From: Alphaproteobacteria bacterium
GTDB taxonomy: Bacteria; Pseudomonadota; Alphaproteobacteria; Rickettsiales; UBA8987
Direction of reading: 5' to 3'
DNA length: 64,000 nucleotides
Assembly (NCBI GenBank): GCA_030429625.1
Contig: JAUIFA010000001.1
Coordinates: 347,306 to 411,305, forward strand
The notes beneath the pieces are model-generated. The model did not search any database and was not told the DNA's origin. It worked only from the letters and a program-made list of their open reading frames with translations. Both the position numbers and the translations under genes were made by a program. Every line of letters begins with the position of its first letter. Position 1 is the first letter of the stretch. Positions 1-64,000 of this stretch are shown in pieces.

Positions 1-938
1 ACGTCAGTATTTTTTGAGATTATATAGCCAACACGTGCACCAGGGATGGCATATTCCTTGGAAAATGATTTGACTACGGCAATATTACCACTTTCAAATA
101 AGGCTTTTTCATTTTCACCTCTAACTTGCGAGGGATTTTCGGCAAAAGACAATTTGCCGTATGGATCATCATTTACAACAAGGAGATTAGGATGAGTTTT
201 TACGTGTTCTCTTATGACTGCAAAAATCTCTTCTCGTTCTTGGGCTGAAATATCCACTCCTGTTGGATTTGAAGGGATGTTTAGCAGCATTTGTTTGGCA
301 TCAGGATATGCTTCCAACACATCTTTTACCATTTTGGCTGTGGGAACCCCACGGTTTTGTGTATTTACTTCAACAATAGCAACATCAGCATTAGGGAGAT
401 CAAAATTATTCGACCAACCTGGCGAAAACATAATTATTTTATCAGCCTCTTTGCTTATTCTGAAAAAACCTTCTACTTCAGCTGCTACAAATTCTGGTCC
501 ATGAAGTGTACCAATAACCCCTGCAAGAACACCTTTAGCGCCAGTTGAAATAACAACATTACATTCCTTAACTTCAATACCAGTATCTTGAACAAATGTT
601 TCAGCGGCAATTGTTCTAAGCCCTTTATTTCCCTGGCCGGGGCCATATTTTAGTAAATGCTTTTTCCCTGTATCTTGTGCAAGTTGATAATGTACATCAT
701 CAGGCGCAAGATCATGTTTTTCTAACCGTTGAGCTCGCCAATTAGATCTTTGATCTTGTGTTGGGGGTGAAGATAGTTCGCCCACAGATAAATCAATCAC
801 ATCTTGTCCGGCAGCTTTAGCTTCAGTCATCCTTGTTGAAACAGCAAAAGTTGGGGAAGGCCTTTCTTCTCGTGGCCTGTTATATACATTAATTATAGTT
901 TCTTCTGCTTCTTGAGAAAGATCTGCGACTAATACCAT
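1..938 (-). CDS. PLP-dependent class I/II aminotransferase (partial, C-terminus outside window)
   Basis: An open frame runs from an ATG at 938 to the window edge without a stop (312 codons). It reads as a fold-type I aspartate-aminotransferase-like enzyme. The visible motifs are PSNPTG, NDDPYG (an Asp and a Tyr that would contact PLP) and, near the edge, VKSFSKEYA, whose Lys would form the Schiff base, followed by PGARVGY. The first ~30 residues precede the usual beginning of the fold, so this may be a slightly extended member. The substrate amino acid cannot be told from this part. GGTGGT lies just upstream of the ATG. It follows transketolase on the same strand after 119 bases. Confidence 0.85.
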   Translation of the reverse strand, partial: MVLVADLSQEAEETIINVYNRPREERPSPTFAVSTRMTEAKAAGQDVIDLSVGELSSPPTQDQRSNWRAQRLEKHDLAPDDVHYQLAQDTGKKHLLKYGPGQGNKGLRTIAAETFVQDTGIEVKECNVVISTGAKGVLAGVIGTLHGPEFVAAEVEGFFRISKEADKIIMFSPGWSNNFDLPNADVAIVEVNTQNRGVPTAKMVKDVLEAYPDAKQMLLNIPSNPTGVDISAQEREEIFAVIREHVKTHPNLLVVNDDPYGKLSFAENPSQVRGENEKALFESGNIAVVKSFSKEYAIPGARVGYIISKNTD

Positions 939-1057
939 AGCACCACCAATAAGTTAAAAAACAATTAATAATAAGCAGTATCTTCTACCATTTATTTAAG
1001 GAATAAGCAACCAAATAAATACAAAGAATGGAGGGGTGATGTGCTTTGCAATCAATG

Positions 1058-3064
1058 CTAGAAGCGTGATAGGACTTGTTCTACTAAATTTTCAGCGGTA
1101 ATGCAAAAATGCTTGTATAGATCTGTGGCAGGGGCAGAAGCACCAAAGCCTTTCATGCCAACAAAGATACCATCATTGCCGATATAGCGTTCCCAGCCGT
1201 AAGATCCTGCGGCTTCGATGGCGGCACGTACAATATCCCCTTCGCCAAGAACAGACTTCTTATACGCATTGGATTGCTCATCAAATAATCGATCACATGG
1301 CATGGAAACCACACGGGTGGGGATGCTTGCTGCATCAAGCTGTTCTTTAGCTTTTAGTGCAAGTTCTACTTCTGAGCCGGTGGCAATAATCACTGTCTTC
1401 GGTGCTTTGTCGCTGTCGGCAATAATATACGCACCTTTGGCAGACAGATTGTCTTTTTCATATTTTCTACGTAGGTTTGGTACGCCCTGACGGGTTAATA
1501 CCAACATAGAAGGTGCGTCTTCTTTTTCAATGGAGAGCTGCCAGCATTCGACAACCTCGTTCGCATCGGCCGGACGATACACATACAAATTCGGCATGCA
1601 ACGCATGGCGGCTAAATGTTCTACCGGCTGGTGGGTGGGGCCGTCTTCACCCAATCCAATCGAATCATGCGTCATCACATAAATAGCGCGTTGTTTCATT
1701 AATGCTGCTAAACGAATAGCCGGACGGCAATAGTCGGTGAATACGAAGAATGTGCCGCCAAAAGGAATCATCCCACCGTGTAGAGCCATTCCGTTCATCG
1801 CAGAGCACATTGCATGTTCACGCACGCCATAATAAATATAGCTACCAGAAAAGTCGTCTTTACTAATTGGTTGCATGTAGCTAGTTTTAGTTAAGTTTGA
1901 GCCGGTCAGATCCGCTGAGCCACCAATAAGTTCTGGTACGGAGCTGCACAAAGCCTCCAGCACTTTGCCTGAAGATTGCCGTGTGGCCATTTTGTCTGAT
2001 TTGGCAAAGTCTTTTTTAATCGCCGTGATCGTATTTTTAAATTCTTTGGGTAATTTTCCGGAAATGATGCGTTTGAACTCATCCTTTTTGTCGGATTCCT
2101 TCAGGCGTGTTTCCCACGATTCAGAATCTACCGAGCCACGTGCGCCAGTTTCTCTCCAAGCTTGTAAAATATATTCAGGAACCACAAAGGCATCATGTTC
2201 CCAGCCAATGCTGGCTTTAGCGCCTTTAATTTCTTCATCACCCAGCGGTGCGCCATGGGCACTGTTTTTACCTTCTTTGGTCGGTGCGCCTTTAGCAATC
2301 TTTGTGCGGCAGGCAATCAAGGACGGTTTGTCAGATTCCTGCGCAGATTTAATGGCCGATTCAATGGCGTGAGGGTCGTGTCCGTCAATAGACTGCACAT
2401 GCCAGCCACAGGCGGCAAAACGTGCTGGTTGATCATCGTTGACCGTCATTTCCGTTGGGCCGTCAATACAGATATGGTTGTCATCAAACAGCACAATAAG
2501 TTTGTCTAAACCCAGCGTTCCCGCCAAAGAAATAGCCTCATGGCTGATGCCTTCCATCAAACAGCCATCTCCAGCAATCGTATAGGTATAATGATCCACC
2601 AGATTATTGCCAAAACGTGCGGCCAGTAACTTTTCAGCCATTGCCATACCAACCGCATTAGCAATCCCCTGTCCAAGCGGGCCGGTAGTGGTTTCAATGC
2701 CAGCAGCTTCACCATATTCTGGGTGGCCACAGGTCTTTGCACCTAGTTGACGGAAGTTCTTAATCTCATCAAGGCTGATGTCTTTATATCCAGTCAGATA
2801 GAGCAGCGAATAGAGTAGCATAGAGCCATGGCCAGCAGATAACACAAAACGGTCACGGTCTGGCCAGTTAGGTTTTTTAGGATCAAATTTCAGGAATTTG
2901 GTAAACAAAACCGTTGCAACGTCTGCCATGCCCATGGGCATACCCGGATGGCCGGAATTGGCTTTTTGCACCGCGTCCATTGAAAGTGCCGAAATAGCAT
3001 TGGCCATGTCTTTATGTGTGGCTACTTCGATTTTTGGGCTTTTGAGAACACTGTTTGACGACAT
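1058..3064 (-). CDS. tkt: transketolase
   Basis: This 668-residue thiamine-diphosphate enzyme of the pentose phosphate pathway transfers two-carbon ketol units between sugar phosphates in the cytoplasm. The length is normal for bacterial transketolases. The N-terminal TPP domain carries GHPGMPMGMAD near residue 40 and the diphosphate/Mg motif GDGCLMEG near residue 164. The pyrimidine domain has the VREHAM glutamate near residue 411 and a GPTHQPVEHLA segment. The C-terminal domain ends normally. It starts at an ATG at 3064. No partner pentose-phosphate gene is adjacent. The aminotransferase downstream is co-directional but 119 bases away, so a shared transcript is possible but not shown. Confidence 0.97.
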   Translation of the reverse strand: MSSNSVLKSPKIEVATHKDMANAISALSMDAVQKANSGHPGMPMGMADVATVLFTKFLKFDPKKPNWPDRDRFVLSAGHGSMLLYSLLYLTGYKDISLDEIKNFRQLGAKTCGHPEYGEAAGIETTTGPLGQGIANAVGMAMAEKLLAARFGNNLVDHYTYTIAGDGCLMEGISHEAISLAGTLGLDKLIVLFDDNHICIDGPTEMTVNDDQPARFAACGWHVQSIDGHDPHAIESAIKSAQESDKPSLIACRTKIAKGAPTKEGKNSAHGAPLGDEEIKGAKASIGWEHDAFVVPEYILQAWRETGARGSVDSESWETRLKESDKKDEFKRIISGKLPKEFKNTITAIKKDFAKSDKMATRQSSGKVLEALCSSVPELIGGSADLTGSNLTKTSYMQPISKDDFSGSYIYYGVREHAMCSAMNGMALHGGMIPFGGTFFVFTDYCRPAIRLAALMKQRAIYVMTHDSIGLGEDGPTHQPVEHLAAMRCMPNLYVYRPADANEVVECWQLSIEKEDAPSMLVLTRQGVPNLRRKYEKDNLSAKGAYIIADSDKAPKTVIIATGSEVELALKAKEQLDAASIPTRVVSMPCDRLFDEQSNAYKKSVLGEGDIVRAAIEAAGSYGWERYIGNDGIFVGMKGFGASAPATDLYKHFCITAENLVEQVLSRF

Positions 3065-3190
3065 AAAAACCTTCTAATTATATTTTCATATGTTTGGCGT
3101 ATATAGAATGAATTAACATAATACACAAGCATTTATAAGATTTATAGAGGGTTTTATTATGCTGTTAAAAAAGGAACTAAAAATAGAAAT

Positions 3191-3204
3191 TATGATATAT
3201 CATA
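3191..3204. repeat. 14-bp palindrome TATGATATATCATA, 3' copy
   Basis: This perfect dyad directly abuts the TAA stop codon (3205-3207 on the minus strand) of the orphan gene. The same 14 bases occur in the upstream region of that gene at 3745-3758. Seen directly; role unknown. Confidence 0.7.
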
Positions 3205-3675
3205 TTATATAATTTTCTCATCAGCATAAGTGTTTTTAGTATATTTAGTGCCCGTCACTTTGTTTTTATTCTTGATATTAATAACTCCAATATTCCCTTT
3301 TTTCTCTGTTTTATTTTTCCGATTCTTAATAAATGAGTTAGGGTTTAGTTCCCTCCACACACAGCCGCGCGCAATAGCGTACTTTGCCTTTGTTTTTACA
3401 TAATCTGGGTTAAGGTGGGCATAAGAACAAACAGTTTCAAAGTCATCACAACTTCCTGATAACCAAGAAATTGCTTCTGCTTTTGCCTTTCTCATTTCCA
3501 TCTTTTTGGAGTTGCTCCCTGCGTCCATCAGTGCTTGGGTTATGACGGCTCTCCACAAAGAAATGTCTCCTTTTATACTGCTATTATTCTCGCTATTTAT
3601 TATTCCTTCAAGACAGTCAATATCATCATAATGGCTATTGGCAGAATCAGAAATAGTGTAATATTCTCTTTCCAT
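3205..3675 (-). CDS. hypothetical protein (orphan, possibly DNA-associated)
   Basis: A soluble protein of about 156 residues with no signal peptide or membrane segment. The middle holds a compact conserved-looking helical region (LWRAVITQALMDA ... AEAISWLSG ... DFETVCSYA ... NPDYVKTKAKYAI) that resembles a small family I recall from phages and alphaproteobacteria, without a function I can name. The C-terminal ~45 residues are Lys/Asn-rich and probably disordered. A longer frame opens with GTG at 3708, but the putative promoter -10 covers 3707-3712. A GAGGAG ribosome site lies 9 bases before the ATG at 3675, so I take 3675 (ATG at 3672 also possible). Palindromes flank the gene on both sides. 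It is AT-rich against its neighbours, which hints at acquisition. Confidence 0.7.
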   Translation of the reverse strand: MEREYYTISDSANSHYDDIDCLEGIINSENNSSIKGDISLWRAVITQALMDAGSNSKKMEMRKAKAEAISWLSGSCDDFETVCSYAHLNPDYVKTKAKYAIARGCVWRELNPNSFIKNRKNKTEKKGNIGVINIKNKNKVTGTKYTKNTYADEKII

Positions 3676-3706
3676 CATTGATTTAATCTCCTCGGTTATC
3701 TGCTGC

Positions 3707-3734
3707 ACTATAAGTAGTATTTTTCATAAATCAA
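3707..3734 (-). promoter_or_regulatory. putative sigma70-type promoter of the orphan gene
   Basis: On the minus strand TTGATT (3734-3729) is separated by 16 bases from TATAGT (3712-3707). The -10 matches the consensus at five of six positions. Transcription would start near 3700, upstream of the ATG chosen at 3675. Confidence 0.45.
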
Positions 3735-3740
3735 TAGCTA

Positions 3741-3762
3741 TTTTTATGATATATCATAAAAA
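3741..3762. promoter_or_regulatory. 22-bp perfect palindrome upstream of the orphan gene (candidate operator)
   Basis: The 14-bp dyad seen at 3191-3204 is here extended by flanking T4/A4 to a perfect 22-base palindrome. It lies just upstream of the putative -35 box of the minus-strand gene, a position suited to an activator or an autoregulator. Binding is inferred, not shown. Confidence 0.5.
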
Positions 3763-3967
3763 TAGATAAATCAGGATAGAACAGTATCTCTAGTTTAATA
3801 TATTTGTAGGCTATTCCCCTTTTAAGATTCATAGTTTAGATTGGTTGTGATGGTTGCGGTAGTCCCATAGCTAATTTTAGGCCATATATTATAAAAATAC
3901 GTGACTTCTGGTGTTTAGCGAATATACTTCATCGGCTTTGTTCAAACTATTATTGTGAGTTCTGTTT

Positions 3968-5335
3968 ATGTCTGTCGTTACGCGGTTTGCTCCTTCGCCC
4001 ACAGGTTTCTTGCACATTGGTGGTGCGCGTACGGCGCTGTTTAACTATCTCTATGCCAAACATCATGGTGGGCAGTTTTTGTTGCGTATTGAAGATACGG
4101 ATAAAAAACGCTCCAGTCAGGAAGCTATCGACGCAATTCTTGAAGGCATGAGTTGGCTTGGGTTGGAATGTGACGGTGAGGTGATTTATCAATCGGCACA
4201 AGAAGAACGCCATAAAGCCATTGCCTATGAGCTGGTGAAGAAAGGGCAAGCCTATTATTGTTATTGCTCGGAAGAGGAATTGGCACAAATGCGCGCAGAG
4301 GCAGAGGCTGAAGGCAAGCGTTTTAAGTATAACCGAAAATGGCGCGATGAAGGTCAAACGCCACCAGCGGACGTTAAGCCGGTGATCCGTATCAAAGCAC
4401 CACTAGAAGGCAATATGATCATTGACGATCTGGTGCAGGGCAGGGTGGAAGTACCTAACGATGATCTGGACGATTTTATCATTCTGCGTGCGGATGGCTC
4501 GCCAACCTACATGCTGGCGGTGGTGGTGGACGATCATGATATGGCGGTGACCCATGCGATACGGGGTGACGATCATTTAACCAATGCCTTCCGTCAGAAA
4601 ATTATTTACGATGCGATGGGCTGGAGCATCCCGCAATTTGCGCATATTCCGCTGATTCATGGTACGGATGGGGCAAAGCTTTCCAAGCGTCATGGTGCGT
4701 TGGGGATTGATGCCTACCGTGAGATGGGTTATCTCCCCGAAGCCATCTGTAACTATTTGCTGCGTTTGGGCTGGAGCCATGGTGACGATGAAATTATCAG
4801 CCGTGAGCAAGCAATAGAATGGTTTGGTACCGAATCAATCGGCAAATCTCCTGCGCGCATTGATTTTGACAAAATGGCCAACATCAATGCTCACTATATT
4901 AAAGAATCAGACGGACAAAGGTTGCTGGATTTGATGCTACCCATGCTGCCGGACATAACGGAGCAGGCCAAGCACAATATCCTTGCGGGCATGGAAGGGT
5001 TAAAAGAACGCTCCAAAACTCTCAATGAGTTGGCCGAAAATGCCAAGATTTATATCCATAGAGTGCCGTACACCGAAAAAGCGTTTAAACTGGTCAATGA
5101 AAACGGGCCATTGATTGTTCAGATGGCAGAAGCCTTGAATGTATTGGAAAATTGGGATATAAATATCATAAAAGAAGCAATGAATGACTTCGCCAAGAGC
5201 CACGAGCTAAAAATGAGCAATGTATTACCTGCGCTGCGCGCGGCCGTGTGTGGAACGATGGAAGCGCCGGGCATTTTTGAAGTGTTGGCAATACTTGGAA
5301 AAGACGAAACATTACAGCGGATTGGACATTTATAA
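3968..5335 (+). CDS. gltX: glutamate--tRNA ligase
   Basis: A class I aminoacyl-tRNA synthetase of 455 residues that charges tRNA-Glu. The ATP-binding HIGH-type motif appears at the N-terminus as SPTGFLHIGGARTALF, and the KMSKS-type loop as KLSKRHG near residue 236. Length and order fit bacterial GltX. Alphaproteobacteria often have two GltX paralogues, one of which charges tRNA-Gln; whether this is the discriminating form cannot be decided from sequence alone. The stop is followed after two bases by the start of def, so the two genes form an operon. Confidence 0.97.
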   Translation: MSVVTRFAPSPTGFLHIGGARTALFNYLYAKHHGGQFLLRIEDTDKKRSSQEAIDAILEGMSWLGLECDGEVIYQSAQEERHKAIAYELVKKGQAYYCYCSEEELAQMRAEAEAEGKRFKYNRKWRDEGQTPPADVKPVIRIKAPLEGNMIIDDLVQGRVEVPNDDLDDFIILRADGSPTYMLAVVVDDHDMAVTHAIRGDDHLTNAFRQKIIYDAMGWSIPQFAHIPLIHGTDGAKLSKRHGALGIDAYREMGYLPEAICNYLLRLGWSHGDDEIISREQAIEWFGTESIGKSPARIDFDKMANINAHYIKESDGQRLLDLMLPMLPDITEQAKHNILAGMEGLKERSKTLNELAENAKIYIHRVPYTEKAFKLVNENGPLIVQMAEALNVLENWDINIIKEAMNDFAKSHELKMSNVLPALRAAVCGTMEAPGIFEVLAILGKDETLQRIGHL

Positions 5336-5337
5336 TC

Positions 5338-5877
5338 ATGGCTATTTTACCGTTAATTTATTCCCCTGACCCTTTGTTGAAAAAGATTTCTGAGCCGGTG
5401 GCAGAGGTCAATGACGAGATACGTCAACTGCTTGACGATATGGTTGAAACCATGCACGATCGTCAGGGTATTGGTCTGGCGGCGGTGCAGGTGGGGGTGT
5501 TAAAGCGTATTCTGGTGATGGATCTTGGGTACGGTTCAAAGCGTTATGCCGAAGCTGGTGGGGAGGGTGAATCCAACCCGATCCATATGGTTAATCCGGA
5601 GATTGTGGCTTCGTCGGACGAAGAAAATATCTATGAAGAGGGGTGTCTTTCTTTCCCCGGTCAGTTTGCTGAAGTTATCCGCCCCAAAATGGTGACCATT
5701 GAATATCTTGATTATGACGGCAACAAGCAACGGGTTGATTGCGACGAACTGCTTTCCACCTGTGTACAGCATGAGATTGACCATCTCAACGGCATCACCT
5801 TTGTTGACCATCTCTCACGGGTCAAACGCAACATGATCCTCAAAAAGCTAGAAAAACAATTCAAGCACAATATGTAA
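5338..5877 (+). CDS. def: peptide deformylase
   Basis: A 179-residue metalloenzyme that removes the N-formyl group from nascent proteins. All three family motifs are intact: GIGLAAVQVG near residue 44, EGCLSFPG near 101 (Cys metal ligand) and HEIDHLNG near 145 (two His ligands and the catalytic Glu). It begins two bases after gltX and is presumably co-transcribed with it. Many bacteria carry def next to fmt; here the neighbour is a tRNA synthetase instead, which still links it to translation. Confidence 0.97.
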   Translation: MAILPLIYSPDPLLKKISEPVAEVNDEIRQLLDDMVETMHDRQGIGLAAVQVGVLKRILVMDLGYGSKRYAEAGGEGESNPIHMVNPEIVASSDEENIYEEGCLSFPGQFAEVIRPKMVTIEYLDYDGNKQRVDCDELLSTCVQHEIDHLNGITFVDHLSRVKRNMILKKLEKQFKHNM

Positions 5878-5956
5878 ATCTATTTTCTTATTTATATCCA
5901 ATGTTTAATGGTTCTTTATCATTTTATGATATGTAACTTTAAATTCAATATCTAGT

Positions 5957-5992
5957 ATAGTACTAAAGTATTTAGTACTATATATATTTTTT
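5957..5992 (+). terminator. inverted repeat followed by T-run (terminator or operator)
   Basis: ATAGTACTAAA (5957-5967) and its exact reverse complement (5971-5981) are separated by GTA and followed by ATATA and six Ts. It lies 80 bases after def and 90 bases before the ammonium-transporter fusion. The stem is 11 bp but AT-rich, so a rho-independent terminator for gltX-def and an operator for the next gene are both possible. Confidence 0.45.
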
Positions 5993-6070
5993 GTTGCTAC
6001 TTGCATCAAAAAGATGTTACTTTCAGTTATATTCTATTTAGACGATATAATTATTTTTAGGGGTAGGGTT

Positions 6071-8500
6071 ATGTGGAAGGTATTGTTCCTTTTTCTTACA
6101 ATGTTTGTGTGTGTGGATTCAGCAGTGGCTGAGTCAGAAGTTGAAGCATTAAAAGCACTGATAGAGTCCAACTATGCGGAACATCAAGACAGCTTAAACC
6201 ATATGTGGACTATGATCGCTGCAGCGCTTGTCCTGTTTATGCAGGGGGGATTCCTGCTCTTAGAAGCCGGTATGGTACGCTCAAAGAATAGTATTAACGT
6301 TGCACAGAAAAATATTGTCGACTTCCTTATTGCGGTTTTTGTGTTTTATGTCTGCGGTTTTGCCTTGATGTTTGGCAATACCATAGGTGGATTTATTGGT
6401 TGGAGTGGCGATTTAGCCTCTTTTAAAAATACCGGTGATTGGAATTATACCTTCTTTGTGTTTCAGGCGGTATTTGCCGGCACGGCGGCGACCATTGTGT
6501 CGGGTTCCGTAGCGGAGAGAATGAAATTTTCCAGTTATCTTTGGATTACGTTCCTTATTGCCTTTGTGATTTATCCGACTATTGGTCATTGGGCGTGGGG
6601 AAATCTTCTTAATACTGAAAACGAAACCTATCTAACTAAGAATGGATTTATTGATTTTGCCGGATCAACTGTTGTGCACTCGGTTGGTGGTTGGGTGGCG
6701 TTGGCCTCGTGTATTGTGCTTGGTCCACGTATCGGTAGATACGATGAAAAAACCGGTAAGGTTAACCGTATGGAAGGCCATAGTTTGGTACTCAGTACGT
6801 TGGGCTGTATCATCCTTTGGGTGGGCTGGATTGGGTTTAACGGCGGGTCAACTACGGTTGGCAGCCCTGCTTTTGCTCATATTATTTTCAACACGATCAT
6901 TGCGTCAGTTTTTGGTGGTTTGGTGGCGATGACAGCAGGGCGCATGGATGATGGATATTTTCGTCCAGACCAAGCCATTAACGGGGTGTTGGCAGGTTTG
7001 GTAGCCATTACGGCCGGTTGTGATGCGGTGGATGCGTACGGTGCGGCTTTTATTGGTGCAAGTGCCGGTATAGTGATGCACTTCTCCTGGATAATGTTAG
7101 TTCGTAATATGAAGGTGGATGATGTGGTAGGTGCTATTCCAGTGCATGGTATTTGTGGTGCGTGGGGTACGATCATGTTGGCTTTTTTTGCCACAGAAGA
7201 CAAACTGGCAGCAGGAAGCGTTATTGGGCAGTTTTCCATTCAGGCTCAAGGGGTGGCGATGGCATTTGTTTGGGCATTTGGCATCACCTATGTGTTCTGT
7301 AAAATACTTGATGCTACTTTCGGCATCAGGGTTTCTGCTGAAGATGAACTTGAGGGGTTAAATATTGCTGAACATAAAGCAACCTTAGGAACCGGATTCT
7401 TACAGCAATGTTTAAAAGACGTAGTAGAAGGCACAAGGGATTTAACGCAGAGGATTGATATTGAACATGGCGATGAATCGGCAGAAGTCGCTGCCTATAT
7501 TAACCAGTTTATCGGTCAGATGCAGGAATTGATGCACGGCATCCACGAAGAGGCAGAAAAACTCGAAGATCATTCGGGAAAAATGTCAGAAATTAGCTCG
7601 ATTTTGGCAGCCAGTTCAGAAGAAATGTCAGCGCAGTCTTCTGGGGTAACCGACATCAATAAAGCCATGGCGGAAGAGGCCAACAAGATTGCGGAATTGG
7701 TAGATAATATGGGACAGCGTGTTGATATTATCTCAGGCAGTGCAAATCAGATGTCGGCGAATATGGAAAATGTTTCTCACGCTATTTATGGGCTTACAAA
7801 GTCCATTGACGATGTGGCGCAAAAATCTTCAAATGCGTCTGAAGTTTCTATTCAGGCAAATGAGCTAACGACTACAGCCTCAAAAACAGTTTCTTCTTTG
7901 GCAGAAGCAGCTGGATCTATTGGTGGTGTTGTAGAGTTAATTAAGAATATCGCTGAGAAAACCAATCTTCTTGCTTTAAATGCCACCATTGAAGCCTCGC
8001 GTGCCGGAGATGCGGGTAGGGGATTCGCCGTTGTTGCCAGTGAGGTAAAAGCCCTTGCCGGACAAACCGCAAAAGCTACGGAAGAAATAGAGAATAGAAT
8101 CAATAACATTCAGCTTTCCAGTGGCGATGTGTCAAAAATAATTGGCGAAGTAACAGCTATTATTGACTCGATCGACGAGGCAGTGTCGAATATTTCTAAA
8201 ATTACTACGGAGCAAAACAATACTGCTTCTGAAATAGCTGCCAATGTGTCTGAGGCTGTTGAAGGTACAAAAGAAGTAACCAGTTCGATTCTTGAAATAT
8301 CGCAAAGCGCAAAAAACATTGCTGACGGCGCAAGGCAGGCGGCGAGCAATGCTGAGACGGTGCATTCAAGTATGGAAGCGTTTACACAGGAAGCGGCTCA
8401 TAGCTCAAAAAATGCGCAGAATACGCAATCGGCTTCCGGTGATGTGAAGGAGATATCAAGCAAACTTTCTGGGGCTATTGAGAAATATAAAATCAGCTAA
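6071..8500 (+). CDS. ammonium transporter fused to a methyl-accepting chemotaxis signalling domain
   Basis: About 809 residues. A signal-peptide-like N-terminus ([20 protein letters not shown]) is followed by a complete Amt domain (about 40-425) with around eleven membrane segments. Both twin-His pore motifs are present (TVVHSVGG and [12 protein letters not shown]), as is the DFAGSTVVH region, so conduction may be intact. After a linker with a HAMP-like stretch ([13 protein letters not shown], near 457) comes a long coiled coil with the chemoreceptor hairpin tip ([20 protein letters not shown], near 635), which in known receptors binds CheA and CheW. A longer frame from 6014 adds 19 residues before the signal peptide; GGGTAGGG precedes the ATG at 6071. 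It converges on gltD with a seven-base gap. The likely role is an ammonium sensor for taxis or other CheA-type signalling. Confidence 0.9.
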
Positions 8501-8507
8501 TGATGGG

Positions 8508-10460
8508 CTAGCGCTTGGGATCGCCAGAAGATCGTTTTTGTAGCTGTGCCATTCGTTGTAGCAAAATGTCTTTTGGGTCTCTGTCTTGTGGAGAGAGTGA
8601 ATCTCTGACAGGAATGTCTTTTAGCTCAGTCCATTGTTCATTGGGAAGCTTATTTGTTCCGACAGATTGTAATTTATCAAAATAGCGTTTAATGGCGGCG
8701 GCAGTTCCATGTGCGCTGCGATAGGCATGGACTACCTCATGGCGTTCTTCAGCAATATCACCGGCAGCAAAGACACCTTCTTCCGGGCGGTGGTTATTTG
8801 CGACAGCAATGAAGTTCTTATTATACCCCACCGCCAATAAAATAGCGACATCCTCATCGGGTGAGAATTTCATCACATGGGTGATCGGCTTGGTGCTGTA
8901 TTTGGCTTTTTCGGGAAATCTTTCCGCTACTTCGGGATTGGTAACTTCGTATTCTTCTACTTCAATGCCGATAATTTTACCCTCTTTATTGGTGATAATT
9001 CTCTTGGCATTTTTCATCACATGTTCTTCAACCGAGCCCGGGTTGCGCTCATCCGCATATTCTACCATCATTGCTGTTGGGCTGCCATGTTTTTGTTTTA
9101 GGGTGTTGTTAGGGAAATCTACCGGATTTTTACCATCAAGTTTGTAATAAACCGTGATGATTTTTCCATCAAATTTTGTTGGATCCCCGTCCACACAACA
9201 ATCACGAATGGTTTCCCTGATTAGATCATCAGCAGTATACCCTGCCCCGATTATAACAGTAGTTTTCCCACGTCGACTGACAGGGTTAGGAGTTTCTTGT
9301 TCAAAGTCCTGCCATGTGAGGTCTGGATGTTCAGCCTTTTGGGTAAGAAATTTTTGTACCCAATTATTTTTAGCCCTTAGATAATCCATCGCAGGAACGG
9401 TGTTGCTGGCTTCATTCTCTACCCCCATTTGGCGAGGGTTAAAATAAATACCCCGTGCGTCTACCACGGCATCAAACATCTCTCTTAATTCTTGAACGGG
9501 AACAGTACCTGTTTCGTTTTCTGAAAAACTCACACGTGATCCATAATGCACCTGCGCACCCATTTGCTCAAGTTTCTGAGCATATACATCTAGATAGCCT
9601 TTGTTGTATTTATCATGGGGAACGCCATCACGGACTGTGCCGCCAAATTTTTCTCCGGCCTCAAAGATCACTACGTCATGCCCTTGGCTTAGTAGTTTTT
9701 GAGCTAACATCCCGCCCGCAGGACCATAACCCACAATGGCAATGGTTTTGCCGGTTTTGTCTGCTTCGGGAACTGGCTGATAAAACTTGTCAAACCATGT
9801 TTTTTTAGGGTCGGCTGAAAGCTCTTTCATCATGCCAAGTTCTTCCATATAGGCCTCAAAATAGCTAACCAGTACGCCTTCACCGGATTTATTAAGATCA
9901 TTAAACGTACACGATCCGATACAAAGCGCGTTATCGCCACACATACGTCCTGTTGTGCCCATAGGGAACTCTTTAAACCATGATTGATGCGCTTGTTCAA
10001 GTACGGCCAAGTCTATTTTGATCTTCTTTTCATCATGGTCAAAAATAATAGCTCCGGTGGATTCTCTGCTGCCGGCAACCATCTTCATGGCGTAAGTGTC
10101 ACGCCCTATGGGACAGCCGGCTTCCCACCCTGCGCCACAACTCGTTAGGCTACAGGCACAAGAAGAGGCAGCCACAATCATTTCTGCCCAGTTTCTGCGG
10201 ACAAAGATTTCTTTTAAACCATCTTCCAAATTGCCTGATAAGTTAAAGGAATGTTGCAATTCAGCGGTTTGGGCAAACATCTCTGTGACAGGAATAAAAT
10301 GTCCGTTGGAGGCAAAGCCTTCGTCGATAGAAATTTGTTTACGGCTGCTGGTAATTCCTGTCTCGGTGATTCCAGCATGGATTTTGTACAGCCTATCAAA
10401 TTCCTCAGCAGAAATATTGCTTAATGTAAGACGTCTATTTTCAATAGGATGGTCATTCAT
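8508..10460 (-). CDS. gltD: glutamate synthase small subunit-like FAD/NAD(P)-dependent oxidoreductase
   Basis: A 650-residue relative of the GltD subunit, which passes electrons from NADPH to the large subunit. The N-terminal part carries cysteine clusters suited to Fe-S binding (SCACSLTSCGAGWEAGCP near 100 and RMCGDNALCIGSC near 170). FAD- and NAD(P)-binding Rossmann motifs follow (AIVGYGPAGG near 242, VIIGAGYTADD near 403), and a C-terminal FAD motif (FAAGDIAEERHE near 560). It is clearly longer than the usual ~470-490 residues; the surplus lies mainly in the first ~90 residues and the region between the Rossmann folds. It begins nine bases after gltB, so the two subunits are co-expressed. 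Family membership is clear; exact cofactor preference is not. Confidence 0.9.
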   Translation of the reverse strand: MNDHPIENRRLTLSNISAEEFDRLYKIHAGITETGITSSRKQISIDEGFASNGHFIPVTEMFAQTAELQHSFNLSGNLEDGLKEIFVRRNWAEMIVAASSCACSLTSCGAGWEAGCPIGRDTYAMKMVAGSRESTGAIIFDHDEKKIKIDLAVLEQAHQSWFKEFPMGTTGRMCGDNALCIGSCTFNDLNKSGEGVLVSYFEAYMEELGMMKELSADPKKTWFDKFYQPVPEADKTGKTIAIVGYGPAGGMLAQKLLSQGHDVVIFEAGEKFGGTVRDGVPHDKYNKGYLDVYAQKLEQMGAQVHYGSRVSFSENETGTVPVQELREMFDAVVDARGIYFNPRQMGVENEASNTVPAMDYLRAKNNWVQKFLTQKAEHPDLTWQDFEQETPNPVSRRGKTTVIIGAGYTADDLIRETIRDCCVDGDPTKFDGKIITVYYKLDGKNPVDFPNNTLKQKHGSPTAMMVEYADERNPGSVEEHVMKNAKRIITNKEGKIIGIEVEEYEVTNPEVAERFPEKAKYSTKPITHVMKFSPDEDVAILLAVGYNKNFIAVANNHRPEEGVFAAGDIAEERHEVVHAYRSAHGTAAAIKRYFDKLQSVGTNKLPNEQWTELKDIPVRDSLSPQDRDPKDILLQRMAQLQKRSSGDPKR

Positions 10461-10469
10461 AATAGTTAT

Positions 10470-13400
10470 CTACCTTGTGTTTCCAGCTGACAGAGAGAAT
10501 CCTTCTGCCCTGTCGTTCATTATGGCTTCCACCAGAGGAGACATTTTTTGTCCATCAAAGGCTTGCAGAATTTTTTGGTAATATTCTGCCGTGATATTTT
10601 TTGACAGACCTTTGGGCACCACAAAGACAAAATTCTCTAATTCTTGATCCAAGTTAGCCAAAATATCTTCAACCTTTTTATTTTTTTCACCCGTTACAGG
10701 GTTTTTTGTATGATGTAAGAAACGTCCGAGCATTTCTCCCACAGCATCTCCCAACTCGCTTAAAATTTGGCTTTGTGGGAATGAGCTATAAAAATCTGTA
10801 ATTCTGTGTGTTTCAAAATCACCTTTTTGGGTGAATTTGCCCTCAGGGTCATAAATAGCAACCACACCACCACTCATCCCCTTAGCAAAATTATCCCCCG
10901 GAGGAGACATACAGATCACTGAACCGCGTGTCATATATTCGCAGCCATAAGCCCCCATTCCCATCACAACTCCTTCGGCACCGGAATTGCGGACAAAAGC
11001 CTTTTCACCAACAACGCCATCAGCATAAACTCGCCCGCCAGTAGCAGCAAAGGCAAGCTTATTGCCCGCGATTGCGTTTTGTGAAGGGTTATAATTAGCG
11101 GTAAAATCACGGTCTTTAACCAAAGAAATCACCCCATGCGACATGGCTTTGCCGACATAATCGTTAGCGTTGCCTTCATGGTGAATTGTCAGCCCATAAT
11201 TTAAAACCCCAAAGCTGTTACCTGCATCTCCGCGGGTATGGATGGTGACCGCGTCTAACGGTAAAGGAGTTTTTCCCTGTTCCTTACCAATTTTGCCAGA
11301 CAATTCATAGCTGGGTAGGGTAAAGTTATCATAAAGTAATGTGGTTGAGATTTTAGCTCCGAAAGAGCGATCACAATTTCGGATTACCACTTCAGGAATA
11401 TTAATCCTTTGCCCATTGCGGATAGCTTCTACATCGATTTGTCCAATAAGCATATCGTCTAATGAGCGTGAGGCAGGGGGCTGTAATTCTTTTGGAGCGA
11501 TTTGAATTTCCATGGTTTTCTCAGGTGCTGCTAAGAAACGCGAAAGATCAAAATTCTCTGCACCGCGAATGCCAGCTTTATGTAAATCTTCTGGCGAACG
11601 CACAGTTGCAACTTCACCAATCGCGCCGATAGCCTCTTGTTTATTTTTAAAGCCCAACTCTCGCAATGTTTCAAGATGAAGTTTCTCAAAATAGATTAAT
11701 TCCCGTTCACCAGTGCGGTCTGGGCGGTCATATTTATCACCGTCGGTGGTTAAAAATACCGGGCAGCCAGTATTACAAAGCGCCGCAAGTTTACAGCCAC
11801 CGATTTTAATCAGAGCATCGGTACCGATTTCGTATTTATCTGCGCCGGTCAAAGTGGCCATTGCCGCATCGCGTGGGGTAGTGATGCCACCACTTTGTAC
11901 AATCGTTGTCCTATCCCTTAACCCCTGAGTAATTAAAGTTTGATGAACCTCACGCACACCTTGACTGACAGGCATGCCAACATGGTGGATACTTTCTGTT
12001 GAGGCGGCGCCTGTTCCTCCGGTTGCTCCGGCAACGGTGATAAAATTCGCTCCGGCTTTTACTACCCCAGAAGCAATGGTGCCAATACCTTCAGAAGCGA
12101 CTAGTTTAACACCAATTTTTTTACCTGATGATGCAAGATCTTTGATTAATTGTTCTAAATCTTCTATGGAATACATATCATGGTGCTGTGGCGGGCTGAC
12201 CAAATCCACATCTGGGAGACTGCGCCGGTTGCGGGCAATTTGAGGGGTTACTTTATTAGTTGTCGACTTATCGCTATTGCCTGTCAATTGTCCACCTTCG
12301 CCAGGTTTTGCCCCTTGGGCAATTTTAATTTCCAACATGTCGGCTTCGGCAACATAACGTACTTCAACGCCAAAGCGGCCTGAAGCAACTTGGCGTACTT
12401 TTGAACGACCTGATTCATGTTCGCCGCCTTTATCGCGCATGGGTCTTTCGCCACCTTCGCCGGAGTTTGAAGAGCCGCCTAAATTATTTGCCACCCGTGC
12501 TAAGGCTTTATGTGGCCTATATTGTATAGCACCGTCACTCATTCCTGCTACTCTGAAATCGGCTAACCCTTCTGCAATTGATGTGCCAAAATCTTCTTTG
12601 GCAACCGCTGCTCCTTTTGGCGAGAGTTCAAGCAGATGAGTAAATGTGTTGGGTCTTTGAGCCTTTAATGTATCTTGATTTTCATAATACGTAGCCACGT
12701 CAGTTGGAACGGTATGTAAGGCCAGTTCTGCGGCATTATATTTATAGCCTTCATCCTCCCGACGGGGAGCAAAAAAGTCCGGAACCTTATTGTTTTCAAT
12801 ACCCCATTGAATAATCTGGTGCATATGCTTGGGGAAGCTGGCAATAAATTCGTTGTTATCTTCGCGTGCGGCTGGTTCTTTACTGAGATAGGCTCTCAGT
12901 CGGCGAGAGGCAATATCGTCCTCCTCATTATGAGAATGCTCAATTTTGCGATAATCTGTAATACTGTCCGCATCTCGGGCACGCGACTCACCGCTTTGAC
13001 GCGCATTATACGTTCCGTATCTGGGCAGGCTTTCGGTGGTGATTGTCATCAATCTAGAGGTTAGCTGTTGCACATCGTACCAGAAATCATCTTTCTTAAG
13101 TTCTGAGTTGGAGAGTTGCGGAAAATGTTCTGCAAGAGTTTCGGGGTGATGCTGCAACAGCATATTGGCATGGACAGAGACCATGTTCTGTGCAATTTCA
13201 CGTAGACCGTGACCGCCCCATTTGGAATCGATACCACCAAAATATTGGCCAAACTCGCCTTGCATAGAAACACCACGGGCTTCAAACTGCTTTCCGTCAA
13301 TATAAGAATTTACATCGGCGATCCCCATTTTTGCCATGATCTTTAGCATATTATCGTCATGCGCCTTAGCAAAATTAAGACGTTGTTCTTCCTGATCTTT

Positions 13401-15470
13401 ACCGGTACGTTCTGCCTCTTTAGTAATGGCATCATAAGCCAGATAAGGATTGACCGCGCTAGCACCCATCCCTAGTAAAACCGCTTGTCTGTGAGAGCTG
13501 ATAACCTGAGACGTATCGGCAATGATTGAAGTATCCATACGGACGCCGGCTTCTTTCAAAGCATGGTTGACCGCAGCAATGGCCAATGTGGCGTCGATTC
13601 GGGCATGTAACAGGTCAATATTTCTGTCCGTGATAATGAGGATGCCATTGCCTTCTTTGGCTGCTGCGACCGCGTCTTGACCAAGTTTCTGCAACGCTGC
13701 ACGTAAGCCCTCTTCACCAAGACGAGGGTCAAACGTCATGTCCAGTGTTTTGGTGGGTATTGCCGACTGTTCTTCGATGGCTTGCAATTTTCCAGGTCTT
13801 AAAAGAGGGGAGTCGAGTTCAATAAATTTTGCATTTTCATGTTTGGCGGCATGTTGCCCAAGATACACATGCAGATTCATCGATTCACCTTCACGCACGG
13901 AATCAAGAGGGGGATTACTCACCTGAGCAAAACGCTGAGCAAAATAATCAGACATTTGCCGTGGCAGAACAGACAAAGAGGCCATCGGTATTTGTGGACC
14001 CATCGACGAAACAGGGCTCTTGCCGGTATTTTGCATTGGTTTTAAAATATTATCAACGTCGTCGCTTCTCCAACCGCTGGCGAGTTGAAAATCCAACATA
14101 TCAGGGAATGCTTTGCTTTGTGTTGGTGTGTATCCCAAATCCGGGACAGTCACTTTGCGCGCCGCAATTTTTGCCTTGAAGTCTTCTTGCGAGGCGAGAT
14201 GAGCAATCACCTCATCCCCCTGTAAAATCTTATGTTCTTGCAGGTCTACCATAAAGACACCGCCGGCGGGTATATTAAATTTACGCTCAACATTTTTTGG
14301 TGGCACATTCACCGTACCAAATTCTGAAGAAAAGATGATCTGCCCGTCTTTGGTCAACACCGCGCCAGCCGGACGCAAACCAAAGCTGTCCGTATGACCC
14401 ACCACGTAACGCCCATCGGTGAGAATCAGCATCTGTGGCCCGTCCATCTGATCGTTCTTCAAGGCACGGTCGGTAAAATAGGCTTTGGTATTTTCATCCA
14501 TGTTACCGTCATTACGGAAAGCAGGGCGAGAAGTCGACATAACCGCATCGGGCAAAGACATGCCTTGTTGCAGGCGGGATTGTAAAATCAAATCCATGCG
14601 CGCCGAATCAGAATATTGCGGGTCGATGTAATATTCCTCGCCACGTACCTCTCTGCGCTCTTGCTGCCATTTTCCGGTATTGCCCTTGATGGTGTTGATC
14701 TCGCCATTATGCGCCATATTGCGGAAGGGTTGCGCCGATTTCCATTGCGAAGTGGTGTTGGTAGAAAAGCGGTTATGCACCAACACAAACGACGATTCAT
14801 ACTCCGGATCGGACAAATCTTTATAAAAAGGCACGAGTTGGTCTGAACGAAACAGTCCTTTATACACAATGGTTTCTGAACTCATTGAGGCAATATAGAA
14901 CTCTTTCTTCAGGGCATCACTGCCTTTGGCGACGTCTTGTTCTAAGCGCATTAATACGTCTCTAACAAAGCCTTCAAACGCAGCTGCTTCCACATCTTGC
15001 GGGCGGTTGAAGACAACTTGTTCAAATTGCGGCATGGACGATTTGGCCAGTGGACTGATGACCGACTCATCAACCGGCACTTTACGAAATGCGACCTCAT
15101 CACGGGACACACCGTTTGCTTCCAAAACACGATAGAGCATCTGTTTGGCTTCTTCATAAGCCTCTGGGTTTTGGGGCATAAACAGTTGACCCACGGCCAG
15201 CTCACCTTTTTCAAAGCGCAGATTACCCCGATTGATTGTTTCGTCTTTTGCCAAAACTTTATACGGAATCTGGCTCATAAATCCGGCACCATCACCGGTA
15301 GAAAGATCGGCCGCCACCGCCCCGCGATGGATAACATTGCCTAGAATTTCCTGCCCTTTTCGTACGATGTCATTCGTCGCCTCGCCGGTCTGCCAGTTGG
15401 CCACATAGCCAAGCCCACAGGCGGAATGTTCTTCATGCTCATTAGCAAGATAAGGGCTGGGTTTAATCAT
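10470..15470 (-). CDS. gltB: glutamate synthase large subunit
   Basis: A 1666-residue enzyme making two glutamates from glutamine and 2-oxoglutarate. The class II amidotransferase Cys appears as SACGLGY at residue 18, so a short propeptide would be removed to free it. The central and FMN domains carry SNSGEGGE and KPGEGGQL (near 1055) and PPQHHDMYSIEDL. The 3Fe-4S cluster cysteines are CKLAALCNTGC (near 1223), with one residue fewer between the last two than in E. coli. The C-terminal GXGXG-type beta-helix domain begins near 1390. It is about 150 residues longer than typical GltB. It forms an operon with gltD and faces the Amt-chemoreceptor gene, which fits a nitrogen-assimilation locus. Confidence 0.96.
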   Translation of the reverse strand: MIKPSPYLANEHEEHSACGLGYVANWQTGEATNDIVRKGQEILGNVIHRGAVAADLSTGDGAGFMSQIPYKVLAKDETINRGNLRFEKGELAVGQLFMPQNPEAYEEAKQMLYRVLEANGVSRDEVAFRKVPVDESVISPLAKSSMPQFEQVVFNRPQDVEAAAFEGFVRDVLMRLEQDVAKGSDALKKEFYIASMSSETIVYKGLFRSDQLVPFYKDLSDPEYESSFVLVHNRFSTNTTSQWKSAQPFRNMAHNGEINTIKGNTGKWQQERREVRGEEYYIDPQYSDSARMDLILQSRLQQGMSLPDAVMSTSRPAFRNDGNMDENTKAYFTDRALKNDQMDGPQMLILTDGRYVVGHTDSFGLRPAGAVLTKDGQIIFSSEFGTVNVPPKNVERKFNIPAGGVFMVDLQEHKILQGDEVIAHLASQEDFKAKIAARKVTVPDLGYTPTQSKAFPDMLDFQLASGWRSDDVDNILKPMQNTGKSPVSSMGPQIPMASLSVLPRQMSDYFAQRFAQVSNPPLDSVREGESMNLHVYLGQHAAKHENAKFIELDSPLLRPGKLQAIEEQSAIPTKTLDMTFDPRLGEEGLRAALQKLGQDAVAAAKEGNGILIITDRNIDLLHARIDATLAIAAVNHALKEAGVRMDTSIIADTSQVISSHRQAVLLGMGASAVNPYLAYDAITKEAERTGKDQEEQRLNFAKAHDDNMLKIMAKMGIADVNSYIDGKQFEARGVSMQGEFGQYFGGIDSKWGGHGLREIAQNMVSVHANMLLQHHPETLAEHFPQLSNSELKKDDFWYDVQQLTSRLMTITTESLPRYGTYNARQSGESRARDADSITDYRKIEHSHNEEDDIASRRLRAYLSKEPAAREDNNEFIASFPKHMHQIIQWGIENNKVPDFFAPRREDEGYKYNAAELALHTVPTDVATYYENQDTLKAQRPNTFTHLLELSPKGAAVAKEDFGTSIAEGLADFRVAGMSDGAIQYRPHKALARVANNLGGSSNSGEGGERPMRDKGGEHESGRSKVRQVASGRFGVEVRYVAEADMLEIKIAQGAKPGEGGQLTGNSDKSTTNKVTPQIARNRRSLPDVDLVSPPQHHDMYSIEDLEQLIKDLASSGKKIGVKLVASEGIGTIASGVVKAGANFITVAGATGGTGAASTESIHHVGMPVSQGVREVHQTLITQGLRDRTTIVQSGGITTPRDAAMATLTGADKYEIGTDALIKIGGCKLAALCNTGCPVFLTTDGDKYDRPDRTGERELIYFEKLHLETLRELGFKNKQEAIGAIGEVATVRSPEDLHKAGIRGAENFDLSRFLAAPEKTMEIQIAPKELQPPASRSLDDMLIGQIDVEAIRNGQRINIPEVVIRNCDRSFGAKISTTLLYDNFTLPSYELSGKIGKEQGKTPLPLDAVTIHTRGDAGNSFGVLNYGLTIHHEGNANDYVGKAMSHGVISLVKDRDFTANYNPSQNAIAGNKLAFAATGGRVYADGVVGEKAFVRNSGAEGVVMGMGAYGCEYMTRGSVICMSPPGDNFAKGMSGGVVAIYDPEGKFTQKGDFETHRITDFYSSFPQSQILSELGDAVGEMLGRFLHHTKNPVTGEKNKKVEDILANLDQELENFVFVVPKGLSKNITAEYYQKILQAFDGQKMSPLVEAIMNDRAEGFSLSAGNTR

Positions 15471-15703
15471 TTCTTGGTTTCACTATCAAAAGCCACAATT
15501 ACACAATGGTGTACTATAATAGCTATACAGTTAAATAAAGGTTAACGACATGGATTTTTATAAATATTTCTTAATCTATTATTTGTCATTCTTCTTCATC
15601 TCAATTTCAACAATATAGAATATCTATTTCTATGCTTATGGTTTGAGAAATAATCAAATAAAAAAATGGATTACTCTTCCCAAAGTTTTATTTTCATATC
15701 CTA

Positions 15704-15949
15704 TTACCAAAAATGTTTCTTTGCAAAAGCATGGCCTGAGCCATGTTTAAGGTAAGTTTCAAATGTTTCTGCTTTTACCTTATCTTCAAAAGCAACATAC
15801 ACAACACATTTCCAGGGTTTGTGTTTGTTAGTATGGATAGATTTGCCACTATTATGCTCTTCTAGCCTTGCAGGAACTCCTTTTTCTGTGAAGCCAACAT
15901 AACGCTTTGATGGATCATCTAGACTTTCTAATAAATAAACATAATACAT
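15704..15949 (-). CDS. GIY-YIG domain protein (UPF0213-like)
   Basis: An 81-residue single-domain protein. The GIY-YIG nuclease core is visible: YVYLLES at the start, RYVGFT about 11 residues later, an Arg in VPARLEEHNSG, and a Glu in AETFETYLKHGSG. Members of this small family are often encoded near tRNA genes and short repeats in alphaproteobacteria, as here. Cellular function is unknown; some relatives cut DNA. Downstream of gltB by 233 bases on the other side of an AT-rich gap, so it is probably a separate unit. Confidence 0.85.
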   Translation of the reverse strand: MYYVYLLESLDDPSKRYVGFTEKGVPARLEEHNSGKSIHTNKHKPWKCVVYVAFEDKVKAETFETYLKHGSGHAFAKKHFW

Positions 15950-15962
15950 GTTAAACCTATTA

Positions 15963-16055
15963 GCCCTGCTTCGCTAAAGCTACGCAGGGCACTCCTATTC
16001 GCATCAAGCCTTCTTGCGTTGTAAGCCAACCCTGCGAAGCCTTGGCGAAGTAGGG
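15963..16055. repeat. paired palindromic repeat (two GC-rich hairpins)
   Basis: Two hairpins lie between the GIY-YIG gene and tRNA-Ser. GCCCTGC (15963-15969) pairs with GCAGGGC (15984-15990), with an inner GCT/AGC pair. CCCTGC (16030-16035) pairs with GTAGGG (16050-16055), with an inner GCC-TT-GGC. Both share the CCCTGC...TTCGC/GCGAA vocabulary, as expected of a dispersed palindromic element in inverted arrangement. Confidence 0.65.
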
Positions 16056-16145
16056 TGGCGGAGAGAGCGGGATTCGAACCCGCGTTAGTATTGCTACTAA
16101 ACACGCTTTCCAAGCGTGCGCCTTCAGCCACTCGGCCACCTCTCC
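16056..16145 (-). tRNA. tRNA-Ser (GGA)
   Basis: The 90-base transcript folds as a class II tRNA. Its acceptor stem GGAGAGG pairs with TCTCTCC; the anticodon stem-loop holds GGA, a long variable arm follows, and the T-arm is GCGGG-TTCGAAT-CCCGC. The discriminator is G, and a CCA end is encoded (16056-16058). Confidence 0.97.
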
Positions 16146-16217
16146 AATTCTAAACGCAGCGCAAGACTGCTATGTTGCGTGGGCGCATGCGCTTCAACGA
16201 CCCACTCTATAACACCC

Positions 16218-16348
16218 GTCATCCTGTGGAATTTCGTAGAAATTAGCACAGGATCCCTTTCCATGGATCACCCTATAATTAAAATTCGGGTGATGACGAA
16301 AGCGGATGGATTCTGCGCTGTCGCTGCGCGCCCCACAGAATGACAAAT
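16218..16348 (+). repeat. dispersed palindromic element, copy A
   Basis: Its left 38 bases (16218-16255) match the reverse complement of 42483-42520 at 37 of 38 positions, and its right end (about 16306-16348) matches 42432-42473. Each end is itself a hairpin-forming palindrome (TCCTGTG...CACAGGA; ATTCTG...CAGAAT). This copy carries about 50 extra bases in the middle containing a third dyad, ATCACCC (16267-16273) with GGGTGAT (16288-16294). It lies between glyS and tRNA-Ser. Confidence 0.8.
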
Positions 16349-16400
16349 TAATGCGCGCAGACAATAGCAGCGCCGCGCAAAAGTGCAAGCAAGTTTTATC

Positions 16401-18533
16401 CTAACCTTCAATCAGTGAGAAATCGGCAATTTGATGCAAAAGCTCACCCATTTGAGATAGGATTTTCAGGCGGTTTTTGCGCACATTGGCATCTTCAGCA
16501 TTGACCGTCACTTCTTCAAAGAAAGTATCCACCGGCGTGCGCAGCTTGGCCACTTCCGTCATTGCCTCACCATAACGATGGTTTTTGACGGCCTCATGCA
16601 CACGTGGTTTAAGCTCGTGCAGCGCATTGTAGAGAGCAATTTCACCCTCATTTTCCAGCAAACCTTTTGAAGGGCTTCCGGCATAGCTGCAATTGTCCTT
16701 CTTTTCTTCAATGCGTACAATATTTGCCGCACGTTTATAGGCTGCCAACAGATTAGCACCATCTTCAGAACCAAGTAATTTGTCCAGCGCAGCCACCCTT
16801 TGCACCGCACGCAGAAGATCGTCTTCCCCATCGTTGGCCAACACGGCAGAAATCAAATCGTGACGGACATTTTCCCCTTTGAGTAGGGCTTTGAGTCTTT
16901 CTTCAAAGAAGGTCATTAGCTCATCCACAACCTCAGATGGGTTGGAGGCTCTGTAGATATTTTTTGCCTTACCAAGCAAGCCTTTTTTGTTGTCTTCCTC
17001 AGTCGGTTTAAACAAAGATTTTGGGTAATGTTTTAGCGCCTGTTCAAAAATAATACGCAGATGCATGGGCAGTTTATTTTCCAGCAAAATACGGATGATG
17101 CCCAAGGCAGCACGGCGCAGGGCGAATGGATCTTTTGATCCTGTGGGTTTTTCATCTGCGGCAAACAACCCGCATAATGTATCTATTTTATCGGCCAGTG
17201 CCACGGCGATAGTCACGGGTTCACGCGGTACTTCATCGGTGGGGCCGAGCGGAGAATAGTGATGTTTAATCGCATCACAGACTTGTGGGTCTTCCTTAGC
17301 GGCCTGCGCGTAATATTGCCCCATAATGCCCTGTAATTCCGGGAATTCTCCCACCATTTCAGTGGTGAGATCGGCTTTGGCCAAACGTGCGGCACGTTCC
17401 ACCAATTCAAGATCAGCATGTGGAATCCACATAGCAATAAACTTGGCTAGGGCGGAAATACGTTCCACTTTTTGGGCTACTGTGCCCAATTTGGCGTGGA
17501 ACACCATACGTTCTAAGCCAGCAGAACGCTCGTCGAGGGAAGTCTTATGATCTTGTTCCCAGAAGAAAATCGCATCCGAAAGGCGTGCGCGCAATACCCT
17601 CTCATTACCGGCAACGATCCCAGCTCCGCCATCGTCACTGGTCATGTTGGAAATCACAATAAAATACGGTGTGAGATTACCTTCTTTGTCTTTCAGACAG
17701 AAATATTTCTGGTGGGTGCGGATAGAAGAAATCAGCACTTCTTCCGGCAATTGCATAAATGTATCATCAATTGAGCCGAGTAGGGGTTGCGGATATTCCA
17801 CCAAGCCAGAAACCTCAGCCAGTAGGCCTTCGTCTTCAATTAGTTCCAGACCTTTAGATTCTGCCAGTTTGCGTGATTCATTAAGGATAATCTCAGCGCG
17901 TTTCTGGCTGTCCAACACCACATAATGTTTGTTAAGCTGGTTTTCTAATTCTTCTAGGCTGGTGGCCTTAAAGCTTTGATTGTCCAAAAAACGGTGCCCC
18001 TGAGAATTATCATTTGCCACCAAATGACCAAAGTTAACAGGCAACACATCGCCACCAAACGTGCATAAGATGTTTTTTAGAGGCCGTACCCAGCGGATTT
18101 TGTTAGAACCCCAACGCATGGATTTTGGCCAGCTTACATTGGATAAAATTTCCTCAAGTGCTTTTTTAAGAACGTCTTTGGTGGGCTTACCACGCTGTTC
18201 TGTAACGGCAAAATAGAATGTACCTTTGTCGGTTTCGCGTTGTTCAAGTTGATCAAGCGTTAGGCCAGCCGAACGCAAGAAGCCATCGATGGCTTGCTGT
18301 GGTGCGTCGACCCGTGGCCCACGTTTTTCTTCCACTACGTCTTCCTGAGTGATGCTTAATCCATCAACCGAAACCACCATCCTTCGCGGTGTGACATGGC
18401 CGGTGATCTTCATAAAATAAAGATTCTCGGCCTTTAGTCGGTTCTCAATATCATGACATAATGTGTCGATCATTCCACGCTGCATGCGGGCAGGGATTTC
18501 TTCACTAAATAATTCTAATAACAGTTCGGCCAT
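16401..18533 (-). CDS. glyS: glycine--tRNA ligase beta subunit
   Basis: This 710-residue beta subunit of the bacterial alpha2beta2 glycyl-tRNA synthetase starts with the family signature LLLELFSEEIPARMQRG. It contains the HD-like region and the C-terminal anticodon-binding DALR-type domain that contact tRNA-Gly. Length is normal. It is the third gene of a glyQ-panD-glyS operon and begins 11 bases after panD, so subunit balance would depend on reading through the inserted decarboxylase gene. Confidence 0.96.
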   Translation of the reverse strand: MAELLLELFSEEIPARMQRGMIDTLCHDIENRLKAENLYFMKITGHVTPRRMVVSVDGLSITQEDVVEEKRGPRVDAPQQAIDGFLRSAGLTLDQLEQRETDKGTFYFAVTEQRGKPTKDVLKKALEEILSNVSWPKSMRWGSNKIRWVRPLKNILCTFGGDVLPVNFGHLVANDNSQGHRFLDNQSFKATSLEELENQLNKHYVVLDSQKRAEIILNESRKLAESKGLELIEDEGLLAEVSGLVEYPQPLLGSIDDTFMQLPEEVLISSIRTHQKYFCLKDKEGNLTPYFIVISNMTSDDGGAGIVAGNERVLRARLSDAIFFWEQDHKTSLDERSAGLERMVFHAKLGTVAQKVERISALAKFIAMWIPHADLELVERAARLAKADLTTEMVGEFPELQGIMGQYYAQAAKEDPQVCDAIKHHYSPLGPTDEVPREPVTIAVALADKIDTLCGLFAADEKPTGSKDPFALRRAALGIIRILLENKLPMHLRIIFEQALKHYPKSLFKPTEEDNKKGLLGKAKNIYRASNPSEVVDELMTFFEERLKALLKGENVRHDLISAVLANDGEDDLLRAVQRVAALDKLLGSEDGANLLAAYKRAANIVRIEEKKDNCSYAGSPSKGLLENEGEIALYNALHELKPRVHEAVKNHRYGEAMTEVAKLRTPVDTFFEEVTVNAEDANVRKNRLKILSQMGELLHQIADFSLIEG

Positions 18534-18544
18534 GATATGTTCTT

Positions 18545-18898
18545 CTATTTTTGTTTAATCTCATTGTTCTCGTCCAGCAAAATAGCTTTAGGCTTAAAAT
18601 TAACTGCCTCTTCCTCGCTCATTTGGGCGTAGGCAACGATGATCACCTTATCCCCGACATTGACCTTATGCGCCGCCGCACCTTGTACACAAACAGCGCC
18701 GCTACCGCCTTTTTCTTTGATGGCATAGGTAGTAAAACGCTCGCCATTATCCACATTGTAAATATCCACCTGTTCGTGCGGTAGAATGCCTGCTGCTTTC
18801 ATCAAATCCGCATCAATGCCCACTGAGCCTTCATATTCCAGATTGGCTTCAGTCACGGTGGCTCTGTGGAGTTTTCCTTTCATCATGGTGAGTAACAT
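18545..18898 (-). CDS. panD: aspartate 1-decarboxylase (pyruvoyl-dependent)
   Basis: A 117-residue proenzyme that makes beta-alanine for pantothenate and CoA. It aligns end to end with the family: [15 protein letters not shown], then YEGSVGID with the Gly-Ser self-cleavage site that yields the pyruvoyl group on Ser, then [10 protein letters not shown] and [11 protein letters not shown]. The ATG overlaps the glyQ stop by one base (TGATG), so translation is probably coupled. It lies between the two glycyl-tRNA synthetase subunit genes, which normally adjoin. panB is elsewhere in the window; panC is not seen. Confidence 0.95.
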
Positions 18899-19803
18899 CA
18901 GGCCGCATCCTCACTGACAGTAGGTTCGTCTGTTGTGTCTTTTGCCAACGATTTTAGCCACGTCTCGCAGCACCCTTTGGCCAGCGCGCGCACCCGGCCA
19001 ATATATGCTGCGCGTTCGGTCACCCCAATAACCCCACGTGCATCGAGTATGTTAAAGAAATGACTGGCCTTGATGCACTGATCATACGCAGGAAGGGCAA
19101 GACCTTTTTCTAAAATAGCGTGGCATTCTTTTTCTGCCACGTCAAAATGTTTAAACAATGCATCGGTGTTGGCATGTTCCAAATGATAGGCTGAAAATTC
19201 CTTCTCATTTTGCAGGAACACATCACCATAGGTAACTTTTCCTTCGCCTTCTACACCGTTAAAATCAAGGTCATAAACATTTTCAATGCCTTGTATGTAC
19301 ATCGCCAAACGCTCTAGGCCATAGGTGATTTCACCAGCAATAGGGTTGCAATCAAACCCGCCAACTTGTTGGAAATAGGTAAATTGGGTGACTTCCATCC
19401 CGTCGCACCACACTTCCCAGCCTAAGCCCCAAGCACCCAAAGTTGGGCTTTCCCAATCGTCTTCTACAAAGCGTATGTCATGTTTGGAAAGGTCAATACC
19501 AATTTCTTCGAGGCTTTTCAGATAAAGTTCCTGAATGTTTTCTGGCGAAGGTTTTAAGATGACCTGAAACTGATAATAATGGCCCAAGCGGTTGGGGTTC
19601 TCACCATAGCGGCCGTCTTTTGGGCGACGTGAAGGCTGAACATAAGCCGCATTCCACGCATCTGGCCCCAAAGCACGCAAGGTAGTGGCCGGATGAAACG
19701 TACCTGCGCCCACTTCCATGTCGTAGGGCTGAAGAACGGTGCAGCCCTGTTTTGCCCAGTAATTTTGTAGTGTTAATATCAGTTCTTGAAAACTTTTTGC
19801 CAT
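18898..19803 (-). CDS. glyQ: glycine--tRNA ligase alpha subunit
   Basis: The catalytic alpha subunit (301 residues) of glycyl-tRNA synthetase. It shows [36 protein letters not shown] and [19 protein letters not shown], all hallmarks of the class II catalytic core of GlyQ. The open frame could begin at 19848. However, AAGG lies seven bases before the ATG at 19803 and family members begin at this point, so 19803 is preferred. First gene of the operon with panD and glyS. Confidence 0.96.
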
Positions 19804-20003
19804 GTTAACCTTATTATCTACGCTCAGGGCTCTGTCCCTTGGCGCCACGTAGGCTTCGCTCCCACTTGGTCGCTAGTCCTTACTACGTTCGTCTATAAAA
19901 ATATCGAACAGGCAATAGCATGCTCTTACTTCAATGGCAATAATTAAGTCGTTGCAATAGATTCTATTTGCCTCTTTTTCCTGTGGGATGTATTAGAGTT
20001 TAT

Positions 20004-21020
20004 ATGAATAAGTTAGCAAAAGAAGACATGGTAGTCCAAGGACAAAACGCGCTGGATAAGTGGAGCGGGCTTTTTGCTGAAGAGCTGCAGGCGGTGGACG
20101 CTAAAATTTTGTACGACACGCAAAGCGAAGCCTCATTGATTCCTCAAATTGTGGGGCATATTATTGCTTCTGGTGGCAAACGCATTCGCCCAATTCTTAC
20201 CATTCTTTGTGCTAAATTATGCGGTTACGATGCGGGAGATCGGCATATTAATCTAGCTGCCGCGATTGAATTTTTCCATACAGCAACCCTTTTGCATGAT
20301 GATGTGGTGGACGAAAGCGACCTGAGAAGAGGGGTCAAAACTGCCAATAACATATGGGGAAATGCGCCCAGTGTTCTGGTAGGAGACTTTCTTTTAGGTA
20401 AGGCTTTTCAGATACTTGCACAAGATGGTTCAATAAAAATATTACGTATTCTTTCGGACACGTCAGCCATCATCACTGAAGGGGAAGTCAAGCAATTGAT
20501 ACAGATTAGTGATATCACCACCTCCAGAGAAAAATATCTTGAAATTATTGCTTCCAAAACTGCCGCACTTTTCACTGCTGCCTGTCAGGTAGGCGCAATT
20601 ATCACCGATGAAAATCAGGAAAAGGAAGGAGCCCTGCGTGACTTTGGCCAATCTCTTGGTGTCGCCTTTCAGATTGTAGATGATGCTTTGGATTATTCCT
20701 CAAAAGAAGAACAGCTCGGCAAAACCATAGGTGATGATTTTAGAGAAGGAAAGGTAACTTTGCCGGTGATCTTGGCGTATGCGCAGGGGACAGAAGAAGA
20801 AAGGGAATTCTGGCAAAGAACCATTGAAGAAGGCCAGGATGAGAAAGATTTAGAAAAAGCAATCGCCTTAATAAATAAACATAATATTATCCTGCAAGTA
20901 ACTGATATCGCTGAAGAATATGTCAATAAAGCGGTGCAGTCCTTACAAATATTCAAGCCATGCCGTGAAAAACAGGCATTAGAAGACCTTCTTCGTTTTT
21001 CTGTTAGTAGGTTGTATTAG
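20004..21020 (+). CDS. ispB: polyprenyl diphosphate synthase (octaprenyl-type)
   Basis: A trans-prenyltransferase of about 338 residues that elongates isoprenoid diphosphates, probably for the ubiquinone side chain. The first Asp-rich motif is LHDDVVDESD near residue 98, followed by LRRG; the second is IVDDALDYS near 225. GGKRIRP near the N-terminus binds isopentenyl diphosphate. Small side chains before the first Asp-rich motif suggest a long product, but the chain length is inferred. The frame is open from 19968; I prefer the ATG at 20004, and one at 20028 is also possible because no clear ribosome site marks either. Divergent from glyQ. Confidence 0.9.
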   Translation: MNKLAKEDMVVQGQNALDKWSGLFAEELQAVDAKILYDTQSEASLIPQIVGHIIASGGKRIRPILTILCAKLCGYDAGDRHINLAAAIEFFHTATLLHDDVVDESDLRRGVKTANNIWGNAPSVLVGDFLLGKAFQILAQDGSIKILRILSDTSAIITEGEVKQLIQISDITTSREKYLEIIASKTAALFTAACQVGAIITDENQEKEGALRDFGQSLGVAFQIVDDALDYSSKEEQLGKTIGDDFREGKVTLPVILAYAQGTEEEREFWQRTIEEGQDEKDLEKAIALINKHNIILQVTDIAEEYVNKAVQSLQIFKPCREKQALEDLLRFSVSRLY

Positions 21021-21138
21021 TAGCTGTCTTTTCAATTATAATACATAAAATTTTAAATAAATTGATGACTTCTTAATAGATTTCCTATAGCCTAGTTAAT
21101 TAAAGGGTTATGTTATTTTAAACAAGGAGAGTGAAATA

Positions 21139-21546
21139 ATGTCGGAGAAACAGTTAACGGACATGCAAAAACGTCTTATCAAAGACGTCCATAAATATGA
21201 CGATATAAAACTTCTTATGCTTGAGAATTCATTGGCAGCACGGATGGATGCTGAGATTCGCTCCCAAATCCGAAAAGCAACACCTATCGTGATTAGCTTT
21301 ATTTTGTTGGGAGCGATCATTGCTTCTTTTAGCCATCTGCTATTCTTTGTCTTTATTCCTGCCGGGCTTTTGTTTGGCCGGATGTTGGCAAATGATTCAG
21401 AAAAAAGATTGAAGCCAATTCGAGAAAATAAAATAGTGGTGGATATTATCAGTGCCAAAGGCGACGAAACGCGGATGGACTTGATAAAGAGGGACTACAG
21501 TATTGATGATGAGTTTGTTAAAAAGGTATTAGGCTTTAAATCCTAA
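21139..21546 (+). CDS. small membrane protein of unknown function
   Basis: A 135-residue protein with a soluble helical N-terminus (about 45 residues). A helical hairpin of two membrane segments follows (VISFILLGAIIASFSHLLFFVFIPAGLLFG, about 51-80), then a charged C-terminus. AAGGAGAG eight bases before the ATG supports the start. I recognise no family. It is convergent with panB, six bases apart. Confidence 0.75.
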   Translation: MSEKQLTDMQKRLIKDVHKYDDIKLLMLENSLAARMDAEIRSQIRKATPIVISFILLGAIIASFSHLLFFVFIPAGLLFGRMLANDSEKRLKPIRENKIVVDIISAKGDETRMDLIKRDYSIDDEFVKKVLGFKS

Positions 21547-21552
21547 AGCCGT

Positions 21553-22392
21553 TTAACTGTATAATTTACTCACGTTCTCAGCGTCTTTAATGTCAAAGCA
21601 ATGTTTGTCTTCAGGGAATTGACGTTGGCGTACGTCGTTGCTAAATTGCGATACTGCGCTGGCAATGTTTTGGTCAATTTGAGCGTATTTTTTTACAAAT
21701 TTTGGAACATGGTCGCCGGAAAGCCCCAGCATGTCTTGAGAAACCAACACCTGTCCATCGCATTTATGTGATGCGCCAATCCCAATGGTAGGAATGTTTA
21801 ATCTTGATGTGATGGTTTGAGCAAGGCTTTCGGTTATTCCTTCCAAAACAACAGCAAACGCACCAGATGCCTCAACAGCAAGAGCATCTTCAAGAATGCT
21901 CTGTTTTTCCTCCTCCGTTTTGCCCTGATACCCATAGCCACCTAAGGTGTTGACGGATTGTGGTGTGAGACCAACATGCCCCATAACGGCAATACCTCGT
22001 GAAGAAAGAAATCCGATTGTGTCGGCCATCTCAACACCACCTTCCAACTTTACCGCGCCAGCACCAGAATGTTGAAGAATTTTGGCAGCATTTTTAAAAG
22101 CCTTTTGAGGACTTTGCTGATAAGAACCAAAAGGCATATCCACTACCACCAGTGCTTTTTTTGAGCCACGTACCACCGCAGCACCATGATCGCACATCAT
22201 TCTCACACTAACAGATAGGGTATTTTCCATACCGTAGAGAACCATGCCAAGGGAGTCTCCCACCAAGAGTAGGTCACAATGCTCGTCAAGAATTCTAGCC
22301 ATAACAACATCATACGCGGTTAGGCACACCAAAGGCTGACCAAGAGTTTTGGCCTTCTGTATATGTTTTATGGTATTGCGGGGGTTTTTCAC
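21553..22392 (-). CDS. panB: 3-methyl-2-oxobutanoate hydroxymethyltransferase
   Basis: This 279-residue TIM-barrel enzyme transfers a hydroxymethyl group from methylenetetrahydrofolate to ketoisovalerate, the first committed step of pantothenate synthesis. The metal ligands are visible in [11 protein letters not shown] (Asp near 45), VVDMPFGSY (Asp near 84) and KLEGG (Glu near 114), with IGIGAS later. It begins 23 bases after the histidine kinase on the same strand, so the two may share a transcript. Confidence 0.96.
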
Positions 22393-22415
22393 TTTAAGCC
22401 ACCAATCCTTGCCTT

Positions 22416-24389
22416 TTACTCTTCTTTAAACATTGGCGGTTCGCCCTTTAGTTTGGGCATGGTATTAACAGAACCGTCTGTTTTTTCATCATCAATAGAC
22501 TCATTTTCAGAATTGTCAATAGGAGGGGTATCATCCGAGAGGATATCCAGCGTTGACATATTGCTCGGCGTGTCCTGTTCCTCAGGCATGCTTTGTGCCT
22601 CATCATTCTTTGGTTCTTCTGCGGGTTCATCAGGCGGTGGAGTTTTACCGTCGGTGAGTATGTCCAGCGTTGATACAGATTTTTGTTTGTCCTCTTCTTC
22701 AGTGTTGGAAATAGGCTCAGAGATTGTTTGAGAATTAGCAAAGATACTGTTTTCTTCATTAAATGCTTTTTCTATACCCTCTTTGGCTTCAGTATCTTCA
22801 ACATCCTTATTCTCGGACAGATTACCATGCTCTTCTGGTACAGCAATAACTTCTTGCGGGTCAGATGTATTTTCAGCTAAAGTATCGTCTATGCCAACAT
22901 CGTCATTTTCTTCTTCCAAATCTTTTTGGTATGTTTTTAATGCCTCCATCTCATCGTATGCGCCGGTACCTTTTTCTTCAATGTAGGGTAAAGAGACGAT
23001 CACGGTTGTGCCTTTATTTGGTTCACTCCTAATATCAAGATTACCACCCATCAGCTCCACCAATTTGTTAGAAAGAGGAAGCCCAAGGCCGGTACCTTCA
23101 TATTTTCTGCTCAAATGGTTTTCAACCTGCCCAAAGGTTGCCATCACTTTTGAGATGTCTTTTGCCGCAATACCAACACCAGTATCCTGTACTTCAATTA
23201 CAAACTTATTTTCTGTTAGATTGTGCCAGGCATAAAGCGTCACCGCACCATTCTCCGGTGTAAACTTTACTGCATTAGAGAATAGGTTAAGTAACACCTG
23301 CTTTAGACGCTTGCCGTCTGTATGCAGAATATAATGTTGTTTTGGGATTTCACTCACCAGCTTGACTTTTGCCTCATTGGCTCGTGGGCTAACAAGGCGT
23401 AATGAGTTCTTCATAATTTTGGTAACGTCTACGTCGGCCAGATCAACAGTAAGTTTCCCAGCTTCAGCTTTGGAATAATCTAAAATATCATTGATCAAAC
23501 TGAGCAGATGTACCCCTGAAGTGTAGATGTCATTTATATAGTTTTTATATTGTTGGTTATTAATGGGTCCCATAACTTCGTCTTTTACAATCTCTGAAAA
23601 GCCAATGATTGCGTTTAGTGGTGTGCGGAGTTCATGACTGACATTGGCAAGAAATTGTGATTTTTCCTGATTTTCTTTTTCTGCACTGGCCATGGCCGTT
23701 TCGAGTGCGGCGGTAGTCTCATATTGTTTCTCAAACTCTTTCTCGGTGCGTTGAGTGATAAACAGCATGGTACCAAACAATCCGCCAAAAATCAGGGTAA
23801 CCAACCCAATTGCAATTGCGATATTGGTTGCCACATCGTGCCAGAAGGGAGTTATGTCATAGATAACTTCAAGAATGGCATTTTCAGGGCTCTGGTCAAT
23901 GCTGTGAAATGGCCTTATAGGAATGTACGAGCGTACCACATTATATTCCAACCCATTAACACCGTATTGGTTGATCAGCTTGCTGGATTGTAAACCAGCC
24001 TGAGCTTCTTTAAAGCCATCTTCTGCGGCCGTATCGGTATTTATGCTAAAGAAGCTTTGTTTGTGATCAAGCATGTCCACCCCATCATGGCTATAAATTT
24101 TAAAGCCAATGATAGAGTTTTCACGAATGCGACCTATGAACTTATCAAGTTCCTTTTTTAACTTATCAAGCTTTGGACAGCGTTTATCACATGGCAAATA
24201 GGCAAAGGTTTTTTGGTATTTCCACCAGATGGAATTGGTAAAAGAGGTGGCAATGGATTTGTTGCCGGAGATAGCGATTGGTTTGACAATGCTATTTTCG
24301 ACATAAGAAGAGCCTAATATTCCTACGGCCGAAAAGGAGAAGAGGATAAAAAGGAAGCTAAAAACGTAAAAGTAGCGCAATGATGGCAT
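22416..24389 (-). CDS. membrane sensor histidine kinase with long acidic C-terminal tail
   Basis: 657 residues. One membrane segment at about 8-28, a periplasmic sensor region with a Cys-x3-Cys pair (CDKRCPKL), and a second membrane segment at about 186-210. Then come HisKA with the phospho-acceptor in [17 protein letters not shown] (near 252) and HATPase_c with N, G1 and G2 boxes ([31 protein letters not shown]). No receiver or HPt follows. The last ~180 residues are a Glu/Asp/Pro/Ser-rich, probably disordered tail in which STLDIL(T/S)D occurs twice about 38 residues apart. The signal sensed is unknown. It lies directly upstream of panB. Confidence 0.9.
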
Positions 24390-24517
24390 TTATAACACCG
24401 ACCCCTGTTATAACTTGAATGATTGTCACACTCTACTGAATATCAGGGTGCGAATAAAGCATTTTTTATGATGTGAGGCTATTTTTATCCTTATTAAAAA
24501 TAAAGTGATGTAATTTG

Positions 24518-24546
24518 TTGACTGTTATTATTTCTTGCTCTATACA
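24518..24546 (+). promoter_or_regulatory. sigma70-type promoter of the rpmH operon
   Basis: TTGACT (24518-24523) is followed after exactly 17 bases by TATACA (24541-24546), giving a leader of roughly 50 bases before the rpmH GTG. Position and spacing fit a strong ribosomal-protein promoter. Confidence 0.6.
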
Positions 24547-24600
24547 GGGCGACCTTATTGGACTATGTCTAAAATATATATATTTGATGGAGAATTATAA

Positions 24601-24735
24601 GTGAAACGTACATTTCAACCAAGTAATCTGGTTCGTGCGCGTCGTCACGGTTTCCGTGCTCGTATGGCTACAGTGGGTGGCCGCAAGGTAATTAACGCTC
24701 GCCGTGCTAAAGGTCGTAAAGTTCTTTCAGCATAG
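24601..24735 (+). CDS. rpmH: 50S ribosomal protein L34
   Basis: A 44-residue, Arg/Lys-rich protein starting with GTG and reading [19 protein letters not shown], then [20 protein letters not shown], the complete L34 family sequence. It is the first gene of the conserved rpmH-rnpA-yidD-yidC run. A GGAG ribosome site precedes the GTG. Confidence 0.97.
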
Positions 24736-24770
24736 TTGTTCTGTGTGATTAGGAATGTTGGAGGTTTTCA

Positions 24771-25109
24771 ATGGCTGTTATGCTAAGATTAAAAAAGCGT
24801 AATGCGTTTGTTGATGTGGCATCCAACGGTGCTTCGGTGTTGACCAAAGGCCTAGTATTGCAATATAAAAAACGAGATACGAACGATTGTGACGATTGTC
24901 GAGTTGGCTTTACTGTCACCAAAAAGATAGGCGGTGCAGTTGTGAGAAACAGGATAAAGCGGCGTTTACGTGCTTTGTCGGCTCTGGTTTTTACTACTTT
25001 GGCAAAACCTGGTTACGATTATGTCATCATTGGGCGCAAAGCCGCGATAGGGCGTTCGTTTGATGCGTTGTTGAAAGATTTGAAATACGCAATGCATCAG
25101 GTGAATTAA
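24771..25109 (+). CDS. rnpA: ribonuclease P protein component
   Basis: A basic 112-residue protein that binds the catalytic RNA and helps mature tRNA 5' ends. The family signature appears as [20 protein letters not shown] near residues 45-64, followed by RLRAL and the C-terminal [11 protein letters not shown]. Order and spacing with rpmH upstream and yidD downstream are the standard arrangement. A GGAGG lies just before the start. Confidence 0.95.
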
Positions 25110-25120
25110 GGCTTTATAAT

Positions 25121-25366
25121 ATGATAGCTTCCATTTTGAGAATATGTATTAAGGCCTACCGATTGCTCATTTCCCCTTTTTTATATAATAATTGTCGCTA
25201 TACTCCCACCTGCTCTGAATATGCGCTAGATGCGTTAAGGATACATGGGGTTTTAAAGGGCGGCTTTTTGGCGATAAAACGCATCATGCGCTGTCACCCA
25301 TGGAGCAAAAGTGGTTTTGACCCTGTGCCCGATGGAAATAGGCATGAGTGTTGTAAACATAATTAA
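25121..25366 (+). CDS. yidD: membrane protein insertion efficiency factor
   Basis: An 81-residue protein associated with YidC-dependent insertion. The core [19 protein letters not shown]-type signature is present, as are ISPFL at the start and [13 protein letters not shown] at the end. It lies 11 bases after rnpA and 17 bases before yidC. Confidence 0.95.
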
Positions 25367-25383
25367 GACAGACATGGATTAGT

Positions 25384-27153
25384 ATGACAGACGATAAAAA
25401 AAGATTGGTTATTTTCTTTATAATTACTGCCATTTTCATGGTGTTTTGGCAAGTTTGGTATGTTAATCCACAGCTTGAGGCACGTAAAAAATGGGAAGAG
25501 GAGCAGAAATTACAATCAGAGTCTGAAGGGCTGACATTGGACAAAGTTCTCAGCGGTAAGGCAGCAAAAGACAATGGATCTGTTGCGGTTAATGTGGAAG
25601 AAACTGCCCAAGCCGTCATAAACCAAAAAGCACAAGATCTTGCCCCTGCAAAGCGTATACAAATCCAAAGCCCTACTGTCAAAGGCTCATTCTCCTTGAG
25701 AGGGTTGCGCTTTGATGATGCGGTTCTGCCTGAATTTAGACAGGCATTAGATAAGAGCAGTCCTGCGGAAGTTTTATTATCTCCTATAGGTAAGAAAGAA
25801 TCTTATTTTCTTGAGCTTGGCTGGTTGGCAGCAGACGAAACAAAAGTTCCCAACGCACAGTCATTGTGGCAAAGCGACAAAGAGGTGTTGAAGCCGGGTG
25901 GGAATATTACCCTTACATGGAACAACGGTGCAGGATTGTTATTTAAGAGAGTGATGACACTTGACGAACATTACTTATTCACGGTGGTGGATTCTGTTGA
26001 AAACACAGGAAATTCTTCGGCCAATCTTATCCCTTATGGTAGAATTAATAGGGCGCGTAGTGATGCTCAGGCAATGTATATTTCTCACGAAGGGCCGCTT
26101 ACTGTGTTGGATGAAGTGCTGGAAGAAGTGACCTATGGTGATCTCAAAGACGACGGAAAACACGAGTTTATTAAAGGACATGGTTGGCTGGGCATGGCTG
26201 ATAAATATTGGTTGACGGCAATTTTACCGTCTCCGGAAGACGCGATTACGGTCAAATCCATTTACAGTGAGTCTAAGCATGAAAATCGCTATCAGATAGA
26301 TTATACTGGCGACTGGCAAGAAGTTGCTCCCGGCACTTCAACGCAAGTCACCCGCCATGTATTTGTAGGGGCAAAAAAAGTAAAATTGCTTGATGAATAT
26401 GGTGAAAATCTAGGTGTGCCTTTGTTCGATCGAGCGGTGGATTATGGCTGGTTGTATTTCTTAACCAAGCCGATGTTTGCGGTTTTGTCCATGTTTTATC
26501 ATCTGATTGGTAATTTTGGTCTGGCGATTTTGTCCTTAACGGTGGTGGTGAAACTATTATTATTCCCATTGGCAAGCAAGGGCTATCGTTCTATGGCAAG
26601 AATGCGTACCATTATGCCGGAAATGACGCAGATAAAAGAGCGTTATAAAGATGATCGTGTGAAACTCAATCAGGAAATGATGGATTTGTACAAGCGTCAT
26701 AAAGTCAATCCCGCAGCGGGTTGTTTGCCGGTATTCTTACAGTTGCCGGTATTTTTTGCGTTGTATAAGGTTCTGTATGTCTCCATTGAGATGCGCCATG
26801 CGCCATTTTACGGCTGGATACACGACCTCTCTGCGCCAGATCCTACCGATATATTTAATTTGTTTGGGTTGTTGCCTTATGATGTGGTTTCTTGGCTGCC
26901 GGTCATTGGTGCTTGGCCAATAATATACGCGGTAACCATGTATATTCAGCAAGCATTAAACCCTCCACCTTCTGATCCTTCGCAGGCCTTGGTAATGAAA
27001 TTATTACCATTGCTGTTCTTGTTTTTATTTGCAAGTTTCCCTGCGGGTTTGGTTATTTACTGGGTATGGAACAACATATTGTCGATCATTCAGCAATATA
27101 TTATCAACCGGTCAATCAACAAGACTTCAGAAAAAAAGCTTAGCACCTCATAG
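25384..27153 (+). CDS. yidC: membrane protein insertase
   Basis: A 589-residue inner-membrane insertase of the YidC/Oxa1 family. It has an N-terminal membrane anchor (about 8-28), a large periplasmic beta-rich domain (to about 350), and the C-terminal insertase core with five membrane segments. The core includes the conserved FGLAILSLTVVVKL, the cytoplasmic coiled region and PAAGCLPVFLQLPVFFALY. The core carries the positively charged groove in other members. It is the last of the rpmH cluster's translation/insertion genes. Confidence 0.97.
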   Translation: MTDDKKRLVIFFIITAIFMVFWQVWYVNPQLEARKKWEEEQKLQSESEGLTLDKVLSGKAAKDNGSVAVNVEETAQAVINQKAQDLAPAKRIQIQSPTVKGSFSLRGLRFDDAVLPEFRQALDKSSPAEVLLSPIGKKESYFLELGWLAADETKVPNAQSLWQSDKEVLKPGGNITLTWNNGAGLLFKRVMTLDEHYLFTVVDSVENTGNSSANLIPYGRINRARSDAQAMYISHEGPLTVLDEVLEEVTYGDLKDDGKHEFIKGHGWLGMADKYWLTAILPSPEDAITVKSIYSESKHENRYQIDYTGDWQEVAPGTSTQVTRHVFVGAKKVKLLDEYGENLGVPLFDRAVDYGWLYFLTKPMFAVLSMFYHLIGNFGLAILSLTVVVKLLLFPLASKGYRSMARMRTIMPEMTQIKERYKDDRVKLNQEMMDLYKRHKVNPAAGCLPVFLQLPVFFALYKVLYVSIEMRHAPFYGWIHDLSAPDPTDIFNLFGLLPYDVVSWLPVIGAWPIIYAVTMYIQQALNPPPSDPSQALVMKLLPLLFLFLFASFPAGLVIYWVWNNILSIIQQYIINRSINKTSEKKLSTS

Positions 27154-27166
27154 TTATGGTATAAAA

Positions 27167-27796
27167 ATGGTGGAAGGAAAATCAAAATCCAAAGTAGGGA
27201 AGAGTCTCTTTCGCCAGCCATGTGATTTTGTCCGTGGGGCAAGTAGCGTGTCAAGTCTTCCGCCAACTGCCTATCCTGAGGTGGCGTTTTGCGGTCGGTC
27301 AAATGTTGGTAAATCCAGTTTGTTAAATTCGCTGACTAAGCGCAAAAGCCTTGCCCGCACATCCAAAACCCCCGGCTGCACAAGAGAGGTAAATTTTTTT
27401 CTTCTTGGGGAATCTATCATGTTGGCGGATGTTCCCGGATATGGTTATGCCAAGGCAGGCAAAAAAGAGGTGGAAGGATGGAATCAGCTCATTCGTGACT
27501 ATTTGCGTGGTAGGCCTAATCTTTATCGTGTATTTTTGTTGATTGATTCGCGCCATGGTGTTAAGCCTAATGATGTTGAGATTATGAGTATGCTTGATGA
27601 ATCAGCAGTGTCATATCAGATAGTCCTTACAAAAATAGACAAACAAACCGCTAGCAATCTTGAGCGGCTAAAAGAAGAGATTGCAGAGATGAATGTAAAA
27701 CATCCGGCATTGCATCCGGAGATATTGCAAACAAGCTCAAAGGATAATACCGGTATGGACGAGGTAAGACTGGCAATATCAAGTTTTGTGAAGTAA
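27167..27796 (+). CDS. engB: ribosome biogenesis GTP-binding protein YihA/YsxC/EngB
   Basis: A 209-residue GTPase required for assembly of the large ribosomal subunit. It shows G1 GRSNVGKSS near residue 43, the G2-region TPGCT, G3 DVPGYGYA and G4 TKID. The open frame extends back to 27029 inside yidC, but family members start near the ATG at 27167, 13 bases after the yidC stop. Placement after yidC is common in alphaproteobacteria. Confidence 0.94.
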   Translation: MVEGKSKSKVGKSLFRQPCDFVRGASSVSSLPPTAYPEVAFCGRSNVGKSSLLNSLTKRKSLARTSKTPGCTREVNFFLLGESIMLADVPGYGYAKAGKKEVEGWNQLIRDYLRGRPNLYRVFLLIDSRHGVKPNDVEIMSMLDESAVSYQIVLTKIDKQTASNLERLKEEIAEMNVKHPALHPEILQTSSKDNTGMDEVRLAISSFVK

Positions 27797-27825
27797 ATAA
27801 CAGTTATTAGTAATTGGTAATTTTT

Positions 27826-28725
27826 ATGACAGAAGAAAGTAAAATAGATCAGGCATTGTTGGTTGAGGCGCAGACCCTTTCTGACGCTCTGCCTTATATG
27901 CGGGAATTTAGTGGTGAAACCTTCATCATTAAGTTTGGCGGCAGTGCTATGGGCGATCCTGAATTGTTCAAACAATTTGCTCGGGATGTGGTGCTGATGA
28001 AGCAAGTTGGTATCAACCCAATCATTGTACATGGTGGCGGCCCCCAAATTGGTGCAATGCTTGAAAAACTTCGGATAAAAAGTGAATTTATTGATGGGCT
28101 TAGGGTAACGGACAAAGAGACCGTGGATGTGGTGGAAATGGTGCTTTCAGGCACCATCAATAAGCAGATTGTGACCGCCATCAATGAGGCGGGAGGTGTT
28201 GCTATTGGTCTTTCTGGAAAAGATGGTTCTATGATTGAAGCACAGAAAGTGCGCAAAACAAAGAGAAATAACGATTCAAATATAGAGAAGATACTTGATC
28301 TTGGTTTTGTTGGTGAACCTATTTCGATCAATCCCATATTGTTTGTGATGTTTGAAGATACGGACATCATACCGGTGATTGCCCCCATTGGCGTAGGAAA
28401 AGACGGGCAGACCTATAACATCAATGCGGATACGGCTGCTGGTGCGTTGGCCGCGGCGTTGGCGGCAAAAAAGCTTATAATGCTTACGGATGTGCCAGGG
28501 GTGCTTTCCAAAGACAAAGAGCTTATCAGCCAGATATCCATTGACGAAGTTAAGTCTTTATTTAAAGACGGAACTATTAGCGGAGGGATGATTCCAAAGG
28601 TACAGACATGCATTGATGCCATTAATGGCAATGTGGAAGCCGCGCATATCCTTGACGGTAGAACGCCACATGTGTTGCTTCTGGAAATTTTTACCAAACA
28701 TGGCACAGGCACCATGATTGTCTAA
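27826..28725 (+). CDS. argB: acetylglutamate kinase
   Basis: A 299-residue kinase for the second step of arginine synthesis. The amino-acid-kinase fold is clear: [30 protein letters not shown], and [11 protein letters not shown], ending in HGTGTMI. The start at the ATG 27826 (MTEESKIDQ) is preferred over a TTG at 27814. It follows engB by 29 bases, a neighbourhood seen in other alphaproteobacteria. Feedback by arginine is typical for such long N-terminal forms but is not provable here. Confidence 0.96.
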
Positions 28726-28731
28726 TAAAAA

Positions 28732-28752
28732 AACCCCTGACATGCAGGGGTT
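28732..28752. terminator. rho-independent terminator between convergent genes
   Basis: AACCCCTG (28732-28739) pairs with CAGGGGTT (28745-28752) around a five-base loop. On the minus strand the stem is followed by a run of seven Ts, so it mainly ends the DUF465 transcript; on the plus strand a weaker T-rich tail may end argB. Confidence 0.85.
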
Positions 28753-28764
28753 CTTCATTTATTG

Positions 28765-28959
28765 TTATTGAACAGTTTCGTGCTGTCTTTTTCTTAGACG
28801 TTTTGATAATACCTCAATTTCTTCCTTAATTCGCAGTCGTCTCTTTTTCATCTCCCTGATGTTTTCATCCGGTGTATAGTGCACATACGCATCATGGATA
28901 TCTTTGGTAAGTTTGTTGCTGCGCTTATTTAACGTATCAATATGAGATAGAACTGTCAT
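28765..28959 (-). CDS. YdcH-family protein (DUF465)
   Basis: A 64-residue, highly charged, fully helical protein of the DUF465/YdcH family, recognised by the pattern HIDTLNKRSNKLTKDIHDAY ... IREMKKRRLRIKEEIEVL. Function is unknown in general; size and charge fit a small coiled coil. GGGGAG before the ATG supports the start. A strong terminator follows. Confidence 0.88.
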   Translation of the reverse strand: MTVLSHIDTLNKRSNKLTKDIHDAYVHYTPDENIREMKKRRLRIKEEIEVLSKRLRKRQHETVQ

Positions 28960-29021
28960 ATTTTCTCCCCTTTTTTAAGTTTTACTTTATATGCATTGCG
29001 CATAGAGGATATCGACAAGCT

Positions 29022-29053
29022 ATAAAGATATAATAAAGATTAGATATCTTTAT
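29022..29053. promoter_or_regulatory. 10-bp perfect inverted repeat in intergenic region
   Basis: ATAAAGATAT (29022-29031) and ATATCTTTAT (29044-29053) are separated by 12 bases. The site lies between the divergently transcribed DUF465 gene and antiporter gene, 63 bases upstream of DUF465 and 150 upstream of the antiporter. It could bind a dimeric regulator; no direct evidence. Confidence 0.35.
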
Positions 29054-29204
29054 AATTTGTGGATATGATGAGTGGATGATAACATAGAGTTTTCGATTTC
29101 CTAGATGTTATTTGGTCACTTGTTGTATTTCTGCAACATATTTTGGGGCTAATTAAGGCTCAGGCTGAATTGGTAAAATCAAAATTTTTTTAGAAGAGTT
29201 AGAG

Positions 29205-30440
29205 ATGAGTGTTATTACAATTATCAGTATATTGATTTCCCTCTGCGCAATTTTTGCGTATGTAAATTTACGTTTTCTAAAACTTCCCCACACAATAGGC
29301 ATTATGATTATCGCTTTGGTAATATCATTAATATTATTGATGTTGCAATTGGCAGGATTTGAGATGGCCACATATGCCAGAGAATTCCTAGGTAATATTG
29401 ACTTTACCGAGACTTTATTGCACGGAATGTTAAATTTTCTGCTTTTTGCAGGGGCAATGCATGTTAATTTGGCAGATCTTAAAGGTCAAAAATGGATTAT
29501 CAGCCTGCTGGCGGGGTTTGGTACCTTATTTTCAACTCTTATGGTGGGTATAGTGGTTTATTACCTGTCCCCATTGGTTGGATTTAACATTCCATTTATC
29601 TATGCTCTGTTGTTTGGTTCACTCATTGCGCCAACCGATCCGGTGGCAGTGATGGCCATATTAAAAAAAGCAGGTTGCCCCAAATCTTTGGAAACCAAGG
29701 TGGTGGGTGAATCCTTGTTTAATGATGGCATTGCGGTGGTAGTGTTTTTGGCGATTCTTGGTGCGATGATTGATGGGAATGCTACAGTTGAACATGTCAG
29801 TGGACTGTTTATAAAGGAGGCTCTGGGGGGTGCTGTTCTGGGGCTTATCCTTGGAGGCATAGCCTTCTTTATGTTGCGTTCGGTGGACAACTATCAGGTA
29901 GAAATTTTCGTCACACTTGGTTTGGTTATGGGCGGTTATGAAATTGCGTTATTGTTGCACACGTCAGGCCCCATTGCGATGGTAGTCGCGGGCTTGGTCA
30001 TTGGCAATCACGGCCGTAAGCATGCCATGTCAGACAGAACACGGCACAATCTTGATAATTTTTGGGAATTGTGTGATGAGTTTTTAAATGCGGTATTGTT
30101 TCTGCTTATTGGCGCAGAAATCCTTCTCTTAGACTTTAGCCAACCTGCAGTACTTATGGGTTTGATTATGATTCCATTGCTGTTGGTGATTCGTCTTGCT
30201 TCGGTGGCATTGCCTATTTCCCTTTTGCGTCAAGTCAGGAGTTTTAGCCCTTATGTGGTTACGATTCTAACGTGGGGTGGCCTGCGCGGAGGAATCTCTG
30301 TGGCACTGGCACTTTCAATGCCTGAAGGGGCGGAACATGATTTTCTGTTGATTGTCACCTACATGATTGTAGTATTTTCCATCATCGTCCAAGGTTTAAC
30401 AATCGGGAAATTGGTCGCGTACAGTAATAGACAAGGATAA
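29205..30440 (+). CDS. Na+/H+ antiporter, CPA1/NhaP type
   Basis: A 411-residue inner-membrane protein with about 12 membrane segments. The ion-site motifs of the CPA1 family are present: PTDPVAVMAILKKAG near residue 143 and GESLFNDGIAVVVFL near 166 (the Asn-Asp pair). It presumably exchanges sodium or potassium for protons across the inner membrane. It lacks the long C-terminal cytoplasmic tail of some relatives. Convergent with the next gene, stop to stop with no gap. Confidence 0.93.
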   Translation: MSVITIISILISLCAIFAYVNLRFLKLPHTIGIMIIALVISLILLMLQLAGFEMATYAREFLGNIDFTETLLHGMLNFLLFAGAMHVNLADLKGQKWIISLLAGFGTLFSTLMVGIVVYYLSPLVGFNIPFIYALLFGSLIAPTDPVAVMAILKKAGCPKSLETKVVGESLFNDGIAVVVFLAILGAMIDGNATVEHVSGLFIKEALGGAVLGLILGGIAFFMLRSVDNYQVEIFVTLGLVMGGYEIALLLHTSGPIAMVVAGLVIGNHGRKHAMSDRTRHNLDNFWELCDEFLNAVLFLLIGAEILLLDFSQPAVLMGLIMIPLLLVIRLASVALPISLLRQVRSFSPYVVTILTWGGLRGGISVALALSMPEGAEHDFLLIVTYMIVVFSIIVQGLTIGKLVAYSNRQG

Positions 30441-30803
30441 TTATTTCGTGTTGGCAGCGTTTTCTTTGTCCGGCCCCTCAACAATTTTCAGCAAACGTGC
30501 GTTGGTTTTATTGCCTTCACTGATGAGTCCAGCAATGGTAGAAAGAGCCTTCATTAACCGCTCTGTATTGCTTTTGTTTTGGTCGCCAGTTATTGCCTCG
30601 TTATTTTTTTCTAAGGCAGCACTGATTTTCTTTAATTCATCAAGGATTTGTTGAAACTGAAGATCTTGTTTTTGGACATAGGAGAGCTTGGCTTGGCCCT
30701 TTTTATCCCCAAATTTATAGGTTTCATGTAGCAGTTCCGCTTTGGCTGTTCCAGAAAAGCCGATTATTAGGAAAAAGAATGTAAGAATAATAACGCGTGA
30801 CAT
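30441..30803 (-). CDS. small exported protein of unknown function
   Basis: A 120-residue protein with a clear signal peptide (about 22 residues, cleavage after AKA). The mature region is helical and polar (QKQDLQFQQILDELKKISAALE and later heptads), suggesting a periplasmic coiled-coil protein. It is not recognised as a known family. It is preceded 35 bases upstream by ogt on the same strand, so it may be the last gene of the sdhE-mfd-ogt group. Confidence 0.7.
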   Translation of the reverse strand: MSRVIILTFFFLIIGFSGTAKAELLHETYKFGDKKGQAKLSYVQKQDLQFQQILDELKKISAALEKNNEAITGDQNKSNTERLMKALSTIAGLISEGNKTNARLLKIVEGPDKENAANTK

Positions 30804-30838
30804 GATTTAACCTCAATAGCCTGTTTTATGATGTTATA

Positions 30839-31291
30839 CTATAGGCTGTTCTCATGTTCAAGCAGCCACTTCTTTTTATTCAGTCCGCCAGCATACCCCA
30901 CCATCTTGCCGTCATGGCCTATAACCCTATGGCAAGGGATGATGATGGCAATAGGGTTGCGGTTATTGGCATTGCCAATGGCGCGAGAAGCCTTCTCCTT
31001 CCCAATATTAGAGGCAATGTCTTTGTACGAGGCGGTATTGCCATGGGTGATATTGAGCAACGCTTGCCACACTTGTTTTTGAAATTCCGTACCTTCTGGG
31101 GCAAGGGGAAGATCAAAATTATGACGTTTTCCTAAAAAATATTCATCAAGCTGGGTACGCGCTTTATCCAGAATCATATTGGTATTTGTACCACTTCCTT
31201 GTGCGTCAACAAACTCTAAATGGGTCAAGTAATGCTCAGTGGCTTGCAGTTTTAAGATTCCAATAGGGGATGAATAATAGTCTACATACAT
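30839..31291 (-). CDS. ogt: methylated-DNA--protein-cysteine methyltransferase
   Basis: A 150-residue suicide repair enzyme that takes alkyl groups from O6-alkylguanine. The active-site motif is IIIPCHRVIG with the acceptor Cys, preceded by the helix-turn-helix region SYKDIASNIG and ASRAIGNANNRNP and followed by GYAGGLNKKKWLL. It lacks the Ada regulatory domain. It starts five bases after mfd, so two DNA repair functions are likely co-transcribed. Confidence 0.95.
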   Translation of the reverse strand: MYVDYYSSPIGILKLQATEHYLTHLEFVDAQGSGTNTNMILDKARTQLDEYFLGKRHNFDLPLAPEGTEFQKQVWQALLNITHGNTASYKDIASNIGKEKASRAIGNANNRNPIAIIIPCHRVIGHDGKMVGYAGGLNKKKWLLEHENSL

Positions 31292-31296
31292 CTGAA

Positions 31297-34200
31297 TTAC
31301 CTTATTAAATCAATTAACTCATCGATTGAGTCACGGATGCCGATCATCCGAGTATACAAATTGTCCCAATCTCGATTGATTAATACAAATTTCTGATCGT
31401 TTCGCAACTTTATTGTTTCAGGATTTTGCGTGGCATAGACAATGAGTTTCTCGGGATGGGGGAATTTATTTTGATAGAAGCTGATGACCGCGCCTTTCGC
31501 TCCGGCCTCAACTTTGTCAATATGCGCCTTACGACACAGATGTTTGATACGTACCACGTGCAATAGATTTTGTACTTCCTCGGGAATGTCGCCAAATCGA
31601 TCAATCAGTTCCACACTCATCTGCTCAATTTCATCTTCATGTTCAAGACCGGCAATGCGACGATACATGCTTAATCGTAAATCAAAATTCGGAATATAGT
31701 CTTCGGGTATGAGTACAGAAGTTCCAATGTTAATTTTCGGGCTATAATCGTAACTATCATCAGTAATTTCGTCCTGCGCTTTATAGGCCTCCATTGCCTC
31801 ACGCAGCATGGTTTGATAGAGCTCTACTCCTACTTCTTTAATGTGACCAGATTGCTCATCCCCCAGCAAATTACCAAAGCCGCGAATGTCCATGTCGTGG
31901 CTGGCAAGGGTAAAACCTGCGCCTAAAGTATCAAGTTTTTGCATCACTTCCAGCCGTTTTAGTGCGTCTTTGGTGGGCATGTGTTTGGGTGGGATGGTCA
32001 GATAGGCATAGGCACGTACTTTGGAGCGTCCCACGCGCCCCCTAATTTGGTACAATTGCCCAAGGCCAAACATATCGGCTCTGTGAATTACCAGATTATT
32101 GGCCGTTGGGACGTCCAGTCCAGACTCCACAATGGTAGTGCATAGGATAACATCGTAAGCACCTTCGTAAAATGACTGCATAATTTGGTCAAGCTTTTCC
32201 GGAGAGATCCGTCCATGGGCGGCCACAATTTTCACCTCAGGTATCAATTCCTTAAGTTTGGGTTCGAGTTCTTCAACATCCTTAACCCTTGGGCAGACAT
32301 AAAACGTGCGGCCACCGCGATAATGTTCGCGTAGGATTGAATCTCGGATGATAAACGGATCATAGGGCATCACAAACGTACGTACAGCAAGACGGTCAAT
32401 TGGTGGAGTGGTAATTAGGCTTAGATCACGTATTCCTGACATGGAAAGTTGTAATGTGCGGGGAATAGGAGTAGCCGTCATGGTCAAAACATGGGTGGTT
32501 GAGCGCAGTTTTTTGAGTTTTTCTTTTTGTGCCACCCCAAAACGTTGTTCTTCGTCCACCACCAATAGGCTTAGATTGTCAAACGCAACATCCTTGGCCA
32601 GAAGCGCGTGAGTGCCAATGACAATATCAATCTCCCCGTTGGAAAGTTTCTCTTTAACTTCGGCGCTTTCTTTGGCACTATTGAGTCGAGACAATTGAGC
32701 CACAGTGATGTTTAAGCCCGCAAAGCGTTTGGTGAAATCATGGAAATGTTGGCGACATAGTAACGTGGTGGGGGCAATGATAGCTACCTGACCCTTTGGG
32801 CTTTCCGGTGTGTTATTTGCCACAATAAATGCAGCGCGCAGAGCTACCTCTGTTTTGCCAAAACCAACGTCCCCACAAATCAACCGATCCATTGGCCTGC
32901 CAGAGGCCAAATCTTCAATCACATCTTCAATGGCACTGAGCTGGTCTTCGGTTTCGCTGTAAGGAAAACGCGCGCAGAATTCATCATATTCGCCAGAGGT
33001 GGCATGAAATATTGGGGCTTGATATAAATTGCGCTGGGCGGCGATGGCAATGAGTTCTTTGGCAGCCAGTTTGATGCGTTTTTTAGCATTGGCCGTACGC
33101 CTTTGCCATGAAACTCCACCCAATTTATCCAATTGTGTATGGTCTTCAGCAGCGCCATAACGGCTGATAAGATCAATATTTTCCACAGGGACATATAGTT
33201 TGTCACCGTCCTGATAGATAAGCAGGATAAAATCATGTATTTTGTCGGAAATAGTTAAAGTTTCTAAGCCTTCAAAGCGCCCAATGCCGTGTTCTTTGTG
33301 GGTGACAAGCTCACCTTGGCTTAAATTGGCGGCTTCGCTGAGGAATTTCTCTGCCCGACGTTTTTTGCCCGCACTTTTGCGGAAGATTTTTTCACCCAAG
33401 AGGTCTTGCTCGCTGATAACCATAAGGTTATCAACATAAAAACCACTGTCTATTTTTAACACGGACAGGCCAACTATCCCACCACGAATGGCATTAGATT
33501 GGGTATTCCACTGGTTAATGTCTACAAAGGGAATGTCATATTCTGTGAGGAGAGATTCCATGCGATTGCGTGCGCCTTCGCTCATACAGGCAATGATGGG
33601 CTTAATTTTCTTTTTGCCAGAGCCTTTGACAATCTCAGGTTTGATTGCCTCCTTCAGCATGGCAAAAGCTGTCATGTGCTGTTTGTTGGATTCGGCAAAG
33701 AAATTGGGAATCTTTTTACATTCCAGATCAATGATATTCCCATCATCAGGCATCGCATAAGGGTATAGTTTGAGCGTTTTATGTTTTTTAAGCAATGTTT
33801 CCCATTGTAAATGGTTGAGATATAATAATTCTGGGTCAATGGGTTTATAGACAACCTCACCAAGGGTTTTTGCTTCTAGTGCGTCTTTGCGGCTGTGATA
33901 AAAGTCCTTAATCATTTTATCACGTTCTTCAAACGCATGTTCGCAGAGGTGATCAAGACATATAATTGCATTGGGTACGTAATCAAAGATGGTTTCAAGT
34001 GTGGGATAGAACAAAGGCAGCCAATGTTCCTGTCCGGCATATTTCCTTCCCGCTGCAATGGCTTCATACAAGGGATCTCCGCTGGCCACAGAACCAAACA
34101 GCTCACGATATTTGTTGCGGAAATGCTCAATGGTGCCGTCATGCAGAATCACTTCTGAGGCAGGAGAAAGGGTGATGGAATCCACATTGCCAGCGCTGAT

Positions 34201-34800
34201 TTGTGACAGAAGATCAAAAGTGCGGATGGACTCAATTTCATCCCCAAAGAAATCCAGTCGATAGCCCATATCCGAACCAGACGGACAGATATCAACAATA
34301 TTACCTCGGATACAAAATTCTCCAGCCTCAGAAACAGTGGAGGTATGAATATAACCGTTTTTCACTAAAAAATCGGACAATGTTGCGTGTTTTACTGTGT
34401 CGCCAATGCCGGCGTTAAACACAGATTCTGCCAAGAGTGAGCGGGGCAATAATTTCTGAATCACGGCATTGATGGTGGTTACAATAATGGCCGCCCCATT
34501 TATGTGGGCAATCTGACTCAGACTGTTGATCCGTTCACTAACAACAAGATTATTAGGAGATACCCGATCATAGGGGATACAATCCCACGCAGGCAAAGGC
34601 AATGTGGTGATTTCCGGAAAGAAAAAGCCAAGGCCTTCAATGGCATTTTCCATGTGGATGTCGTCAATGGTAATGTATAAAATTGGGGAAGGGTGGTGTT
34701 TGGCTAATTCAGCCAGCGTAAAAAACTGTGATCCATCTACCGCATTGGTTAAGATAACCTCTTCCTTGCTGGCCAAATTCTTATAAAGGCTAGACAGCAT
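31297..34800 (-). CDS. mfd: transcription-repair coupling factor
   Basis: An 1167-residue DNA translocase that removes stalled RNA polymerase and recruits UvrA. Domains in order: a UvrB-like N-terminal module (about 10-330), an RNA-polymerase-interacting CarD-like domain near 480 (LSQGELVTHKEHGIGRFEG), and RecG-like helicase lobes. The lobes carry Walker A CGDVGFGKTEVALR near 642, DEEQRF near 747 and GRVGRS in motif VI. The C-terminal UvrA-regulating TRCF domain completes it. Length is normal. The first 11 bases overlap the end of sdhE. Confidence 0.97.
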   Translation of the reverse strand: MLSSLYKNLASKEEVILTNAVDGSQFFTLAELAKHHPSPILYITIDDIHMENAIEGLGFFFPEITTLPLPAWDCIPYDRVSPNNLVVSERINSLSQIAHINGAAIIVTTINAVIQKLLPRSLLAESVFNAGIGDTVKHATLSDFLVKNGYIHTSTVSEAGEFCIRGNIVDICPSGSDMGYRLDFFGDEIESIRTFDLLSQISAGNVDSITLSPASEVILHDGTIEHFRNKYRELFGSVASGDPLYEAIAAGRKYAGQEHWLPLFYPTLETIFDYVPNAIICLDHLCEHAFEERDKMIKDFYHSRKDALEAKTLGEVVYKPIDPELLYLNHLQWETLLKKHKTLKLYPYAMPDDGNIIDLECKKIPNFFAESNKQHMTAFAMLKEAIKPEIVKGSGKKKIKPIIACMSEGARNRMESLLTEYDIPFVDINQWNTQSNAIRGGIVGLSVLKIDSGFYVDNLMVISEQDLLGEKIFRKSAGKKRRAEKFLSEAANLSQGELVTHKEHGIGRFEGLETLTISDKIHDFILLIYQDGDKLYVPVENIDLISRYGAAEDHTQLDKLGGVSWQRRTANAKKRIKLAAKELIAIAAQRNLYQAPIFHATSGEYDEFCARFPYSETEDQLSAIEDVIEDLASGRPMDRLICGDVGFGKTEVALRAAFIVANNTPESPKGQVAIIAPTTLLCRQHFHDFTKRFAGLNITVAQLSRLNSAKESAEVKEKLSNGEIDIVIGTHALLAKDVAFDNLSLLVVDEEQRFGVAQKEKLKKLRSTTHVLTMTATPIPRTLQLSMSGIRDLSLITTPPIDRLAVRTFVMPYDPFIIRDSILREHYRGGRTFYVCPRVKDVEELEPKLKELIPEVKIVAAHGRISPEKLDQIMQSFYEGAYDVILCTTIVESGLDVPTANNLVIHRADMFGLGQLYQIRGRVGRSKVRAYAYLTIPPKHMPTKDALKRLEVMQKLDTLGAGFTLASHDMDIRGFGNLLGDEQSGHIKEVGVELYQTMLREAMEAYKAQDEITDDSYDYSPKINIGTSVLIPEDYIPNFDLRLSMYRRIAGLEHEDEIEQMSVELIDRFGDIPEEVQNLLHVVRIKHLCRKAHIDKVEAGAKGAVISFYQNKFPHPEKLIVYATQNPETIKLRNDQKFVLINRDWDNLYTRMIGIRDSIDELIDLIR

Positions 34801-35077
34801 AACGTTTTATAGCGTCCCCAACATCATATTCAATGATTCTTTGTAAAACAGAGTTGGATTCTAGCTCCTCTGGAACAGTTTGATTCCCGTTAACCCAGCC
34901 ATAGATGTCCGAGTCACTCTGATCCATCACCTCATCAAGCATGTCCAATTCTTTATCAGACATGGTCTCAATATAATCTTTACAAAAATAACCCACGATG
35001 CGGTCGGTTTCCTTACATCCACGGTACCAACTTTGATAGAGTAATCTTTTTATACGTGTGTGACGATCTTCCGACAT
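34790..35077 (-). CDS. sdhE: succinate dehydrogenase flavin assembly factor
   Basis: A protein of about 95 residues of the SdhE/Sdh5 family, which helps attach FAD covalently to SdhA. The core motifs are LLYQSWYRGCKETDRIVGYF and SDSDIYGWVNG. A frame open to 35164 would add 29 residues not expected in the family. An AAGAG site before the ATG at 35077 supports the shorter form. Its position directly before mfd, overlapping by 11 bases, is a recurring alphaproteobacterial arrangement. Confidence 0.88.
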   Translation of the reverse strand: MSEDRHTRIKRLLYQSWYRGCKETDRIVGYFCKDYIETMSDKELDMLDEVMDQSDSDIYGWVNGNQTVPEELESNSVLQRIIEYDVGDAIKRYAV

Positions 35078-35237
35078 GTCCAACTCTTGATTAAAACGAA
35101 GGGTACTATATCTCTTTACATAGTTTTTAGGCAAGGATAATATGGTTTGATATGTTTTTGACATTATGTGTAACTACTGCTAGAATTCAGTCTTGAAGAG
35201 TGGAAGACGGTGTTGTTAAAAATAGGAAGTAACGTAA

Positions 35238-35387
35238 ATGAGTGTTCGGGTGATGGTGGAGCAACAAACCAAAGAATTTTTAGATGATCATGGTCTTGAG
35301 GGCTGCGTCACAGGTCTTACGCCACTGGCTGTTCTTGAAAGAGAAGGCCAACAGGAAAACTCTAAAGAAGGGCTTGAAAGATGTTAA
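35238..35387 (+). CDS. small protein of unknown function (49 residues)
   Basis: An ORF reading MSVRVMVEQQTKEFLDDHG ... EGLERC, preceded by AGGAAGT. It overlaps the next gene by seven bases (ATGTTAA), a typical sign of translational coupling that makes it more credible than its length alone would. Acidic and soluble; no family recognised. Confidence 0.55.
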   Translation: MSVRVMVEQQTKEFLDDHGLEGCVTGLTPLAVLEREGQQENSKEGLERC

Positions 35388-35659
35388 CCCATGCACACAG
35401 AGTTGAACTGGAAAAAAATGATGGAATTATGCTTTTGCAGGGTGAAAAGGCAGATGGGGCTGCGTTTTTTGTCTATATGATTATGAATCTGGAACAAGTT
35501 GAAAAGCTTGAGCGGGATTCTGCGGACGGTGCGGTCATTGATTTCGCACAATATGGTACGGTTATCATTGCGGGGAAGGGTAAGCCTACCCAGGATCATA
35601 TCGCCTATATGGAAAAAGAATACAACTTTAAGCACCCAGAGTCTGAAGAAGTCGCTTAG
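35381..35659 (+). CDS. hypothetical protein
   Basis: A soluble 92-residue protein with a mixed alpha/beta pattern (GIMLLQGEKADGAAFFVYMIM, then AVIDFAQYGTVIIAGKGKP) and an acidic tail. It overlaps the 49-residue upstream gene by seven bases, so the two are probably made together. It has no recognisable domain, no signal peptide and no membrane segment. Convergent with the EAL gene, 10 bases apart. Confidence 0.7.
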   Translation: MLTHAHRVELEKNDGIMLLQGEKADGAAFFVYMIMNLEQVEKLERDSADGAVIDFAQYGTVIIAGKGKPTQDHIAYMEKEYNFKHPESEEVA

Positions 35660-35669
35660 TTTCTTCTTT

Positions 35670-37352
35670 TTAAGATACTTCTTGTTCATAAGGGAGTTTT
35701 TCGCCGGCCCATGGGCGGGCAATATCAGGCTTGCCAAAATAGTAGCCTTGCATGTAATCTACTTTCAAACCCATAAGAATTTTGGCGACTTCGCCTGTTT
35801 CTACACATTCAGCCACTGTTTCCAGCCCATAGGATTGGTTAAAGTCTAGTAGGGTTTTGATAAAGAGTAAGTTTTCTGAGTTTTCTTCCAGCCCCATGAT
35901 ATATGATCCATCAATTTTTACCTTGTCCACTGAAAGACTCTTTAATTGGCGGAATGAGGTATAGCCTGCTCCAAAATCATCCAGTGCGACTTGGCAGCCA
36001 ATGGCTTGCAATGCGGCAACAAAATACGCTGTTTGACGCAGATCTCCCTGCGCAGCAGTTTCGGTAATTTCAACAATCATACGATGGGCGATGTCAGCAT
36101 TTTCTAAAATACGGGTGCAATGCTGTAGCCATTTTGGATTGTCTGTCGTGAGATTGGAGACATTAAAAGCCAAAGAAATGTCCGGATATTCTTTAAGTTC
36201 GGCAACAACTTTCTCCAAAACATATTCGTCTACAATGTCAATATAGCCCATACGCTCAGCCACAGGGATTAGATTACCGGCGGAGGACAGATTGCCATGC
36301 TCATCTTCCACCCGCATAAGGCATTCATAGCTGGCCACATGTCCGTCACTGCTTTTGATAACAGGCTGATAAGCAAGGTGGATCTTGTTTTCTTTAAAAG
36401 CATTTTGCATGTAGAGCAATTTGGTCACTTGATCTTTTGAATCAAGATGTTCTCGTTTGGCATCAAGATAGTCACAATGGAACTCGGATGCTTTATTTTT
36501 AGCATTGCTCAAGGCAAGATACGCTTTATTCAGCGCATCGGTTGGGCTGTCAGTATAAGAAGGAAAATGCACACTGCCAATGGACGTGCGCAGGTGAATT
36601 GGTTCCTTAAACGAAGGATTATTGTAGAGCTGTATTTTTCGCAAGATACGGTCAATGACCAATTCTACTTCGGTTTTTGTTTGGTTGCGTAGAATAATTC
36701 CAAATTGATCCAATGCGGTACGGTGTATAACATCTGATTCTCTTAGTAACTGCGTTAACTGGATTTCTAAGGCTTCCATAATTCGATTAGCAAACTTAGG
36801 AGAATACCAGGTCATCATCATTGGTAGATTGTCTATGGAGATTTTGAGAAGGACAGCCTCCTTATCCGCAGTCACACAATTTTGGTAGATTGTGTGCAAC
36901 TCTTCAATGAAGATATCGTTCTCATAATTGTCATTATAAGCCCCATAATTTTGTTCCCTCATATTGGGTTCTTTCTTCAGAGAACGTACCCTGACCACGT
37001 CATCGTCAGCAGAGATCATCCCCACCATAACAGTGTCATTGCCAACCTTTTCAACCGTACCTTTGTCAACTACCCTGACAAATTCTTCATCATCAATGAC
37101 AATGCGGTAGACACGGCTATAATCCCCACCATTGTCACGGCTTAGTTCAAAAGACGAGATAAATTTGGCACGATCTTGTTTATGTATCAGCTCAATAAAG
37201 CGCTCTAATGTACTAATTTCTATGGGATTATCTAATGATAGAATGGATCTTGTGTCGCCCGTCCACGTGATGATGTTCTTATTTACATTCCACTCATAAA
37301 CAACGTTATTTGCTTTTGTGATTGCAAGCTGGAGTCGTTTTAATTCATTCAT
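35670..37352 (-). CDS. PAS-like / degenerate GGDEF / EAL cyclic-di-GMP phosphodiesterase
   Basis: 560 residues without membrane segments. The N-terminal ~120 residues look like a PAS fold (VYEWNVNKNIITWTGD). A GGDEF-like domain follows, but its signature is replaced by LDQFG, so it is unlikely to make c-di-GMP. The EAL domain (about 320-555) retains the signature as YECLMRV, FNVSNLT, EITETAAQ, DDFGAGYTSFRQLK and VKIDGSYI, ending with QGYYFGKP. Most metal- and substrate-binding residues are therefore in place, and phosphodiesterase activity is likely. The degenerate GGDEF may regulate it. The PAS ligand is unknown. Confidence 0.9.
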   Translation of the reverse strand: MNELKRLQLAITKANNVVYEWNVNKNIITWTGDTRSILSLDNPIEISTLERFIELIHKQDRAKFISSFELSRDNGGDYSRVYRIVIDDEEFVRVVDKGTVEKVGNDTVMVGMISADDDVVRVRSLKKEPNMREQNYGAYNDNYENDIFIEELHTIYQNCVTADKEAVLLKISIDNLPMMMTWYSPKFANRIMEALEIQLTQLLRESDVIHRTALDQFGIILRNQTKTEVELVIDRILRKIQLYNNPSFKEPIHLRTSIGSVHFPSYTDSPTDALNKAYLALSNAKNKASEFHCDYLDAKREHLDSKDQVTKLLYMQNAFKENKIHLAYQPVIKSSDGHVASYECLMRVEDEHGNLSSAGNLIPVAERMGYIDIVDEYVLEKVVAELKEYPDISLAFNVSNLTTDNPKWLQHCTRILENADIAHRMIVEITETAAQGDLRQTAYFVAALQAIGCQVALDDFGAGYTSFRQLKSLSVDKVKIDGSYIMGLEENSENLLFIKTLLDFNQSYGLETVAECVETGEVAKILMGLKVDYMQGYYFGKPDIARPWAGEKLPYEQEVS

Positions 37353-37433
37353 TGTAATCTAAACATGCCACGTAAATATATAAACACAGGGTACTATACC
37401 ATATTTGTCATTAATATGAAGGTAAAAAATTAT

Positions 37434-38591
37434 TTATTCAAATTTTGGTTTAATTAATATTATTCGACTGTTTTCGGCACTAAGAGCCAACTCACCTTTC
37501 GAAAGTGCGATGGCAAATTTGCCAAATATTTCATATCGCCAGCCATGCATGGGAGGAATGTCAGGATGGTTTTTACAAAGGTCTGTCACGGTAGCAATTT
37601 TTTCCAGATTTTCAATACTAGCAACAACGCTGGGAGCAATGTCATGATAATCGCATTGGGTTTTGAGCAATACTTTTAGTAAATCTACCAGAGGGCCTGC
37701 GCCTTTGGGTAATATTTTTTTCTTTATCAGCTTCGGTGGTTTAGAAGATAGGCCTCTTTCCACGGCTGCAAGAATTTCTTCCCTGACATCAGATTTGGAG
37801 GTTTTAAAGAATCTAAGATTGTCTAAATCCTTGTCTTTTTTAGGTACAATGGAGGCTATTTCCAATATTGCATCGCTTTTCATTACCCAGTTGCGTGGTT
37901 TGTTAACCAGCTGTGAGCGCAACTCTCTCCATGTGGCAAGTTCTTTAACAATGGAAAGATACTCATCACTTCCGCTTTTTATGCGCAACTTTTTCCATGC
38001 ATCGTCGTGATGTGGAATGTAACAGTTTGGGTCGGATAATTTTTCCATTTCCTCTTCAAACCATAACACCCTCTCACGGCTTTCCAGCTGTTCTTTTAAG
38101 GTGAGGTAAATATCGCGCAGATAGGTAACATCGGAAAGCGCGTACTTAATTTGTTTCTCTGAAAGAGGGCGTTTCGACCAATCGGTGTGGCGGGAAGATT
38201 TATCAAGGCTGACTTTACAGATTTTGGTAACAAGATTGCCATAGCCAATATTCTCCCCATAACCGAGAATCTGAGCAGCGATCTGTGTATCAAAAACCGA
38301 TTGAGGAACTTTGTGATGTTCGTGTAAAACAATCTCAATGTCTTGCGAACAGGCATGAAACACCTTAACTATTTTAGGGTCATCAAGAATTTCCCATATT
38401 GGGGTAAGGTCAATATCTTTAGCCAAGCTGTCCACCGCAAAAACATCTTTTTCTCCGGCAATTTGAATCAAACATAAGAGAGGGTAATAGGTCTTTTCCC
38501 GCAGAAATTCTGTATCAATAGTGATAAAACTTTCTTTTTTAAGCGCATCTACCCGTTTTCTAAGCTCTTGGGAAGTGGTGATCACGGGCAT
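37434..38591 (-). CDS. rnd: ribonuclease D
   Basis: A 385-residue 3'-5' exoribonuclease active in tRNA 3' end maturation. The DEDDy exonuclease motifs are present: ITIDTEFLREKTYYP (Asp and Glu), FHACSQDIEIV (Asp), and YALSDVTYLRDIY (Tyr and Asp). An HRDC-type region follows (LATWRELRSQLVNKPRNWV). Length is normal. Separated from both neighbours by gaps under 100 bases. Confidence 0.95.
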   Translation of the reverse strand: MPVITTSQELRKRVDALKKESFITIDTEFLREKTYYPLLCLIQIAGEKDVFAVDSLAKDIDLTPIWEILDDPKIVKVFHACSQDIEIVLHEHHKVPQSVFDTQIAAQILGYGENIGYGNLVTKICKVSLDKSSRHTDWSKRPLSEKQIKYALSDVTYLRDIYLTLKEQLESRERVLWFEEEMEKLSDPNCYIPHHDDAWKKLRIKSGSDEYLSIVKELATWRELRSQLVNKPRNWVMKSDAILEIASIVPKKDKDLDNLRFFKTSKSDVREEILAAVERGLSSKPPKLIKKKILPKGAGPLVDLLKVLLKTQCDYHDIAPSVVASIENLEKIATVTDLCKNHPDIPPMHGWRYEIFGKFAIALSKGELALSAENSRIILIKPKFE

Positions 38592-38678
38592 ATATTTACA
38601 ATTCCTTATAACTAACTACAGTGATTTTATAAACTATTTTATAGCTGTAAGTAAAGGTAAGATTACAAATATAACCAG

Positions 38679-39116
38679 TTAGTATGGGTGTTTTATGGCG
38701 GCTTCCACTACGGCCTTTTTACCATCAGTCATTTTTAGTTCAACAAATATATTCTCACTAACTTTAAGCTTTTTATAGAGCTGCATGAGCATAATATGTA
38801 GGCCGCCAGGCTTCAGTTCAATTGTATCGTTTGCGGGGATGGTGATGGAGCCAATAGAACGCATCTGCATCACACCATTTTGTTTCATAGTACTATGGAT
38901 TTCATTGACTTCCGCCACAGAGGTTTTAACAGCAACGATGGTTTTAGGCTCATTTGTTGTGTTGGTAATTGTCATGTAAACCGCGCTGGTATTTACATCA
39001 CCAATGGTTGCTCGCGCCCAGGCATTGGTTATTTTCAGTGAGTTGGTGTCTAAGATTTCCTCGGCAAAAACAGGAAAGCTTGTAAGCAAGATAAGGATTG
39101 ATAAGAGTATTCTCAT
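38679..39116 (-). CDS. periplasmic copper chaperone, PCu(A)C family
   Basis: A 145-residue exported protein with an N-terminal signal peptide. The copper-site pattern of the family is visible: EIHSTMKQNGVMQMRSI followed by LKPGGLHIMLM (His and Met ligands). It probably delivers Cu(I) to the CuA or CuB site of cytochrome oxidase. Its start overlaps the SCO1 stop by one base (TAATG), so the two are translated as a pair. Confidence 0.93.
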   Translation of the reverse strand: MRILLSILILLTSFPVFAEEILDTNSLKITNAWARATIGDVNTSAVYMTITNTTNEPKTIVAVKTSVAEVNEIHSTMKQNGVMQMRSIGSITIPANDTIELKPGGLHIMLMQLYKKLKVSENIFVELKMTDGKKAVVEAAIKHPY

Positions 39117-39727
39117 TATTTGTCTTCCTCCATATAGTGTTTTAGTTTATTGGCTATAGTCTTTATGTCGGCATCATGAGTAAAATGGGTTAAAAAATTA
39201 CCATCAGTGTCCATAAAATAAATATACGCAGAATGATCCATTGTATAGTTTTTCTTATCATTACCCGCTTTGGCATAATAGACCTTATAGGCTTTTGTAA
39301 CGGCGGCTATCTGTTCGTCTGTTCCGGTGAGGCCAACAATAGAAGGATGAAAATTTTCAACATAGCTGGCCATCATCTCTGCCGTATCGCGCGCTGGGTC
39401 AATGGTAATAAACAAAGGGGTGATCTGCTTTGCCGGTTCGCCTATTTCATCAAGCAACTGGCTAACGAAGCTCAACGTGGTAGGACAAACATCCGGACAA
39501 AAGGTAAAACCAAAGAACACCAACATATATTTACCGGCAAAATCTTTTTCAGTGACTGTTTTGCCGTGGTGATCTGTTAAGGTAAATGCTCCGCCAATGG
39601 CTGCTGTTCCAGAGTTGGACTGAGATTGCTTGGATTGTAAAAACTCGCCCTGTGTCATTTGAAAAATATATCCTGAAAATAGGGAAACAAAGATCAATAA
39701 GATGATGATAATAGTGCTGGCTTTCAT
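39116..39727 (-). CDS. SCO1/SenC family copper/redox protein
   Basis: A 203-residue membrane-anchored thioredoxin-fold protein with one N-terminal membrane segment. The copper-binding CxxxC is in FTFCPDVCPTT, and the distant His ligand is in MDHSAYIYFMD. It acts in the periplasm with PCu(A)C in building the CuA centre of cytochrome c oxidase. Upstream partner in a two-gene operon. Confidence 0.94.
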   Translation of the reverse strand: MKASTIIIILLIFVSLFSGYIFQMTQGEFLQSKQSQSNSGTAAIGGAFTLTDHHGKTVTEKDFAGKYMLVFFGFTFCPDVCPTTLSFVSQLLDEIGEPAKQITPLFITIDPARDTAEMMASYVENFHPSIVGLTGTDEQIAAVTKAYKVYYAKAGNDKKNYTMDHSAYIYFMDTDGNFLTHFTHDADIKTIANKLKHYMEEDK

Positions 39728-39779
39728 TAGGCTTACCTTATATCCTGAGTTTGGCTAGATTGTGAATATTTAGGGGGTT

Positions 39780-40454
39780 ATGTCAATGAATAAAAAAGAA
39801 ACAAAGACAATAAAAGTTGATCCAAGAGGCAAAAAAGCTTGGGCATTTCCCCTGGCATTTATTTCAGCAATGCGAGAGGAGGTGCCAAACATACGTTGGT
39901 TGCTGATTGTTTTTGCATTGTTTTTGTTTCTTCCCAATCACTTTATAAACATTACCAATAGACAAATTAGTGGATTTTTCAGCAAGATGGGGCTGGATAA
40001 TTTTGATCAGATCATCACATCTCTTCTTATGGTGTTTGCTGCCTATATTGCGTATAAATTATTTACCAGTTGGCAAAAGGCCAGTGCGTATATTGACATC
40101 GCCCGCAAGGGAACAAGTATCGTTGGTCGTGTGGAAAAAATAATAGGCAAGAAAGGAAATTCAGTGCTTTATAAATATACCATTTCCGGCAACGAATATG
40201 AGGGTACCGGCCTGCACCCAAAGCATAGTGATTATAGATTTGGTGACATTATTGATCTGGTGGCTTTGCGACAAAACCCAGAATATAGCCTGCCTAAAGA
40301 AGGCTTTTTATACAACGCACTGCGTACCTTGTTAGGGCTGATGAGTGAGGCGGAATTTAAAGATGCCGAACGTAAATTCCAGCAGCAGAAAAATGATATG
40401 GATCGGTTCAATGGGGAAGGGCGCCACAGCCGGAAAGAAGACACTGGTTTTTAA
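39780..40454 (+). CDS. membrane protein, DUF3592-like
   Basis: A 224-residue protein. A cytoplasmic N-terminus is followed by two membrane segments (IRWLLIVFALFLFLP near 40 and IITSLLMVFAAYIAYKLF near 82). A soluble beta-rich domain follows (IVGRVEKIIGKKGNSVLYKY ... GDIIDLVALRQNPEYS), which resembles DUF3592. The C-terminus is charged. TAGGGGG lies close to the ATG at 39780; the ATG six bases later has better spacing. Function is unknown. Divergent from the SCO1 gene. Confidence 0.7.
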   Translation: MSMNKKETKTIKVDPRGKKAWAFPLAFISAMREEVPNIRWLLIVFALFLFLPNHFINITNRQISGFFSKMGLDNFDQIITSLLMVFAAYIAYKLFTSWQKASAYIDIARKGTSIVGRVEKIIGKKGNSVLYKYTISGNEYEGTGLHPKHSDYRFGDIIDLVALRQNPEYSLPKEGFLYNALRTLLGLMSEAEFKDAERKFQQQKNDMDRFNGEGRHSRKEDTGF

Positions 40455-40467
40455 AGAGAAATCCTAG

Positions 40468-40543
40468 TGGTGGTCGATCTCGGATTCGAACCAAGGACAC
40501 AGGGATTTTCAGTCCCTTGCTCTACCAACTGAGCTAATCGACC
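40468..40543 (-). tRNA. tRNA-Phe (GAA)
   Basis: A 76-base cloverleaf. Acceptor stem GGTCGAT pairs with ATCGACC; the D-arm is GCTC...GAGC; the anticodon loop CTGAAAA gives GAA; the T-arm is CTTGG-TTCGAAT-CCGAG. Discriminator A and CCA are encoded. Confidence 0.97.
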
Positions 40544-40713
40544 ACATTTTTAGGACAAATATTACGCGCGCCCTTATAAAACAAAAAAAAACACCTGTCC
40601 ATTATAAAAAAATATAAATTAGGGCGGGATGTAAGGTTATAGTGTCTTGCATTATTTCCCAATCCTGTTATTTTCCGCCAGATTATTTAAGCTTAATATT
40701 AGGGATGAATGCC

Positions 40714-41550
40714 ATGGAACGTGTCAGACAAATCATTGAAAATGCTTGGGAGGATCGTAATGAAATTTCGATCAGTACTACCGGCGAGGTGCGTGGAGCA
40801 GTGCAGCAGGTGCTCGATGCTTTGGATGCGGGTGAGATTAGGGTTGCTCAAAAAGACGAGGATCAATGGGTGGTCAATGACTGGGCAAAAAAAGCGATTT
40901 TGCTTTCCTTCCGTTTAAATGACATGCGTGCCATGGGAAATGGGCCGGAAGTCGATGGCAACGAAGCCGTTTGGTATGATAAAGTACCTTCAAAGTTTGC
41001 CGGTTGGGATGAAACAAAATTTAAAGAAGCTGGATTTCGTGCGGTTCCAGGTTCGTTTGTCCGCCATTCGGCCTACATCGCAAAAAATGTGGTATTAATG
41101 CCGTCCTTTGTGAATCTCGGTGCCTATGTGGGGGAAGGCACGATGGTTGACACATGGGCAACGATTGGTTCTTGTGCGCAGATTGGGAAAAACTGTCATA
41201 TTTCAGGCGGTACAGGTATTGGGGGCGTGTTAGAGCCATTGCAGGCAGGTCCAGTAATCATCGAAGATAATTGTTTTATCGGCGCTCGTTCAGAAATTGC
41301 TGAGGGCGTAGTAGTAGAAGAGGGGGCTGTTATTTCTATGGGTGTGTTTATCGGTGCTTCGACCAAGATTGTTGATCGTGAGTCTGGTGAAGTGTCTTAC
41401 GGACGGGTGCCGGCCTACAGTGTGGTAGTTCCCGGCTCGATTCCAGGAAAAACTCCTGATGCTCCTTCCTTATATGCGGCGGTAATTGTGAAGCGGGTGG
41501 ATGCGGGAACACGCAGTAAAACCAGCATCAATGATCTTTTGCGCGCGTAG
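40714..41550 (+). CDS. dapD: 2,3,4,5-tetrahydropyridine-2,6-dicarboxylate N-succinyltransferase
   Basis: A 278-residue left-handed beta-helix acyltransferase that adds a succinyl group from succinyl-CoA in the lysine/DAP pathway. The hexapeptide repeats run through [20 protein letters not shown] and beyond, with [14 protein letters not shown]. An ATG at 40705 is directly next to AGGG. The ATG at 40714 lies nine bases from it and matches the family start, so 40714 is preferred; the frame is open back to 40642. Three bases separate it from the hydrolase gene that follows. Confidence 0.94.
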
Positions 41551-41553
41551 CAT

Positions 41554-42432
41554 ATGGGTATAGTTAAGAAAATTGAATATGATTCAGGTGTGGAGGGCAA
41601 GTCCTTAGTTGTTCTCGGTGCGGTGCATGGCAATGAAAAATGTGGGACGCAGGCCATTTTACGTATGGCAAAAGAGCTGGACAATGGCTGCCTGAAACTA
41701 AAACATGGTACGCTTGTTATGGTACCCATTACCAACCAGAAGGCCTACAATCAGAATGTACGTTTTGTGGATCGTAATTTAAACCGTCAGCTTCATCCTT
41801 CCCATCAGGGTAAGGGATACGAAGATCAGATAAATTCAGAACTTTGTGCCATTTTAGAATCGACCGATGTGTTGCTGGATCTGCATTCCTATGCTTCGCA
41901 GGGTGGGCCTTTTATCTTTCTAGGCGGTGGTAACCAAGCAGAAAATGATTTTGCCAAAGCGTTGGGTGTAAATGATTTTGTTTATGGCTGGCAGGAGGCC
42001 TTCGGTAACGCTAATACGCAGGTGGATCCGTATGAATCGATGGGAACAACCGAATATACCCGCTATGTTGGGGGGATTGGGGTGACGCTTGAATGTGGCC
42101 ATCATTACAATGATGATGCACCAGATGTAGGATATAAAGCCATTATTAACGCACTGGTTCATCTGCAAATGCTCGAAGGAGAAGGCAGTTTTATCAAAGA
42201 TGATTATCGTTGTGTGCATATGAAGTTGGCATTTTACAAAGAAAAAGCAGGCAAGCTTGCCAAACAGTGGAAGCATTATGATTCTGTAAAAAAAGGACAG
42301 GTTCTGGCAGAATATGAGGATGACAAAAAAATAGTTGCCCCCGAAGATGGTTATATCATTTTGCCAAAGCTCGACGCTGAAATTGGCAAAGAATGGTTCT
42401 TTTTTGGTGTGGGATCTGAGTTTCCAGATTAG
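41554..42432 (+). CDS. zinc-dependent succinylglutamate desuccinylase / aspartoacylase family hydrolase
   Basis: A 292-residue member of the AstE/AspA branch of M14-like zinc carboxypeptidases. Zinc ligands appear in GAVHGNEKCG (His and Glu) and in LLDLHSYAS (His), with RNLNRQ supplying the substrate-carboxylate Arg. A C-terminal beta-rich biotinyl-like domain follows. It starts three bases after dapD, so the pair is surely co-transcribed. The known families remove acyl groups from amino acids. A role on the succinylated DAP intermediate, in place of dapE, is an inference from position only. Confidence 0.85.
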   Translation: MGIVKKIEYDSGVEGKSLVVLGAVHGNEKCGTQAILRMAKELDNGCLKLKHGTLVMVPITNQKAYNQNVRFVDRNLNRQLHPSHQGKGYEDQINSELCAILESTDVLLDLHSYASQGGPFIFLGGGNQAENDFAKALGVNDFVYGWQEAFGNANTQVDPYESMGTTEYTRYVGGIGVTLECGHHYNDDAPDVGYKAIINALVHLQMLEGEGSFIKDDYRCVHMKLAFYKEKAGKLAKQWKHYDSVKKGQVLAEYEDDKKIVAPEDGYIILPKLDAEIGKEWFFFGVGSEFPD

Positions 42433-42520
42433 ATTTGTCATTCTGTGAGCCGTTAGGCTGCACAGAATCCATGATTGTGATAGATCCTGTGCTAATTTCT
42501 GCGAAATTCCACAGGATGAC
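42432..42520 (-). repeat. dispersed palindromic element, copy B
   Basis: The reverse complement matches both ends of the element at 16218-16348, without the extra internal ~50 bases. ATTCTGTG...CACAGAAT and TCCTGTG...CACAGGA form two hairpins. It fills the gap between the convergent dapD-hydrolase unit and hemC, beginning at the last base of the hydrolase gene, and may end both transcripts. Confidence 0.8.
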
Positions 42521-42532
42521 GTGGAATGTTTC

Positions 42533-43465
42533 TTAATCCTGCAGTAAATAGCCAAAATTCCTGATGATTTCTTCACCGGCATCCAGACCAAGTTTTTCTG
42601 CGTCGGAAGCATTTCCTCTGCGTTCAACCATGTGTATTTCATTGCCACCCAAATTGGCAATCATACCGCGCAGATGGATTGAATTATCCTCCTGATAATG
42701 ACACAGCGCCCCAATTGGTGTAGAACATGAACCATTGAGTGCTTTTAAAAAACCACGTTCGGCTTGGACTCTGACGTTAGATTTTTTATGATTGATATGG
42801 GCAATAACCTCTAAAATATGCTTATTTTTTGCCAGACATTCCACCCCAATAGCGCCCTGTGCTACGGCTGGCAGCATAATGTCCGGATCAATGGCCTGCG
42901 TGATGTGGTCTTGCATATCCAGACGTTTTAGGCCTGCTACGGCAAGAAAAGTCGCCTCCACTTGTCCTTCCTCTAATTTACGTAGACGGGTTTGTACGTT
43001 GCCGCGAAACGGAATAAGATTAAGATCAGGACGGATTTTAAGCAATTGCGCCTGACGGCGTACTGAGGATGTGCCAATGAGTGCGCCTTTAGGCAGCGCG
43101 TCAATTGATAGGTGGTTCACGCTAATAAAAGCATCCCGCGGATCTTCCCTTTCTAAAATACAATCAATGACCATTCCGTTGGGCAAAGTATCGGGCATAT
43201 CTTTCATTGAATGTACGGCAATGTCAATATCACCGCTGTGCAGAGCTTCTTCAATTTCCTTGGTAAAAAGCCCTTTGCCGCCGATATCTGCCAGATGCCG
43301 GTCTTGAATCTGGTCGCCGGTGGTCTGCATTTTTACCAGTTCAATTTGTTCCTGTGTTAAATCTGGGAAGGCTCCCAGCAGGCGGTTTTTCACTTCTATA
43401 GCCTGAGCGACAGCCAGGGCGCTTTTGCGTGTTCCGATACGAATGCGAGCAGGACATTGAGTCAT
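42533..43465 (-). CDS. hemC: hydroxymethylbilane synthase
   Basis: A 310-residue enzyme that joins four porphobilinogen units in tetrapyrrole synthesis. The N-terminal IRIGTRKSALAVAQA, the catalytic Asp in HSMKDMP, and the cofactor-binding Cys in LNGSCSTPIGAL (near residue 243) are all in place. Length is normal. It is separated from the next gene on the left by a palindromic element and is divergent from the receiver-ATPase gene. Confidence 0.96.
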   Translation of the reverse strand: MTQCPARIRIGTRKSALAVAQAIEVKNRLLGAFPDLTQEQIELVKMQTTGDQIQDRHLADIGGKGLFTKEIEEALHSGDIDIAVHSMKDMPDTLPNGMVIDCILEREDPRDAFISVNHLSIDALPKGALIGTSSVRRQAQLLKIRPDLNLIPFRGNVQTRLRKLEEGQVEATFLAVAGLKRLDMQDHITQAIDPDIMLPAVAQGAIGVECLAKNKHILEVIAHINHKKSNVRVQAERGFLKALNGSCSTPIGALCHYQEDNSIHLRGMIANLGGNEIHMVERRGNASDAEKLGLDAGEEIIRNFGYLLQD

Positions 43466-43613
43466 AAATAGTCTTTGCCTGTTATTTTTAAAACATACGC
43501 GCTGAAGATAGGAATTATATGGATAAAGGCAAGTCTTTATTCATTCTTTTTAATAATGCAAGCATGCTTGTTGTTTTTAAGGGAAGTTTTTATTAGAGCC
43601 ATTGCAGAAAACA

Positions 43614-43622
43614 TGTTATAAT
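43614..43622 (+). promoter_or_regulatory. extended -10 promoter of the receiver-ATPase gene
   Basis: TGTTATAAT is a perfect extended -10 element (TGn-TATAAT) located 51 bases before the ATG at 43674. No good -35 is seen at the usual distance, which fits extended -10 promoters. Confidence 0.5.
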
Positions 43623-43673
43623 CAGCCTTTTAGGAAAAATATGATCTCTACAAAATAGGTGGGTTATTTTGCG

Positions 43674-44570
43674 ATGCAATCGAATAAGAAAAATATTCTT
43701 GTGGTTGATGATGATAAGGTCAGTTTAAAACTTGTAGGTACAAAGCTATCTCAGGCCGGATATGGTGTTATCGAAGAAAGCAGCAGTCGCTGTGTGATTG
43801 ATGTGCTCAAAAATAGCAAAAAGAATATCGATGTCATCCTGCTTGATAAAATCATGCCAGAAATTGATGGTATTGAGGTGCTCAAATTTGTTAAAAGCCA
43901 AGATAATTTGCGCAATATTCCGGTGATCATGCAAACTGTTGATACCGATGATTCGCATATATTGGAGTGTATCTCTGCCGGAGCATTCCACTATCTGGCA
44001 AAACCCTTTAACGAAGAGATAACCCTTGCCATCATTGATAAGGCTATTGAAGAAAGTAATAATAAGAACCGTCTGATAAAAGAGATGAAAGACTATAATT
44101 TTAGTCTTGGTTTGATGACGCATGGTTGTTTTGAATTTAGAACTCCTGTGGAGGCAAGGGACTTGTCGTTTTTAATTTCAAAAAGTTTTCCTGACCCTGA
44201 GAGTGTGTTAATAGGGATCAACGAGCTTATGATTAATGCTATTGAACATGGTAATCTGGGCATAGGCTATGCCCAGAAGACCAAGCTGATTAACAATCTG
44301 ACATTGCAGGAAGAGATTAATAAGCGTCTAAAAAGTAAAAAATATCAAGCCAGACATGCTAGAGTTGAATTTACAAGAAATAAAGACAATATTTCTCTTT
44401 ATATCAAAGATATGGGGGATGGATTTGATTGGAAACATTATATGGAGATGTCGGCAAAGCGTGCAGTAGATCCTCATGGCAGGGGGATCGCTATGGCAAG
44501 AATGCTGAGTTTTGATGACATTCAATATATGGGTAAGGGTAATGAAGTCCTCTGTACGGTAAAGTTATAA
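43674..44570 (+). CDS. response-regulator receiver fused to a GHKL ATPase (RsbW/anti-sigma-like)
   Basis: 298 residues. An N-terminal receiver domain has VVDDDK, the phospho-acceptor Asp in ILLDKIMPEIDG (near 55), and the Lys in YLAKPF (near 108). A HATPase_c_2-type domain follows, with GINELMINAIEHGN (N box, near 182) and DMGDGFDW; DPHGRGIAMAR replaces the usual glycine lid. There is no HisKA dimerisation/phosphorylation domain, so it is not a normal histidine kinase. The closest known architecture is the serine kinase/anti-sigma switch controlled by phosphorylation. GTG at 43659 is possible; AGGTGGG precedes the ATG at 43674. Stands alone with its own promoter. Confidence 0.82.
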   Translation: MQSNKKNILVVDDDKVSLKLVGTKLSQAGYGVIEESSSRCVIDVLKNSKKNIDVILLDKIMPEIDGIEVLKFVKSQDNLRNIPVIMQTVDTDDSHILECISAGAFHYLAKPFNEEITLAIIDKAIEESNNKNRLIKEMKDYNFSLGLMTHGCFEFRTPVEARDLSFLISKSFPDPESVLIGINELMINAIEHGNLGIGYAQKTKLINNLTLQEEINKRLKSKKYQARHARVEFTRNKDNISLYIKDMGDGFDWKHYMEMSAKRAVDPHGRGIAMARMLSFDDIQYMGKGNEVLCTVKL

Positions 44571-44650
44571 TCTTTTACATAACCGCTGGTGCATTGGAGT
44601 GTTTTATGCTATAAAATGGCTGAGTGCACAGTGTTTTAAGGGGTGTTTTG

Positions 44651-45631
44651 TTGAAAGTATTAGTAACAGGTGCGGCAGGGTTTATTGGTTCGTTTGTGTG
44701 CCATAAGCTCTTAGACCTTGGCCATGAGGTGGTTGCGGTTGATAATCTAAATAATTATTATAAGAGATCTCTAAAAAAAGCCCGTTTAAAACTGTTGACT
44801 CCGCACCATGAATTTAATTTTTATCAGGCCAATATCGCCAACCGTAATGCTATTTTACAACTGGCGGACAAACATTCTGATATCTCTGTTATCGTCCATC
44901 TGGCCGCGCAGGCTGGTGTACGCTACTCTCTTGAAAATCCTTATGCGTATGTTGAGTCAAATCTTATGGGGCAGGTAGTGGTCTCTGAGCTGGCTAGAAA
45001 TTTAGCACAATTGGATCATTTTGTTTATGCTAGCTCGTCTTCGGTGTATGGTGGGAATGAGAAGCTTCCTTTTAGCGAGAGAGACGATGTAAATGCTCCG
45101 GTTTCTCTCTATGCTGCGACCAAGCGTGCGGATGAACTCATTGGCCATTGTTACAGTCACTTGTACAATATCCCATCCACAGGGTTAAGATTTTTCACAG
45201 TCTATGGGCCTTGGGGGCGGCCAGATATGGCATATTTTTTATTTACCAAAGCAATTTTAGAAGGTGAGCCGATAACAGTTTTCGACGATGGCAATATGCA
45301 AAGAGATTTTACCTACATCGACGATATCATTGATGGCATTATGGCGGTAATGGGAAAGCCACCGGCAAAATCCGGTAAAAACCCAGCCCATCGGGTCTTT
45401 AATCTGGGGAACAACAAGCCCGTTAAGTTGCTTGATTTTATTTCGCAGATAGAAGAATCATTGGGTAAGAAAGCAAAGAAAATTTTTAAACCTCGCCCTG
45501 CGGGAGATGTTCCTGTCACCTATGCGGACATTAGTCAATCGGAGCAAATATTTAATTTTTCCCCAAAAACTTCCATAGAAGAGGGTATTCCTAAATTTGT
45601 CCAATGGTACAAAGAATATTATAAGGTGTAA
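44651..45631 (+). CDS. NAD-dependent epimerase, UDP-glucuronate 4-epimerase-like
   Basis: A 326-residue short-chain dehydrogenase/reductase of the sugar-nucleotide epimerase class. The NAD site is VTGAAGFIGS and the catalytic pair is in SLYAATKR (YxxxK, near 152). RFFTVYGPWGRPDMA, typical of UDP-glucuronate epimerases, suggests that substrate. It probably starts with TTG at 44651, seven bases after AAGGGG; the frame is open from 44624. It lies six bases before galE, so both likely feed capsule or lipopolysaccharide precursors. Confidence 0.88.
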   Translation: MKVLVTGAAGFIGSFVCHKLLDLGHEVVAVDNLNNYYKRSLKKARLKLLTPHHEFNFYQANIANRNAILQLADKHSDISVIVHLAAQAGVRYSLENPYAYVESNLMGQVVVSELARNLAQLDHFVYASSSSVYGGNEKLPFSERDDVNAPVSLYAATKRADELIGHCYSHLYNIPSTGLRFFTVYGPWGRPDMAYFLFTKAILEGEPITVFDDGNMQRDFTYIDDIIDGIMAVMGKPPAKSGKNPAHRVFNLGNNKPVKLLDFISQIEESLGKKAKKIFKPRPAGDVPVTYADISQSEQIFNFSPKTSIEEGIPKFVQWYKEYYKV

Positions 45632-45637
45632 GTAGCA

Positions 45638-46609
45638 ATGCAAGAGATATTGGTTGTTGGTGGAGCGGGATATATTGGCTCACATATGGTTGCTGAATTA
45701 CAAGCGGCAGGGTACGATCCTGTTGTGTTGGATGATCTTTCCAGTGGCCGTGAAGATTTTGTAGGAGACGCGGAACTTATTGGTGGAGATTGCGGAGATG
45801 CAGACTTATTAAATGACATTTTTTCCTCACATAAAATAGATGCAGTGATGCATTTTGCTTCGTCTATTCAGGTGGGGGAATCGGTCAAGAACCCAATCAA
45901 ATATTACAAAAATAATCTTATCAATACGCTAACATTGCTCAATGCGGTGGTGCGGCATGATGTTCCTGATTTTATTTTTTCCTCTTCGGCTGCGGTTTAT
46001 GGTGAGCCTGAATATACACCCGTGGATGAACAACATCCCTGCCTGCCACTGAGTCCTTACGGACGCAGTAAATATTTTATTGAGCAGATATTGCAGGATT
46101 ATAAGAAGGCCTATGGGCTACATTATGGTTCTTTGCGATATTTTAATGCGGCAGGCGCACATCCTGAATTGCCTATTGGTGAACAACATGAGCCGGAGAC
46201 TCATCTTATTCCGTTAGCGTTGCAGGTAGCTTCTGGTCAGCGGGAATATATTGAAATATTTGGTTCGGATTATGACAATCCTGATGGAACATGCATCAGA
46301 GATTATGTGCATGTATGTGACATTGCCAGCGCCCACCTCAAATTATTTGATTATTTAAAAGGCGGTGGCAATGAAAGTGTTTTCAATCTTGGTGTAGGTG
46401 AAGGCTATTCTGTAATGGAGGTGATTAAGATGGTTAAGCACGTCACCGGTCAGGAGGTTGAGATACATTATGAAGACCGCAGAGAGGGTGATCCGGCTAT
46501 TCTGGTGGCCGATGGCTCTAAAGCCATAGATCAGCTGGGCTGGGATCCGGAATATTCAGATCTGCAAACCATCATCGAAGACGCATGGAAATGGGAGCAG
46601 AATCGGTAA
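45638..46609 (+). CDS. galE: UDP-glucose 4-epimerase
   Basis: A 323-residue epimerase that interconverts UDP-glucose and UDP-galactose. The motifs are VGGAGYIGSHM (NAD site), SSAAVYG (Ser), SPYGRSKYF (YxxxK), LRYFNAAGAHPE and DNPDGTCIRDYVHVCD. Length is typical. Second gene of the epimerase pair and convergent with the DUF2155 gene. Confidence 0.94.
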   Translation: MQEILVVGGAGYIGSHMVAELQAAGYDPVVLDDLSSGREDFVGDAELIGGDCGDADLLNDIFSSHKIDAVMHFASSIQVGESVKNPIKYYKNNLINTLTLLNAVVRHDVPDFIFSSSAAVYGEPEYTPVDEQHPCLPLSPYGRSKYFIEQILQDYKKAYGLHYGSLRYFNAAGAHPELPIGEQHEPETHLIPLALQVASGQREYIEIFGSDYDNPDGTCIRDYVHVCDIASAHLKLFDYLKGGGNESVFNLGVGEGYSVMEVIKMVKHVTGQEVEIHYEDRREGDPAILVADGSKAIDQLGWDPEYSDLQTIIEDAWKWEQNR

Positions 46610-46612
46610 GGT

Positions 46613-47266
46613 TCATATGTTGCCGCACCCCTGAACGGTGATGTCATAAATGGGGTGTTCCAGAGAGGAAATAGCAGGATTGGATTGTATCATCCAGCCA
46701 AAGAAAATCTTTTTACCTACCTCAAGTTCTTGGCCAACAAGGGACATATTTACAAAGTCACTGGGAGAATTTTCAGTAATTTCTATTAAGGCTTTCACCC
46801 CTTTAGGTTCATTGGGTTGTGAGGTAACACAGTCAAATAATTTGATGTTCAGCGTGCCGTAATGGTCAATGGATCCCGTTTCTATCACCTGTGAAACCCG
46901 TTCGGTGGTGATTTTATTAAGGATGTTTATCGTGGCCGTTTTAATGGGGGAATTGGCAAGATTGTCACTGTCTTTTGTGTCGGGTATGCGATCATCACTA
47001 AGCAACGCTCTAATGCCGATAGCTTCGTTAATAACCTCGTCCGAGCTTTCTAGCGTATTGTGTATGGCTTGATTGATCCGTTGGCGTGACGTGAGGGTTG
47101 GTTGGGGGGTGTCCGGATAGAGAGTGACGCTCAAAGGAGGTTCGTCAATTTGTGTGATGTCAATGGAAGTGTCACCTTCCTGTGCAACGACTTGACCAGC
47201 GATAAGCGACAGTAATACCGTCAATGCGATATTAAAATATATCGTCCTCACTTTTTCCACTTTCAT
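46613..47266 (-). CDS. DUF2155 domain-containing exported protein
   Basis: A protein of about 217 residues with a signal peptide (NIALTVLLSLIAGQVVAQ). The C-terminal DUF2155 region reads KLFDCVTSQPNEPKGVKALI, then FFGWMIQSNPAISSLEHPIYD, with two Cys that could form a disulphide. A frame open to 47320 overlaps mlaD widely. AGGAG abuts the ATG at 47266, and GTG at 47260 has better spacing, so the true start is one of these two. NDUFA12, mlaD and DUF2155 in this order are a recurring alphaproteobacterial group. Function is unknown. Confidence 0.85.
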   Translation of the reverse strand: MKVEKVRTIYFNIALTVLLSLIAGQVVAQEGDTSIDITQIDEPPLSVTLYPDTPQPTLTSRQRINQAIHNTLESSDEVINEAIGIRALLSDDRIPDTKDSDNLANSPIKTATINILNKITTERVSQVIETGSIDHYGTLNIKLFDCVTSQPNEPKGVKALIEITENSPSDFVNMSLVGQELEVGKKIFFGWMIQSNPAISSLEHPIYDITVQGCGNI

Positions 47267-47747
47267 CTCCTGATGTTTGGGTGTCGGTTGTTGTCTCATC
47301 ACCATTGCTGCCTTCGCCAAACATAAACTTGCCGATAATTGATTCCAAACTAATGGCGGCCTGAGTAAATTCTACCTCGTCGCCATCTGAGAAAGTGTCT
47401 TCTTCTCCACCAGGAACCAGCGCAAGATATTTATTACCTAATAGACCGTTACTAAGAATTTCTGCGGAAGAGTCTTTTGGCAACTTTACTTGATTATCTA
47501 CGCCGAAACGGACAATGGCTTGATATGTCACAGGATCAATTGTTTGGGAAATAATCTGCCCAACCTTAAGTCCACTTACACGCACATCACTGCCCACAGT
47601 TAAACCATCCACGCGATCAAATTTTGCAGTGAGCGCATAGCCATCCACGTTGCTCACTCTACCGCTATTATAGGCAATAGAAATAAAACCAATGGCAACA
47701 GCCAGAACAACCGCGCCCATCAAAGTCTCAAAAATATTCTTATTCAT
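47232..47747 (-). CDS. mlaD: outer-membrane lipid asymmetry maintenance protein MlaD
   Basis: A 171-residue MCE-domain protein with one N-terminal membrane anchor (about 8-26). The MCE core includes FDRVDGLTVGSDVRVSGLKV and LPKDSSAEILSNGLLGNKYL. The C-terminal ~30 residues are acidic and disordered. MlaD is the periplasmic lipid-binding part of the MlaFEDB phospholipid transporter; the other subunits are not seen here. It overlaps the DUF2155 gene. Confidence 0.92.
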   Translation of the reverse strand: MNKNIFETLMGAVVLAVAIGFISIAYNSGRVSNVDGYALTAKFDRVDGLTVGSDVRVSGLKVGQIISQTIDPVTYQAIVRFGVDNQVKLPKDSSAEILSNGLLGNKYLALVPGGEEDTFSDGDEVEFTQAAISLESIIGKFMFGEGSNGDETTTDTQTSGDESGKSEDDIF

Positions 47748-47768
47748 AATTTTACAAATCCCTAATAA

Positions 47769-48137
47769 TTATTTCCCAGGAGTCCATGCTTCATAATCCG
47801 CACTTACGGTTGGTCTATTACCATCAATACCGGGTTGGCGATACGCATTTTTTGTGCCCGTCAAATTCGGAAGATAGGACTTTTGCCACTCAAAGGCTTT
47901 TTGCACGTCTTCCTTTGTGGGGACATGGTCGGTTGTATGGTGCATCCAGCCGTGCCAATAAGGCGGGATCTTTGTTGGCTCCGCTTTGCCATTGTAAAGC
48001 ACCCAGCGTCTTTTGGTGTTTCTTCTGCCAATTTGGACAGGAAAGCTCCTGCGCTCAAAATAACGATTGCCAAATTCATCTTTTCCAACCAGTTTGCCGT
48101 TAAAGATTGTGTATAAAACAGTACCGATTTTATTCAT
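47769..48137 (-). CDS. NADH:ubiquinone oxidoreductase subunit NDUFA12 family
   Basis: A 122-residue accessory subunit of complex I, restricted to alphaproteobacteria and mitochondria. The pattern GKLVGKDEFGNRYFE ... RRWVLYNGKAEPTKIPPYWHGWMH is diagnostic, followed by the Pro/Gly-rich tail. It begins a minus-strand group with mlaD and DUF2155. Confidence 0.95.
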   Translation of the reverse strand: MNKIGTVLYTIFNGKLVGKDEFGNRYFERRSFPVQIGRRNTKRRWVLYNGKAEPTKIPPYWHGWMHHTTDHVPTKEDVQKAFEWQKSYLPNLTGTKNAYRQPGIDGNRPTVSADYEAWTPGK

Positions 48138-48208
48138 AATTTTATAGTCTTTGCCAAAAATAAATAATTTGATTATACTACCCCCAAAATCTCAAAATTA
48201 GGTAAGGG

Positions 48209-49858
48209 ATGGCTATTTATACCAATAACAATATTAAATGGCAACAACGAGCAATAATGTTGGCTCTGGGAATAGGGCAGGGTTTTATAATTTGGCTTAT
48301 ATCTCATTACCTTAGTGCCTATAAAATTAAACCAGAATCCATGGCTTTGCAGGCATTTGTTCTTGTCGGAGTATTTTTTGTCCAATATTTATGGAACGCA
48401 AAGCGCATTATGATGATGCTGCTGCTTGCTTTTGGCTTTGCGGCTCTGTTTTCTTACCCGATATATTACACCTATAGCCAACTCAGTGTTGATGTGGCGG
48501 TTCAAAGGGGCTGGATGGTTGGCTTTGGTGCAGGAATGGGCAGTTATATCACGTTGGTTGCCTTAACGATCATTAGCGCGCCTTTTCTTAAAATATACCA
48601 TCGAAGCAATCGTTTTAAATTTCCCCACAGGGAGTTGATGAATAGCGCTTGGAGTATGATAATCATACTTTTCTACACGTTGCTGCTTGTTACGGTTGCC
48701 TGGGCAATGCTATGGTTTATCAACATGCTTCTGGAGAGTCTGGAGGTAAAAGTTTTTAAGGAAATTATATCCAGCACGGCATGGGTTTATATATTTACGC
48801 TGGGTTGCTTTGGGTTTTTCTGGTCGATCATTCGGGACAGCAGCCGTGCTATTGTTTTCTTGTATAAAGCTGTGGCAGCCCTTTCAGTGCCGCTGCTACC
48901 TATTATTTCTTTTGTCCAGATTTTGTTTTTTGTTACCCTTATATTTTCTGGGCTATATAACCTGTTGGACATACAATTCTCTGCGACATTTTCGTTATTG
49001 TTATTAATCGCCTTAGAAATATTGCTGTATAATGGGGCGTATAAAGATTGTTATAACAATTGCCCTTATCCATCATGGATAAAATTGATCGTAAAATTTG
49101 CCATCGTCTTGTTGCCGGTATATTCGATATTGGCCATCCACGCGATCAATTTAAGAATAGACCAATATGGGCTGACCGTAACGAGAATATGGGCACTCAT
49201 ATTCGCCTTTACCGGCCTGTATTATAGCGTTGGCTATGCTACGAGCATCATATTGTATAACAGAAGATGGATGTATCTTGTCGCCCCAACTAACAAGATA
49301 GGAGCGTTTTTGGTGGTGATTACCCTCATACTGGTCAATACGCCTCTGATTGACCCTTACCTTATGAGTGCTAAAAATCAATATAAACGTTTTTCTAATA
49401 AAGAAGTGAGCCCTTCCTCGTTTGATTATGGCTATTTAGAATTTGAACTGGGCGAGATTGGTAAGTCCTATTTGGACAGGATTCACCGGGCATCTCACCC
49501 CAAAAGTGATTACATACGACGCACTATTGGCCAGTTACGCTCAAACACATTTTATGATTGGCAGCGCTACAAACAACAAAAAGAGTTGGTGCGGGAGGTT
49601 GGCTTAGGGCACTTAGTGGCCGATGAAATCAATTACCCCTTTTTGCATTTTAATATGAAAAAGGCTGGAAAAGAGCTGTTTGACCGCCTTTTAAAGATGG
49701 AATATCATCCGCAATATTACATCATAAAAGCCAGCATTGAAGAATTGAAACCCTATAAAACCTGGGAAGAATGGAGCAATCGCATTCCTTCAAATCGTGC
49801 CGATTACAACCCCAAAAACTATAAAATATGGGAGTTTGAGTGGGAGTTAGAAGAATAG
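48209..49858 (+). CDS. multi-spanning membrane protein, DUF4153-like
   Basis: A 549-residue inner-membrane protein with about 11-12 membrane segments in the first ~400 residues (for example FVLVGVFFVQYLW, AMLWFINMLLESL, IWALIFAFTGLYYSVGYA), then a soluble C-terminal domain of about 150 residues. The segment NRRWMYLVAPTNKIGAFL followed by PYLMSAKNQYKRF resembles DUF4153. Function is unknown. Divergent from the NDUFA12 group. Confidence 0.75.
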   Translation: MAIYTNNNIKWQQRAIMLALGIGQGFIIWLISHYLSAYKIKPESMALQAFVLVGVFFVQYLWNAKRIMMMLLLAFGFAALFSYPIYYTYSQLSVDVAVQRGWMVGFGAGMGSYITLVALTIISAPFLKIYHRSNRFKFPHRELMNSAWSMIIILFYTLLLVTVAWAMLWFINMLLESLEVKVFKEIISSTAWVYIFTLGCFGFFWSIIRDSSRAIVFLYKAVAALSVPLLPIISFVQILFFVTLIFSGLYNLLDIQFSATFSLLLLIALEILLYNGAYKDCYNNCPYPSWIKLIVKFAIVLLPVYSILAIHAINLRIDQYGLTVTRIWALIFAFTGLYYSVGYATSIILYNRRWMYLVAPTNKIGAFLVVITLILVNTPLIDPYLMSAKNQYKRFSNKEVSPSSFDYGYLEFELGEIGKSYLDRIHRASHPKSDYIRRTIGQLRSNTFYDWQRYKQQKELVREVGLGHLVADEINYPFLHFNMKKAGKELFDRLLKMEYHPQYYIIKASIEELKPYKTWEEWSNRIPSNRADYNPKNYKIWEFEWELEE

Positions 49859-49919
49859 ATTATTTATGCTCCAAATTACACAAATAGGTTGATTGTTTAG
49901 AACAATACCCCTATATAGG

Positions 49920-49934
49920 TTAATATTATATTAA
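49920..49934 (+). promoter_or_regulatory. CtrA-like half-site pair TTAA-N7-TTAA (pilin 1)
   Basis: TTAA-TATTATA-TTAA matches the spacing of the alphaproteobacterial CtrA box, 20 bases before the first prepilin gene. Short and AT-rich, so chance is possible. Confidence 0.3.
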
Positions 49935-49953
49935 AATTAACCGGTATTGTGAA

Positions 49954-50709
49954 GTGAAGAATAAAGAAGATTCAGGTTTTACTCTTGTGGAATTGGCCAT
50001 TGTGTTGGTGATCATTGGCTTTATTGTTGGTGGGATTGTGGCGGGCAGATCATTGATAGAATCGGCCAGAATCACTGCCGTGATGCAGGATATCATACAA
50101 TGGCGTACAGCGCACAAAGCCTTTGAGTTGCAGTATGATGGTATTCCGGGTGATCTTGATAATGCTTCTGAATATTGGCCTGGGCTGACACATAACGGCA
50201 ATGGCGATGGGATGCTTATAACATTGGGTGCGCTTCTTGTTCCCGGTAGCGATGATGACCGCTATTATTTTCAGCATTTATCGTTAGCTGGTCTGGTAGA
50301 GGGCAGTTATGGAGAATTTGTCGCTGGACAAGAAGAGCCGGCCTCTCCTGTGCCCGCAGCTATTTATTGGGGGATTAGTTCGGTACGAGAAGAATTTTTT
50401 GCGGCTAACACAGTTAGTCGGGCAAATGTTAATATGCTTTCTTTAGGAAGGCAATACACAGACCCTGATATATCATTTCACTCTTCATTATATGCAGCAA
50501 TTACTCCCAAAGACGCATACACAATCGATAAAAAATTGGATGATAGCATGCCGGGAATGGGGAATGTTATTGGTGCAGTTGGTCTTTTTGGATGGCCTCC
50601 CGTTCCCAGAAGTTGTGCAACAACCAATAACATAAACAATGCGACGACGGCAAAATATAACCTTAGTGAATTCAGAGATGCATGCCGTATGGGCTTTGTT
50701 TTAGACTAA
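49954..50709 (+). CDS. prepilin-type protein 1
   Basis: A 251-residue type IV pilin/pseudopilin-like protein that starts with GTG. The leader KNKEDSG precedes the mature FTLVELAIVLVIIGFIVGG helix, with Glu at position 5 as required for assembly. The C-terminal globular domain carries GNGDGM (a possible calcium loop) and a conserved terminal block (PKDAYTIDKKLDDSMPG, with Cys near the end). It is the first of three tandem paralogues that share these ends but differ in the middle. It would be cleaved by prepilin peptidase at the Gly-Phe bond. Confidence 0.87.
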   Translation: MKNKEDSGFTLVELAIVLVIIGFIVGGIVAGRSLIESARITAVMQDIIQWRTAHKAFELQYDGIPGDLDNASEYWPGLTHNGNGDGMLITLGALLVPGSDDDRYYFQHLSLAGLVEGSYGEFVAGQEEPASPVPAAIYWGISSVREEFFAANTVSRANVNMLSLGRQYTDPDISFHSSLYAAITPKDAYTIDKKLDDSMPGMGNVIGAVGLFGWPPVPRSCATTNNINNATTAKYNLSEFRDACRMGFVLD

Positions 50710-50798
50710 TTCTTGTTTGTTACCAAACTCCTATTTATATTCAATCTACCTATGATCTGTCTATTTTTACTATATTTAACGTAAAAATTGTGCTATTA

Positions 50799-50813
50799 TT
50801 AAGATAATATTAA
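50799..50813 (+). promoter_or_regulatory. CtrA-like half-site pair TTAA-N7-TTAA (pilin 2)
   Basis: TTAA-GATAATA-TTAA lies about 30-50 bases before prepilin 2, in the same sense and spacing as the site before prepilin 1. Confidence 0.3.
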
Positions 50814-50846
50814 TTTTAACGTTAGTATTAAAGGTTGGGTAAGGGC

Positions 50847-51656
50847 ATGTCTTATGTATGTGGGACATATAATTCAAATGAAGAAAAAGGGTTCACTTTA
50901 ATAGAGCTGGCAGTTGTTTTGTTGATTATCAGTATGATTGTCGGCGGGATTGTTTCGGCTCAGTCCCTGATCCATTCAGCACGCATTACCTCTGTGATGC
51001 AGGACATCACTAAGTGGCGTACGGCGTATCATGCATTCCAATTGCAATATGATGGCATTCCTGGTGATTTAGACAACGCTTCTGAATATTGGCCAGGGCA
51101 GACGGTAAATGGTGATGGTGATGGCTTATTAAATACCACAGGGAATCAGATAACAATAGATAATGGTTATGATCAGGATTTTAATCACTTTTTTATCCAG
51201 CTTTCATTAGCAGGGTTAATTGAAGGGGAATTTACAAATGCAGCTCCTGCATTTCTTCCATCAAGTAATGCAAATAGAGATATAGCATTTCCAAAAGGCC
51301 CGATAGAAGCAAGTTTTTATATACCCAGTTCATTAAGAATCGAAGATTTTTTCCATAGTATTGCTGAATCTCCAGATGGCATAAATGTAATGCTTTTTGC
51401 TGCCCCATGGGGCGATGCTTCAGGGTATTTTTTAAGCCCTGTTTTAGCTCCAAAAGATGCATTTATAATAGATAATAATATGGATGATGGAATGCCTGGA
51501 ACAGGCAACATAGTTGGTTCTTTTTCATATATTTGGGGTGGTCCTCTAGAGCAATGTAATACAAGTATGGATGCAGCAGATGTGGATATTGCGCGTTATA
51601 ATTTGTCTAATCAAAATAAAGCATGCAGAATGGCATTTACCCTAGAAGAAGATTAA
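50847..51656 (+). CDS. prepilin-type protein 2
   Basis: About 269 residues. The leader ends EEKG before the mature FTLIELAVVLLIISMIVGG. Shared with its neighbours are FQLQYDGIPGDLDNASEYWP, the NGDGDGL loop, and the terminal [20 protein letters not shown] block. The middle region (from about 120 to 210) is unlike that of the other two. A TTG at 50835 is an alternative start; neither start has a well-spaced ribosome site. A 125-base gap separates it from prepilin 1. Confidence 0.85.
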   Translation: MSYVCGTYNSNEEKGFTLIELAVVLLIISMIVGGIVSAQSLIHSARITSVMQDITKWRTAYHAFQLQYDGIPGDLDNASEYWPGQTVNGDGDGLLNTTGNQITIDNGYDQDFNHFFIQLSLAGLIEGEFTNAAPAFLPSSNANRDIAFPKGPIEASFYIPSSLRIEDFFHSIAESPDGINVMLFAAPWGDASGYFLSPVLAPKDAFIIDNNMDDGMPGTGNIVGSFSYIWGGPLEQCNTSMDAADVDIARYNLSNQNKACRMAFTLEED

Positions 51657-51683
51657 GGTAGTTTAGAGGAAGGGTGAGGGATT

Positions 51684-52445
51684 ATGAAAAAAGATAAACA
51701 AAGAGGCTTTACCCTAATTGAGCTTTCTATTGTGTTGCTGATTATCAGCCTGATTACCGGCAGCATTGTGGCCGGACGCTCTTTGATTCATTCTTCCCGA
51801 ATTAGTGCCCTGATGCAGGATATCAACGAGTATAAAACGGCAACCAATGCCTTTATTTTGCAATATAATGGTTTCCCTGGAGACATCACCAATGCCACAG
51901 ATTATTGGCCATCGCTTACGTCTGTTGGCCCTCAAAATATGGGCAACGGAGATGGGGTTTTGCAATGGGAAACATTTACTAAAGAAACAGGTTTGTTTTT
52001 TCCTGAATTATCTTTAGCAGGCATTATTCGAGGTAATTATACATTCCCAACTGGTGCAGAATGGCGTTTGGGTGTTCATATGCCGGAAACGGATTTTAAA
52101 GAGATAACTCTCAGACCAGTAGGAGAGAATCGAACAGAATTATTCACTGGTGTGGGCTATTTCTCTAACATAGATGGCGGTGGGAACAGTGCTCTGACAA
52201 TCATAACATATCAAGATCCTTATGCCCAGAATTTAGGTGGGCTTACCCCTAAAGACTCTTATAATATCGACGTAAAGCTGGATGATGGTATGCCGGGAAC
52301 AGGAAATGTCATTGGCGGCAAAGGCTTTCCTGGGCATGTAATGCCTGATTGTGCTACCAGCCACAGTCAAGGCAATATGAACGTTGCTACATATATCCTC
52401 GATGAAACAGATCCCAACTGTGTATTAGGTATTATCTTAAACTAA
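51684..52445 (+). CDS. prepilin-type protein 3
   Basis: 253 residues, starting MKKDKQRG before mature [19 protein letters not shown]. It shares the calcium-loop-like MGNGDGVL and the terminal [20 protein letters not shown] block with the other two paralogues. GAGGG before the ATG supports the start. It follows prepilin 2 after 27 bases. Its stop codon overlaps the stop codon of aspS (convergent, four bases shared). Confidence 0.87.
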
Positions 52446-54298
52446 GCGGCTTCTTCGCTATTGTCTTCGTCCCCAGATGCGCGTTTTTCCAATGCTTCTT
52501 TGGCTTTAACCGAAAGCTGGAGATTGAGTTCACGTAATTGTTTTTCGTCCACTGGCGCTGGTGCGTTCATTAAGAGATCCTGCGCTTGTTGATTCATCGG
52601 GAAGGCAATCACTTCACGAATATTGGGCTCATCAGCGATCAGCATCACCATCCGATCCAGCCCGGGAGCGATGCCGCCATGCGGTGGCGCACCAAATTGG
52701 AAGGCGCGGATCATGCCGCCAAATTTCTCATCCACCACATCACTATCATAACCGGCGATTTTGAAGGCTTTGTACATCAGCTCCGGCAGATGGTTACGAA
52801 TGGCACCGGAAGAAAGCTCCACCCCGTTGCACACAATGTCGTATTGGTAGGCTTTTAAGGCTAGGAGTTTTTCGGTGTCATCCCCGGCTTCTTTCAATGC
52901 ATCCAACCCGCCTTGTGGCATAGAAAATGGGTTGTGGCTGAATTCAATTTTGTTGTTTTCTTCGTCCCATTCAAAATAAGGGAAATCCACCACCCAGCAG
53001 AATTTGAAGACATTGTCGTCAATCAAACCAAGATCTTCCGCCACCACAGTGCGGGCTTTTCCGGCCAGATCAGCGGCTTTTAAATGGTCGGTGTTGCAAC
53101 TAAAGAACAGTGCGTCCCCATCTTTCACATTGGCCTGTGTTTTAAGCTGGGTAAGCTCATCCTCAGTCAATTGCTTGGCAATAGGGCCTTTGGCCGTACC
53201 ATCGGCATTAAACACAATATAACCCAACCCGGCAAAGCCTTCTTCCCGTGCCCAGTCATTCTTTTTGTCAAAGAAGCTGCGCGCTTGTTCGGCTGTGCCC
53301 GGCGCGGGTATGGCGCGGACAATGGCACCTTTTTCAATCTGTCCGGCGAACAGGCCAAAGCCCGAATTACGGAAGATTTCCGTCACGTCAGAAATAATCA
53401 GCGGATTGCGCAGATCCGGCTTGTCACAGCCATATTTCAACATCGCTTCTTCGTAAGGAATACGTGGGAAAGCACCTTTTTCAATATTTTTGCTGGAAAA
53501 CTCACGGAACAAATCGCCAATAACCGATTCGGTCAATTGGAACACGTCTTCCTGTTCCACAAAGCTCATCTCGATATCCAGCTGATAAAACTCACCGGGA
53601 GAACGATCCGCTCGCGCGTCTTCGTCGCGGAAGCAGGGAGCAATTTGGAAATAGCGGTCAAAACCCGATACCATCAGCAGTTGTTTGAATTGTTGTGGCG
53701 CTTGCGGCAGGGCATAGAATTGACCCGGATGCACGCGGCTGGGCACCAGATAATCACGCGCGCCTTCGGGTGAAGAGGCGGTCAGGATCGGAGTTTGGAA
53801 CTCCATAAAACCTTCTTTGGTCATGCGGTCACGTAGCCAACTGATAATTTTGGAACGCAGAATAATGTTATTGTGTAATTTCTCACGGCGTAAATCCAGA
53901 AAGCGGTGTGATAAACGAGCATTCTCAGGGAAATCTTTGTCGGTATTGACCTGCACGGGAAGTTGTTCAATTTCCACCGCGCTTTCGACCTTGATCGACT
54001 TCACCGCTACCTCAATTTCACCGGTTTGCATGTTCGGGTTAATGGCCTCGGCATCCCTCGCAAGCACTTCCCCTTCGACCGTAATCACACTTTCATAGCG
54101 GATTTTATCCACGTCTTCCGGCTTCACATCGCCGTCTTCGGGGATCACCAGCTGGGTGATGCCGTAATGGTCACGCAGATCAATAAAGAACACACCGCCA
54201 TGGTCACGTTTTCTGTGAATCCAGCCCGAAAGCTTGACCGTTTGACCAATATTGTTTTTGCTTAAATCATTACAAGTATGGGTGCGATATGCATGCAT
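52442..54298 (-). CDS. aspS: aspartate--tRNA(Asp/Asn) ligase
   Basis: A 618-residue class IIb synthetase. An N-terminal OB-fold ([20 protein letters not shown]) is followed by the catalytic core with motif 2 ([20 protein letters not shown]) and motif 3 ([19 protein letters not shown]). The bacterial insertion domain is present ([16 protein letters not shown]). Alphaproteobacterial AspRS is often non-discriminating, charging tRNA-Asn as well when asnS is missing, but this cannot be decided here. It converges on the pilin array. Confidence 0.96.
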
Positions 54299-54452
54299 AA
54301 TTATTTCTCTATTTATAACAAGGAATTAAAAAACGAGTGTTTCTTAGCCCAATCTCCCCATAAAAGCAAATATTTATCGTGACTTTTGGGGTGATTGTGT
54401 TTTATTTATAGGTGTTATATTAATTTATTATTAAATTTTTTAAGATATTTTT

Positions 54453-55085
54453 ATGGCGGAGAAAGAAAGAATACATTTATCAAGAGAAGAGTCCTGCGCC
54501 AAGTTGATGGATTTTGCAGAAATGTTGGTTGGCATTCGCCCAGCGCATGAAGAACCTTCTGCGGAAGAGGGTGCGGGGATGTACCTGTTGTTGGATGATT
54601 ATGTATTAGATTTTTCTGGTGTGGTGATAAAGGACATCAAAGACGAGAAAAGATCGCTGGTCGGGATTTTAAATGTCGATGGGGTTTCTGAGGAGAGTTT
54701 TATTATTGACTTCTCTGACCTCTCTTTTACACAGGCTAATTTAACAGGTGCGGATTTTTCTAACGTATGTTTGTCAGGAACGGAACTTCTTTGGACAGAA
54801 AAGCAAGACATTAAATTTAATCTAAATACATTAAAATTTGCGGATGTTATTAACAGAGAATTATTGGTGCGGGCTAATCCTGAATTGGTGATGCAAGATA
54901 AAGCCATGCTGAATTGGCTAATAGAGGAACAAATCTTTTTATATGAAGAAATTGAAATGCTAGCTGATCGTCAACATGTGGAAAAGGAAGCAGAGCCGCA
55001 GCATCAAAAAAATATGGACTTTTTTAGACAGTTGGTTGCTAGGGATGACGATGACAAAGAGCAAGGACATGGGAGAGGAAAATAA
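54453..55085 (+). CDS. pentapeptide-repeat-containing hypothetical protein (paralogue 1)
   Basis: A 210-residue soluble protein. An N-terminal helix (LSREESCAKLMDFAEML) and a beta motif (YVLDFSGVVIKDI) precede two or three pentapeptide-like repeats (ANLTGADFSNVCLSG). A helical C-terminus follows, then an Asp/Lys/Gly-rich tail. The same layout is found in the next gene, two bases downstream, so the pair arose by tandem duplication. The family is not known to me. Confidence 0.72.
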   Translation: MAEKERIHLSREESCAKLMDFAEMLVGIRPAHEEPSAEEGAGMYLLLDDYVLDFSGVVIKDIKDEKRSLVGILNVDGVSEESFIIDFSDLSFTQANLTGADFSNVCLSGTELLWTEKQDIKFNLNTLKFADVINRELLVRANPELVMQDKAMLNWLIEEQIFLYEEIEMLADRQHVEKEAEPQHQKNMDFFRQLVARDDDDKEQGHGRGK

Positions 55086-55087
55086 TT

Positions 55088-55672
55088 ATGGAAAAGAAAA
55101 CATTAACCAGAGAAGAATCATGTAAAAAATTACTTGATTATGCAAATGATCTTCTTTTAGCAACTGACGAAGAAATTTTTAGGCAGCTGGATGGCTATGT
55201 TCTCAATCTTTCCGGTGTGGTTATATCTGATATAAGTGATTCAGATAAGGGCATTGATGGTACAAGAAAATTAAAAAAAATGTTTGACCCAACGCCTGGT
55301 GATGGTCGTACAACTATCATTAATTTTACAAGTATATCGTTGGAGAAAGCTGATTTAAGAGAAGCAGATTTTTCGGATGTAGCTCTTGTTAAGGCCAAAT
55401 TAAATGGGGCTTTGATGGATGGCATAAGGTTTAATTATAATACGTTAATACTTGCCGGTAATGAGAATAGAAAGTTACTTATCGAAGCCAATCCTAAGCG
55501 GGTGATTGCAGATCAAAAAATGCTTGAATTTGTAACTAAAAAGGGAATCACCAGCCATGATGAACTTGAAGAACTAGCGGATGCACAGAGAGGTTCTGAA
55601 AGAGCATTATCAGGATTTCAGGCAATGCTAAAAAATCAATCTGGTAATGGTCCCAGAGGTAACCAAAGATAA
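55088..55672 (+). CDS. pentapeptide-repeat-containing hypothetical protein (paralogue 2)
   Basis: A 194-residue paralogue of the preceding gene: LTREESCKKLLDYANDLL, YVLNLSGVVISDISDS, then pentapeptide-like ADLREADFSDVALVKAKLNG and a helical C-terminus (LLIEANPKRVIADQKML, matching LLVRANPELVMQDKAML). The two have diverged strongly in sequence but keep the same architecture. No signal peptide. Confidence 0.72.
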   Translation: MEKKTLTREESCKKLLDYANDLLLATDEEIFRQLDGYVLNLSGVVISDISDSDKGIDGTRKLKKMFDPTPGDGRTTIINFTSISLEKADLREADFSDVALVKAKLNGALMDGIRFNYNTLILAGNENRKLLIEANPKRVIADQKMLEFVTKKGITSHDELEELADAQRGSERALSGFQAMLKNQSGNGPRGNQR

Positions 55673-55763
55673 GAGATAACGTTCAATTATCCTGTGGATA
55701 AAATGCGCTTTCCCGCCTCCATTCTTGTTTCTCAAATAACACAAAAATAACTATTTATAGTGG

Positions 55764-55792
55764 TTGCAATCTGAATTTTATCAATATATAGT
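55764..55792 (+). promoter_or_regulatory. putative promoter of the ankyrin-SPOR gene
   Basis: TTGCAA (55764-55769), a 17-base spacer, and TATAGT (55787-55792). The -10 matches five of six consensus bases. A leader of about 70 bases follows. Confidence 0.45.
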
Positions 55793-55871
55793 ATGCTTGG
55801 CATTGTAATGTTCTGGTGGGGGTATTGCCTGAGGAGCATTTTTTGGGGGATCATATAATACGGCTGTAACT

Positions 55872-58403
55872 ATGAAAAAATATATTTCTATACCTGTGTC
55901 TTTGGGACTACTTCTTTCTGCTAACATTTCTTATGGCGCTGATTACTCGTATAACATTAATGATTATGCTGGACGGCAATATGCGTCTGTTGGAAAAGTT
56001 GCTTCAAATAATCTAGGAGTACCATCCTCAATACAGAAAACAAAGAATGATTCTGATATAAATAAAAGAGATGCTAATCAGGAAACTACGCTGATGCATG
56101 CGGCAGTCAATGGCGATGTCAATGTAGGCAAAACTCTCATCGGGATGGGGGCGAAGATTAATGCACGAAATATCAGTGGTATGACCGCACTTCATTTGGC
56201 CAGTGCAAACAGAAACAGTGATTTTGTAAATTTATTATTGTCAAATGGCAGTAAAGTAGATCTGGCGGACAGTTATGGCATTACTCCTTTGATGTATGCG
56301 GCGGCTGCTGGCGATACGCAGTCGGTTAAGATGATGATTGCTGCGGGGGCGGACATTGATGCGGAAAATTTTTCGGGGAACACTGCGCTTATGCAGGCAG
56401 TCAATTCAGGGCAGGCGGAAACTGTGCGAGTGCTGTTAGGCAATGGTGCAAGTTTGATACCTAAAAATGCCTCTGGTCTTACCGTGACTGATATTGCTGT
56501 CGGGCGTGGAAATAAGGAAATTCTATCTCTTGTTGCTCCACAATATCTTTCCAGGTTTGGCCAAAAGAATGCCCCGGTTTTACAGGTAAAAGATGACACA
56601 CTCAATTTTGCTAGCAAACGGGATCAATATTTGGATTCAACGCCAGATAAATACATAAAAACAGCAGAGAATATCATTCGAACTTGGGCAGACGGAACAG
56701 AACATAGTGATTTTGGACCCATAGAGCCAGAAGACGTTGTGTTTGATGATTATGCTCCTGCTTCGGGTGGGGCTACTGTTGTGCCGGAACGTAATAATGC
56801 GGTGCGGAATAGAGGCAATAATCTTCGGCAAAATGCCTCACTTTCTGTTCAAAACACGCAAGCGAAAAAACCAGATATAAAAGTGTTGCAGAAGGTAACC
56901 GCACAAATTAATAAAAGGGCGGAGGAAAGATTAACCAAGGCGCAACAAAGAATAGAAGAGGCGCAAGACGAAATTAGGAAAATAGAGCGGGACATTGCCA
57001 GTGCAACACGCAATAAATACGAAATTGAGAAGAAGCTCTTAACTGTTTCTGAATATAACAGCCAGCTGGAACAAAAAAAGCAAGAAAATAACAAAAAATA
57101 CAGTGAGCTTTTAGACGATGCAAATGCCATAAAAAATGAGAAGCAGAAAGCTCTTGAAGAGGAGCGTAAGCTTCTTTCTTCTTTAGAAAATTTGCGTAAA
57201 GAAGCCCAAAAACGCGAACAAGAATATCGTCGTAAAGCCAAGGAAGAGGCAGAACAGGCACAAAAACGCTTAAAGCAGGCCATTGAAGAAGAGAGAAGGG
57301 CTCAGATGCTTCATGCAAAACTTACAGACAAGATAAACGATGCCCAGCAAATTAAGTCTGAAGTTGAAAGGGCCAAGGAGCGTATGGCGGAAGCCAAAAG
57401 AAAGGTAGAAGAGGAAAATAACAAAATTATTAAAGCGCAGCAATATGCGATTGAGCAAATTGCAATTGATAAGAAAAAACAGGAAGAAGAAGCCAATAAC
57501 ATTGTCAAAAGGCTCGAGAGTTTAAAACAGCTTGTTGCGGCTGAGCGTCAAAAAATCGTCAATATTGGTGGTTCTGGGATTGCCAATGTCAGCTATGAGC
57601 CTGGTAGCGATGATTATGCTATGTTGCAAAGACGTAAGGCTAAGCAATATGCCGACGAAATCAGAAGAAAACTTGCCCGCGTGGAGGAAAACCCCATCTC
57701 ACAAGACGCCGTGCTTAATAAAGAATATGCGATAGATAGTCGTCGTGCTCAGAAGCAGCAACAAACCATAGAATCTTTAGAGGCACAAGTGCTTGCGGCT
57801 GCTAATGAAGTAAGAAGCGCACGCATACAGGCCGCAAAAATGGATGGCCGTATTGATGTGCTGGACGAAGATCTTGGCAATATTATTCCTGCTGCGGGTG
57901 AAGATAATAATGTGGACACACATGCGGTTGAAGATGAGGCAACGCCGGCCATTGAGGAAAACGACGATGAGCTTGTTCCTGATGCGATGCCAGAGCCGAC
58001 TGAGGAGCCTGTTGAACAGACCAAAGAGTCATCAGGAATCCTTGATAAGGTTGTCGGTTTCTTTAGTAGCGATGAGGAGGCTGGGGCGACCGTACAGATG
58101 GCTGAGGCTGTGCGGGTTCCAATCAGTGGTAACAAACAATTTCTTGCCAATGCTGGGGAAGTTCCTTCAGGAAAATACTGGTTAAGAATTGGCGACTTTG
58201 ACAGCCGAAATAAGGCCATTGCACATTACAATGAGGTAGTAAAGCGCTATAATTTATACAACATAAATTATGATTTTGTCGATATGGATTCTAATAACGT
58301 GTCTTTAAAAGTTGGGCCGGTCAGCTCTACAAAAGACGTTTCCAAATTATGTCTAAAATTCCGTGCGAATCATTTGGGTTGTGGTACAATCACGGTTCAG
58401 TAG
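55872..58403 (+). CDS. exported ankyrin-repeat / coiled-coil / SPOR protein
   Basis: 843 residues. A signal peptide (about 1-23, SANISYGAD) is followed by four to five ankyrin repeats (about 65-215; TLMHAAVNGDVN, TALHLASANRNS, TPLMYAAAAGDT, TALMQAVNSGQA). A long charged coiled coil (about 345-580) comes next, then a Glu/Pro-rich linker. The last domain is SPOR (about 766-843: GKYWLRIGDFDSRNKAI ... VSLKVGPVSST), which in known proteins binds denuded peptidoglycan glycans at division sites. Ankyrin plus SPOR in one exported protein is uncommon to my knowledge. Role inferred: cell-wall or envelope scaffolding. Confidence 0.83.
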   Translation: MKKYISIPVSLGLLLSANISYGADYSYNINDYAGRQYASVGKVASNNLGVPSSIQKTKNDSDINKRDANQETTLMHAAVNGDVNVGKTLIGMGAKINARNISGMTALHLASANRNSDFVNLLLSNGSKVDLADSYGITPLMYAAAAGDTQSVKMMIAAGADIDAENFSGNTALMQAVNSGQAETVRVLLGNGASLIPKNASGLTVTDIAVGRGNKEILSLVAPQYLSRFGQKNAPVLQVKDDTLNFASKRDQYLDSTPDKYIKTAENIIRTWADGTEHSDFGPIEPEDVVFDDYAPASGGATVVPERNNAVRNRGNNLRQNASLSVQNTQAKKPDIKVLQKVTAQINKRAEERLTKAQQRIEEAQDEIRKIERDIASATRNKYEIEKKLLTVSEYNSQLEQKKQENNKKYSELLDDANAIKNEKQKALEEERKLLSSLENLRKEAQKREQEYRRKAKEEAEQAQKRLKQAIEEERRAQMLHAKLTDKINDAQQIKSEVERAKERMAEAKRKVEEENNKIIKAQQYAIEQIAIDKKKQEEEANNIVKRLESLKQLVAAERQKIVNIGGSGIANVSYEPGSDDYAMLQRRKAKQYADEIRRKLARVEENPISQDAVLNKEYAIDSRRAQKQQQTIESLEAQVLAAANEVRSARIQAAKMDGRIDVLDEDLGNIIPAAGEDNNVDTHAVEDEATPAIEENDDELVPDAMPEPTEEPVEQTKESSGILDKVVGFFSSDEEAGATVQMAEAVRVPISGNKQFLANAGEVPSGKYWLRIGDFDSRNKAIAHYNEVVKRYNLYNINYDFVDMDSNNVSLKVGPVSSTKDVSKLCLKFRANHLGCGTITVQ

Positions 58404-58504
58404 AAAAAATATTTTTATCGTCTTTTTTGCTTGCATATAGTGATTAAATCATTATTTATAGTGCCCGTGCTTGTTGCCAACCTTGCACGTATTCTTTCTG
58501 GTGT

Positions 58505-58580
58505 TCCGCAGTAGTTCAGTTGGTAGAACGGAGGACTGTTAATCCTTATGTCGCAGGTTCGAGTCCTGCCTGCGGAGCCA
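58505..58580 (+). tRNA. tRNA-Asn (GTT)
   Basis: A 76-base cloverleaf: TCCGCAG pairs with CTGCGGA, anticodon loop CTGTTAA gives GTT, T-arm GCAGG-TTCGAGT-CCTGC, discriminator G, and CCA encoded. Its 3' end is a likely integration site because an integrase gene begins 164 bases further on. Confidence 0.97.
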
Positions 58581-58694
58581 AAATTCCCTCCAAACACATC
58601 CAATAAAGTCCAATTTTCTTTGATTTTCCAACACTTTCATGCTAATGGTTGGCTTATGCTGTCTTTTTGTGTCCAGTAAAATCTAGCGATTCTG

Positions 58695-58743
58695 GTGGTA
58701 TAAGAAGTGGTATGATTACAAAAGTGGAGTGGAGCATACCACT
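58695..58743. promoter_or_regulatory. three GTGGTAT repeats before the integrase
   Basis: GTGGTAT occurs at 58695-58701 and 58707-58713, and inverted at 58736-58742. The last two belong to a perfect 9-base inverted repeat AGTGGTATG...CATACCACT (58706-58714, 58735-58743) ending one base before the integrase ATG. Likely arm-type integrase sites or an operator for autoregulation. Confidence 0.55.
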
Positions 58744-58744
58744 A

Positions 58745-59929
58745 ATGAAGTTAAATGATAAGAAGTGTCAAAATACTAAACCTACTGATAAAATCCAAAA
58801 ATTATTTGATGGAAATGGCCTGTACCTTGAAATAAAACCATCTGGTAAGAAATTCTGGCGATATAAATTCCGTTATCTGGATAAAGAAAAGAATCTTACT
58901 CTAGGAAAATATCCAGAAACAACACTAGCCGAAGCAAGGGAAAAGCATCGTGTGGCCCACAAACAGGTTGATAATGGTGAGAACCCCCTTGAAATAAAAC
59001 AACAAAATATACGTGAGAAGCGGATAAATCATGCCAACACTTTTGAATCTATAGCTAAAGAATGGTTAGAGCATAAGATGTCAGAAAGCTCTGAGCGTTA
59101 TTGTCAAACCATACTCACAAGGCTTGAAATCAATCTATTTCCGACCATAGGTAAACTTCCGATTAAATCTGTTACCCCTGCCATATTACTTGATGCCTTG
59201 AAACAGATTGAATCCCGTGGGGTATATGAAACGACAAAAAGGCTCAGGCAGTATGCCAGTCAGATATTTAAATACGCTATTGCAAGCGGTGTGGCGGACA
59301 ATGACCCATCTTATCATATACAAGGAGCATTGAAGACAAAGAAGGTAGAACACCAGAAGTCGTTACCCCTTAGTGAGTTGCCTGAATTGTTACAGAAACT
59401 AGAGCGTAACGATGCAAGATTATATCCACAGACACGACTTGCATTAAAATTAATGATCCTAACCTTCACACGAAAGAAAGAACTCAGTCATGCGAAGTGG
59501 GATGAAATCAGCTTTGAAGATAAAATGTGGATTATTCCTGCTGAGCGTATGAAGATGAAGAAAGATCATATTGTGCCGCTTTCAAAGCAATCATTTGCGC
59601 TATTCAAAGAATTAAAAGAGCTAAATGGTGATTGGGAATATGTCTTTCCAAGCCCACACAAGCCTCGACAACCTATGCATGAAGATAGCATTCTCAGGGC
59701 ACTATACCGCCTTGGCTATAAGGGAGCTGCAACAATTCATGGTTTTAGGGCTTTGGCGATGACAACTATTATGGAGAAGCTTGGTTATAGATATGAAGTA
59801 CCAGACCGCCAGCTTGCTCATTCTAAAGGCAGTAGTGTAAAGGCGGCCTATGACCGTGCGGAATTTCTGCAAGAACGCACTAAGATGATGCAGGATTGGG
59901 CGGATTATTTGGATGAGGTTATAAAATGA
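58745..59929 (+). CDS. int: tyrosine recombinase/integrase, DUF4102 (P4-like) family
   Basis: A 394-residue site-specific recombinase. The N-terminal DUF4102 arm-binding domain is visible (IQKLFDGNGLYLEIKPSGKK). The catalytic residues are TRKKELSHAKW (first Arg, near 242), HGFRALAMT (His and second Arg, near 332), a His in QLAHSKGSSV and the nucleophile Tyr in KAAYDRAEF (near 368). The frame is open from 58649; ATG at 58745 matches the family start and follows GGAG by ten bases. It lies next to tRNA-Asn, as expected for enzymes that insert elements at tRNA 3' ends. It marks the left end of an integrative element. Confidence 0.94.
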   Translation: MKLNDKKCQNTKPTDKIQKLFDGNGLYLEIKPSGKKFWRYKFRYLDKEKNLTLGKYPETTLAEAREKHRVAHKQVDNGENPLEIKQQNIREKRINHANTFESIAKEWLEHKMSESSERYCQTILTRLEINLFPTIGKLPIKSVTPAILLDALKQIESRGVYETTKRLRQYASQIFKYAIASGVADNDPSYHIQGALKTKKVEHQKSLPLSELPELLQKLERNDARLYPQTRLALKLMILTFTRKKELSHAKWDEISFEDKMWIIPAERMKMKKDHIVPLSKQSFALFKELKELNGDWEYVFPSPHKPRQPMHEDSILRALYRLGYKGAATIHGFRALAMTTIMEKLGYRYEVPDRQLAHSKGSSVKAAYDRAEFLQERTKMMQDWADYLDEVIK

Positions 59930-60480
59930 AGAAATTGTCCATAGATAATAAAATAGATATAGTACTTTGTGAATTGATTGAACATGACGAGTTATCTCCA
60001 GATTCTCTTCCTTTCTTTATATTAGCTGAACATGTATGCACTAAATCAGGATTAACAAAAAGGCAGTTATGGGACTTGTTAGGTGGAAAACTAAGCTATG
60101 AATATGATGCAATAGAATTTTTAACAGAAAACTTTTATGATACTGAATTCCAAATCAAAATTAACTATTCCAATTTTGTTCATTATTTGAAAGATACTAA
60201 TAGAATATCTGAAGATAGTGAATCATTAGACAAAGATGCTGTGGAAGAGTTTAAAGAAACACGAGGCAGAAAAGAAAAGGTACCTTGGAATGATGTACAC
60301 GCATATATTTGTAAGATAATTGTAGATCAAGGTGAGAGGGCGTTTGCAAGTCAAGATAGTTTAGCTCAAGAAGTAAAAGATTGGTGTAAAGAACAATATA
60401 GAGGAGACATCAGTATTAGTGCCGTCAAAGAAAGGTTGAAACCATATTGGAAAGTTTTTGGAAAATCTAAAAATAATTAG
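59926..60480 (+). CDS. hypothetical protein of the integrative element
   Basis: A soluble 184-residue protein. Its ATG overlaps the integrase stop (ATGA), so translation is coupled. The N-terminal half is helical and acidic. The C-terminal half (GRKEKVPWNDVHAYICKII ... ISISAVKERLKPYW) looks like a small DNA-binding module with a helix-turn-helix, as seen in proteins that accompany integrases in genomic islands. I recognise no named family. Markedly AT-rich compared with the core genome. Confidence 0.75.
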   Translation: MKKLSIDNKIDIVLCELIEHDELSPDSLPFFILAEHVCTKSGLTKRQLWDLLGGKLSYEYDAIEFLTENFYDTEFQIKINYSNFVHYLKDTNRISEDSESLDKDAVEEFKETRGRKEKVPWNDVHAYICKIIVDQGERAFASQDSLAQEVKDWCKEQYRGDISISAVKERLKPYWKVFGKSKNN

Positions 60481-60501
60481 TCAGAAATAAAATACTCACT
60501 T

Positions 60502-60530
60502 TTTCTGGCTAGAAACATGCTATTTCTGGC
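60502..60530 (+). repeat. direct repeat TTTCTGGC before the AlpA gene
   Basis: TTTCTGGC at 60502-60509 and again at 60523-60530, 21 bases apart (two helical turns), about 75-105 bases upstream of alpA. Candidate operator half-sites. Confidence 0.35.
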
Positions 60531-60605
60531 CAACATTTCTTTGCTTTATCAGTATTTGTTTGCTTACTTTAGTGCATGTCCATAACAGCACAGTGAGGTT
60601 TAGAA

Positions 60606-60818
60606 ATGAACAAAATACTTAGAATTAACGATGTAAAACAAAAAACCGGCCTTTCTCGATCTTCTATATATGCATATATTAAAGAAGGAAAATTTCCTTC
60701 CAGCATATCCATAGGTCCACGTTCCGTAGGGTGGCTTGAAAGTGATATTGAACAATGGATAGATAGCCGTATTACAGGCGTTCCATTTGCTCCAATGGGA
60801 GGAAATGAGAGTGTATAA
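60606..60818 (+). CDS. AlpA-family DNA-binding regulator/excisionase
   Basis: A 70-residue MerR-like winged helix protein: ILRINDVKQKTGLSRSSIYA, YIKEGKFPSSISIG, VGWLESDIEQWI. AlpA proteins activate or act with the integrase of P4-type islands in excision. A TGAGG site before the ATG supports the start. Its end overlaps the start of the ATPase gene by 14 bases, coupling the two. Confidence 0.92.
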   Translation: MNKILRINDVKQKTGLSRSSIYAYIKEGKFPSSISIGPRSVGWLESDIEQWIDSRITGVPFAPMGGNESV

Positions 60819-62628
60819 GTCATTTGAAGAAGTGCTGTCTGCATATGGTATTCCTTTGCCTAAACAAGATATTGTCGTTGGCAAATTTACACGCTGGGGC
60901 AAAAATCAACGTTATTGGGCTAGACCGCTGTCAGATAGCAATGGCATAGCCTACGGTGATTGGTGTGTCGGAATCAGTGAGGTCTGGCTTGAGCAGACAA
61001 ATATAAACTTAAAACCAGAAGAAATAACGCAACGCCAAAAACAAATAGAAAGAATTCGCCAAGAGGAAGAGCGAGAACGTGAATCTACGCATCAGGGTGC
61101 GATCACATATGCTCAAGAAAAATGGCATATGTTATCAGAGTCTGGTTCTTCAGAATATCTTATAAAAAAACAAATTAACGGTTATGGAATACGTTTTGAT
61201 AGTCAAAATATTGTTGTTCCCGTATGTGATATAAAAGGTCAGTTATGGGGGCTTCAAGAAATCACACCAGATGGAAGAAAGTCGTTCACATTTGGTACAA
61301 AGGTCAAGGGAAACTTTCATATACTTGGGCAGCTCAAAACAGCAACCGATGCATATGTTGTTGAAGGTTATGCGACAGGAGCTAGTGTTTATCAAGCTAC
61401 TAATAAACCCGTGATAATAGCATTTAATGCTGGCAATTTATTGCCTGTAGTAACAGCTATTCAGTTTCAATATCCTGCATTAAAAATCTCTATTTTAGGC
61501 GATAATGATTGTTGGAAAACAGACGTAGGTAATATAGGGAAAGAGAAAGCTGAAGAAGTTGCAAAACGTTTCGGTCTTCGAGTGGTGTTTCCTGTTTTTA
61601 AAAACACTACTAGCAAGCCAACAGATTTTAATGATTTACATTGTTTAGAAGGTTTGGAGGTAGTTAAGAATCAAGTCCAAGAAAAGCGGCTGCGTGTGAT
61701 TACCATACAAGAACTTTTAACATTAGAAATATCACCACCTGAAATGATTTTGTACCCTATTATCCCAAAACAAGGGCTTGGAATGCTTTATGGTTATAGA
61801 GGGAGAGGTAAAACGTTTTTTACCTTAGGGATTGCTCATGCCATTGCAACGGGTACAAGCTTTTTAACATGGAAAGCAGATAAGCCTCGGCGTGTGCTGG
61901 TTGTAGATGGGGAAATGGCGGTTAGCGCTATGCAAGAGCGGTCCAATATATTAATACAGTCAACGGGTATAACGCCAGATCCAGGTTATTTGCGATTTAT
62001 TACACCTGATTTACAAGAATGGGGCATCCCAAGTTTGCATACTCTTGAAGGTCAACACGCTATAGAAGATTACTTAGAGGGTGTTGATGTTTTGATTTTA
62101 GATAATATCTCCACACTTTGCCGGAATGGTCGAGAAAATGAAGCTGAGAGTTGGGTTCCAATACAAGAATGGGCTTTGAAATTACGGCGCAAAGGAACAT
62201 CTGTTCTGTTTATTCACCATGCAGGCAAGGGAGAGACGCAGAGGGGAACCACAAAACGTGAGGATGTGCTCGATACGGTAATTGCTCTTAAAACACCAGC
62301 AGATTATGAAGAAAGTCAAGGTGTAAGAGTTGAAGTTCATTATGAAAAACATCGACACTTTTATGGAGACGACGCAAAACCATTTGAAGCTCAGTTAATT
62401 ACTGAAAACGGATTACAACATTGGAAAGTAACAAAGCTCGAAGACACATTACTTGAACAGGTTGTTGAAATGGCGAAGGATGGCATGAAGCAGAGAGAGA
62501 TTGCTTTAGAATTGGAGGTTAGTCTTGCTAAAGTAAATCGTACTTTGAAACAAGCTAAGGAAAAGGGAATTTATAAAAATAACCCCTTTGTAATGCGATG
62601 TTTCATTGTTTCAGTGCTTAGATGGTGA
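60805..62628 (+). CDS. Toprim + RecA-like ATPase replication-type protein
   Basis: About 607 residues. An N-terminal domain (about 1-130) is followed by a Toprim domain (VVEGYATGASV near 186, ILGDND near 231, and KPTDFNDLH). A RecA-like AAA_25 ATPase follows, with Walker A GYRGRGKT near 330, Walker B VLILDNIST near 430 and LFIHHAGKG near 467. A short helix-turn-helix lies near the C-terminus (MKQREIALELEVSLAKVNRTL). The combination is typical of primase-helicase proteins of plasmids and integrative elements and may support replication of an excised form. ATG at 60805 or GTG at 60811 are both possible; GGGAGG precedes them. Confidence 0.88.
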   Translation: MRVYKSFEEVLSAYGIPLPKQDIVVGKFTRWGKNQRYWARPLSDSNGIAYGDWCVGISEVWLEQTNINLKPEEITQRQKQIERIRQEEERERESTHQGAITYAQEKWHMLSESGSSEYLIKKQINGYGIRFDSQNIVVPVCDIKGQLWGLQEITPDGRKSFTFGTKVKGNFHILGQLKTATDAYVVEGYATGASVYQATNKPVIIAFNAGNLLPVVTAIQFQYPALKISILGDNDCWKTDVGNIGKEKAEEVAKRFGLRVVFPVFKNTTSKPTDFNDLHCLEGLEVVKNQVQEKRLRVITIQELLTLEISPPEMILYPIIPKQGLGMLYGYRGRGKTFFTLGIAHAIATGTSFLTWKADKPRRVLVVDGEMAVSAMQERSNILIQSTGITPDPGYLRFITPDLQEWGIPSLHTLEGQHAIEDYLEGVDVLILDNISTLCRNGRENEAESWVPIQEWALKLRRKGTSVLFIHHAGKGETQRGTTKREDVLDTVIALKTPADYEESQGVRVEVHYEKHRHFYGDDAKPFEAQLITENGLQHWKVTKLEDTLLEQVVEMAKDGMKQREIALELEVSLAKVNRTLKQAKEKGIYKNNPFVMRCFIVSVLRW

Positions 62629-62638
62629 AACAGTGAAA
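62601..62638 (+). terminator. imperfect 13-bp inverted repeat over the ATPase gene stop
   Basis: TTTCATTGTTTCA (62601-62613) pairs with TGAAACAGTGAAA (62626-62638) with one mismatch. The stop codon of the ATPase gene lies inside the second arm. The short CAATATTC after it is a weak tail. It may act as a terminator or protect the mRNA 3' end. Confidence 0.35.
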
Positions 62639-62651
62639 CAATATTCATAAC

Positions 62652-63896
62652 TTAAACTAAATCAAAGTCGTTAGATAAAGCATAATAGACAGATTTTTCA
62701 CTTTTTATAACTGTTATAGGTCGGCTATTACTAGTATTAGAAAATTTATAGCTACCTAAGTTCCGTTGCAAGAAATTACTTTGATGTATGTCATTGACAA
62801 TAGCTTCGTTATTAAAAAATGAACTGGCACATCTGCGACTAACCCTCAGTGAATCACCATAATTAGTATAAAACAGCCCTCTACTGGCGGTCTGCTCATC
62901 GGAATCATAGGTGTATTGTTTGCTAAGAATATGGCGTTTTTGATTTTCGTTACCCATATAAAATAATAAGTTTGAATTATCTGGATCAAAAGCATAACCA
63001 AAAATGAAAATATTTACTGCATCGGAAATATGTTTTCGCGCCAACTTCACATGGGTGGCATTTTTGAAATCTTGCTGCTTTGATTCTCCGATAACTTGTA
63101 TACCTTCAGCAACAGAGCGGATTGTCTGAAGCGTGTTAATAGAACTTGCTTGATATTCAAATGTTCTTTCTGGCACGGCAAAATCGTTACCATAACAATT
63201 TTTCTGCCATTTTGGGAGGCCTAATTGACCGTATATATGTATAATCTCAAGACTTTCTAAAAATTTATCTATTTCATCTTTAAAGAAGCTAACCCCTTTT
63301 AACCGTTTATATAAAAATGCCTCAAGCGATATATCATAATTAAATGTGACAATTGTTAGTTTGTTTTTATGTATATCTTCTGGCGTATCACATCCCTTGA
63401 TAATGGCTTCTACTAAATAATTATACCAGTTATCTTTAACACCACCACCTTGGATATGTGCTTCATTTTCACATGCTAAAATTCTGCCAGCAATCATATC
63501 TTTCCCTACAGTTCTAAATTCTGGATGGTATTTCAGAAAAAGATCTATATTGGTCGGGCGATATTCTTTTAGTGCACTAACAAATCGTTGTACTTTTGGT
63601 ATTTCTTTTAACGCGATATGGTATGACGCAGGGCTGCCGTCCAATCTAATGTTATATGGAGCCACCTCTGAAGTATTTTCAATATAATCATATTTCTGTA
63701 ACAGTTTGATACATTCATTTGCTGTGCTATTTATTCCTGGTGTATTAGGCGGTCCAAAAAATAAAAGCTCACCTCGGTTTATATTTGATATTATACTATT
63801 AGTACCGTCAGCAGTTACTAATTGCTCACCTGTAGGATAGCCCAAATGACAACTTGCGCCAGCTCCTAAAATAATAACTGTTGGATTTTTAAACAT
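62652..63896 (-). CDS. SIR2-like NAD-binding protein, candidate defence effector
   Basis: A 414-residue soluble protein on the strand opposite to the rest of the element. It begins with the SIR2-type nucleotide loop VIILGAGASCHLGYPTG (residues 7-23). Further on are TFNYDISLEAFLYKRL (near 184; Asn of the catalytic pocket), IHIYGQLG (near 219; candidate catalytic His) and FIFGYAFDPDNSNLL (near 296). This order is that of SIR2_2-type domains in NAD-consuming antiphage proteins such as ThsA-, DSR- and SIR2-HerA-like effectors. No partner domain is present in the protein. The ~110 C-terminal residues are not assigned. A short upstream frame overlaps its start by eight bases. Defence is inferred from fold and island context. 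Confidence 0.75.
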   Translation of the reverse strand: MFKNPTVIILGAGASCHLGYPTGEQLVTADGTNSIISNINRGELLFFGPPNTPGINSTANECIKLLQKYDYIENTSEVAPYNIRLDGSPASYHIALKEIPKVQRFVSALKEYRPTNIDLFLKYHPEFRTVGKDMIAGRILACENEAHIQGGGVKDNWYNYLVEAIIKGCDTPEDIHKNKLTIVTFNYDISLEAFLYKRLKGVSFFKDEIDKFLESLEIIHIYGQLGLPKWQKNCYGNDFAVPERTFEYQASSINTLQTIRSVAEGIQVIGESKQQDFKNATHVKLARKHISDAVNIFIFGYAFDPDNSNLLFYMGNENQKRHILSKQYTYDSDEQTASRGLFYTNYGDSLRVSRRCASSFFNNEAIVNDIHQSNFLQRNLGSYKFSNTSNSRPITVIKSEKSVYYALSNDFDLV

Positions 63897-64000
63897 AAAT
63901 TCTCCACTTTGAGTGTTTCAATATACCGTGGCTTTCTTCTAAAGTCTTATAAAAAACTTCTTTCTTTACTTTGTAGTCCAATAGTTTAGACTCACTCATA
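63889..64000 (-). CDS. partial upstream frame coupled to the SIR2-like gene
   Basis: A minus-strand frame enters from the window edge (an ATG is present at 63999) and ends with TAA at 63891-63889, overlapping the SIR2 start by eight bases. The visible part reads SESKLLDYKVKKEVFYKTLE, then ESHGILKHSKWRIYV. The coding look and overlap suggest a real upstream partner gene, but whether it begins at 63999 or further out cannot be seen. Confidence 0.4.
   Translation of the reverse strand, partial: MSESKLLDYKVKKEVFYKTLEESHGILKHSKWRIYV

Follow-up and report, generated by a model that had tools for sequence, protein, structure and literature searches.

A small gene in the Rickettsiales genome G000 is bracketed by two copies of one palindrome, and the question raised by this locus is what the two copies are for: the initial annotation of the window (the whole stretch of DNA analysed, 64,000 nt) suggested either autoregulation by the encoded protein or the ends of a tiny mobile or selfish unit. 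The 14-base dyad TATGATATATCATA was found exactly where it had been described, at 3191–3204, behind the stop codon of the gene (gene1; stop codon 3205–3207, minus strand), and at 3745–3758, upstream of it. The upstream copy is extended, as claimed, and the perfect palindrome around it measures 28 bp rather than 22. A promoter-like sequence does lie just 3′ of this palindrome, with its −35 element starting 17 nt past the palindrome’s centre. Promoter-like matches are abundant in the region (18 versus 4.3 in shuffled sequence), so TTGATT-16-TATAGT alone carries little weight. The longest gene1 ORF begins with a GTG at 3708, adjacent to the −10 element; judged by reading, the ATG at 3678, behind the Shine-Dalgarno-like GAGGAG (3693–3688), is more likely the true start and yields a protein of 157 amino acids. 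The features of the locus are collected in the table.

Table. Features of the gene1 locus, in window coordinates
Feature	Position	Strand	Basis or remark
gene1, 157-aa phage-derived helical protein	3205–3678	−	ORF, homologues, AlphaFold four-helix core
Perfect 28-bp palindrome, proposed gene1 operator	3738–3765	none	centre between 3751 and 3752
Promoter-like TTGATT-16-TATAGT	3707–3734 (minus strand 3734–3707)	−	consensus match only
Trailing copy of the exact 14-bp dyad, proposed to remain from the operator of a lost gene2	3191–3204	none	directly after gene1 stop
gltX, conserved upstream neighbour	3968–5335	+	ORF, named by reading
tkt (transketolase), conserved downstream neighbour	1058–3064	−	ORF, named by reading

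The pair of dyads is well beyond chance, in agreement with the initial annotation. Allowing at most one mismatch to TATGATATATCATA, the window holds two copies against a shuffle mean of 0.02, and the same two are the sole ones in the 1.84-Mb genome, where the reversed control gave 0. By a rough independent-base estimate, 0.009 to 0.08 perfect palindromes of 28 bp are expected per genome. Many copies scattered through AT-rich gaps, which would speak against a link with the gene, were not what we found: the looser 14-mer TWKGATATWTCMWA gave three further full matches in G000, all of them within ORFs. At two mismatches to TWKGATATATCMWA there were 107 matches versus 75 for the reversed control, and the special status of the dyad is therefore limited to its strict form. 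A wider regulon was not apparent in G000, where 13 loci with one or two mismatches (the window sites apart) fall in ORFs or ahead of unrelated genes.

The gene had been called an orphan, which it is not. Homologues are present in 41 of 55 Rickettsiales genomes, G000 counted (best E value per positive genome at most 4.9e-4), and share the core LWRAVITQALMDA...AI.WL....DF..VC..A.L.P.YVR. A contig search with the single gene1 protein as query found no relative, and comparison with Pfam, NCBIfam and PHROGs gave no convincing family match. AlphaFold predicts helices at residues 33–53, 60–73, 78–86 and 91–104, with pLDDT of 94–97 over most of the core and poorly predicted ends. Searches of the PDB with this fold (Foldseek and VIA-align) returned nothing significant, the best VIA-align rows being ribosomal protein bS20, a helical bundle, at Z 5.8; because the PDB holds no significant fold match, a helix-turn-helix is not established for gene1. 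At the sequence level, one lysozyme chain among solved structures reached an E value of 0.0083 with no stretch significant alone, and we took it as chance.

Among predicted viral structures, the fold did find matches. In BFVD, the first eleven Foldseek rows all had probability 1.00; every named entry among them is a protein of a phage or an uncultured virus. The match is to tailed-phage proteins (such as Pelagibacter phage HTVC103P gp32; BFVD A0A0A0UZV2), which share the gene1 fold and differ in being phage-borne and uncharacterised; gp32 also scored 44.9 bits against the gene1 profile. Beyond Rickettsiales, gene1 was found in 11 of 287 sampled alphaproteobacterial genomes, several times amid phage genes (by reading), and some phage homologues sit among tail and other genes. 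Matches in Wolbachia phages (tblastn, E values of 2–6) were not significant. Overall, gene1 is a Rickettsiales gene of phage origin that is conserved and has a dyad at its own promoter.

Similar dyads stand ahead of gene1 in several other lineages. For this comparison, L009 and L010 (copies of L001) were dropped, as were eight loci repeated between collections; the shuffle test leaves out L029 and L030, which have no upstream sequence, and the 8-mer count covers 48 of 53 loci, with L063, L064 and L019 set aside as near duplicates. When the best match to TTATGATATATCATAA was compared with dinucleotide shuffles in 50 other gene1 upstream regions, 10 reached p < 0.05 and six reached p < 0.01 (combined p 2e-4), and the remaining 40 had no dyad at p < 0.05; the site is therefore plain to see in some lineages but cannot be recognised in the majority. 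A consensus-free count over 48 upstream regions returned GATATATC as the most enriched 8-mer, at eight loci versus 0.23 expected. Across the 54 other Rickettsiales genomes, 11 sites lie within one mismatch of the 16-mer, four ahead of gene1 (in G004, G013, G016 and G036) and seven elsewhere; the chance of four in 11 falling ahead of gene1 is about 1e-13. Upstream of gene1 across Rickettsiales, enrichment was also seen for another motif, CCGGAAG/CACTTCC.

At the best five loci, one of them that of the window, the dyad centre lies 15–17 nt before a −35-like hexamer that starts with TTG, and a −10-like hexamer follows 16–18 nt further on, which places the dyad centre at about −52. The ten weaker loci do not share this spacing, L057 excepted. 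A conserved site is thus present at gene1’s own promoter, strong in a minority of lineages only, and its position near −52, outside the core promoter, would fit an activator better than a blocking repressor. What stands of the suggested autoregulation is the link between dyad and gene: homologues in other families are preceded by the dyad as well, and among the best loci its distance from the promoter is fixed. This link supports autoregulation, which we consider likely.

The trailing copy finds its counterpart in G016, a genome of another GTDB family, whose locus (L119) reads gltX, dyad, gene1, dyad, gene2, tkt, and whose only strict-pattern sites are the two that flank gene1. G004 (L126) likewise has a dyad on both sides of gene1, in the order gene1, dyad, gene2. 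The neighbours are conserved more widely: gltX adjoins gene1 in L119, L015, L022, L053 and L054, and tkt in L119, L015, L053 and L056. A search of G000 for gene2 found none, the best hit being a 27-codon frame at an E value of 0.16. The window carries a G016-type locus without gene2, and the trailing dyad is therefore best read, and most simply, as a leftover gene1/gene2 operator after what would have been the loss of gene2. By eye, a TTAGTT begins 17 nt past the centre of the trailing dyad, as TTGATT does past the first; the promoter scan lists none there. The palindrome does not always flank this gene family on both sides: most gene1 homologues have at most the upstream dyad.

gene2 encodes a protein that starts with RGRP and contains ...IT..QH.AG.HLRWLYT.RFG.... 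Its profile matched 17 DUF6456 sequences with a probability of 95.4% (score 56.7); a divergent DUF6456 subset gave 95.9% (59.6), and the canonical subset alone 7% (24.7). Controls scored at most 17.4 with 60 column-shuffled profiles and 12.9 with the reversed profile. Judged by these profiles, gene2 is a remote DUF6456 protein of the GafZ/GafA type. DUF6456 is an annotation name for GafA homologues in passages of two papers (PMC9638019; PMC9765227). Among 14 control genomes, the family was found in Caulobacter only. gene2 had no match among solved structures by sequence, and none by Foldseek against the PDB. The two genes lie within 1.5 kb of each other in 15 genomes, and gene2 is absent from 22 of the 41 genomes with gene1; a gene with remote DUF6456 homology directly downstream of gene1 occurs in relatives and not in the window genome. 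Outside Rickettsiales, gene1 of prophage L206 has an XRE-like gene divergent from it and is followed by a DUF6456-like protein and then a terminase-like ORF (by reading); against the DUF6456 set the protein after gene1 scored 27.3 bits, against the gene2 profile 10.6.

We found gene1 in the company of genes of the gene transfer agent (GTA) type. A GTA-type terminase of one type is present in 43 of the 55 genomes: both genes occur in 39, gene1 only in two, the terminase only in four and neither in 10 (Fisher p 1.9e-6). The corresponding counts are 32/1/2/5 when the 40 genomes of 90% completeness or more are taken (p 1.8e-4) and 25/1/0/3 by family (p 0.001), counting by family being the sole way in which kinship is taken into account. 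For gene1 and GTA_TIM they are 37/4/4/10 (p 2.4e-5), with a p of only 0.10 by family. Within 6 kb of the terminase, gene1 was found in eight genomes and gene2 in six (G012 included). G000 itself holds genes for a GTA-type terminase, portal, protease, HK97 capsid, connector, head closure and GTA_TIM. The terminase opens a partial RcGTA-like head cluster at approximately 366.9–373.5 kb of C6 (L135 14864–20000 and L136 1–1467), in which an NlpC-type protein fell below its cut-off; the cluster itself is without the tail genes between, and the two GTA_TIM genes, at C6:225300 and C6:403377, stand apart from it and have long open frames. A small helical-looking gene often precedes the terminase immediately or separates it from gene1 (L013 1048–1389, L063 2514–2888, L141 6289–6675, L135 14864–15295) and could be the module's third member; its G000 copy had no NCBIfam match.

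The upstream regions of the terminase in eight genomes contained no convincing dyad (one of eight at p 0.03), and none of 10 dyad sites or regions in other genomes adjoins GTA genes. The dyad therefore seems dedicated to gene1 itself, and control of the GTA genes by gene1, which we infer from company, partner and precedent, is plausible. In print, according to the passages available from each source, GTA genes in Rickettsiales appear for Orientia (PMC10732058), while for Wolbachia there is a proposal of a GTA (PMC10299305); a table in a machine-learning survey enters 70 Rickettsiales genomes with 0 in a last column for which the passage gives no heading (PMC6821227). Within the extracts retrieved on DUF6456, and on Rickettsiales with GafA and gene transfer agent, no Rickettsiales GTA regulator is described.

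GafY and GafZ of Caulobacter and GafA of Rhodobacter are activators of RcGTA-type gene transfer agents. As described in passages of the respective papers, GafY and GafZ jointly switch on the Caulobacter GTA (PMC9632790; PMC11150451), and GafA autoregulates and binds its own promoter (PMC9638019). The likeness extends to the two successive small genes of the 15 genomes, the second being the DUF6456 relative, to the GTA-type genes that genomes with gene1 also hold, and to an XRE-like ORF divergent from gene1 in some loci. The systems differ in that gene1 is not homologous to GafY or to DnaA domain IV by profile, in that gene2 is without the canonical length and absent from the window genome, and in the conserved dyad near −52, with none at the terminase genes tested. 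As a candidate GafY, gene1 was rejected: hhalign of 46 gene1 sequences (of 53; seven rows, and any without the core motif, were left out) against 21 GafY sequences gave a probability of 0.9% and a score of 16.1, with shuffles up to 14.2, whereas the positive control, GafY against DnaA domain IV, gave 99.2%.

These results suggest, with a probability of about 0.5, that gene1 is a regulator of phage origin which controls its own expression and is associated with the Rickettsiales GTA, and that the trailing dyad is a site left by a lost gene2. Under this model, Rickettsiales would have kept a small helical regulator of phage origin along with GTA genes. The protein, perhaps with its DUF6456 partner, would bind the GATATATC-centred dyad some 52 bp ahead of the point where its own transcript begins and adjust the level at which it is expressed, most probably by activation, in the manner of GafA in Rhodobacter. 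The ancestral locus would have read gltX, dyad, gene1, dyad, gene2, tkt, with its own site for each gene; the window lineage would then have lost gene2, and the second dyad would have remained between the gene1 stop codon and tkt. DNA binding by gene1, the sign of its autoregulation, control of the GTA and the loss of gene2 are all steps that we infer. More tentatively, an order-wide Rickettsiales GTA might be under a two-protein switch of its own, made of the phage-derived helical regulator and its DUF6456 partner with GATATATC dyads ahead of each gene, in which the helical protein replaces GafY and which may survive in part after loss of the partner, as in the window. Helical regulators of the gene1 type would form a family without a Pfam, NCBIfam or PHROGs entry.

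The strongest competitor, which we nevertheless regard as doubtful, has the dyad as the operator of another regulator that controls gene1, such as an XRE-type repressor, so that gene1 would not be the binder. XRE- or repressor-like ORFs stand divergent from gene1 in L034, L037, L038, L042 and prophage L206 (by reading), and a passage on Caulobacter offers a precedent in RogA, which represses gafYZ (PMC9632790). However, no XRE- or repressor-like gene adjoins gene1 in the window, the dyad belongs to a single locus, and at about −52 it leaves the core promoter uncovered. That gene1 is instead a small-terminase-like protein for DNA packaging, which would recognise DNA at the dyads, is improbable: in L040 a terminase-like gene follows gene1 directly on its 3′ side, and gene1 lies near the terminase in the eight genomes mentioned, but L203 has both gene1 and a separate small-terminase-like ORF before the large terminase (by reading), and the dyads hold a fixed place relative to the promoter.

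The palindromes might also act as RNA hairpins, in a terminator or leader. On the gene strand, the 28-bp palindrome folds into a 12-pair stem of −10 kcal/mol (z −3.6); since it lies upstream of the promoter, since shuffled sequence folds as well as the trailing copy (z 0.25) and since a terminator scan lists neither palindrome, we consider this quite improbable. The mobile or selfish unit of the initial annotation is unlikely too, and in our judgement the least probable of the readings: identical palindromes on both sides of one gene would suit such a unit, but G000 has one such pair, at a single locus, the gltX and tkt neighbours recur in other families, and the second dyad is missing in most homologues.

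Many Rickettsiales, Orientia included, have kept GTA genes, which may or may not be functional; a candidate regulator that is conserved and has a defined DNA site would make it testable whether and when such a GTA is switched on. The locus also illustrates how an orphaned operator could remain after loss of a partner gene. Elsewhere in the window, an ammonium-transporter-like protein is fused to a chemoreceptor-like signalling part (6014–8500), three similar pilin-like ORFs stand in tandem (49954–52445), and a possible integrated element lies near the right end (58649–62628), where a primase/helicase-like ORF comes after an integrase-like one, all named by reading.
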